NCBI GenBank assembly: GCA_029262895.1
Contig: JAJCYM010000004.1
Span: 1 to 35,354 of the forward strand
Length of the DNA: 35,354 bases
Direction: 5' to 3'
DNA from: Roseivirga sp.
GTDB lineage: Bacteria > Bacteroidota > Bacteroidia > Cytophagales > Cyclobacteriaceae
The notes beneath the pieces were generated by a model. It ran no database searches. It was not told the DNA's origin and saw only the letters and a list, made by a program, of their open reading frames with translations. Positions 1 through 35,354 of the stretch are shown piece after piece. Numbering within the stretch: the stretch's first letter is position 1; each line of letters begins with the position of its first letter. The position numbers and the translations under genes were made by a program.

Positions 1-989
1 GACCCAAGCGTTTTTCTGATACCCACTTCTTTCCCCCTCTCTATGGCATGAGCGGTATAGAGGTTAATATAATTTATGAGAGCAATCAAAAGGACCAAAA
101 AGGAAATAATCAATAACAACGTCACAGTTTGCTTGTCTCCGTTTTGTTCTAATTCCTGATTTATATGGGACTCCAGGTGTATAGCGGTAACGGGAATGAG
201 GCCAAATTGAACTTTAATATTAGGGTTTGCTGATGGCCTGTATTTGGAGATAAGAGCAGGAAACAACTCTTTCACGGATTCTGACTTTGTTCCTTCGCGA
301 AGTTTAATATAGGTCGTGAAATCAAAAAAGCGCCAATTGGTGTCAAACTCGGCCTCCCAAGGTGCTTCCAGCGTAGAAAGTGAAAGCAAAATTTCACCAT
401 GGAAGTGAGAATCTTTTCTTGGCTCAAAAACCCCTGTAACCAGGTAATCGGCATCGCCATTCACACTTTCAACTCTCAATGTTTTTCCATACGCTGGCTC
501 TTCTCCAAATATTATTGTTGCCATATTTGAAGAGATCACCACCTTATTCACTTCTTCCAGGCAACTTTCTTGATCACCCTGAATTAGCGGAAATGAAAAA
601 ACCTTGAAGAATGAGTTCTCTGTATATTGAATTTCTTTTGTTCTTAAGACTTTATCTCCATAGCGAATAATTCCTCCCCCATCGTAACCAGGGACGATAC
701 GTACCGCACTTTCAACATGTGGAAGTTCAGCCACAAGGGTAGGTCCCACACCTCCATATACCGCAGCACCTACGTAAGTAGGTTTTCCCTCGGGAGTGTA
801 TTCAAGGTTAAGTCGATAAATATCTTCTGCGCGATCGTGAAATTTATCAAAGCTAAGTTCGGAGGAAGCATAATTATACATCAGCAGAAAGGCGGCCAAA
901 CCTATTGCCAGACCGGATATATTCAATAAGTAAAAGCTCGGCTTACGCTTAAGCTGCCTCCAGATGGTTATTACAAAATTTTTAAGCAT
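1..989 (-). CDS. ABC-type transporter permease, MacB/FtsX-like (partial, C-terminus off window)
   Basis: Translating the minus strand from the ATG at 987-989 gives an open frame of 329 codons to the window edge. The product begins MLKNFVITIWRQLKRKPSFY, followed by a first membrane helix (about residues 22-42, LLNISGLAIGLAAFLLMY). A large periplasmic domain of the MacB-PCD type follows (about 45-290), then a second membrane helix (LLLIISFLVLLIALINYINL). The frame reaches the conserved cytoplasmic motif EVGIRKTLG that follows the second helix in FtsX-like permeases. In the family, such proteins couple to a MacB-like ATPase and drive export or lipoprotein/efflux processes by mechanotransmission; many Bacteroidota members are about 780-800 residues with two such modules, so more than half of the gene may be missing. 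The substrate cannot be told. Confidence 0.9.
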   Translation of the reverse strand, partial: MLKNFVITIWRQLKRKPSFYLLNISGLAIGLAAFLLMYNYASSELSFDKFHDRAEDIYRLNLEYTPEGKPTYVGAAVYGGVGPTLVAELPHVESAVRIVPGYDGGGIIRYGDKVLRTKEIQYTENSFFKVFSFPLIQGDQESCLEEVNKVVISSNMATIIFGEEPAYGKTLRVESVNGDADYLVTGVFEPRKDSHFHGEILLSLSTLEAPWEAEFDTNWRFFDFTTYIKLREGTKSESVKELFPALISKYRPSANPNIKVQFGLIPVTAIHLESHINQELEQNGDKQTVTLLLIISFLVLLIALINYINLYTAHAIERGKEVGIRKTLG

Positions 990-1140
990 ATAGATTTTTT
1001 TAGTGCTGACAGTACATGATACCCCTTCCCCACTCACCACCAAACAATCTTAATTAACCCCTGTTACAGATTAATTAAATCACCAGAAAAAAGACCCAAA
1101 ACAGTATTCAAAGGAGGTTTTATTCATAGCCAGACTTGCT

Positions 1141-1148
1141 TATATTTG
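1141..1148 (+). promoter_or_regulatory. candidate Bacteroidota -7 element for the IF2-N-like gene
   Basis: TATATTTG matches TAnnTTTG and ends 25 bp before the ATG at 1174, which would give a leader of roughly 18 bases. The expected upstream TTG about 19 bp away is only a T-run (1118-1121), so the match is partial. Confidence 0.4.
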
Positions 1149-1173
1149 TCGTTCAACCCGAACCGAATCTAAT

Positions 1174-2082
1174 ATGCGTCTCCGTCAATTGGCCAGAAAG
1201 CTGGAAGTGAAACCCGAAGTAATAATAGGCCTGCTATCTGAATCCGGACACGAATTAGCCAACGAAGCCAATGGTAAGTTAACAGCCGAACAAGTGGTTA
1301 TCGTTAACGAACATTTCGCAGACACGGATGAGTTAAATCAACCCCAGGAACCGGTTGCTGAAAGCCCTATTGAAACTGAGCCTGAGAAGATTATTGAACC
1401 ACAGGCTACGTCCGAACCAGAAATTGATGAACCTCAAACAATCTTTGGATCAGAAGAAGTCACAGAATTAGAGGTGCCTATGGGGCCTCCGGCAGATGTA
1501 ACGCATCAGGTTTCGGAGGCACTTATTGAAGAAGAGAAACCGATAGAAACTATAACGCCCACCGGCAGATTATTCAAGGCCATTGAAGACGAAGAAGATG
1601 ACCCTAACATAGAAGTCATTAAGGCCCCGAAGATTGAATTGGAAGGCTTGAAAGTCATTGGCAAAATAGACCTGCCTGAACCCAAACCCAAGCCGGAAAA
1701 AGTTGTGGAAGAGGCTCCTAAAAAAGAGGAAAGACGAAAGCCCAGAGAAAATCGCGCAGCGAATAGAAATGGCAGAGGCAGGCATCAGAAATCAGGGAAT
1801 GGAAATTCTATTGAGGAAGAAAGGAAGAGACAAGAACGTATCGCCCAAAGAAGAAAGCGGGACGAATTGGCAAGAATCAAAAAGAAAAAGGAAGCGCATT
1901 ACAAACAAAAACTTAAGTCCAGACCTGTAGCTCAAAAACCAAAAAAAGCCCCTATCCAACCTGAAAGAGTTAAGACAGAAGCTCCCGTTGTTTATCAGAA
2001 CAAACCAAGTGTTCAAGCGACTAAGAAAGGTCCACTAAAGAGGTTTTGGAGTTGGTTGAATGGAGATTACGATAAGTTTTGA
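1174..2082 (+). CDS. IF2-N-domain-like, highly charged protein of unknown function
   Basis: The 302-residue product starts MRLRQLARKLEVKPEVIIGL. This resembles the small IF2_N helical domain found at the start of translation initiation factor IF-2: a paired-helix unit of about 45 residues (LARKL.V....I..LLSESGHE) with the pattern 'LTAEQVVIVNEHF' at its end. Residues about 50-160 are acidic and rich in Glu, Pro and Thr. Residues about 180-280 are very basic and Lys/Arg/Gln-rich (RKPRENRA, RKRQERIAQRRKRDEL, RIKKKKEAHYKQ), likely disordered or helical and suited to bind RNA. The tail ends FWSWLNGDYDKF. No GTPase domain follows, so this is not IF-2. The next gene is a murein peptidase 108 bp downstream, with no obvious link. 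A role near the ribosome or RNA is inference only. Confidence 0.75.
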   Translation: MRLRQLARKLEVKPEVIIGLLSESGHELANEANGKLTAEQVVIVNEHFADTDELNQPQEPVAESPIETEPEKIIEPQATSEPEIDEPQTIFGSEEVTELEVPMGPPADVTHQVSEALIEEEKPIETITPTGRLFKAIEDEEDDPNIEVIKAPKIELEGLKVIGKIDLPEPKPKPEKVVEEAPKKEERRKPRENRAANRNGRGRHQKSGNGNSIEEERKRQERIAQRRKRDELARIKKKKEAHYKQKLKSRPVAQKPKKAPIQPERVKTEAPVVYQNKPSVQATKKGPLKRFWSWLNGDYDKF

Positions 2083-2190
2083 GCTTTAGCTCCCCGGCAT
2101 CCTCGTTTCAAGTCCAACAGCACTTTTTTGAGCGCCCATATCTTTTACCTAAAAAATCCGTTACCTGTTTTAATCAAGATATTTGGGTCA

Positions 2191-3549
2191 ATGAATAAAC
2201 GCAACGCCACTTACCTTATCGCTGCGATCTTTTTCTGTTCAATATTTTATTCCTGCAAAGAGGAGAAAGTTCCAAAGGCTTTTTACCCAAGGAATGATCA
2301 CGAAGCTTATGAACATTCGCTTGAAGAAGCACAATTACTAGCCACCGCTCTCGGAAATGAATGGCAGCAATCTGCCAAAAACAGCCTTAACAATCCTATT
2401 AATATTGAAGCACCCTACCAGGAGGCCTTTTATATGGACCCAAATCAGGCTGAAGCACTAGGCTATAGATTCTCTGCCAAGCGAGGTCAAAAAATTCAAA
2501 TCAGTGTAACTCAAGAATCGGATGAGCCGTCTTTGCTGTTCATTGATTTATATCGTGTACTAGAGGCTGATCAATTCAGGCATGTGGCGACAGCCGACAA
2601 ACAGGAGTTGCTTTTAGGCTTTGAACCCAGAAACGATGCAGAATACGTTCTTCGCTTTCAGCCGGAATTGTTGCGTGGCGGCAAATTCAAAGTCACCATA
2701 GAAAATGTCCCTACCCTTAGCTTTCCGGTGGCTGGCAAGAATGCCAGAGCCATCGGCAGCGTTTGGGGCGATGTACGTGATGGAGGAAGAAGAAGTCATG
2801 AGGGTGTAGATATCTTTGCCAAGAGAGGCACACCTGTTTTGGCTCCAACCAAAGGCTATGTGCGCTTTGTTGGTAAAAGAGGCATCGGAGGTAATGTGGT
2901 TTGGCTTTATGATTCCCAACGAGGCCAAAGTCTTTATTTCGCTCATCTCAATACCCTAATAGCGAAACAAGGCACGTATGTAGAGCCCGGTGATACGCTT
3001 GGCACGGTAGGCAATACAGGCAACGCTCGAACCACTCCCCCACATTTACACTTTGGAGTCTATAAGAATGGGGCGGTGAACCCATTTCATTATTTGCAGG
3101 ATCCTCCGGCTAAGGTAAGGCAAGTCGGTAGCCAATACGAGTTCTTAGGGCAGTATGCCCGACTAACCAGAAATACACAGCTACGTGAGAGCCTGGACAA
3201 AAAGAAGTATTCCTCTTCCCTATCTAAAGATGAGGTGATGAAGGTGGTGGCCATGAACAGCAATAACTACCGTGTTCAACTGCCCGATGGTGAATATGGC
3301 TATATACCGAAAAACCGCCTTGTACTCACCGATAAACCTCTGGAAATGCTTTCCGTGCAGGTTGAAGGAGATTTACTCAAACGTCCTGACGAGGCTACTT
3401 ACGGACTCTTTATTGATCAGGGTGAACAGCTAGCGGTGCTTGGCAAGCATAAGGACTATTGGTTCGTTAAAAACAGCATTGGAGAAACTGGCTGGATTAC
3501 GGACGAACAAAAAACTGCAAGAAGACCCTTGAAGGCAGACCCTGACTAG
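2191..3549 (+). CDS. M23 (LytM-type) peptidase, predicted lipoprotein, with C-terminal SH3-like domains
   Basis: I chose the ATG at 2191 rather than 2128 because the product then begins MNKRNATYLIAAIFFCSIF with a lipobox-like YSC, giving an acylated Cys at residue 22 (452 residues in all). The peptidase domain lies at about residues 175-305. It shows SHEGVD (zinc ligands His203 and Asp207), YFAHL, and the HLHFG motif (His285/His287), so the metal and catalytic residues of LytM enzymes are all present. Two SH3-like segments follow: about 315-380, with YGYIPKNRLV, and 383-445, with GETGWI. The family cleaves peptide cross-links in peptidoglycan. This one would sit in the periplasm, anchored to a membrane. 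Intact motifs suggest an active enzyme and not an EnvC-type activator. Confidence 0.93.
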   Translation: MNKRNATYLIAAIFFCSIFYSCKEEKVPKAFYPRNDHEAYEHSLEEAQLLATALGNEWQQSAKNSLNNPINIEAPYQEAFYMDPNQAEALGYRFSAKRGQKIQISVTQESDEPSLLFIDLYRVLEADQFRHVATADKQELLLGFEPRNDAEYVLRFQPELLRGGKFKVTIENVPTLSFPVAGKNARAIGSVWGDVRDGGRRSHEGVDIFAKRGTPVLAPTKGYVRFVGKRGIGGNVVWLYDSQRGQSLYFAHLNTLIAKQGTYVEPGDTLGTVGNTGNARTTPPHLHFGVYKNGAVNPFHYLQDPPAKVRQVGSQYEFLGQYARLTRNTQLRESLDKKKYSSSLSKDEVMKVVAMNSNNYRVQLPDGEYGYIPKNRLVLTDKPLEMLSVQVEGDLLKRPDEATYGLFIDQGEQLAVLGKHKDYWFVKNSIGETGWITDEQKTARRPLKADPD

Positions 3550-3570
3550 CCCCTTATAAAAACAGCCCGT

Positions 3571-3600
3571 ACGCTTGCGCTGAAGCTACAGCGTAAGCGT
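3571..3600. terminator. hairpin after the M23 peptidase gene
   Basis: ACGCTTGCGCTG (3571-3582) pairs with CAGCGTAAGCGT (3589-3600) around a 6-base loop, with one G-U pair. It lies 21 bases past the stop. No long T-run follows, so it is either a weak terminator or an mRNA 3' stabilising hairpin. Confidence 0.55.
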
Positions 3601-3627
3601 AAGGCCTTTACTCGTAGACCCTGATTA

Positions 3628-3786
3628 ATACCAAATCAAGTATAACATGACCCATATAAATCATTTCTTACCGCTTGCTCTTCGTTGAGAAAATCGGCCA
3701 TAGCGATGCTATGCCCTTATTTCTCGCCTTAATCAAACGATAATAATTTAATTTCTATTAAGGACATCTCATAATTGAATTGGTAT
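3628..3786. mobile_element. MITE-like palindromic element, 159 bp
   Basis: The ends are inverted repeats of about 25 bp with 20 matches: the left begins ATACCAAATCAAG and the right, read inward on the other strand, begins ATACCAATTCAAT. Inside, GAGAAA (3687-3692) pairs with TTTCTC (3720-3725), and CATAGC (3699-3704) pairs perfectly with GCTATG (3708-3713). Both the terminal repeats and the central hairpin are centred at about 3706-3707, so the element is one long imperfect palindrome. It has no coding capacity and I see no clear target-site duplication. It looks like a non-autonomous transposable element or a large REP-like unit. It abuts the 3' end of the minus-strand gene at 3791. Confidence 0.6.
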
Positions 3787-3790
3787 GAGA

Positions 3791-4138
3791 CTAGTTATAA
3801 AACTTCTCGTTTACAATAAAATCTCCCTCCCATTGCTGCACACCAACTTGCTCCATTTGCACGCGGTTGCCGTCCTGAAAAGTAACGTCCATGGTGCTTT
3901 GGTGAAAAACAACACCAGTCTGCTCATCTGAGACTATGTTCAATACTTCCATTCCGTGCACCTCTTTGATCATATTCACAAACTGCACTTCATATTCTCT
4001 GGCCGCAACCTTGCCCTCACGGGTTCCATTGGAATCAGTCATTACTACATTCTCACCGTAGTACTGGTCAAAGGCGTCCAATAGTTTGCCTTGCATCATT
4101 TGATTGTAGATGTCCTGTGTTCTTTCTGCGTATGTCAT
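3791..4138 (-). CDS. SnoaL/NTF2-fold small protein
   Basis: The 115-residue product starts MTYAERTQDIYNQMMQGK. It has the helix-helix-strand layout of NTF2-like proteins: LLDAFDQYYGENVVMTDSNG followed by a strand-rich half (TGVVFHQSTMDVTFQDG, WEGDFIVNEKFYN). Members of this fold include SnoaL-type cyclases, ketosteroid isomerases and many uncharacterised ligand-binding proteins. There is no signal peptide, so it is probably cytoplasmic. It lies downstream of another NTF2-like gene (4211-4630) on the same strand, with a 72-bp gap that contains a long palindrome. Its stop lies right beside the MITE-like element. The substrate is unknown. Confidence 0.85.
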   Translation of the reverse strand: MTYAERTQDIYNQMMQGKLLDAFDQYYGENVVMTDSNGTREGKVAAREYEVQFVNMIKEVHGMEVLNIVSDEQTGVVFHQSTMDVTFQDGNRVQMEQVGVQQWEGDFIVNEKFYN

Positions 4139-4154
4139 TTTTTATTGATTAAAA

Positions 4155-4180
4155 TTAATATATGTATATACATGTATTAA
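4155..4180. promoter_or_regulatory. 26-bp palindrome, candidate operator
   Basis: The sequence from TTAATA to TATTAA is self-complementary at 12 of 13 positions (one T-G pair), centred on 4167/4168 with the core ATGTATATACAT. It sits 16 bp upstream of the ATG of the NTF2-like gene at 4138, where a repressor could act. It could also simply be AT-rich hairpin DNA. Confidence 0.45.
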
Positions 4181-4210
4181 ACACATTGACATGAAAATAG
4201 TTCACCATCA

Positions 4211-4630
4211 CTACATAAATCCTAATTGTTTCATCACCGTAACTCGATCAAAGACCTGCGTATGTCCACTGATAAGACCATCAGTGAAATGATAAATGGT
4301 CTGACCGTTCGCCTTTATGCTCCTATTTGTAGCCGGAAAGCCACCAATCTCCCCATCGTTTGTACCTGTGAGTATCCATGTGATGGACACATGCCCTTCC
4401 TCTTCTATTGCAGACATGATTTCGAAATTCATATCAGAAAAAGAATCGAAAGAAAATTTAAGCCGTATGGCAAATTCCTTATGATTTAGTGTTGCTCCTT
4501 CCCAAGGGTCAGAAGTGTCTAGGTGAATGGTATACTCAGGGTGTATATAGGTAACAATCTTATCGAAGCCCTGCTTATTCCATACCTGATCCATAAATTC
4601 CCGCAGGAATTCTGCTTTGTTTTTTATCAT
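4211..4630 (-). CDS. SnoaL-like polyketide cyclase/ester cyclase family protein
   Basis: The 139-residue product has the SnoaL-type NTF2 fold: an N-terminal helix pair (FLREFMDQVWNKQGFDKIVTY), the IHPEYTIHLDTSDPW segment, a helix (FAIRLKFSFDSFSDMNFEIM), and then the strands HVSITWILTGTNDGE, KANGQTIYHFTDGLISGHTQVF and DRVTVMKQLG. The family includes ester cyclases of polyketide pathways, but most single-copy members in non-producers are uncharacterised. It shares strand and fold with the gene at 3791-4138, and the two may form a small transcription unit interrupted by a possible operator. No signal peptide is seen. Confidence 0.85.
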   Translation of the reverse strand: MIKNKAEFLREFMDQVWNKQGFDKIVTYIHPEYTIHLDTSDPWEGATLNHKEFAIRLKFSFDSFSDMNFEIMSAIEEEGHVSITWILTGTNDGEIGGFPATNRSIKANGQTIYHFTDGLISGHTQVFDRVTVMKQLGFM

Positions 4631-4742
4631 AAGATATAACGATGTAATAGTTTAGTTGCCCTTAAATAAAGGACTTTGTACTTGATATACTTGGCAATCT
4701 TTCAAAGTACCAATCGATTCAAAGAATTGTGGATTAAAATAG

Positions 4743-6824
4743 TTAGTAACAATCGTTCCCTTTCAGAATCCCTTCTAATTCAGCGAATTTATTTACAAAA
4801 TCGCTGAAATATTGATCTACACCTGAATAACTTGAAGCTATACCTGAAACTATCCCTGAAAAAAGTGTCTTTGCCAATTTTCCATCTCTTTGGGCTTCAG
4901 TAGTGCTCAATTGAGCAGTTGCTGCTTGATAATAAGGGCTAAGATTATCCACACTGCTCCGATACTTGTTGAAAAGGCGTTGGGTTTCCTCTAAGACATC
5001 AAAGGCCCAGATTTCACCTTTATAACAGACTGGAGAGCCTATCGCAATGGCAATTTCAGTCCACATTTCATCAATAGTAGATGAAATTTTATACTCCCCA
5101 TCTGTGTGTTTAGAGTGATTCCTATAGATACACTCGTTAAGGACGCTAGCCTTGCTTATTGTAGTACCGCAGCTACGTGCATAAAACCCAAATCTTTCAC
5201 CGAAGCCAGCGTATGCATTACTTTGCTGTACTTGTTTAAATGAGGCAAGACCTGAAGCGATATAATCCTCTAACGAACCTTTGGCTGGATCATATTTGAA
5301 TCTACTTACTACAATTTTTTTCGGTTGGCCCTTAAGAGGTCCCTTTTTAACTCCATCTATGTAGAAGCCACTACCCTTAATCTTTCCGCCCTCAGAGTAG
5401 AGCGTTCCATTGCCATGCGGCAAGCTTCCTCCAACTCCCCCGAGATAGTAACTACCGCTATGATAAGTGATTTTACCTTTGTCTGATACACCGTATCCAT
5501 TTTCAAATTGTCCCTCGTATCGCTGCATGGAAAAATCATAGGTATATACAAGAACACCAAAACCGTGAGGTAAACCATCCTTCAATTCTCCATTATAAAA
5601 ACCCTGTTGAGTCAGTACCATACCCTTTTCTGAACAGTCATCAGAAATACAGATTGGTTTATCCAGCTTCGCATTGCCATTGAATCTACCATTTTCAAAA
5701 CGGTTGCCATAGATACGCTTTCTTGGGCCATAATCAGTCGGTATATCGGGGCCTGCCAGAGTTCCAAAGCCATGAGGCAGACCATTTTTCATTTCACCGA
5801 TATAACTATAACCTCCTGTGTATTCCACCAAAGCTGGGCTATCTGGAGTTTCACCACCAACCTTAACAATTTTATTGACCCTCATGAGAATCGGTTTAAA
5901 TTCTGAGCTGCATTCAATTCCTTCAACTACAATCTTGGTCAACTCCTCGTCTTCGAAATAAAATTTAATTGGTCCCCCAGCTGTGGTCACCATATACACA
6001 CCTTCCTCCGCTTCCCATGGATATTCAAAGCCATATTTATACATCAGCGATTCTTGAGAAGCATATTTAGTTAGCCCTAATGGCAATTCTATATCTGTAT
6101 TCTGAACATCGATGGTGATCTTGTCCTGTCTAAATTTATCTTCTTTTACCTCGACAGTCACTCCTTTTAAGTTTCCTAATTTCCCAATATTGCAAACAGT
6201 GCAATCACCAGTTTCACAACCAATTAGCATATTGGTAGTATGCCAGCCTACGGGGTTATAGTTAATGGCCTCGTCCTTTGAATACTCAATCAAGTTCAAT
6301 TGAATCGCGGAAACCATTAATGCACCATCTGCATTTCTTTTGTACTGAATAGATCCGTTCCAACAATCCGAAAAATTACCTCGTTCAGCCGTTATTGCAC
6401 GGTCATATCCTATGGATACATCAATCCCATTGTACTTTTTCTTCACCTTTACATACTTCGTGGGATTTTTTGCCCTGAGCGATTTATAGTCTTTTGGATA
6501 ACCCAGTGTACCTAGTACCTTATCGATTGCTTCTTTGCCATCAACTCGCACACGGGTGACTAACTCTCGGTTATCCGTTCCCTTTTCATAACGATTCTTG
6601 TCAATTTGAGCAGTGAAGTAAACAAAAGCAGGATTGTCGATTGCCGGGCCGTTCTCTTTATAGGTCCAGCCCCCATTATTTTTAATATACTCCGCCACAT
6701 TAGGTTCTAGTGGATCTGTTGCAAGAATATAGACCAAGCAAGAAAGGTCTTCGCATTCATCGTTCTGGGCAAATGCAGGACATAGCAGGATTAGGAAAGA
6801 AAATAAGGTTAGGGCTAATCTCAT
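4743..6824 (-). CDS. secreted MORN-repeat protein
   Basis: The 693-residue product starts with a signal peptide (MRLALTLFSFLILLCPAFAQ, cleavage near residue 20). Residues 21-330 form a Cys-containing region without a recognised domain (CETGDCTVC at about 203-211). Residues about 335-500 carry five or so MORN-like repeats, with cores such as YIGEMKNGLPHGFGTL, YNGELKDGLPHGFGVL, YEGQFENG and LGGVGGSLPHGNGTLY. The last 190 residues are helical and contain a few Cys. MORN repeats form elongated beta-hairpin arrays that bind lipids or proteins. With a signal peptide, this protein would act in the periplasm or outside the cell. The start lies 30 bp after the xdhC stop on the same strand, so it may be read through from xdhC, but there is no functional link I can see. 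Confidence 0.85.
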   Translation of the reverse strand: MRLALTLFSFLILLCPAFAQNDECEDLSCLVYILATDPLEPNVAEYIKNNGGWTYKENGPAIDNPAFVYFTAQIDKNRYEKGTDNRELVTRVRVDGKEAIDKVLGTLGYPKDYKSLRAKNPTKYVKVKKKYNGIDVSIGYDRAITAERGNFSDCWNGSIQYKRNADGALMVSAIQLNLIEYSKDEAINYNPVGWHTTNMLIGCETGDCTVCNIGKLGNLKGVTVEVKEDKFRQDKITIDVQNTDIELPLGLTKYASQESLMYKYGFEYPWEAEEGVYMVTTAGGPIKFYFEDEELTKIVVEGIECSSEFKPILMRVNKIVKVGGETPDSPALVEYTGGYSYIGEMKNGLPHGFGTLAGPDIPTDYGPRKRIYGNRFENGRFNGNAKLDKPICISDDCSEKGMVLTQQGFYNGELKDGLPHGFGVLVYTYDFSMQRYEGQFENGYGVSDKGKITYHSGSYYLGGVGGSLPHGNGTLYSEGGKIKGSGFYIDGVKKGPLKGQPKKIVVSRFKYDPAKGSLEDYIASGLASFKQVQQSNAYAGFGERFGFYARSCGTTISKASVLNECIYRNHSKHTDGEYKISSTIDEMWTEIAIAIGSPVCYKGEIWAFDVLEETQRLFNKYRSSVDNLSPYYQAATAQLSTTEAQRDGKLAKTLFSGIVSGIASSYSGVDQYFSDFVNKFAELEGILKGNDCY

Positions 6825-6854
6825 GATATCACCGAGGTTTCGCTAGTCAATATA

Positions 6855-7850
6855 CTAATTATCAACATTCTTGTATTTGACAGCCTCCGCCATAATGCTC
6901 AATGCAATCTCTCCTGCTGATTGAGAGCCGATATCTACCCCAATTGGTGACTGAATGCGCGCAATCTCCTCTTCATTAAAGCCGTAATTCTCAAGCCTTG
7001 TTATACGCTTAGCATGAGTCTTTCTGCTGCCCAGCGCACCGATATACCTGACAGGTTTTCTAAGCACAATCTTCAACGCTTCATCATCAATCTTAGGATC
7101 ATGCGAGAGAATAACGATGTAAGTGTCTTGATCCAGCACCATGTCAGGTAGCACCTCCTGTGGCCAATCCGCGAGAATAGATGATGGATCAACCTTATAA
7201 CCCGTCTTCTTAGCAAAAGTGTCTCTTGGATCTATAACAATGGTTTCAAAACCAAACAAGCTGGCCAACTCGATTAATTCAACAGAGATATGAGCCGAGC
7301 CGATTAGGATCATTTTGGCCTTGATAGGAAATACCTGAACAAAGTATCCTTCGCCTTCATATTCAACCTTGCCATTCATTCGCTTTGAAAGTAAGGTCCT
7401 CGCCTGTTCTTCAATGGGGCTACCCTCATTCAAAAGATATGTGCTTCCATTGCTTAAAGATTGAATGAGCGCAGTACTCCTATTCTCTAAAATATGAGCA
7501 TCAAGTTTCTTCCATATTTCCTTGCCGCTCCCATCACCTCCGAAAAATGGGGTAATCAACACTTCTATCGCACCACCACAGCTTAAGCCAATTTCCCAGG
7601 CCTCTTCATCCGCCACACCAAAATTGACGATCTCTGGCACACCACTCTCTAATACTTTTAGGGCTTTGGCTACAGCCGCATTTTCTACACAGCCGCCACT
7701 TACTGAGCCATACATCTCGCCCGTCTCTGTTACCAATAGTGAAGACCCGACTGGTCTGGGAGAAGAGCGCCAGGTATTGATCACCGTACATACCGCAAAG
7801 CGGGTACCTTTTTGAGACAATTCACGTATTTGGTCTATGACATCAAGCAT
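6855..7850 (-). CDS. xdhC: XdhC/CoxI-family protein, molybdenum-enzyme maturation
   Basis: The 331-residue product has the two expected domains. The N-terminal XdhC/CoxI domain carries SGGCVE (residues 51-56) and GLSCGG (88-93). A Rossmann-like C-terminal domain begins MILIGSAHISVELIELASLF (about 180-200) and includes YIGALGSRKTHAKR and IGVDIGSQSAGEIALSIMAEAV. Family members bind the molybdenum cofactor, help insert the sulfurated form into xanthine dehydrogenase-type enzymes, and act in the cytoplasm. It is divergent from moaA, moeA and moaC, which fits cofactor biology. The target enzyme (XdhA/B-like) is not in this window. The Rossmann glycine motif is GSAHIS instead of the more usual GAGHVA, a mild deviation. 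Confidence 0.92.
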   Translation of the reverse strand: MLDVIDQIRELSQKGTRFAVCTVINTWRSSPRPVGSSLLVTETGEMYGSVSGGCVENAAVAKALKVLESGVPEIVNFGVADEEAWEIGLSCGGAIEVLITPFFGGDGSGKEIWKKLDAHILENRSTALIQSLSNGSTYLLNEGSPIEEQARTLLSKRMNGKVEYEGEGYFVQVFPIKAKMILIGSAHISVELIELASLFGFETIVIDPRDTFAKKTGYKVDPSSILADWPQEVLPDMVLDQDTYIVILSHDPKIDDEALKIVLRKPVRYIGALGSRKTHAKRITRLENYGFNEEEIARIQSPIGVDIGSQSAGEIALSIMAEAVKYKNVDN

Positions 7851-7904
7851 TTCGGCAATGTTGTAAGGATTAAAGTCTAAACTGTTTTAATTTGCCCTTC
7901 TCAA

Positions 7905-7967
7905 GTCACCCCGAATTTATTTCAGGGTCTCTTTGTTAGAAAGATGCTGAAATAAATTCAGCATGAC
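7905..7967. repeat. REP-like hairpin repeat, copy 1
   Basis: Two 21-bp arms match 18 of 21: GTCACCCCGAATTTATTTCAG on the left and CTGAAATAAATTCAGCATGAC on the right, with a 21-base centre. It occupies the divergent gap between xdhC and moaA. A second copy with different loop bases lies at 10747-10807. Confidence 0.75.
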
Positions 7968-7990
7968 AAGACGGTATAAAAGTAAAAATC

Positions 7991-8977
7991 TTGCTTTACG
8001 ATAACCACGGCAGACAACTAAGATATCTTCGATTGGCGGTAACAGACCGTTGCAATCTGCGCTGCTTTTATTGTATGCCGGAAGAAGGCTTGAACTTCAG
8101 CAGTCGCTCCCAGATTCTAAGCTATGAGGAAATGACACGCTTAGTCACTATTCTAGCCGACCTGGGTATTTCCAAGGTTCGAATCACCGGTGGTGAGCCT
8201 TTTGTTCGCAAAGACATTGTTCCATTTATGGATCAGCTCACGCAAATCAATGGTATTGAGGCAGTCAGCATTACAACAAATGGCACTGATTTGGTTCGTC
8301 ATCTTCCAGCATTAAAGCAAATGGGAATTAAGTCGGTAAACCTCAGCCTTGATTGCCTGGACAAGGAGCGTTTCCACAAAATCACCAGAAGAGACGAATT
8401 TGAGGAAGTAATGACCTCCTATCATGCCTTGATTGAAAGTGGCATTGACACTAAAATCAATGCGGTAGTGATGGAGGAACACAATTTGGAAGATATTCTC
8501 TTGATGTGTGCATTGACTCAAAACGATCCGGTTAGTGTTCGGTTTATTGAGGAAATGCCCTTTAATGGCGGAAGCAAAGGTTACGTTCCGATCAAATGGA
8601 ATATGACCCGAATCCTTGAACATATTCAAGAGGCTTATCCGAACCTTGTCAAATTAGACGATGGTGTAAGCTCTACTTCCATGAACTACCAGATTCCCGG
8701 GGCAAAAGGCAGTATCGGTATTATTCCAGCCTATACGCGCACCATTTGTAGATCATGCGACCGTATCAGGTTGACACCCAAGGGCGATCTTAAAACCTGT
8801 CTATATCAGGGAGAAGGCTTCAGTTTCAGAGATTTTATGCGAGATGGCGCAACGGACGAAGACATCAAAAATCAATTTATAAAACTGTTTAATAACCGAG
8901 CGAAAGATGGGTTTGAGGCTGAAGCCAAAGCTCAGAAGTCCGGATCATTGCAATCAATGGCTACCATAGGAGGTTAA
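7991..8977 (+). CDS. moaA: GTP 3',8-cyclase MoaA
   Basis: This radical SAM enzyme converts GTP to the precursor of cyclic pyranopterin in molybdenum cofactor synthesis. The 328-residue product shows the N-terminal cluster motif CNLRCFYC (Cys21, 25, 28), GGEP at 67-70, the second cluster CRSC...C (Cys253, 256, 270) and the conserved Gly-Gly at the C-terminus (residues 327-328), so all catalytic parts are present. The start is a TTG: there is no in-frame ATG between the upstream flank and residue 29, which lies inside the first cluster, and starting at TTG gives the usual lead-in (LYDNHGRQLRYLRLAVTDRC). moeA starts 64 bp downstream and moaC follows it, forming a cofactor operon. Confidence 0.96.
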   Translation: MLYDNHGRQLRYLRLAVTDRCNLRCFYCMPEEGLNFSSRSQILSYEEMTRLVTILADLGISKVRITGGEPFVRKDIVPFMDQLTQINGIEAVSITTNGTDLVRHLPALKQMGIKSVNLSLDCLDKERFHKITRRDEFEEVMTSYHALIESGIDTKINAVVMEEHNLEDILLMCALTQNDPVSVRFIEEMPFNGGSKGYVPIKWNMTRILEHIQEAYPNLVKLDDGVSSTSMNYQIPGAKGSIGIIPAYTRTICRSCDRIRLTPKGDLKTCLYQGEGFSFRDFMRDGATDEDIKNQFIKLFNNRAKDGFEAEAKAQKSGSLQSMATIGG

Positions 8978-9041
8978 CATGTTTAAAGTTTTATGTTTAA
9001 TGTTCCTTCACGATTCTAACCCTCAAACTTGAAACTAACCA

Positions 9042-10250
9042 ATGGAATTCATCTCCACCCAGGAAGCACTTGACATTATAGGCCAGCATAAGATTGAGCC
9101 TCAATCGGGTCGTCTTTCTTTGCAGGAAGCCTATGGCAAAGTGCTCAATGAAGACATTCGGGCTGATCGAGACTTCCCTCCTTTTGATCGGGTGACCATG
9201 GATGGGATCGCCATTCAATACTCGGCATTTGAATCCGGTCAGCGCACTTTCTCAATTGAGAAGACCATTGCTGCGGGAATGCCGAAAAGTGCGCTCGAAG
9301 ATGCAGGTAAATGTGTCCAAATCATGACTGGTGCCATAATGCCTGAAGGGGCGGATACAGTGATTCGCTACGAAGACATTTCAATTGACAATGAAATAGC
9401 CAAGATCAACGAAGAAGCCATTAATGAAAAGCAAAACGTTCATTTCAAAGGCATAGATAGAAAAACAGGCGAGGTTATCTTACCTAAAGGGATTGTTCTG
9501 GGTGCTCCTGAAATGAACATCGCAGCAGCGGTCGGGAAAGACGAGTTGGAAGTGTTAGTGTCACCCAAGGCCATGATTATCACCACAGGAGATGAGTTGG
9601 TGGCTATTCATGAAAAGCCAGAGGCCCATCAAATCAGAAGATCAGGGAATTATGGTGTTCGGGCATTGGTCGAAAATTGGGGAGTGGAAACGGAAATGCT
9701 GCATTTACCCGATGACAAAAAGTTGATGCTTGATGCGCTTTCGGCTGTTTTGAAAAATTATGAAATGGTTGTTCTCACGGGTGGAGTGTCCAAAGGCAAG
9801 TTTGACTATCTACCAGAGGTGATGAAAGAACTTGGCGTTCAAAAGCTCTTTCATAAGGTTAAGCAGCGACCGGGCAAGCCATTTTGGTTTGGTAAGGCTC
9901 AAAACGAGACAATGGTTTTTGCCCTTCCCGGCAATCCGGTGTCCTCATTTATGTGTGCAGCGGTATATATCCGACATTGGCTTGCTGAATCTTTAGGAGT
10001 TGAGAAAAGAATCGCCTATGTCCAGCTTCAGGAAGACATGTCATTTCCAAAGCCCCTCACCTACTTTTTGGAATGCAAAACAGCATACAATAGTGACGGC
10101 CAGTTTTTGGCTACCCCATCTCGTGGAAATGGATCAGGAGATTTTGCCAATATGGTGGATGCAGACGGTTTTATTATTTTACCGGCTGAAACCAATACAT
10201 TTAAAAAAGGGGATGTATTTCCCTTTATTAGCTATCGCAATCATTTCTGA
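9042..10250 (+). CDS. moeA: molybdopterin molybdenumtransferase MoeA
   Basis: The 402-residue product inserts molybdate into adenylylated molybdopterin, the last general step of cofactor assembly in the cytoplasm. Diagnostic stretches are PPFDRVTMDGIA (about residues 46-57), IMTGAIMPEGADTVIRYED, TTGDELV, VLTGGVSKGKFDYLPEVM, QRPGKPFWFG and ALPGNPVSSF. A short MoeA C-terminal domain ends the protein. Length is normal for the family. The stop overlaps the moaC start (TGATG), which shows translational coupling. Confidence 0.96.
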   Translation: MEFISTQEALDIIGQHKIEPQSGRLSLQEAYGKVLNEDIRADRDFPPFDRVTMDGIAIQYSAFESGQRTFSIEKTIAAGMPKSALEDAGKCVQIMTGAIMPEGADTVIRYEDISIDNEIAKINEEAINEKQNVHFKGIDRKTGEVILPKGIVLGAPEMNIAAAVGKDELEVLVSPKAMIITTGDELVAIHEKPEAHQIRRSGNYGVRALVENWGVETEMLHLPDDKKLMLDALSAVLKNYEMVVLTGGVSKGKFDYLPEVMKELGVQKLFHKVKQRPGKPFWFGKAQNETMVFALPGNPVSSFMCAAVYIRHWLAESLGVEKRIAYVQLQEDMSFPKPLTYFLECKTAYNSDGQFLATPSRGNGSGDFANMVDADGFIILPAETNTFKKGDVFPFISYRNHF

Positions 10251-10723
10251 TGAAGAAATTCACACATATAGACAAAGACAATCCGGCCATGGTGGATGTT
10301 GGAGACAAAGCTTCAACTACTCGTATTGCCATCGCGCAAAGTCTGGTCCAGCTTCCCGCTGAGGTTCAGGAGTTTATTGCCGGAGGAGAAATCAAGACAT
10401 TAAAAGGCCCCGTATTTCAAACCGCAATTATTGCCGGAGTTCAGGCGGCTAAAAAGACAGCAGAATTGATTCCGCTTTGCCATAATCTCTTCTTGAGCAA
10501 GGTGAATATTGATATTCAAATCAAGGAAGGTCATTTAGTGGAAATTCGCTGTGAAGCAAAGACAGAAGGCAAAACCGGGGTGGAAATGGAGGCGCTTACC
10601 GGTGCATCAGTGGCTGCACTCACCGTTTATGATATGTGCAAGGCGCTTTCGCACGACATCATTATTAAAGAAACAAGACTAATCAAAAAGACCGGAGGGA
10701 AAAGTGACTTCAAGCACCACTAA
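10250..10723 (+). CDS. moaC: cyclic pyranopterin monophosphate synthase MoaC
   Basis: MoaC completes the second half of the MoaA reaction, forming cyclic pyranopterin monophosphate. The 157-residue product shows MVDVGDK (14-20), ELIPLCHNL (72-80), KTGVEMEALTGAS (108-120) and VYDMCKA with the conserved Asp128 and Lys131 positions, so the active site is complete. Its ATG overlaps the moeA stop by one base. moaB/mogA, moaD and moaE are not present downstream; an Asp-box propeller gene follows after a REP-like hairpin. Confidence 0.96.
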   Translation: MKKFTHIDKDNPAMVDVGDKASTTRIAIAQSLVQLPAEVQEFIAGGEIKTLKGPVFQTAIIAGVQAAKKTAELIPLCHNLFLSKVNIDIQIKEGHLVEIRCEAKTEGKTGVEMEALTGASVAALTVYDMCKALSHDIIIKETRLIKKTGGKSDFKHH

Positions 10724-10746
10724 GTACGAACAAATCCATTTAGATA

Positions 10747-10807
10747 GTCATCCTGAATTTATTTCAGGATCTAACCAAAATGGATTCTGAAACAAGTTCA
10801 GAATGAC
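10747..10807. repeat. REP-like hairpin repeat, copy 2
   Basis: Arms GTCATCCTGAATTTATTTCAG and CTGAAACAAGTTCAGAATGAC match at 18 of 21 positions around a 19-base centre. The left arm is nearly identical to that of copy 1 (7905-7967). It separates moaC from the propeller gene at 10820 and could end or attenuate the cofactor mRNA. Confidence 0.75.
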
Positions 10808-10819
10808 CTCAAAAAGCAA

Positions 10820-11881
10820 ATGAAGCTGATAGCCGGAACAGATAAAGGCCTTTTGGTCTACATCAAAAAAGATCAGGAATGGATGCTCAAGGACATCCAT
10901 TTTATTGGTATGCCCATTGGCTACTTTCACTTTGATGAGCGTAATGGTGCCTGGTGGGTCGCCATTAACCACAAACATTGGGGACCGAAGCTATATAGAT
11001 CCCTGGATGAAGGCGAGAGCTTCACTGAGTTGTCAGCCCCAAAGTTCGACAATGGATCGAGCCAAACCACAAAATCAATCTGGAACATTGGCCACGGAGT
11101 CAATGACGACCCTAATAAGTTTTATGTTGGTGTTGAACCTGCAGCCCTATTTGTAACGGTTGACGATGGACAAAGCTTTCAGGAGATCAAAGGACTTTCG
11201 GACCACCCCTCCCGCTCTGCTTGGCAAGGTGGCGGAAAGGGTTCTCATAGTCCGTTTTTACATACCATTTTGGTCGATTCAGAAGATACCAGTCACATAA
11301 CTGTTGGGATTAGCTCCGCAGGCGTGTTTCAGTCTCAGGACAACGGCCAAACCTGGGAGCCCACCAATTCCGGTCTGGAAGCATTCTATTTACCCAGCAG
11401 CGGTGTTCCTGTCGGTCACGATCCGCATTGCATCAAAACCCCGGAATGCAATCCGAATGTCATGTGGCAGCAAAACCACTGCGGCATTTACAGGTCTGAA
11501 GACAAAGGCAAAACATGGGTCAACGTAACCGATGAAAACGGTTTGGCTGATTATGGCTTCGCCCTGGCCATTGATGAACAAAATGATCAGACAGCCTGGG
11601 TGATTCCAGCACAAAGTGATCATCAGCGAATCCCTCACAAAAACCAATTGGCCGTTTATCGCACCAGCGATGGCGGGAAAAACTGGGTTGCCCAGCGTAA
11701 CGGATTGCCCCAAAATGGGGCATTCGATCTGGTGCTGAGGGCTGGCTTTGATGGAAAATCCGGCCATTTAGCCTTTGGAACCAATAATGGGAACTTGTAC
11801 TACTCAGATAGCTTTGGAGAAAGCTGGCAAGTCATTACTCAAAACTTAAGTGCTGTGCGATCTGTAAGGCTTCTTAACTAG
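10820..11881 (+). CDS. Asp-box (BNR-like) beta-propeller protein, apparently cytoplasmic
   Basis: The 353-residue product starts MKLIAGTDKGLLVYIKKDQE without a signal peptide. It contains about six Asp-box-type turns (S/T-x-D-x-G-x-x-W/F): YRSLDEGESF, TVDDGQSF, FQSQDNGQTW, YRSEDKGKTW, YRTSDGGKNW and YYSDSFGESW, spaced as blades of a sialidase or sortilin-like propeller. HDPHCIKTPECNPN...QQNHCGIYRSEDKG in the middle is typical of a bacterial family often labelled exo-alpha-sialidase or WD40/YVTN/BNR-like. I see no evidence for sialidase chemistry. The gene lies 96 bp after moaC on the same strand. Whether it works with molybdenum enzymes is unknown. Confidence 0.85.
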   Translation: MKLIAGTDKGLLVYIKKDQEWMLKDIHFIGMPIGYFHFDERNGAWWVAINHKHWGPKLYRSLDEGESFTELSAPKFDNGSSQTTKSIWNIGHGVNDDPNKFYVGVEPAALFVTVDDGQSFQEIKGLSDHPSRSAWQGGGKGSHSPFLHTILVDSEDTSHITVGISSAGVFQSQDNGQTWEPTNSGLEAFYLPSSGVPVGHDPHCIKTPECNPNVMWQQNHCGIYRSEDKGKTWVNVTDENGLADYGFALAIDEQNDQTAWVIPAQSDHQRIPHKNQLAVYRTSDGGKNWVAQRNGLPQNGAFDLVLRAGFDGKSGHLAFGTNNGNLYYSDSFGESWQVITQNLSAVRSVRLLN

Positions 11882-12104
11882 TGCCAATCGAAATCGCCAA
11901 TCTTCCAGCCAACCCTTGAAGGCCTGCAGGTGTTGCCTACTCACAGTTTGAACTCATTCCCACATAATTAGGATCAAACTCTGAATATTTTCTGTCTATC
12001 AAACCTTCACAAAACCTTCAGTATTCCATGTAGGTCAAATTTAAAACTGTTGCCACATTGCCTACGAGCAATAGCTCAGTCAAAAATTTAAATAATTGAA
12101 TAAC

Positions 12105-13157
12105 ATGGAAAAGAAAACATTTATAATAAGTTTAAGCAAAGCGTTGATCATGCTTGTGGTTGTACTGGTCTCAATCCCAACATTCGCACAAAAGAAGATC
12201 AACATGGGTAGTCGTTTTCAAATAAATAAAGACGCCTCCTATATTACCTTCACCACCACCATGGCAGGGTTTCCGGTAGTCAAAGGATCGTTAAAGGCCT
12301 ACCAAGCCAATATGTTCTATGATCCTGATGATATCATGAGTTCGTCTGCCACAATCAGAATTGGTTCAGCCGGATTTACCACATCACATGATGCAAGAGA
12401 TGGTCAACTTCAGGGTGAACATTTTCTGAATACGGCAAAGTTTCCGGGGATTTGGTTTCAGAGTAACAAGGTCACACTCACTGACAAAGGCTTCGATCTA
12501 TCAGGAACCATGAACATTAAAAATATCAATAAGCCCGTGACGGTCCATATGGAAAAACCAACGGTGATGAGAGGTGCCTTCAATGGTCAGGATATGATGA
12601 TCGCAAAAGGAACATTTAAGTTCAATCGCAAAGACTTCGAAATGGGAACCACAGGCCCTATGGCCTCAAATCCAATGCTGGGGGATGAAGTCACTGTTGA
12701 ATTCAGCTTTATGGGTACAAGCTACACCATCGGGTATCTACAGACCACCTTTGTTAAAAAAGTCAATGGGCGCGACCACGCGGTTGGTTTGGTATACAAT
12801 GAGGTAAAAGCAAATGGCGTAGAAAGTGGAATGAAACTGATGCAGTCTCTGGCTAATAACAAGGATTACAAATCAGATAACTGGCTTTCCAACCTGGCAA
12901 ACATCGGATGGATTTTAATGGTAGACGGTTATGGTAAAGAGGCACTTCCCTTTTATGAATTTGCTCTAAAACAAAACCCCACGCACCTTACTTCCTTGTT
13001 GAGATTAGGTGACTGTTACGTCATAGCGGGAGAATTTGACAAAGCACTAGCCCATTTCAAAAATGAATGGTCTTTACCGGCCCGAGCCAGATTCACCCAT
13101 ATACCTGAAATGATTTCAAAGTTGCAAGGCTCATTCGAGCTCAAGAACATGAAGTAA
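12105..13157 (+). CDS. YceI-family protein with C-terminal TPR-like region
   Basis: I chose the ATG at 12105 over the TTG nine bases earlier. The 350-residue product has a signal peptide (MEKKTFIISLSKALIMLVVV...FAQ, cleavage near residue 28). A YceI lipocalin-like beta-barrel domain covers about residues 36-205, with SASATIRIGSAGFTTSHDARDGQL-type features (the core TSHDARDGQLQGEHFLNTAKF) and LSGTMNIKNINKPVT. YceI proteins bind isoprenoid-type lipids in the periplasm. Residues about 245-335 form helical TPR-like repeats (YGKEALPFYEFALKQNPTHL, LGDCYVIAGEFDKALAHFKNEW). The joining of YceI and TPR parts is less usual. A strong terminator follows. Confidence 0.88.
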   Translation: MEKKTFIISLSKALIMLVVVLVSIPTFAQKKINMGSRFQINKDASYITFTTTMAGFPVVKGSLKAYQANMFYDPDDIMSSSATIRIGSAGFTTSHDARDGQLQGEHFLNTAKFPGIWFQSNKVTLTDKGFDLSGTMNIKNINKPVTVHMEKPTVMRGAFNGQDMMIAKGTFKFNRKDFEMGTTGPMASNPMLGDEVTVEFSFMGTSYTIGYLQTTFVKKVNGRDHAVGLVYNEVKANGVESGMKLMQSLANNKDYKSDNWLSNLANIGWILMVDGYGKEALPFYEFALKQNPTHLTSLLRLGDCYVIAGEFDKALAHFKNEWSLPARARFTHIPEMISKLQGSFELKNMK

Positions 13158-13273
13158 AGTTTGTTGTTTTGTTGATTGCTACTCGCGGTTCAACGCTGCG
13201 TAAAAGCATCTTTGATGAATGGGCTTAATGTTCAAACATTAACAGGTTTGGTTCATCATCGATGTGTTGGTTG

Positions 13274-13309
13274 CCAAGGAGTGTCCTGACCTACACTCCT
13301 TGGTTTTTT
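13274..13309 (+). terminator. intrinsic terminator of the YceI-TPR gene
   Basis: CCAAGGAGTGT (13274-13284) pairs perfectly with ACACTCCTTGG (13293-13303) around an 8-base loop and is followed at once by TTTTTT. It is a textbook rho-independent terminator 116 bases past the stop codon. Confidence 0.93.
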
Positions 13310-13415
13310 CTACTGAATTCTCCGCTACCATAGGACTTGATGTTTCTCTGAAAAGGCGAAAATTGGACTACAGCATAAATACCACCATTACACTCCAGGC
13401 TCTATAAGTAATCCC

Positions 13416-13546
13416 AAAAGCCCATGAAGTCAAGAGATTCATTTTACCATCCTCTGTGAGTCACTCGAAGAGAATTCTGAAGAATGATATCTAGGAGGCC
13501 CGAGTCCTCAGAGTTTCCTGCGGATAACTCTGAGGGGAAGGGTATC
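13416..13546. repeat. ~130-bp intergenic repeat with hairpin, copy 1
   Basis: This unit and the next (13550-13677) are direct repeats. They share a block reading CATTTTACCATC, TCACTCGAAGAG, TCTGAAGAATGAT and the hairpin CCTCAGAGTT-N10-AACTCTGAGG (here 13506-13535). The upstream small hairpin is decayed in this copy. The 541-bp gap between the YceI gene and the minus-strand regulator otherwise holds only the terminator at 13274; I see nothing in 13310-13415. Confidence 0.7.
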
Positions 13547-13549
13547 CTT

Positions 13550-13677
13550 AAAAGCCGATAAAGTGAAGAGGCTCATTTTACCATCACCCTCAGAGTCACT
13601 CGAAGAGGACTCTGAAGAATGATGTCTGGAGACCCTAGTCCTCAGAGTTTCCTGCGGATAACTCTGAGGGGAAAGGT
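13550..13677. repeat. ~130-bp intergenic repeat with hairpin, copy 2
   Basis: This is the second direct copy. It has two hairpins: TCAGAGTC...GACTCTGA near 13590-13615, and CCTCAGAGTT...AACTCTGAGG at 13640-13669. It ends about 20 bases before the stop of the minus-strand regulator gene, so it may serve as that gene's 3' hairpin. A third, short relative of the second hairpin is at 23415-23446. Confidence 0.7.
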
Positions 13678-13698
13678 GATAATCTAAATAACCCTTAG

Positions 13699-15765
13699 CT
13701 ACTGCTGAATTTCCAGCAACATTACATCCGCATCGTTATGGTCGATTTGACTGAAAAGCAACTGGTTAGTATCGGGTGATAAGCTCATGGAAATTCCCAA
13801 CCGCGCTATCTTTTCCCGAGGTTGATAAACGAAAGACGATTCTTCTGATTCGAAGTCAAAAAATTCGAACCTGCTATGCTGAGCATTCAGGTAATAAATA
13901 CCCTTTTCAGCAACCGCAAAAGCTCCCCAATACATGGGGTGAAAAGCTTCAATCAAAAGTTTTTCTTCTTGCTTTTCTAAATCATAGGACCATAAACCAA
14001 AAGTTCCTTTTTTAGAATAGAACAACACTGATTTATAAGGACTTAACTGAGGCGCATACGCATTATCCTCAACAATTTTAGTGGCCCTAGCACCGTCAGC
14101 CCGCATCTTCCAAATCGCCCAATCACCATCACGGTCTGAGCTAAAATAAATCTCATCATTGTTGGCATAAATTGGTGTATGATCGTCTGCATCTGAATCT
14201 GTGAGGTTTTCGGGCACACCTCCTCTAGCATTTACTTTATAGATATCGGCTTGGCCATCCAAAAAACCCTGGAAGACTATTGATTCACCGTCAGGTGACC
14301 ATCGAGGTGCATTGAGGTACTGTCCAATAAAATTGGTGATAGGCACCGCATCAGTGCCATCACTATTCGAAATCCAAATTTGAAACGTGCCATCTTTATT
14401 GGTGGTGAAACAAGCCTTGACCCCATCAGGAGAAACGACTGGGTTTAGATTCAGGTCATTTGTCGCTCTCCAGGTTTTTGAGGTCTTGCTTTCTAGATTG
14501 TAAGACCAAATATTGACATTATCCTTCATTTTGGAGTAAATGATTCTCCCGGTTTCAGCCACTCTAGGCATAACCATTTGATAATCGCCTACAGCAACCA
14601 AAGTGGGCTTTTTGGAGTCCAAACTCACCTCCCATAGTTTGTACAAACCGGTTTTGTCGGCACCATAGAACAATGAATTTGAGTTACTAGACCAATCAAA
14701 ACCATTAATAGACAAATGCTCTTTAGTGATCTGGTCAGGCTCTTCTGAAGTAAGATCCAAAGACCAAAGGTACATGCTCACGGAGTTTTTCTCCCTAACA
14801 AAAGCCAGCTTGGTGCCATCAGGAGAAAAGGTTGGATGGATGTCCCCGTTGAAGTTCTTATCTGGGCTGGTCATCCACTTTTCAAGTCCTGTTTCGAGAG
14901 AAATAAGTTTGATTCTTAACGGATCACTTGGTGATTCTCGATCATTAAAACTGATCCATTTTTCATCCGGGGAAATATCGAAGTTGCCAAAGCTGTAGCC
15001 AGGAGAAGTTAAAATTCTTACCTCCTCTCCACCAACAACCGGCTTCTTGTAGATTGTGCTTCCACCCTTCTCATATCGTAAATAATAGATATAGTTACCA
15101 TCGGAGGACCATCTGGCCCTTAAATCCGTGGATGGGTTATCCGTAATCCTTAAAATGGTCTCCGTACCAATGAGCTTGGCATAAATATCCCAATTGTCAT
15201 CTGCCTCACCCTTCCAGCCATAGGCCACAAAACGCCCATCGGGAGAAATTGATGGCCAATACTCTGAATTGGTGTAATTGGCCACTGCTACCGGGTTATA
15301 CACTTTCTCTGCTGAAATTGGAAGAAAAATTTGGCGCGTGACAAAGGCACCTAATGCAATCAGAACTACAATGCCTACAACCATCACCACAGGTTTTCTT
15401 GATAGTTTGATTGTAAACGTTTCTGAGCCCTTTGACCTTTCCTGAACTTTTACTGGTGCAATCAGGCGATAGCCTGTTTTGCTAATTGTCTCAATGTACT
15501 TTGGATTAAATCGATCATCTTCGAGTGCCTTGCGCAAGGATGAGATGGCCCTTGTGAGTACATTTTCTGTCACAATTACATCTGCCCAAACCGTTTCTTT
15601 AAGATCATCTTTGGTTACCACCTCACCCGGCCTAGCAGCCAATTGCTGCAACACTGCCATAAGCTGAGGCTCCAGTTTTTTGGTCACCTTGTTTTTGGAA
15701 ATCCGCTGAAGACTCGGCTCCACAAGCCAATCACCAATATGATATGATTCAGACATTTTTGACAT
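13699..15765 (-). CDS. ToxR/CadC-like membrane transcription regulator with PD40 (TolB-like) propeller
   Basis: The 688-residue product has an OmpR/PhoB-type winged helix at about residues 8-105 (LEPQLMAVLQQLAARPGEVVTKDDL, then VTENVLTRAISSLRKAL and YIETISKTGYRLIAPV). A single membrane helix follows at about 125-147 (VVMVVGIVVLIALGAFV). The rest, about 160-688, is a PD40/WD40-like beta-propeller with many SPDGR/SPDGT/SPDGE turns and DIY/LW strands. This is a one-component design: DNA binding in the cytoplasm and a sensor propeller in the periplasm. In the CadC/ToxR group the winged helix works directly on promoters without phosphorylation. The signal and targets are unknown; the divergent nudC gene and the gap at 15766-15949 are the nearest candidate targets. 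Confidence 0.92.
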   Translation of the reverse strand: MSKMSESYHIGDWLVEPSLQRISKNKVTKKLEPQLMAVLQQLAARPGEVVTKDDLKETVWADVIVTENVLTRAISSLRKALEDDRFNPKYIETISKTGYRLIAPVKVQERSKGSETFTIKLSRKPVVMVVGIVVLIALGAFVTRQIFLPISAEKVYNPVAVANYTNSEYWPSISPDGRFVAYGWKGEADDNWDIYAKLIGTETILRITDNPSTDLRARWSSDGNYIYYLRYEKGGSTIYKKPVVGGEEVRILTSPGYSFGNFDISPDEKWISFNDRESPSDPLRIKLISLETGLEKWMTSPDKNFNGDIHPTFSPDGTKLAFVREKNSVSMYLWSLDLTSEEPDQITKEHLSINGFDWSSNSNSLFYGADKTGLYKLWEVSLDSKKPTLVAVGDYQMVMPRVAETGRIIYSKMKDNVNIWSYNLESKTSKTWRATNDLNLNPVVSPDGVKACFTTNKDGTFQIWISNSDGTDAVPITNFIGQYLNAPRWSPDGESIVFQGFLDGQADIYKVNARGGVPENLTDSDADDHTPIYANNDEIYFSSDRDGDWAIWKMRADGARATKIVEDNAYAPQLSPYKSVLFYSKKGTFGLWSYDLEKQEEKLLIEAFHPMYWGAFAVAEKGIYYLNAQHSRFEFFDFESEESSFVYQPREKIARLGISMSLSPDTNQLLFSQIDHNDADVMLLEIQQ

Positions 15766-15893
15766 CTTTTTAAAGATAAGACATTAAACGAAGAAGTCAG
15801 GGTTGCAATAAGAAGTCCATATCCACCCCCTTTGTTCAAATTGGCCTATGAAAGTTTTCTGAAGAATTGCTGAATATATTAAATGTACCGGTA

Positions 15894-15923
15894 TTGCATC
15901 ACCTCAAAATGCGTTTAGATTTG
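15894..15923 (+). promoter_or_regulatory. Bacteroidota housekeeping promoter for nudC
   Basis: TTG (15894-15896), a 19-bp spacer, and TAGATTTG (15916-15923) fit the TTG-N19-TAnnTTTG consensus used by the primary sigma factor of Bacteroidota. Transcription would begin about 20 bases before the nudC ATG at 15950. Confidence 0.7.
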
Positions 15924-15949
15924 CCATTATTGTCAACTAAGCCGCTTTC

Positions 15950-16882
15950 ATGGAGAAAGATTATCTCTTTTACGCTCACGAGTCTTTAGACCGTTCACAT
16001 CTACTTCGATCAGATTCAGAACAGGTTGAAAAGCATTTCAATCATCAAAATGCCAGATTTATTGGGCACTGGCGAAGCAAAAATTTCTTTTTTACTGAAA
16101 ACGGTGAACCAAGGGCATTTCAACTTCAAAAAGCTGATTTCATAGAAGTTACTCGCATTGATTCATTCTTCCTTGGTCTTCATAAAAATGAGCCCGTATT
16201 CGGTGTAGATTTTTCCGACTTAGAACAATCCGAAGTCTCGGCATTAATCCCTGGCGGGACAATTGAGGATTTGAGAGCCCATGCCGGGAATCTTAATAAC
16301 GATGATGCCAGCCTGTTGGCCTATGTACGGGCCATGTTTATTTGGCATAAAAATCATGCGTATTGTGGAAAATGCGGTGCTCGAACACTAAGTAAATCCT
16401 CCGGTCATGAAAGGAAATGCAGCAATGACATTTGCAACACGGTGGCCTTTCCAAGGATTGATCCTGCGGTTATTGTTTTAATTCAACACAGGTTTGAAGA
16501 TGGGGTTAATCGCTGTCTGCTCGGCAGACACAAGCGCAGCAGGCCAGGAATGTATTCTACATTGGCCGGTTTTGTTGAACCAGGTGAGTCCTTGGAAATG
16601 ACGGTTAAACGCGAAATGTTTGAAGAAGCGGGGATTGAAGTTGATAACATCCGCTATGTGGCTTCTCAGCCCTGGCCCTTCCCTTCAAGCATTATGCTGG
16701 GCTTCTACGCAGATGCCTTGAATGCTGAGCTTCAACTGGATCTGGACGAAATTACTGAGGCCAACTGGTTTTCAGCTCAAGACCTAAAAGAACGTTCGGA
16801 GGCAGGAGAAATAACGTTATCAGGCGTAGACTCTATCGCACGTCATTTGATTCTTAACTGGATGAAAGGGGAAGGGTTTTAA
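15950..16882 (+). CDS. nudC: NAD(+)/NADH pyrophosphatase NudC
   Basis: The 310-residue product hydrolyses NADH/NAD to NMN(H) and AMP and, in characterised members, removes NAD caps from RNA. It has a variable N-terminal domain (1-130), a zinc ribbon with Cys139, Cys142, Cys157 and Cys162, and then the Nudix domain. The Nudix box is complete: GFVEPGE with Gly207 and Glu213, then REMFEEAG (221-228). The NudC signature SQPWPFPSS (239-247), which separates NudC from other Nudix enzymes, is present. It has a clear promoter upstream and is followed within 23 bp by a small gene, so it probably leads an operon. Confidence 0.96.
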   Translation: MEKDYLFYAHESLDRSHLLRSDSEQVEKHFNHQNARFIGHWRSKNFFFTENGEPRAFQLQKADFIEVTRIDSFFLGLHKNEPVFGVDFSDLEQSEVSALIPGGTIEDLRAHAGNLNNDDASLLAYVRAMFIWHKNHAYCGKCGARTLSKSSGHERKCSNDICNTVAFPRIDPAVIVLIQHRFEDGVNRCLLGRHKRSRPGMYSTLAGFVEPGESLEMTVKREMFEEAGIEVDNIRYVASQPWPFPSSIMLGFYADALNAELQLDLDEITEANWFSAQDLKERSEAGEITLSGVDSIARHLILNWMKGEGF

Positions 16883-16905
16883 CAAGTCAAAACGTAAATT
16901 ATACC

Positions 16906-17244
16906 ATGATTAACTATCATAACAAGAAATTTCGTCCGGTTGTGAACTCGGAAAATGGCGAGGTAGATGCTCAAACCATATTTCATTATCAACAAGAAGA
17001 AAACGTCCTTAGCTGCTCCTACAGCGGCAATTCTATCAAAAAAGGAAATTTGATTGGCCTCGTAGCCAATAATGGGGAGATAGATATGCGCTATCATCAA
17101 ATCAACATCAACAACGAGTTAATGACCGGATACTGCAAGTCTACCCCTCAAATACTTGATTCAGGAAAAATCCGACTCCACGAACACTGGCAATGGACTT
17201 CTGGCGATCTATCAAAAGGTGAATCTATCTTAGAAGAGATTTAG
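16906..17244 (+). CDS. conserved small protein of unknown function (often labelled N-acetylglutamate synthase-like)
   Basis: The 112-residue product starts MINYHNKKFRPVVNSENGEV and contains FHYQQEENVLSCSYSGNSIKKGNLIGLV, DMRYHQINI and LHEHWQWTSGD. I recognise the pattern of a widespread small family that databases often call n-acetylglutamate synthase, but I see no acetyl-CoA-binding GNAT motif, so that name is not supported. It reads as a compact beta-rich cytoplasmic protein. It lies 23 bp after nudC and 28 bp before the large propeller gene, on the same strand. Confidence 0.8.
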   Translation: MINYHNKKFRPVVNSENGEVDAQTIFHYQQEENVLSCSYSGNSIKKGNLIGLVANNGEIDMRYHQININNELMTGYCKSTPQILDSGKIRLHEHWQWTSGDLSKGESILEEI

Positions 17245-17272
17245 CTAAATTAATCGCTTCTAAATTTATGCT

Positions 17273-19876
17273 ATGAAGCGCCTAAGATCATTTCTCCTTT
17301 TCAATCTGCTGTTCCTTACACTTATCAATGCGAAAGCACAGCAGCCGGAATCTCCATTGATTTCCTCTTTCAGGGATTATCAAAAAATGAAGGCTGAAAC
17401 AACCTTTGGTGTGGATTGGATTCAAATCGGTCCAACCATCAACTCCGCAAGGGCGGATGCGATTCAGGTCGACCATACTAAGCCCGGTACGATGTACGTG
17501 GCCTTCGGCTCCGGTAATCTTTGGAAAACGATAAACAATGGACTCACTTGGAAAGCAATCTTCGAAGACCAGCCTGCTCTAGGTATTGGTGATATCGCTC
17601 TGGCTCCTTCCAATTCAGACATTATTTACTTGGGTACTGGAGAGAGCCTGAAGAAACCAAGGAATTTCACTATGCCTGGAACAGGCGTCTACCGATCAGA
17701 TGATGGCGGAGAAACCTGGAGACACCTGGGTCTTAGCGATTCCTGGCACATTGGAGAAATCGCTGTACACCCTACCAACCCTGACATTGCCATAGTTGCG
17801 GTATTAGGCCACTTTTGGTCTGATAATACCAACCGAGGCATTTATCGCACCGAAAACGGAGGAAAAACCTGGGAACATGTGCTCAATGTGAACGAACAAA
17901 CAGGAGCCAACGATATCGTAATTGCCCCTTCTAACCCGGATATCATGTATGCCTCCATGTGGCAGCACAGTCCCGAGGTAAGTGGAAAAGGCAGCGGAGT
18001 TTATAAAAGCGAAGATGGTGGCAAAACCTGGGAAAAAGCTCATAAGGGAATGCCTTCTGATAAGGATGTTGGCAGAATTGGTTTGGCTGTCTCCCACACC
18101 AACCCCAACAAGGTTTATGCCCTAATGGACCATAGAAATCGTAAACGAAATCAGGGAGCGGCCAAAGTTTTTCAAAGTTTGGATGGCGGCAAAAGTTGGG
18201 ATAAAACCCACAAAGAGGAATTGATGTTCTTTTCAGTCATTGGCTGGTATTTCACTGACCTCTATGTGAACCCACAAAATGATGACGAGATATATGGTCT
18301 TGGCGTTCGACTTGCTCACAGCTCAGATGGCGGCAAAACCTTCGATTATGTGGGAGGCGATGTCTATCACCTCTTTCCTAGTGCTGCCGATCCCCTTCAT
18401 CTTGACCATTGCGAGCTCTGGATTAACCCTACAAATCCAAATCATATGGCTCTGGCAAATGACGGTGGGCTTTACACCACTTATGACAAGGGCAAAAACT
18501 GGACTCATCATAATAACATTCCAGCAGGGGAATTCTATGACATCACTTTAGACAAGCAAGAACCTTATATGATCTATGCGGGTGCACAAGACGATGCTAC
18601 AGTTTATGGCCCTTCCCTGGAATATGATCCTCGTTACCACAAGGATTGGAAATATGTTTGGGTGGATGCCTGGAGCGGTGGCGATGGCTGCGTGACCTGT
18701 GTGGATCCGGAAGACCCTAATACGGTTTACTTCAGCATGCAAAATGGTGCTGCCAGAAGAAGAGATATGAGCGCTGACAAATCAGTTTCCATTCGACCCC
18801 GGCTCCCAAGCGATCATGAGGGCAACCTGCAATTCAATTTTGTAGCTCCCTATTTTATCTCTCCGCACGACCACAACACCTTATATCACGCAGGCAACTA
18901 TGTTTTCAAAAGCACGAACAGAGGCAACTCATGGGAAGTAATCAGCGCAGACCTCTCAATTTCAGCTAACAAGGACAAAAAATCCACAGCCGCAGGAGCA
19001 TTAACGGAATCAAAAATAAAACCGGGATTGCTATATATGGGTACCGACAAGGGCGCTTTTTGGGTAACCAAAGATGATGGCAAAAGTTGGGAGGAACTTT
19101 CGACAGGGCTACCCAACAATTATATTCGAAGCATCTACCCTTCCCAATTCAAGGAATCGCGCGTATATGTGACCCTAACCGGCATGAACTATGATGACCT
19201 TGGCAACTACATTTTTGTGTCGGAAGACTACGGTAACAATTGGAAATCGCTCACTAACAATCTACCCAATGAAATTGCCAATGTTATTATTGAAGACCCC
19301 GTCAATGAAAACCTTCTGTACGCAGGGCTGTATCGCGGAGTTTATATCTCGACCAATCGTGGGCAATCCTGGTCACTTATGGGTAAAAATATGCCAACTG
19401 TCAGCGTTGCCGATCTCGCTATAGATGAGCGCTCGATGGATTTAGTGATCGCTACACATGGTCGTGGAATTTATAAGACCAATTTGAAACCCATCCAGCA
19501 ATCCATGCAAATTGATCAAAGCCAAGCTGTACTCTATGATTTTCCATCTTTTCGAAGACCACGGTTTAGGGATACACACAGAGACCCGGATTATGAGACC
19601 TTGGCTAAAACAACCATCAGTTTTAACCTGCCAGAGGCCACGAAGGTCGTGTTAAGCATAACGAACGAAAAAGAGGACATTCTTTGGACCAAAGCGCTTG
19701 AAGGCAATCAGGGGCTCAATGAGTTTCGTTGGGACTTGATCCTGAAACAGGTTGAAAGCAGTCAACCTTACTTTGTGCATTACAATCAGTTTATAAGAAA
19801 GGGAGCCTACACCCTTACCCTATCGATTGATGGGCAAGAACTCAGCAACGAGTTTGATGTCTTTGATTACAAATGA
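17273..19876 (+). CDS. giant secreted Asp-box (sortilin/VPS10-like) beta-propeller protein A
   Basis: The 867-residue product begins with a signal peptide (MKRLRSFLLFNLLFLTLINA...AQ, about 22 residues). Residues about 45-750 hold some eleven Asp-box-like turns, for example LWKTINNGLTW, YRSDDGGETW, YRTENGGKTW, YKSEDGGKTW, FQSLDGGKSW, YTTYDKGKNW, FWVTKDDGKSW and VYISTNRGQSW. This is enough for two propellers of the sortilin/VPS10-like type. A C-terminal Ig-like strand domain ends the protein (about 770-867, TISFNLPEATKVVLSI...GAYTLTLSIDG), like the FlgD-type domain seen in secreted Bacteroidota proteins. The protein is extracytoplasmic; partner and enzymatic activity are unknown. It is a diverged paralogue of the next gene. 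No clear type IX secretion C-terminal domain is visible. Confidence 0.9.
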   Translation: MKRLRSFLLFNLLFLTLINAKAQQPESPLISSFRDYQKMKAETTFGVDWIQIGPTINSARADAIQVDHTKPGTMYVAFGSGNLWKTINNGLTWKAIFEDQPALGIGDIALAPSNSDIIYLGTGESLKKPRNFTMPGTGVYRSDDGGETWRHLGLSDSWHIGEIAVHPTNPDIAIVAVLGHFWSDNTNRGIYRTENGGKTWEHVLNVNEQTGANDIVIAPSNPDIMYASMWQHSPEVSGKGSGVYKSEDGGKTWEKAHKGMPSDKDVGRIGLAVSHTNPNKVYALMDHRNRKRNQGAAKVFQSLDGGKSWDKTHKEELMFFSVIGWYFTDLYVNPQNDDEIYGLGVRLAHSSDGGKTFDYVGGDVYHLFPSAADPLHLDHCELWINPTNPNHMALANDGGLYTTYDKGKNWTHHNNIPAGEFYDITLDKQEPYMIYAGAQDDATVYGPSLEYDPRYHKDWKYVWVDAWSGGDGCVTCVDPEDPNTVYFSMQNGAARRRDMSADKSVSIRPRLPSDHEGNLQFNFVAPYFISPHDHNTLYHAGNYVFKSTNRGNSWEVISADLSISANKDKKSTAAGALTESKIKPGLLYMGTDKGAFWVTKDDGKSWEELSTGLPNNYIRSIYPSQFKESRVYVTLTGMNYDDLGNYIFVSEDYGNNWKSLTNNLPNEIANVIIEDPVNENLLYAGLYRGVYISTNRGQSWSLMGKNMPTVSVADLAIDERSMDLVIATHGRGIYKTNLKPIQQSMQIDQSQAVLYDFPSFRRPRFRDTHRDPDYETLAKTTISFNLPEATKVVLSITNEKEDILWTKALEGNQGLNEFRWDLILKQVESSQPYFVHYNQFIRKGAYTLTLSIDGQELSNEFDVFDYK

Positions 19877-20022
19877 ATAAATATTGATATTTATATAGCT
19901 TAATATTTTCATATATTATAAACCATTACCATTCGAATTTCCTTTTCCACCACCCATAAAGCCTATTCACTTCCAACTCCAATTATTTCATATCTTTTGT
20001 CTTCAAACGAACCCTCATTACT

Positions 20023-23000
20023 ATGCACATCAGAAAAGCTTGTTCCATCGTTTTTGCGTTATTACTTACCCTCAGTCTCTCCTCCCAAGACCTATTTAAT
20101 GACAATTACAGGTCTCATAATTTCCGTTTTATCGGACCGGAAGGCAACCGAGCCATAGCCATTACAGGTGAACCTGGCAATCCTATGGTCACTTATATAG
20201 GGGCCGCTTCTGGTGGTCTCTGGAAAACTGATGATGGTGGAATTCGCTGGCGCCCCATCTTTGACGGGCAGGATATTTCCTCAATTGGCTCAATCTACCT
20301 CGCCCCTTCTGACCCTCAAAAGGTTTGGGTAGGAACTGGTGAAACTTTCTTGATGCGCCCTGCTCATGCCATGGGTAACGGCATTTATTATTCTCCTGAT
20401 GGAGGAAGAAAATGGGAACATAAGGGCCTAGAAAAAACGGGCCGTATAGGCCGGGTCATTGTTCACCCTACCAATTCAGATATTATTTATGCCGCAGCGC
20501 TCGGTCATACACATGGCCCACAGCAAGACCGTGGCGTTTATCGGTCTAAAGATGCTGGTGACACCTGGGAAAGAATACTTTTTGTAGATGAGGGCACCGG
20601 AGCAGCTGATTTGGCCATGGATCCGAGCAATCCAAATATCCTATATGCTGGCATGTGGTCAGTACATATCAATTCCTGGGGACTCAACTCTGGTGGTGAT
20701 GGTGGCGGTGTTTATCGCTCAACGGATGGTGGAGATACCTGGGAACCCTTAAATACAAAAGGCCTGCCTGGTGGCCCGGCAAGAAACGTGGGAAAAACGG
20801 CCGTGGCTGTTTCCCAAAGCAACCCTAATATTGTATATGCCCTCTTCGAAATCAATAGTCCCGAACTTTGGCGATCAGATGACAAAGGCGAAACCTGGAC
20901 GCTTCAAAGCCAGGATCATAATTGGGCAGAGCGAGCCCCTTATTACACCAGAATAGCCGTGGGTGTCGACAACCCTGATGAGGTCTATTCATTGAGCGTA
21001 CGTTTTGTTCAATCATTAGATGGCGGTAAGACTTTAGAAAGGAGGCCTCCAAGAGGCGGTGGTGACAACCATGACATGTGGATTGACCCAAAAAATCCTG
21101 ACAGAATGATGGTGGCCCATGATGGTGGTGCAAGTATCAGTCTAAATCATGGCAGATCATTTCAACGCGTAGTGCTTCCGATCGCACAGATGTACCATGT
21201 CTCCGTGGATGATAAGGTTCCTTATAATGTCTTTGGAAACCGACAGGATGGTTGGTCTTATATGGGACCAAGCAACAGTCTTCAAGGTTATATTCCACTA
21301 GGCCTATGGAAAGGTGTTGGTGGATGTGAGAGTGGTTTTGCTCAGGTTGATCCTAACGACAATGATATTGTATGGTCTGGCTGCTACGATGGTGGTTTGG
21401 ATCGTCATGATTTAAAAACCGGGCATTCCAGAGATGTGCGCGTTTGGCCTGAAGCCGGTTATGGCTGGGCTCCTGCCGATATGAAATACAGATGGCACTG
21501 GAATTTTCCATTGAGCTTCTCTACGTTCACGAAGCACAGAGTTTATGTGGGATCACAGTTTGTTCACGCCTCTGATGATGGTGGTCAAAGCTGGCAAATC
21601 ATCAGCCCGGACCTGACGCTTAATATCAAGTCTCACCAACAGAGTTCTGGAGGAGTAGCCATTGATAATCTGATGACCTTTGACGGTGCTACCCTTTTTG
21701 CCATAGAAGAATCTCCGCTAGAAGCAGGCTTGATTTGGGCAGGAACAAATGATGGTCAAATCCAAATGACCAAAGATGGTGGTACCAATTGGACCAATCT
21801 TACTGCCAACTTCCCTGATCTTCCGGAGTGGGGAACGGTTAGCAGTATTGAGCCTTCAAGATATGACGCAGCAACTACCTACGTCTCCATAGATCTACAT
21901 CAAATGGGCAATTTTGATCCCTTTATTTATAAAACTACCGATTATGGTGCATCCTGGAAGAAGATTTCAACAAACATTCCTCATTCAGAATCCAGCTTTG
22001 TTCATGTAATCAAAGAAGACCCAAAACGAAAAGGTTTGCTGTATACCGGAATAGACAAAGGCATTTACATCAGTTACAATGACGGTGCCACCTGGGACCG
22101 ACTAAGAAACAACCTTCCTCCTGCCCCGGTCTACTGGTTAGATATTCAGGAGCGCTTTGACGACCTGGTTGTCGGCACATACGGAAGAGGTTTCTATATT
22201 TTGGATGACCTTACCGCCATTCGTGAAGGAGATAGATTGGGAAGTGAGGCAAAGCTTTTCAAACCAAGAGATGCCTGGCGTTTTAATAACAGAGAGAGCA
22301 TCAAGACTGATGGTGGTAGTAACAACTCTGGTCAAAACCCTCAATACGGGGCCATGCTCAACTATTATCTGCCTGATGGTGTAAAAGAAGCCTCAATCGA
22401 GATTTATTCAGCAACTGGCGAATTGGTTAGAACTATTAATCCGAGAAGCAAAGCCAAAGGAGTTCGTAGAACGGCCTGGAACTTAAGGTATGAATCTACC
22501 TTCAGACCGCGCTTACAGGTACAACCTCCAGGCAGACCTTGGGTACAATTGAATGGTGAAGGATGGAGACCTCTGGTCACTTGGGATTTAGATTTGAATG
22601 CAGGTCAGCAAGGACCGAGAGTAGTGCCTGGCACCTACACGGCAAAACTAACCGTAGATGGCAAATCGTCCTCCGAAAGTTTCGAAGTATTAAAGGACCC
22701 ATTGTCTGATGGCTCCATTGCTGATATTCAAGCACAAGTAGACTTTTCACTACAGCTAAGGGACGCGATGAACATTGCGGTGAACAGCATCAATAAAGTG
22801 GAACTATTGCGAAAGGAATTAGAGGACATCATTGTCGAATTCACTGATCGTAAAACACAAAGAGAAGCAATTCGACTTAAGGGTTTAGCTGAGAACATCG
22901 CTGGAAAATTATACGATATTCAACTCACAGGTGCTCGTGAAGATGCTTTCCGATCACCCATGAAGCTATATGGTAGATTAAGTGCATTGGCATCTGATAT

Positions 23001-23193
23001 TACCGGAGGTGGCATTGATTTCAAACCTACAGATCAACAAGGTGGTGTTTACGAAGTATTGAATGAGCGATTGCAAAATGCTGTTAAGCAGTTTGAGGAG
23101 TTGCAGGAGCAAGATATTCAAGCCTTCAATAAAGCACTTCAGAAAAAGAACAGAAGCTTAACGATTGAGAAAGCTGAAAAAGGCGGTAGGTGA
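20023..23193 (+). CDS. giant secreted Asp-box (sortilin/VPS10-like) beta-propeller protein B
   Basis: The 1056-residue product has a signal peptide (MHIRKACSIVFALLLTLSLS, ending near SSQ). Residues about 30-735 carry about eleven Asp-box-like turns (LWKTDDGGIRW, YYSPDGGRKW, YRSKDAGDTW, YRSTDGGDTW, LWRSDDKGETW, HASDDGGQSW, YKTTDYGASW, YISYNDGATW). An Ig/FlgD-like domain follows (about 780-900, ending GTYTAKLTVDGKSSSESFEV). The last 150 residues are a helical bundle (VDFSLQLRDAMNIAVNSINK...), absent from the paralogue at 17273. In related proteins this architecture is a secreted binding or scaffold module; no catalytic residues are apparent. A 146-bp, very AT-rich gap separates it from paralogue A, so it probably has its own promoter. 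Confidence 0.9.
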   Translation: MHIRKACSIVFALLLTLSLSSQDLFNDNYRSHNFRFIGPEGNRAIAITGEPGNPMVTYIGAASGGLWKTDDGGIRWRPIFDGQDISSIGSIYLAPSDPQKVWVGTGETFLMRPAHAMGNGIYYSPDGGRKWEHKGLEKTGRIGRVIVHPTNSDIIYAAALGHTHGPQQDRGVYRSKDAGDTWERILFVDEGTGAADLAMDPSNPNILYAGMWSVHINSWGLNSGGDGGGVYRSTDGGDTWEPLNTKGLPGGPARNVGKTAVAVSQSNPNIVYALFEINSPELWRSDDKGETWTLQSQDHNWAERAPYYTRIAVGVDNPDEVYSLSVRFVQSLDGGKTLERRPPRGGGDNHDMWIDPKNPDRMMVAHDGGASISLNHGRSFQRVVLPIAQMYHVSVDDKVPYNVFGNRQDGWSYMGPSNSLQGYIPLGLWKGVGGCESGFAQVDPNDNDIVWSGCYDGGLDRHDLKTGHSRDVRVWPEAGYGWAPADMKYRWHWNFPLSFSTFTKHRVYVGSQFVHASDDGGQSWQIISPDLTLNIKSHQQSSGGVAIDNLMTFDGATLFAIEESPLEAGLIWAGTNDGQIQMTKDGGTNWTNLTANFPDLPEWGTVSSIEPSRYDAATTYVSIDLHQMGNFDPFIYKTTDYGASWKKISTNIPHSESSFVHVIKEDPKRKGLLYTGIDKGIYISYNDGATWDRLRNNLPPAPVYWLDIQERFDDLVVGTYGRGFYILDDLTAIREGDRLGSEAKLFKPRDAWRFNNRESIKTDGGSNNSGQNPQYGAMLNYYLPDGVKEASIEIYSATGELVRTINPRSKAKGVRRTAWNLRYESTFRPRLQVQPPGRPWVQLNGEGWRPLVTWDLDLNAGQQGPRVVPGTYTAKLTVDGKSSSESFEVLKDPLSDGSIADIQAQVDFSLQLRDAMNIAVNSINKVELLRKELEDIIVEFTDRKTQREAIRLKGLAENIAGKLYDIQLTGAREDAFRSPMKLYGRLSALASDITGGGIDFKPTDQQGGVYEVLNERLQNAVKQFEELQEQDIQAFNKALQKKNRSLTIEKAEKGGR

Positions 23194-23225
23194 TTGTCTC
23201 CTACGCCAAAGCTTCGGAGGATAAA

Positions 23226-23353
23226 TTAGGTGATTAGGTGATTAGGTGATTAGGTGATTAGGTGATTAGGTGATTAGGTGATTAGGTGATTAGGTGATTA
23301 GGTGATTAGGTGATTAGGTGATTAGGTGATTAGGTGATTAGGTGATTAGGTGA
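23226..23353. repeat. 8-bp tandem repeat array, 16 copies of TTAGGTGA
   Basis: The 8-base unit is repeated perfectly 16 times (128 bp). It starts 33 bases past the stop of the propeller B gene and ends 100 bases before the stop of the convergent minus-strand gene. Because 8 is not a multiple of 3, every frame on both strands meets TAG, TGA or TAA within 24 bases, so the array is not coding. Perfect identity implies recent slippage or active expansion. Confidence 0.97.
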
Positions 23354-23414
23354 AAAATAGCCATTTTCAAATTGACTGATCCCAAGTCGAAAATAATCAT
23401 CAGAAAGAGCATAT

Positions 23415-23450
23415 CCCTCAGAGTTATACACAGAAAACTCTGAGGGTTTT
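23415..23450 (+). terminator. terminator hairpin, third relative of the CCTCAGAGTT repeat
   Basis: CCCTCAGAGTT (23415-23425) pairs perfectly with AACTCTGAGGG (23436-23446), followed by TTTT. It lies between convergent genes and would end transcription of propeller B after the tandem repeat array. The stem is shared with the repeats at 13506-13535 and 13640-13669. Confidence 0.75.
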
Positions 23451-23452
23451 GG

Positions 23453-24586
23453 TTAATCCTCTGTTTCCCAAGGAGCGTGATCCGGTTCGACCCCATCCGT
23501 AGCAACAATATCACGACCCGAGATCAGGGTTTTTTCTCCGCCTAATTTCACAGTCGGTTGCCATAATGCCCATGCTTTTCCAGCACCTACGGTTACAGAC
23601 ACAGAAATTGTCTCCTCACTGGACTCATTCCACTCATCCGAGGTAGTTTTAGTCTTAGAACCTCCATACTTATAAGTGGTTTTCACTGAGTCCTTCATCA
23701 CCACTGATGAAACCTCTGTTTCCACGGTAAGATCTAATTCCCAATTCTGTTCCAACTTGTTCGTTTCACTTTTACTACTTCCATGTGAATACTTGTATTC
23801 ATGATTGTACGCTACATCTAAAGCCGAATTATTTTCAATGTACCCTATCGACTCCCAAACGGCTTTTGCAGCGTTATTATAAGTATAACCTCCCGGCATA
23901 AACATCTGAATGCTTTTATTCACGGTTCTATAGTTCAATCCCGGATCATCGGCTAGATTTGTCACTTTATAAAAGCAAAGGGCCTCAGTTCCTCCACCAA
24001 TGTCTACGGTCTTAATTACATACAAATAATCGTCCAGAGCGAAATAGCATATCCCATCACGTAGTTTCTCGTGAATCTCAATCTCTGCACCCTTCTTATT
24101 GGCCTTGCCTTCTACCAAACTCGCAAATCCTTGTGCCTTCGTATTCCCAATCCTATAGAATGTCCCTTTATGCACTAAATAATGCAATCCTCCAGAAGAT
24201 GGTCCATTAGCAAGTGTTTCATTCTTAATATTAGTGTTATCAGTGCTTAAATCGTCCGCGCTATGCAACACGTCTCCATGAATCACATATTTTTTACCAC
24301 TAGTCCCGAAGTAATGATCGCCATTCTGGTAGGCTTCCGGAAGGTCACAAATTTTGCCTTTATACTTAGGGTCGTGAAGACCGCTGATCTTCATAAATAA
24401 TGGCGTATCCAAATCTGATCGTACTATGTAGTAAGTCCCTTTGGTAGCGAATATGTCAAAGCCCTTTGTGATGTAGGGTGTTTTATCACCTGGTTTTCCT
24501 GCTTCCCTCCAGTCGTCATATTCAAAATGAGGTTGAAATTGCGGAGTTACGTCTCCGGTTTCTTCAGGTTCTTCTTGTTCTGCCAT
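23453..24586 (-). CDS. hemopexin-like four-blade protein with a beta-rich, possibly pore-forming C-terminal region
   Basis: The 377-residue product has no signal peptide. Residues about 40-235 contain four spaced repeats, each with an aromatic-G-x-Y-Y/Y-x-I core: FATKGTYYIVRS, YFGTSGKKYVIHG, YLVHKGTFYRIGN and YFALDDYLYVIKT. This is the spacing of a four-bladed hemopexin-like propeller. Residues about 245-365 are long, Ser/Thr-rich, alternating strands (WELDLTVETEVSSVVMKDSV, TISVSVTVGAGKAWALW). This recalls the amphipathic hairpins of aerolysin-type pore-forming proteins. The link to both families is by pattern only. The protein might be a toxin, a defence effector or a storage/binding protein. 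It stands alone between two terminator-like or inverted-repeat-rich gaps. Confidence 0.7.
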   Translation of the reverse strand: MAEQEEPEETGDVTPQFQPHFEYDDWREAGKPGDKTPYITKGFDIFATKGTYYIVRSDLDTPLFMKISGLHDPKYKGKICDLPEAYQNGDHYFGTSGKKYVIHGDVLHSADDLSTDNTNIKNETLANGPSSGGLHYLVHKGTFYRIGNTKAQGFASLVEGKANKKGAEIEIHEKLRDGICYFALDDYLYVIKTVDIGGGTEALCFYKVTNLADDPGLNYRTVNKSIQMFMPGGYTYNNAAKAVWESIGYIENNSALDVAYNHEYKYSHGSSKSETNKLEQNWELDLTVETEVSSVVMKDSVKTTYKYGGSKTKTTSDEWNESSEETISVSVTVGAGKAWALWQPTVKLGGEKTLISGRDIVATDGVEPDHAPWETED

Positions 24587-24675
24587 TGTTAAATTTTATG
24601 GATCTGTTGATTGATTTAGTTGACTCAAGGCCTGGGCTTTTATAAAAAAATTAATACTCAAAAAATACGGATGAT

Positions 24676-24888
24676 CTTCCGCTGAGTCCCTTCACAAAGA
24701 GTCGGAAGGTGAAAACAATAATCACAAAAGTTAAATAAAAATATTTAGAAAATTTATAATTATTTCTAAACAACCTCTTCGCTAATATTTTTTCTTTTCT
24801 ACTCGATTGATCATCAACTAGTTGAACATAGAATTGAGTAGAACAACCTGAGAAGGTACCATCTCATATCACAAAATTAGGTGATATG
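24676..24888. other. intergenic region dense in inverted repeats
   Basis: The 392-bp divergent gap 24587-24978 has no gene. It holds several inverted repeats: CTTCCG/CGGAAG at 24676-24708, TTTAGAAA/TTTCTAAA at 24744-24770 (in very AT-rich DNA), and CATATCAC/GTGATATG at 24865-24888. The last one includes a single TTAGGTGA (24877-24884), the unit of the tandem array at 23226. Two more palindromes lie closer to the lipoprotein start and are listed separately. Confidence 0.55.
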
Positions 24889-24910
24889 GTAATTTTTGAT
24901 GTCAGAGGGT

Positions 24911-24924
24911 CACACAATTGTGTG
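24911..24924. promoter_or_regulatory. perfect palindrome CACACAATTGTGTG
   Basis: This 14-bp loopless palindrome lies 55 bp before the lipoprotein ATG and is followed by CCTTTTTG. It could be an operator; as a terminator it would lack a loop. Confidence 0.4.
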
Positions 24925-24943
24925 CCTTTTTGCAAAAGCTAAG

Positions 24944-24965
24944 TTCTAGTACCAGTGTACTAGAA
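24944..24965. promoter_or_regulatory. perfect 9-bp inverted repeat, candidate operator
   Basis: TTCTAGTAC (24944-24952), the 4-base spacer CAGT, and GTACTAGAA (24957-24965) form a perfect dyad 13 bp upstream of the ATG at 24979. Size and position suit a dimeric repressor that would block transcription or early translation of the lipoprotein gene. No regulator gene is adjacent. Confidence 0.55.
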
Positions 24966-24978
24966 TAAACCAACATTA

Positions 24979-26127
24979 ATGAAAAAACTACTCTACCTAC
25001 TTTGCTTTGTCACCCTTCTTGGCTGCGGCTCTGATGACGCGGTACAGAACATTCTAACCACCATGACAATTCAGTCATCCAACGGAACGCGCTTGGACAT
25101 TGGAGCTACAACTTCTCTGTCCGTAAGTGCACTTGATCAGACGAGTCAGTCCTTTGCAATTACAACCACCATAGTATGGTCAGCGGACAATGCGAATGTA
25201 ACGGTTGATCAAAGCGGAAATGTTACTGCTGTTGCTGTCGGCAATTCAACCATAACCGCTGCAACTGAGGGCGTTCAGGCTGAATTCGATATCAGAGTTT
25301 GGGACAGTTCAGCTCCACGAACAGACATATATGTAAGTGATGCAGGAAACGGCCCAGGTTCTCCCCCTTACCAGATTCTAAGGTTTGATGAAAATGGTGA
25401 AAACCCTGAAGTTTTCACTACAGAAGGTTTAAGCTGGCCTCAGGATATTTTATTTCTTGAAGATCAGAATGTAGTCTTGATCTCAAACCTGAATAGTAAC
25501 TCAATTGGCAGATACAATATTGATAATGGCAGTCTGATTAACACTTTTGCAACAGGAATAAGCGGACCAACAAGAATGAAGATTGGACCAGATAATTTGC
25601 TTTATGTTTTGCAGTGGTCTGGAAATGGATTGGTACTCCGTTACCAATTGGATGGTACCTTTGTGGATCAGTTTACCTCATTTGCCGTCAATGAAAGTAT
25701 TGGAATGGATTGGGATAGTGACGGCAACCTCTATGTCTCCTCTTTTAATAGTGGAGGCGGAGGTTTTGTCAGAAAATTCGATACATCAGGTGCTGATCAA
25801 GGGCTTTTTATTAACTCCAACCTGCAAGGCCCTACTAATATTTGGTTTGGCGATGGTGGAGACCTATTTGTCAATGACTGGACCGGAGGCAGGGTTGTAC
25901 GTTTCAATGCCAGTGGCGCCTTTTTGGGCAATACGGCTACAGGCCTCAGCAGGCTTGAGGGTATTGCCGTTCTGGACAATGGCAACTTTTTAATTGGAGA
26001 TGGAGGTAGCGGAACAGGCACTATAAAAGAGTTTACCCGTGGTGGTGTCTTTGTAAGAGACCTTGTTTCCAGGGGTTCTGGAAGCTTGAAGAGTCCAAAT
26101 GCTGTTACACTAAGAAAGGTTAATTAA
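24979..26127 (+). CDS. lipoprotein with BIG2-like domain and NHL/SMP-30-like propeller
   Basis: The 382-residue product begins MKKLLYLLCFVTLLGCGSDD, a lipoprotein signal with the acylated Cys at residue 16. Residues about 28-107 form a bacterial Ig-like (BIG2) domain (TRLDIGATTSLSVSALDQ, VDQSGNVTAVAVGNSTITA). Residues about 115-380 form a six-bladed NHL-like propeller, with blades such as GPTRMKIGPDNLLYVLQW, IGMDWDSDGNLYVSSF, GPTNIWFGDGGDLFVNDW and RLEGIAVLDNGNFLIGDG. It would sit on the outer or inner membrane surface and bind an unknown ligand or partner. The promoter region is unusually rich in palindromes. The 156 bp after its stop hold only a weak GAGTT/AACTC hairpin at 26134-26150. Confidence 0.9.
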   Translation: MKKLLYLLCFVTLLGCGSDDAVQNILTTMTIQSSNGTRLDIGATTSLSVSALDQTSQSFAITTTIVWSADNANVTVDQSGNVTAVAVGNSTITAATEGVQAEFDIRVWDSSAPRTDIYVSDAGNGPGSPPYQILRFDENGENPEVFTTEGLSWPQDILFLEDQNVVLISNLNSNSIGRYNIDNGSLINTFATGISGPTRMKIGPDNLLYVLQWSGNGLVLRYQLDGTFVDQFTSFAVNESIGMDWDSDGNLYVSSFNSGGGGFVRKFDTSGADQGLFINSNLQGPTNIWFGDGGDLFVNDWTGGRVVRFNASGAFLGNTATGLSRLEGIAVLDNGNFLIGDGGSGTGTIKEFTRGGVFVRDLVSRGSGSLKSPNAVTLRKVN

Positions 26128-26283
26128 GTAGAAGAGTTTCAGAGGAACTCACTTAGGCCAAAAAGCAGGACGAACCAAAATGGCTCTCTGAGGTTTGTGA
26201 ATGCTCCGGGAGATTTCTCTTCTGTTGGGTAACTTGGCTATGTGTCGAAGTGAGTGGTTACATTTAAGTTTGGGCTGGAATGT

Positions 26284-29163
26284 TCAGCCTCCAACCCGAC
26301 CCGCTTTCTTCGATTTTCTATTATAAGCCATCAAAACTAACAGCAGTACCAAACCAGCAAACCAATAGATACTGGAAGAAGTATTCGAAGAAATCTGACC
26401 ACCATCACCGGTTAACACAAAGCCAGCCCAATAGTAAGGATGGGCATGTAAGGGGTCTTCTATCTCCTCAATGTACTTAATCTTCGCTTCTCTAAGAGAT
26501 TCTCCTTTACGCATACTGTTGGTGAGGTTCTTATAGAGCGTTACCATAATTTTCTGGGTATTAAAATCAGGCACTTTCCAAAGGCTCATGATTACACTAG
26601 CACTTCCCGCATAGGTAAATGCCCTCGCCATACTGATATTCCCCTCTCCTTTTTGAAATAGACCAAATCCGGTGTTACATGCGCTTAACACTACTAAGTC
26701 GGAATGCAGATTTAGATTGTATATTTCAGGAATACTCAAATAGTCGTCCTCATTGGATTCTTCCGATTTTGCAAATACAAGCTCAGAATTTAATGGGTTT
26801 TTATCATCCAGTAATCCATGCATGGCCAGGTGAATAATACGGTATTCATGGGCATTTGCCTTGAAATTGGCCTCTGTAGCCTTCTCTCCAACCCACAAGT
26901 CCCCGTTCAGTAGCTCATTGATTTGAACAACCTCTTCTTCGGCACCGGGAAGTGATAATTTAGCATCTCTGATCAGCACGGACATCATCTTATGAGACAC
27001 AGAGTCCAGCGATGCGCGGTTACTATTGTAGATTGGTGCGAATCCTCCGAATTCAATTTTAATGTTTTTAGTGGTAGGCTTAGCCTCTGCCAACAACGTA
27101 GCTGAATAAGCATAGCTTATCGTATATCGCTTGACCAAATAAGGCAGGTTACGATAGTCAAGCACATCAACGTCCTCAGCTTGATTGGTAAGAAACGCTT
27201 CGAAGTTAATTTGACCTAATACGCCATCCGGTACAATAATCAGTTTTGAAATCTCGGAACCCACTTTTTGGAGCCCTTCAGCCAAAAGCAAATTGTAAAG
27301 CTCCAGGCCCGATGCCAGGTAATCGGCTTTTGCCTCTTTTGGTTGAGACAATACATAACGGTTGTCCGTGGTAGATTTTCTGAAAACGCTGAGTGTTTGC
27401 TGAAACCCTTTGGGCTTTAATATCTTATCCAAAAACAAATCGGTTTCCGTTATTATAAAACGATAAAAATGATTCCTCCCTTCAAAGAATTCAACTAAAA
27501 CTGATCCATCAGCAAGTAAATCTTGCCGAATTTCTTCCAGTGAAGACACCTTCTGATCAAATTTTAATTGGTAGTATTTTGGATAGTCTGTTTCTAAAAG
27601 TTCCAATAAGCGATCATATGCAACATTTTTATCGAACAGAAGATCGGAAAGTTGAATAATCTCAACACTATCTCTGGATGAAAGCGCTTTATTATATCGA
27701 TCATCAAGTGATCGCAACTCCTTTTTGATGTTAATTTCTTCAAGCACCAGGTCATCAGGAACATTGGCAAACTGCCTTGCCTGAGATTTGAAAACCACTT
27801 GTCGCAGTGTATATACTTTGCTTCTTTCCGAATATTCCAGGGCCTCCGCTAAGAACTTGTCGTCCTTCTTGAAAGTGTGTAATTCCAATGCTGCACTAAT
27901 CATACCCTCGTATACCCCAATCGCCTGGGCAGTAATTTGCTCTTGCGGAGATTCAGAATCGAAATTTGAACGAATTCTGTCTGCGGCCATCGCTGCCGCT
28001 TTGAAAGTTATATAGGCATTATTCAACGTCTCAAAATTCTTCGACTTGGCATACAAATTTTCCAGCGCCTTACCCTTACTTCTTAGCAGGTCGAAAAATT
28101 GAAGCTTCGCCATTGCCGTTTCATAAATTGGGTTGGAAGAGATGTCCGTTCCGTCAAATTCCGTAGACACTGCAACTAAACCTTTTTGAAACTGTTCCAA
28201 GGCTTTCTGAAATTGACCCTGGAGATAAAAGAACTTACCCAGATTACTATGAGAAAAGGCGACCTTAACATCTCGTTTACCCAGCGCAGCAATTCTTACC
28301 TTAAGGGCAAGTTCAAGCAACTCTCCTTGCTTGGCTTTATTTCCCCATTTGCCATAGCAGTTACCCATGCTATTGTAGGTATTGGCTATTGAGGAGTGAT
28401 CCGCATCATTGGACTGTTTTATTTGTAGACTTTTTTCATAATAACTAATGGCCTTTTCATAATTTCTATTCCTTTCATAGCCAGCGGCCAAATTGTGATA
28501 GTTTGACGCTATTTTGATATGATCGTTTCCAAAATGCTCCAAATTCATCTTTAGAGATTTGTCCGCAAACTCAAAGAACTGTTCCATCTGCCTTTGGCCG
28601 AAAAAATAAGTCGACAAATTGTGGTAAGATTCTGCTATAGTTGGGTGCGACTGCCCATAGTACGCATGTCGGATGGCTAATGATTTCTCTAAAAAAAGCC
28701 TTTGTTTTTCACTGTCGCCCCTGTTTTTAAAACTTACGGCCAGGTTGTTATAGATGGTCGCCACCTGCGGATGTTCAGAACCCAAAACTTTGGTAAACAG
28801 GTCTGCAGCCTGTTCCAAATAGTCAGACTCCTGATCATAGTTTCCGCTCAAACCAAATACATGGCCAACTTTACTAAGTGCATGAGCCAAGGCGGTGTCT
28901 TCCCCCACTAAAATTTTCCTTTTTATCTGGTAGGCCCAATCATAATACTTAATGGCACTATCGATTTCATGTTGTCTTTCAAAATTGGCAGCCTTCTTGT
29001 CCAATTCTTTACTCAGGGCCAGAGAATCATTTTGAGTTTGAGACAGAACCTGCTTTTGATATATCAGTGAACTATCAGCCAACAAGGCACTTGGCATAAT
29101 AGCCAGAAGCATTATGCCTAACCAAAACCAATGCAACGCTGTTCTCTTATCAAACCGAATCAT
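26284..29163 (-). CDS. TPR-CHAT protease-like protein, membrane-anchored
   Basis: The 959-residue product has an N-terminal signal/anchor (about 9-29, ALHWFWLGIMLLAIMPSALL). At least seven TPR units follow from about 60 to 330, with spacings such as YYDWAYQIKRKIL, IYNNLAVSFKNRG, SYHNLSTYFFGQ and YYEKSLQIKQ. A helical linker leads to a CHAT domain at about 610-920. The CHAT dyad is visible: His782 in HLAMHGLLDD and Cys829 in VVLSACNTGFG, followed by GEGNISMARAFTYAGSASVIMSLWKV. A final membrane helix lies at about 932-946. CHAT is a caspase/separase-like cysteine protease fold; the TPRs usually bind a trigger or partner. The start overlaps the stop of the anti-sigma-like gene by 4 bases (ATGA), and an ECF sigma gene heads the operon. 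The target is unknown, but the anti-sigma is the obvious candidate. Confidence 0.93.
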   Translation of the reverse strand: MIRFDKRTALHWFWLGIMLLAIMPSALLADSSLIYQKQVLSQTQNDSLALSKELDKKAANFERQHEIDSAIKYYDWAYQIKRKILVGEDTALAHALSKVGHVFGLSGNYDQESDYLEQAADLFTKVLGSEHPQVATIYNNLAVSFKNRGDSEKQRLFLEKSLAIRHAYYGQSHPTIAESYHNLSTYFFGQRQMEQFFEFADKSLKMNLEHFGNDHIKIASNYHNLAAGYERNRNYEKAISYYEKSLQIKQSNDADHSSIANTYNSMGNCYGKWGNKAKQGELLELALKVRIAALGKRDVKVAFSHSNLGKFFYLQGQFQKALEQFQKGLVAVSTEFDGTDISSNPIYETAMAKLQFFDLLRSKGKALENLYAKSKNFETLNNAYITFKAAAMAADRIRSNFDSESPQEQITAQAIGVYEGMISAALELHTFKKDDKFLAEALEYSERSKVYTLRQVVFKSQARQFANVPDDLVLEEINIKKELRSLDDRYNKALSSRDSVEIIQLSDLLFDKNVAYDRLLELLETDYPKYYQLKFDQKVSSLEEIRQDLLADGSVLVEFFEGRNHFYRFIITETDLFLDKILKPKGFQQTLSVFRKSTTDNRYVLSQPKEAKADYLASGLELYNLLLAEGLQKVGSEISKLIIVPDGVLGQINFEAFLTNQAEDVDVLDYRNLPYLVKRYTISYAYSATLLAEAKPTTKNIKIEFGGFAPIYNSNRASLDSVSHKMMSVLIRDAKLSLPGAEEEVVQINELLNGDLWVGEKATEANFKANAHEYRIIHLAMHGLLDDKNPLNSELVFAKSEESNEDDYLSIPEIYNLNLHSDLVVLSACNTGFGLFQKGEGNISMARAFTYAGSASVIMSLWKVPDFNTQKIMVTLYKNLTNSMRKGESLREAKIKYIEEIEDPLHAHPYYWAGFVLTGDGGQISSNTSSSIYWFAGLVLLLVLMAYNRKSKKAGRVGG

Positions 29164-29951
29164 AAGTTCATCGATGAGAAGATTCTTTCAGCTTCTTTTG
29201 ACTTAAATCCACCCTTTTCTTTAATCTCCTGGACCAATTTCTGAGCTTCAGCTTGCCTGTTTTGTTTAATATAAATCAAAGCGAGATACCATTTGGCACG
29301 GTCACTAAACGCATGTGAAGTTTCCGTAACACGCTTTAAATAATCAATCGATTGCTCAAAATCAGGTGTGCTTTTATAAGCATAGCATAAGCCTAAATAA
29401 AACCAGGAAGTTGGATCGTTTTCGTCAGCTTCATCAATTAGCCTAAGCGGATTAATGGCTGAGGCAAAATTTCGTGCCCCATAAGCCAGGGTTACCTGAG
29501 ACCACAATTGAGCCAGTTCTTCACCTTCCGAACGGGAAGTGCCAGGAACCGCATAGTGTTTGCTGAGTTCGACATCTACCAGTGTCAAAAGGTCATTTGG
29601 TCTATCTCGATTCAAGATAAGCAAAGTTGCAAAGGCAGCGACCAAAAGGAAGGTGGCAGCAATTCTGATATAGAAACCGGTTTTAGGCGGCTTCTTTTTT
29701 ACCTGATTTCTTTTTTCCGCAAAGCCAATCGAAAGAGATTGGATGTAATCATCCATTTTCTCACGGTTAAAGTCTATCGATTTGTAATAGATCTTTAGGC
29801 CTTCAACTATTGAGGTCAGTTCTTCAGAACCAGCCATCTCCTGGTCAATTTTCTCTTTTGCTTCATCTGTCAAAATACCATCCAAATAATCGAGTAGTAA
29901 TTCGACCGATGGCATCTGGCCCTGTTGGTTACCAAAGCTCATAGCAAGCAT
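29160..29951 (-). CDS. membrane anti-sigma-like protein with TPR-like C-terminus
   Basis: The 263-residue product has a cytoplasmic N-terminal part (about 14-75) that looks like zinc-less anti-sigma domains of Bacteroidota (VELLLDYLDGILTDEAKEKI...SEELTSIVEGLKIY). One membrane helix follows at about 94-112 (YIRIAATFLLVAAFATLLIL), then an extracytoplasmic TPR-like half (WFYLGLCYAYKSTPDFEQSIDYLKRV, AKWYLALIYIKQNRQAEAQKLV). It sits directly between the ECF sigma gene (36-bp gap) and the CHAT gene (4-bp overlap). The anti-sigma role is inferred from order and domain layout. M4 is an alternative start. Confidence 0.82.
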   Translation of the reverse strand: MLAMSFGNQQGQMPSVELLLDYLDGILTDEAKEKIDQEMAGSEELTSIVEGLKIYYKSIDFNREKMDDYIQSLSIGFAEKRNQVKKKPPKTGFYIRIAATFLLVAAFATLLILNRDRPNDLLTLVDVELSKHYAVPGTSRSEGEELAQLWSQVTLAYGARNFASAINPLRLIDEADENDPTSWFYLGLCYAYKSTPDFEQSIDYLKRVTETSHAFSDRAKWYLALIYIKQNRQAEAQKLVQEIKEKGGFKSKEAERIFSSMNL

Positions 29952-29987
29952 TTAATTTACAAATCAACTCAAAGACGATTCTCATCT

Positions 29988-30536
29988 CTAATATTCCCTA
30001 GATTTTAAATATTTTTTAAACCTGGCTTTTAATAAACTCCTGATTTTTGACTTATTGTTGGCCACTGTCTTCTTGTTCATACCCAACCTGATAGCAATCT
30101 CGTTATTGTCATAGCCCTCTGAATGTAGTTTCCAAATTTGTTCTTCCTCCTCATCCAGTATATTGGCAATAAACGCTTCTATACTACTCTCCTCGAACTT
30201 TTGGGAGATCAAAGGTTCTTCATGAACAACTTCTTTCTCCTTTAACACCTTCAGTGCAGTTTGATGTCGCTTGACTTTCCTTAAATGTGAAATGCAAAGA
30301 TTTCGTGCAACGGTAAACAGCCAACTTTCTATGTCCTTGACTTTTCCGGGGTCCTCCAGATGGTACGTTTTGATTAATGCTTCAGAAGCGCAATTTTCAG
30401 CTTGATGTACTTCTTTTAAAATTCCCAGACAATAGAACGTGAGGATAGGACGGCTAATCTCATAGATACTACCAAAAGCCTCTTGATCACCTTGTATAAA
30501 CTTTTGCCAGAAGTGCTCTAATTCTGCTATTCTCAT
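29988..30536 (-). CDS. ECF-type RNA polymerase sigma factor
   Basis: The 182-residue product contains sigma region 2 at about 8-90 (FGSIYEISRPILTFYC...ENCASEALIKTYHL...WLFTVARNLCISHLRKVKR) and region 4 at about 125-175 (EEEQIWKLHSEGYDNNEIAIRLGMNKKTVANNKSKIRSLLKA), with the helix-turn-helix intact. Regions 1 and 3 are absent, as expected for ECF factors. It is first in an operon with the anti-sigma-like and TPR-CHAT genes. Two ECF-looking promoters lie just upstream on the other strand and in the next gap. A candidate housekeeping element for this operon is at 30657-30664. Confidence 0.93.
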   Translation of the reverse strand: MRIAELEHFWQKFIQGDQEAFGSIYEISRPILTFYCLGILKEVHQAENCASEALIKTYHLEDPGKVKDIESWLFTVARNLCISHLRKVKRHQTALKVLKEKEVVHEEPLISQKFEESSIEAFIANILDEEEEQIWKLHSEGYDNNEIAIRLGMNKKTVANNKSKIRSLLKARFKKYLKSREY

Positions 30537-30624
30537 CTTGCCGAGGGAGTAAGATAATGTTTAATCTAAAAATACTACTCTCGAAATCTCGAAAACCCAC
30601 TTTTTAAAAAAATTCCGTGGCTTC

Positions 30625-30650
30625 TGGGAATATTAGCGTTCAAAAACGTC
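30625..30650 (+). promoter_or_regulatory. ECF-type promoter of the small lipoprotein gene
   Basis: TGGGAA (30625-30630), a 16-bp spacer, and CGTC (30647-30650) match the general ECF layout (GGAA-like -35, CGTC-like -10). The downstream block ATGTATCAAAC is also almost the same as the one before the adhesin gene. Predicted start of transcription is about 7-9 bases past CGTC, roughly 18 bases before the ATG at 30676. Confidence 0.7.
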
Positions 30651-30656
30651 ATGTAT

Positions 30657-30664
30657 CAAACATA
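30657..30664 (-). promoter_or_regulatory. candidate housekeeping -7 element for the sigma operon
   Basis: On the minus strand TATGTTTG fits TAnnTTTG, with TTC where TTG is expected 19 bp upstream. It would give a leader of about 110 bases to the sigma gene. It lies immediately beside and against the -10 of the opposing ECF promoter. Confidence 0.4.
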
Positions 30665-30675
30665 AACACCCAGTC

Positions 30676-31146
30676 ATGACTGCGAATCGAATCTTATCAA
30701 TCTCACATTGTCAATCTCATTTGAAACACCTGATGTTAGGCATACTACTAATCACATGCTTTGGTTGTGGTGGCGGTGGTGACGATGGGCCAACTGAAAC
30801 TCAACAGGAACAGGCATTTGCCTTATTGGCGGGCAACTGGACTCTGAATTCTATTGCCCTTGATGGTCAAAACGTAAATTCAGACTATTCGGGTTTTTCA
30901 CTTTCCTTCACTAATGGTGGGTTCACCACGACCAATGCCGGAGCGCTCTTCAATAGCATTGGTACCTGGCAATGGGCAGATGCAACGGCCGCCAATATAA
31001 TCACGCTGGATGATGGCAAAGAAGTGACTATAGTAGAGCTGACGACCAGCAGTTTTACTTTTACATTCACCGTTAACAGCACTGGAGGTGTCGCCAACGG
31101 TATCAACGGATTAGCTGGGAACTATCGTATCTCAGTTAACAAATAG
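30676..31146 (+). CDS. small lipocalin-like lipoprotein, probable ECF regulon member
   Basis: The 156-residue product has a long N-terminus with a hydrophobic stretch (HLMLGILLITCFGC) and the acylated Cys at residue 31, then a glycine linker (GGGGDDG). Residues about 45-156 look like a lipocalin-like beta-barrel of the kind common in Bacteroidota lipoproteins: LLAGNWTLNSIALDGQNV, FTNGGFTTTN, GTWQWADATAANIITLDDG and FTFTFTVNSTGGV...GNYRISVNK. The start at 30676 fits the ECF promoter at 30625-30650 (short leader). Met20 is an alternative. It is divergent from the sigma operon. Its function is unknown; it could be a signal sensor or the ligand for the anti-sigma/CHAT system. Confidence 0.85.
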   Translation: MTANRILSISHCQSHLKHLMLGILLITCFGCGGGGDDGPTETQQEQAFALLAGNWTLNSIALDGQNVNSDYSGFSLSFTNGGFTTTNAGALFNSIGTWQWADATAANIITLDDGKEVTIVELTTSSFTFTFTVNSTGGVANGINGLAGNYRISVNK

Positions 31147-31183
31147 GGTACAAACTAATCATTTGAAAAAAACTCAAAAACCG

Positions 31184-31210
31184 TGGGAAAAGTAAGTAGG
31201 CAAAAGCGTC
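31184..31210 (+). promoter_or_regulatory. ECF-type promoter of the giant adhesin gene
   Basis: TGGGAA (31184-31189), a 17-bp spacer, and CGTC (31207-31210) are followed by ATGTTTCAAAC. This mirrors the promoter before the lipoprotein gene. The adhesin ATG at 31236 lies about 25 bases past the -10, so the leader is short. The stop of the preceding lipoprotein is only 37 bases upstream, so the promoter lies in the gap between the two genes. Confidence 0.7.
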
Positions 31211-31235
31211 ATGTTTCAAACCCAACGATTCAGAC

Positions 31236-34200
31236 ATGGCCAGAATTCTACTTTTATCCCTCGTTTTATTTTTAGGTATAGGTTTTCAATCACATGCTCA
31301 ATTCACCTGGAAGGCTGGTGTAATTGGCAGTTGGAATGATGCAGACAATTGGGTAGAAGGCGACATCCCCACTGCCGGTTCAGAAATAGTCATACCATCC
31401 GGAACTGTCAGAATTAACACAACCCCAAATCCATCAATTGGTGGCCTAACCATGACGGGAGGAACGTTAGAATTATTTAGTGGGCTCTCTTTGACTATCA
31501 ACGGAAGCTCCAATATTGCTTCAGGTGCCACCTTGGAAGTTAGAGGTACACTCACACTAAATGATAACCTGATTGTAGATGGTCAACTGATATTAGAAGA
31601 TGGCGGAATTTTTGGCCCAGGTGATCTTAGTATAAAAGGAGATTTTAATTGGAATGGAGCAGGGATTGAAGTATCTGGACAATTTGTAAATACTGGAACC
31701 ATTGACATAACGTCTGCTCAGTTGAGAACTACGCTAGACAACCAGGGCACCGTCAATCAAACAGGTGATTTGATCCTTGGGACGGGTGGTAAATACATTA
31801 ATAATAACATGCATGATTTCCAGAACAATGCAGATATTAATGAAAATGTATCTGGAACATTAGCCAATGCATTTACCAATAATGGAACTTTAATTAAAAG
31901 TGGAGGTGACAGTCCCGGACGTTCGGATATTCTGGTAGTATATGATGGAACGGGATCGGTTGAAGCACAAATAGGAAGCATTGAGTTTCGGGAAACCAGC
32001 ACGCAATCTGGCACTTTGATAAGCTCAGGAGGTTCCATCCGATTCCCTACTTTCACTCATAGCTTTTCAGGTGTGTCAATACAAGGCACAGGTTTCACGG
32101 AAGTGAATGGTGCAACTGTGACTATTGATTCAGACGTGACTGCTACCAATTTTAAATTCGATGGAGGAAATATTAGCGGAACGGCAAACCTCACTGTAAC
32201 GAACTCAATGAATTGGATGTCAGGTGCGTTTGGAAATTCTACAGATACTGGTCAACTCACTCTTTCGGGTACCTTCACTATCGATGGGCCCAGTGGAAAA
32301 ACGTTAGGGACCACACTTACAAATAATGGCACCGCCACCTGGACTGATGGAGACTGGATATTACAGTCTGGAGCCTCGCTCATCAATGAGGGTATATTCG
32401 ATATACAGACTAGCCATGATATGGGTCTTGAAGGAATGATCCAAAACAATGGCACAATGACTAAAAGTGGTGGTATAACTGCCACTACCTTGAGGTCAGA
32501 ATTCAACAATACTGGAACCGTGTCCATAGAAACCAGTACCCTTGAGTTCCGCAACGGTAGTACTACCGGTACCATAACAATCAGTGCTGGAGCTACATTG
32601 GGTATTGATGGAAGCAATAGCGTTTTTACCAATGAAGCATCAGGTACTATTGGTGGCTCCGGGGCTATAGAAATAGAAGGTAGTCTAGTCAACAACGGGA
32701 CTTTTGCTCCAGGTGCTTCTCCTGGAATCCTCACAGTCAATGGAAACCTAACCATGAACCCGACATCCATGATTGAAATGGAAATTGGAGGAACAACGGT
32801 TGGCACGGACTATGATCAAATCAATTTCACAGGAAACGTGGCGATTGACGGGAAAATGGATATTTCCTTTATCAATGGATTTAAGCCTGAACACAACGAC
32901 TCGTTCACACTCTTTACCTCTCCGGAAAATACAGGGGAATTAAGTGAGGTCAGTGTTGCATCACAGGATGGATTAGCCTTCAATGTCAACAATGCAAGCA
33001 GTATAGTCTCTATAGGTGCTTTAAGCCTCAATGACTACCATGTAGAATCGATCACTTTCCAAGAGTCAGTACTGGAAAATCCAGTGAGTCTTCAACTGGC
33101 TACAAATGATTCACCAGAAAACGTTCTCATTGGATTCGACTTCAATTTCTTTGGACAGGTTCAGACAGAAGTTTCAATCTCGCAAAATGGAGCACTTATG
33201 TTTGGATCAACTGATTTGACTGAGGCACAGTTGATTCCCAATGACGATCCACCAAATGGATTCATTGCTGGCTTTCTATCAAACTTCAAACAACACCCTT
33301 TTGGGAAAATCAATTACTCGCTTAATGGAACTGCACCCAATCGACAATTCATTGTTGATTATGATAAGCTATCTTCTGAGAAAAATACGGGAGAAATTTC
33401 ACTCCAGATCAAACTATTCGAGGGATCCAACAACATCGAGATTCACTGCGAAGATTGCCAGTCTGGTACAAATAATGCCCTTCAAGGCATTGAAAATAGT
33501 TTAGGAGATAAGGCCTTTTTTCTATCCGGGAGGAATAGAGAAAACTTTAGCCTGACAAATGATGGTGTGCTATTTGCACCCTTTGCTGCTACTCCTACCT
33601 CTCAGACGGAGGTTGTTTTGAACTTCCCTCCTTTGGTAATTCCAGGGAAAATAAGAAGAGCCTCCAGTGATGGAGTTTTTGCGGAAATAGCAAATGGTAT
33701 TGCGCTTAGCACCACCACCTTTACTGATACAGGGCTCAATCCCTTTACCGAATATACTTATGAACTGACAGGAGCATTTGGTCCCGGAGAAGCTTCTTCG
33801 ACCATTTTCTATCTCAAAACCAAAACATTGCCTGATTCCTTTATTGATTTTGTGGAAGTCTCAACTTCCAGTACAAGTGTCAACCTGAATTGGACAAACA
33901 ATACTCTAGGGTCTGACAATACCAGACTCGAGAGAGCTACCTCTCCTGACGGCCCGTTCAAATCAATTGTAGAAGAAGAAGCAGAGAGACCCTTCGGTGA
34001 CGGAAATCTTGATCCGAGCACGACTTATCACTATAGAGTCGGAGCGTCTACTGCATTTGGTCATGCGACATTCTCCGATGTACTCATGGTAAACACCGAC
34101 CCTCCAGGCAGGATTTTTGTTAATCAGAATGCCACCGGTGCAAATGATGGTTCATCATGGGCAGATGCCTTTACAACACTTATCAAAGCCCTGAGTGTGG

Positions 34201-35354
34201 CTTCATTGAAAGATGAAATCTGGATTGCTGCCGGCACTTATAAACCGGGAGAACTTGGAGATGATCCAAGTGCAAGCTCTACTTTCCGAGTGCTAGATGG
34301 TGTGAAACTGTATGGGGGCTTTGCCGGCACTGAATCTATATTGGAAGAGCGAGACATTGTTTCAAACCCAACAATTCTCAGTGGAGATATTAAAGTGGAA
34401 GGTGACCCTTCAGATAATGTTAGAACAGTGATCGATATTGGCGGAGATAAGTTGGACTATCGAATTGATGGGCTAATTATAAGAGATGGCTTTGGAGGAA
34501 GTGAAGGCGGTGGTCTTGTTCTCCAAGAATCTAATCTGGTTATTTCTAATTGTGTAATTACGGAGAATCAGTCCACGAGTAACGGGGGTGGTATTTTCAT
34601 GTCAGGAGGAGGTACACTCCAAATATCTGACTCAGAAATTTCTAATAACACAGCAACCGAAGCCGGAGGTGGTATTTATTTTGAGCAAGAAGGAGGAGCA
34701 TTTACCACTGAGCTTAATAATGTAATAATCACAGGAAATACAGTGGCCAAATCAGATGGTGGTGGCATTTATTATGTAGCTGAGTTTGGCACCTTGAAAA
34801 TTATTGACTCAAAAATATCCAACAATCAAATCAATGGAGATTTTAACCGTGGAGGAGGTGGTATTTACATTGGAAGTGGCAAATTATCGTTGATAAACTC
34901 AGAAGTCAATGGCAATTCAACCGAATCAAGTGGTGGTGGTGTTTTCGCTGAAAGCCTCATAGAAATGAGAATTGAGAATACACAAATCGATAATAACGAG
35001 GCTGGTAAAAATCAAACCACTGGCCGTGGTGGAGCCATTTACTTGGATAATCCTGCATTCCGAGAGTCTCCATTTATCGTGCTTAATAGCACCATTAGTA
35101 ACAATACTGCACCTAATAATGGCGGAGGACTATTTTCATCACTTCAAGAACATGACATCATTAATTCCACTTTTTCAGGAAACTCTTCAACCAATGCAGA
35201 TGGAGGAGGGCTTCACTTTGATTTTGAAGCAGTAAGTATAAACCCAACTATTCGATTAAACCACGTGACCATTACCAACAATTCAGCTAATGGTGGAAAT
35301 GGTGGTGGAATATCAAATAATAGCGCTGTCATTAGCATCACTAATGTGTTGCTC
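31236..35354 (+). CDS. giant secreted beta-helix adhesin (choice-of-anchor Q type), partial
   Basis: The frame from ATG 31236 stays open for 1373 codons to the window edge. It begins with a signal peptide (MARILLLSLVLFLGIGFQSHAQ). Residues about 23-600 are repetitive Asn/Gly/Thr-rich strands with many NNGT/NTGTI turns (filamentous beta-solenoid-like). Residues about 600-790 hold a beta-sandwich segment. Two FN3-like domains follow at about 795-955 (PTSQTEVVLNFPPL..., TSSTSVNLNWTNN). From about 962 the sequence RIFVNQNATGANDGSSWADA marks the start of a right-handed parallel beta-helix, with repeats like GGGIYYV, GGGIFMSG and GGGLHFD and the NNT spacer. Such proteins are surface adhesins or polysaccharide-binding proteins. 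The C-terminal anchor or type IX signal is off window. It has an ECF-type promoter. Confidence 0.92.
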   Translation, partial: MARILLLSLVLFLGIGFQSHAQFTWKAGVIGSWNDADNWVEGDIPTAGSEIVIPSGTVRINTTPNPSIGGLTMTGGTLELFSGLSLTINGSSNIASGATLEVRGTLTLNDNLIVDGQLILEDGGIFGPGDLSIKGDFNWNGAGIEVSGQFVNTGTIDITSAQLRTTLDNQGTVNQTGDLILGTGGKYINNNMHDFQNNADINENVSGTLANAFTNNGTLIKSGGDSPGRSDILVVYDGTGSVEAQIGSIEFRETSTQSGTLISSGGSIRFPTFTHSFSGVSIQGTGFTEVNGATVTIDSDVTATNFKFDGGNISGTANLTVTNSMNWMSGAFGNSTDTGQLTLSGTFTIDGPSGKTLGTTLTNNGTATWTDGDWILQSGASLINEGIFDIQTSHDMGLEGMIQNNGTMTKSGGITATTLRSEFNNTGTVSIETSTLEFRNGSTTGTITISAGATLGIDGSNSVFTNEASGTIGGSGAIEIEGSLVNNGTFAPGASPGILTVNGNLTMNPTSMIEMEIGGTTVGTDYDQINFTGNVAIDGKMDISFINGFKPEHNDSFTLFTSPENTGELSEVSVASQDGLAFNVNNASSIVSIGALSLNDYHVESITFQESVLENPVSLQLATNDSPENVLIGFDFNFFGQVQTEVSISQNGALMFGSTDLTEAQLIPNDDPPNGFIAGFLSNFKQHPFGKINYSLNGTAPNRQFIVDYDKLSSEKNTGEISLQIKLFEGSNNIEIHCEDCQSGTNNALQGIENSLGDKAFFLSGRNRENFSLTNDGVLFAPFAATPTSQTEVVLNFPPLVIPGKIRRASSDGVFAEIANGIALSTTTFTDTGLNPFTEYTYELTGAFGPGEASSTIFYLKTKTLPDSFIDFVEVSTSSTSVNLNWTNNTLGSDNTRLERATSPDGPFKSIVEEEAERPFGDGNLDPSTTYHYRVGASTAFGHATFSDVLMVNTDPPGRIFVNQNATGANDGSSWADAFTTLIKALSVASLKDEIWIAAGTYKPGELGDDPSASSTFRVLDGVKLYGGFAGTESILEERDIVSNPTILSGDIKVEGDPSDNVRTVIDIGGDKLDYRIDGLIIRDGFGGSEGGGLVLQESNLVISNCVITENQSTSNGGGIFMSGGGTLQISDSEISNNTATEAGGGIYFEQEGGAFTTELNNVIITGNTVAKSDGGGIYYVAEFGTLKIIDSKISNNQINGDFNRGGGGIYIGSGKLSLINSEVNGNSTESSGGGVFAESLIEMRIENTQIDNNEAGKNQTTGRGGAIYLDNPAFRESPFIVLNSTISNNTAPNNGGGLFSSLQEHDIINSTFSGNSSTNADGGGLHFDFEAVSINPTIRLNHVTITNNSANGGNGGGISNNSAVISITNVLL

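Follow-up and report, generated by a model that had tools for sequence, protein, structure and literature searches.

A predicted membrane-gated ECF sigma factor switch with its own promoter type and local targets in Roseivirga

The window, by which we mean the whole stretch of DNA that was analysed, is an entire contig of 35,354 bases from a Roseivirga genome of 5.8 Mb in 102 contigs. On its minus strand lies a gene (29988..30536) whose product is an ECF (group 4) sigma factor, as it scores above the ECF cut-off (TIGR02937, 47.9 bits against 42.9), contains the sigma-2 region (Sigma70_r2, 40.1 bits against a cut-off of 24, E-value 3.2e-10) and is 182 aa long; assignment to TIGR02985, the Bacteroidetes sigma family 1, was ruled out, at 60.3 bits against a curated cut-off of 126.4. 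The same strand carries a gene for a membrane protein with an N-terminal domain, a single transmembrane (TM) segment and a C-terminal TPR domain (29160..29951), which family alignments, hydropathy and the presence of zf-HC2 in family members lead us to read as a putative anti-sigma factor, and a gene for a TPR-CHAT caspase-like protein (26284..29163; CHAT E-value 3.7e-58) with a hydrophobic N-terminus and a C-terminal TM segment. On the plus strand are found a gene for a lipoprotein-like protein (30676..31146; homologue searches, with the lipobox judged by eye), whose family is multi-copy in the genus, and, 89 bp further on, one for a giant secreted surface protein or adhesin (31236..35354; Beta_helix E-value 9.1e-10), truncated by the contig end. 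The sigma gene is thus adjacent to these two genes and divergent from them, as a preliminary description of the locus, which proposed that the sigma factor directly drives both, had observed.

GGAA and CGTC boxes are the textbook form of ECF promoters, and such promoters are known with 16-nt and with 17-nt spacers. The two near-identical sites on which the earlier proposal relied were recovered exactly: ECF-type promoter 1, TGGGAA-N16-CGTC (30625..30653, plus strand; boxes at 30625-30630 and 30647-30650), precedes the lipoprotein gene, and ECF-type promoter 2, TGGGAA-N17-CGTC (31184..31213, plus strand; boxes at 31184-31189 and 31207-31210), precedes the adhesin gene. Both match the longer CGTCATG form without mismatch, and 100 shuffles of the window gave zero matches to the promoter pattern. 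Judged by sequence, the sites have a GGAA-type -35 box, a CGTC-type -10 box, a fixed spacer of 16-17 nt and a position upstream of gene starts, as expected of ECF promoters. The short leaders and the common downstream block that had been described are also present: each leader measures 29 nt from CGTC to ATG, and the two stretches running from CGTC through ATG agree in 24 of their 32 bases. The hexamer CCGTGG recurs as well, the copy at 31181-31186 overlapping the second TGGGAA as reported, whereas the copy at 30615-30620 stands four bases, not five, from the first. The block CGTCATGTWTCAAAC occurs exactly only at the two window sites in a genome scan with up to two mismatches; as a general part of the promoter it was rejected, 10 genome sites at up to two mismatches being set against 22 control sites.

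A third site, GGGAATATTAG-N10-CGTC (spacer 16; 29974..29998, minus strand, read from 29998 to 29974), had been missed. Found in a genome scan for the core motif, it lies 26 nt ahead of the anti-sigma ATG, has GGGAATATTAG in common with the lipoprotein site, and has equivalents at two related loci (L149 and L154). It overlaps the 3' end of the sigma gene, and since its -35 box sits in the last sigma codons, part of it is possibly under coding constraint. No site was seen ahead of the window sigma gene itself. The idea of a mini-regulon therefore holds, but with three promoter-like sites rather than two, and, given the one before the anti-sigma and CHAT genes, the regulon probably includes those genes as well.

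The adhesin promoter is the least certain of the three, because its N17 spacer, the only one in our scan of related loci, is present in no relative. One may also consider that only the lipoprotein site is a true promoter, and that the adhesin site is a decayed duplicate, the adhesin being transcribed by read-through. The spacer without parallel, the 24 of 32 identical bases and the mere 89 bp between two genes of the same strand would all fit such a history; however, both boxes of the adhesin site are intact, the leader lengths are identical, and ECF promoters with either spacer are known. We consider this scenario unlikely, though it retains an appreciable chance of being correct.

The genome-wide scan for TGGGAA-N15-18-CGTCATG that had been put forward as a check gave three matches, versus none for a reversed-pattern control, and the third match (on contig C50) falls inside a 1253-codon open frame. 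We also inspected all 32 genome sites of the bare core GGGAA-N16-17-CGTC. Only at the three window sites is the core both clear of long frames and followed, 26-29 nt further on, by an ORF start; L066 and L069 are also clear of long frames, with no ORF start within 250 nt. For the variant GGGAA-N16-AGTCW the genome has 17 sites, none of them outside long frames just before an ORF start. Enrichment of the bare core was discarded as a line of evidence, the core being rarer than its reversed control (32 versus 79 genome sites).

We then compared the promoters beside orthologous operons, as had likewise been suggested. A sigma profile built from four proteins and searched in a sample of 390 genomes of the family yielded 17 matches with E-values of 1e-90 to 1e-34, the remainder being at 1e-21 or weaker, and all 17 clade loci were counted, the four training sigmas included; earlier searches of genome contigs had found no relatives with a single protein and 16 loci with an alignment. 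Among named records, five of the eight closest sigma relatives carry the label Cyclobacteriaceae, two Bacteroidetes and one Cytophagales. Two further loci, L081 and L083, neither of which was used to define the motif, were added after the first counts, and over the resulting 19 clade loci GGGAA-N16-[CA]GTC recurs at 16, beside the sigma or the anti-sigma gene. The three others are L152 and L153, which have no clade-type site, and L045, which has a near match only.

Within 150 bp of the sigma start, 13 of the 17 loci (13 of 19 with L081 and L083) have GGGAA-N16-[CA]GTC on the divergent strand, so that 12 further clade sigma genes have a site of equal orientation and spacing to promoter 1 of the window; a looser search, tolerant of any single mismatch and of spacers from 15 to 18 nt, again gave 13 of 17, every one with a spacer-16 match. 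With the same 150-bp regions shuffled, the corresponding count averaged 0.008 for the motif, never exceeding 1 over 2000 shuffles, and 0.31 for the looser form, never exceeding 3 over 300 shuffles. In the strict CGTC form a divergent site is found at 5 of 17 loci, and the C-to-A widening of the -10 box that raises this to 13 was derived from the same 17 loci that are counted. Across the 13 divergent sites the spacer is always N16 though its letters vary, and in the boxes only the first base of the -10 element changes, from C to A. Sites directed towards the sigma gene occur at 6 of 17 loci, or 8 of 19 with L081 and L083, both of which have GGGAA-N16-AGTC in this orientation and no divergent-strand site, the nearest long upstream gene there being on the sigma strand. 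Sites directed towards the anti-sigma gene occur at three loci (the window, L149 and L154), and L154 has no divergent-strand site. As a separate observation, L154 (genome G450) has an extra clade-type site 14 nt before a 662-aa gene, which shares the strand of the sigma gene and lies upstream of it.

Altogether the 17 loci have 22 N16 sites, with C or T before GGGAA in 20, A three bases before the -10 box in 19, and T or A directly after the -10 box in all 22. Since neither the CATGTWTCAAAC block nor CCGTGG is present at the sites printed for the relatives, the two boxes and the 16-nt spacer are the only features that hold beyond the window, and as far as can be judged from these sites the general motif is GGGAA-N16-[CA]GTC. 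The paired boxes could in principle be an operator for a different DNA-binding protein rather than a sigma promoter. Nevertheless, the boxes are asymmetric with a fixed 16-nt spacer, 17 of the 22 sites stand 7-47 nt before an ORF start, and the pairing with a sigma clade fits an ECF promoter; we regard the operator as extremely improbable. For some divergent sites the nearest ORF is more distant: L145 and L149-L151 lack an ORF of 60 aa within 200 nt, and at L148 the ORF is 179 nt away.

If the sites are indeed ECF promoters, one may still ask which sigma factor reads them. The genome has many ECF sigmas, with 23 matches to the window sigma at E-values up to 0.001, itself included, and overlapping ECF regulons are suggested for Flavobacterium psychrophilum in the available part of PMC9723704, so the sites might be read mainly by other ECF sigmas, the adjacent one not being the main driver. 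Against this, the motif tracks the clade of the window sigma (16 of 19 loci), while none of 38 distinct loci of other ECF sigmas carries it in either direction. These 38 are what remained of 54 loci after 12 without a called sigma ORF and 4 duplicates among the other 42 were dropped; the clade list in this comparison had 18 rows, two of them duplicates. Fisher's test of clade against other ECF loci gives 1.6e-9 for 13 of 17 and 1.1e-8 for 13 of 19, values that are only a guide because the loci are related and not independent trials. Moreover, a narrower form of the motif shows no excess (63 matches versus 93 for the reversed control) across 15 genomes that belong to the same genus or family and showed no clade sigma. 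Reading mainly by other sigmas thus appears quite improbable to us, and the promoters very probably belong to the adjacent sigma factor, which supports the original suggestion that it drives the lipoprotein and adhesin promoters.

The reach of this sigma factor appears to be short. In 15 clade genomes the narrower form, which does not match the window adhesin or anti-sigma sites, gave 77 matches versus 66 for the reversed control; of the 77, 18 are no more than 1 kb from a clade sigma gene (rows on sigma contigs were picked by eye, distances computed by script). Because matches away from the clade sigma loci are at background level, the excess is local, and on these counts the sigma factor appears to switch on mainly neighbouring genes. 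At the eight sigma loci that are more distant (L135-L142), our models detected neither an anti-sigma nor a CHAT homologue at E-values up to 1e-3; one of these loci, L140, has a single N16 match about 2 kb from its sigma gene.

The anti-sigma homologue occurs at 16 of 17 clade loci and the CHAT protein at 15, often convergent or a few kb off; L153 has neither, and the contig of L148 stops about 0.5 kb past its anti-sigma gene. The window anti-sigma homologue aligns with 15 homologues from other clade loci and has one TM segment by hydropathy, at residues 95-113, ahead of its TPR domain. The motif zf-HC2, a zinc-binding motif that occurs in anti-sigma factors, was found at E-values up to 0.1 in 4 of 16 family members, the window protein itself having neither zf-HC2 nor any other Pfam anti-sigma match. 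A search of the PDB with the anti-sigma profile returned TPR proteins, with no anti-sigma factor named among the 60 matches listed of 70. The TPR-CHAT protein has TPR repeats, a CHAT domain and a His/Cys dyad, as a predicted protease of this kind should; the His is conserved in all 14 domains where it can be read, and the Cys in all 13. By hydropathy, a C-terminal TM segment is seen in at least 11 of the 15 CHAT proteins, at least two of the other four (L046 and L151) being truncated by a contig end, and the N-termini of the window protein and several others resemble signal peptides by eye. The CHAT protein is therefore apparently exported and membrane-anchored, and from its signal-peptide-like N-terminus and TM segment it would share a side of the membrane with the anti-sigma TPR domain. 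The whole genome (G000) has eight matches to the CHAT domain, each in an open frame of 862-1151 aa.

Taken together, we read the locus as a self-contained, membrane-gated ECF sigma switch with clade-type sites and local targets, to which we assign a probability of about 0.8. The anti-sigma factor would hold the sigma factor at the inner membrane until a signal arrives; once freed, the sigma factor would recognise its sites and transcribe the lipoprotein and adhesin genes, with starts about 20 nt before their ATGs, as well as the anti-sigma and CHAT genes from the promoter at the end of the sigma gene. The latter would result in negative feedback and reset the switch. With less certainty, the membrane-anchored CHAT protein could be a protease or sensor that inactivates the anti-sigma factor from outside the inner membrane. 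Such a switch would provide a predicted sigma factor together with its promoter and a short local target list for a bacterial group in which, to our knowledge, few ECF regulons have been defined, and it outlines a possible path by which a signal at the envelope could lead to giant surface proteins being expressed.

In its general design the switch resembles RseA-RpoE and RsiW-SigW (a comparison that draws on general knowledge and on a mention in the available part of PMC10028731), in that a one-TM anti-sigma homologue is encoded beside the sigma gene, zf-HC2 occurs in its family and some sites are directed at the sigma gene. It differs from those systems in having a TPR domain beyond the TM segment and a CHAT protein nearby. 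The latter brings to mind the type III-E CRISPR system CASP, in which the TPR-CHAT protease Csx29 cuts Csx30, the inhibitor of an ECF sigma factor, and in which the promoters of the locus itself have three matches to the CASP-sigma motif, according to the parts of PMC10028731 consulted. As in CASP (same parts of PMC10028731), the window encodes a TPR-CHAT protein, a putative sigma inhibitor and an ECF sigma factor together, but here the putative inhibitor has one TM segment, export and membrane anchoring are predicted for the CHAT protein, and the neighbours of the motif include surface proteins. A phmmer search of PDB chains with the window CHAT protein gave 33 matches at E-values up to 0.001, all falling in the TPR part; because no Csx29 was named among them, the likeness is one of logic, not of membership. 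In the literature on a link between CHAT and ECF proteins, as far as the portions consulted go, only the CRISPR protease work (PMC10028731, PMC9729208) joins TPR-CHAT to a sigma factor.

At three clade loci (L149-L151) the site, about 56 nt off the sigma start on the divergent strand, is followed by a terminator-like hairpin and then a T run, with 68-83 nt between the assumed start and the beginning of the T run. Before the hairpin and T run, L150 and L151 have no ATG and L149 has only a seven-codon ATG frame, while some TTG and GTG frames read through; an Rfam scan of the L150 stretch returned tRNA only. This short stretch is a candidate sigma-dependent small RNA. A more ambitious reading of the system would join these elements: a caspase-like TPR-CHAT protease outside the inner membrane would cut the TPR-bearing anti-sigma factor and free the ECF sigma factor for surface adhesins and for its own reset, a membrane form, outside CRISPR, of the Csx29/Csx30/CASP-sigma logic, with the same promoter driving a small RNA in some relatives. 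Cleavage of the anti-sigma factor by the CHAT protein is our conjecture, and we offer the whole of this reading tentatively, as possible rather than probable. Were it correct, the control of ECF sigma factors by TPR-CHAT proteins may extend beyond CRISPR, and the CASP trio would then fall within a wider signalling theme.

With respect to the targets, nine of 13 divergent-strand proteins from eight other loci have T9SS sorting domains or belong to PorP/SprF, and four have no T9SS features, including the first divergent genes of L044, L045 and L046. The adhesin of the window is a possible T9SS cargo protein; the part inside the contig shows no sorting domain, and the C-terminus lies outside. As a parallel, the SM6 promoters upstream of T9SS genes in F. 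psychrophilum show an ECF-type motif whose -10 box is CGT (PMC9723704, available part). ECF control of T9SS genes is also described, in the sources seen in part, for SigP of P. gingivalis, which acts with PorXY; unlike there, the sites here lie beside the sigma gene itself, with an anti-sigma homologue adjoining.

Across the 19 genomes of the genus that were searched, the lipoprotein family has between 1 and 14 matches in each, and in the genome of the window paralogues are found on contigs C75 and C78. Nine paralogue loci were fetched, in eight of which the lipoprotein ORF was called; no site stands before a lipoprotein ORF at these loci, and the one motif match, inside a long frame at L194, has a spacer of N15. 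The fetched stretches leave out the starts of most of the neighbouring giant genes. At eight of the nine loci the lipoprotein match comes directly after a long frame on the same strand that is surface-protein-like by eye, and at L187 a second giant gene follows the lipoprotein paralogue, as in the window.
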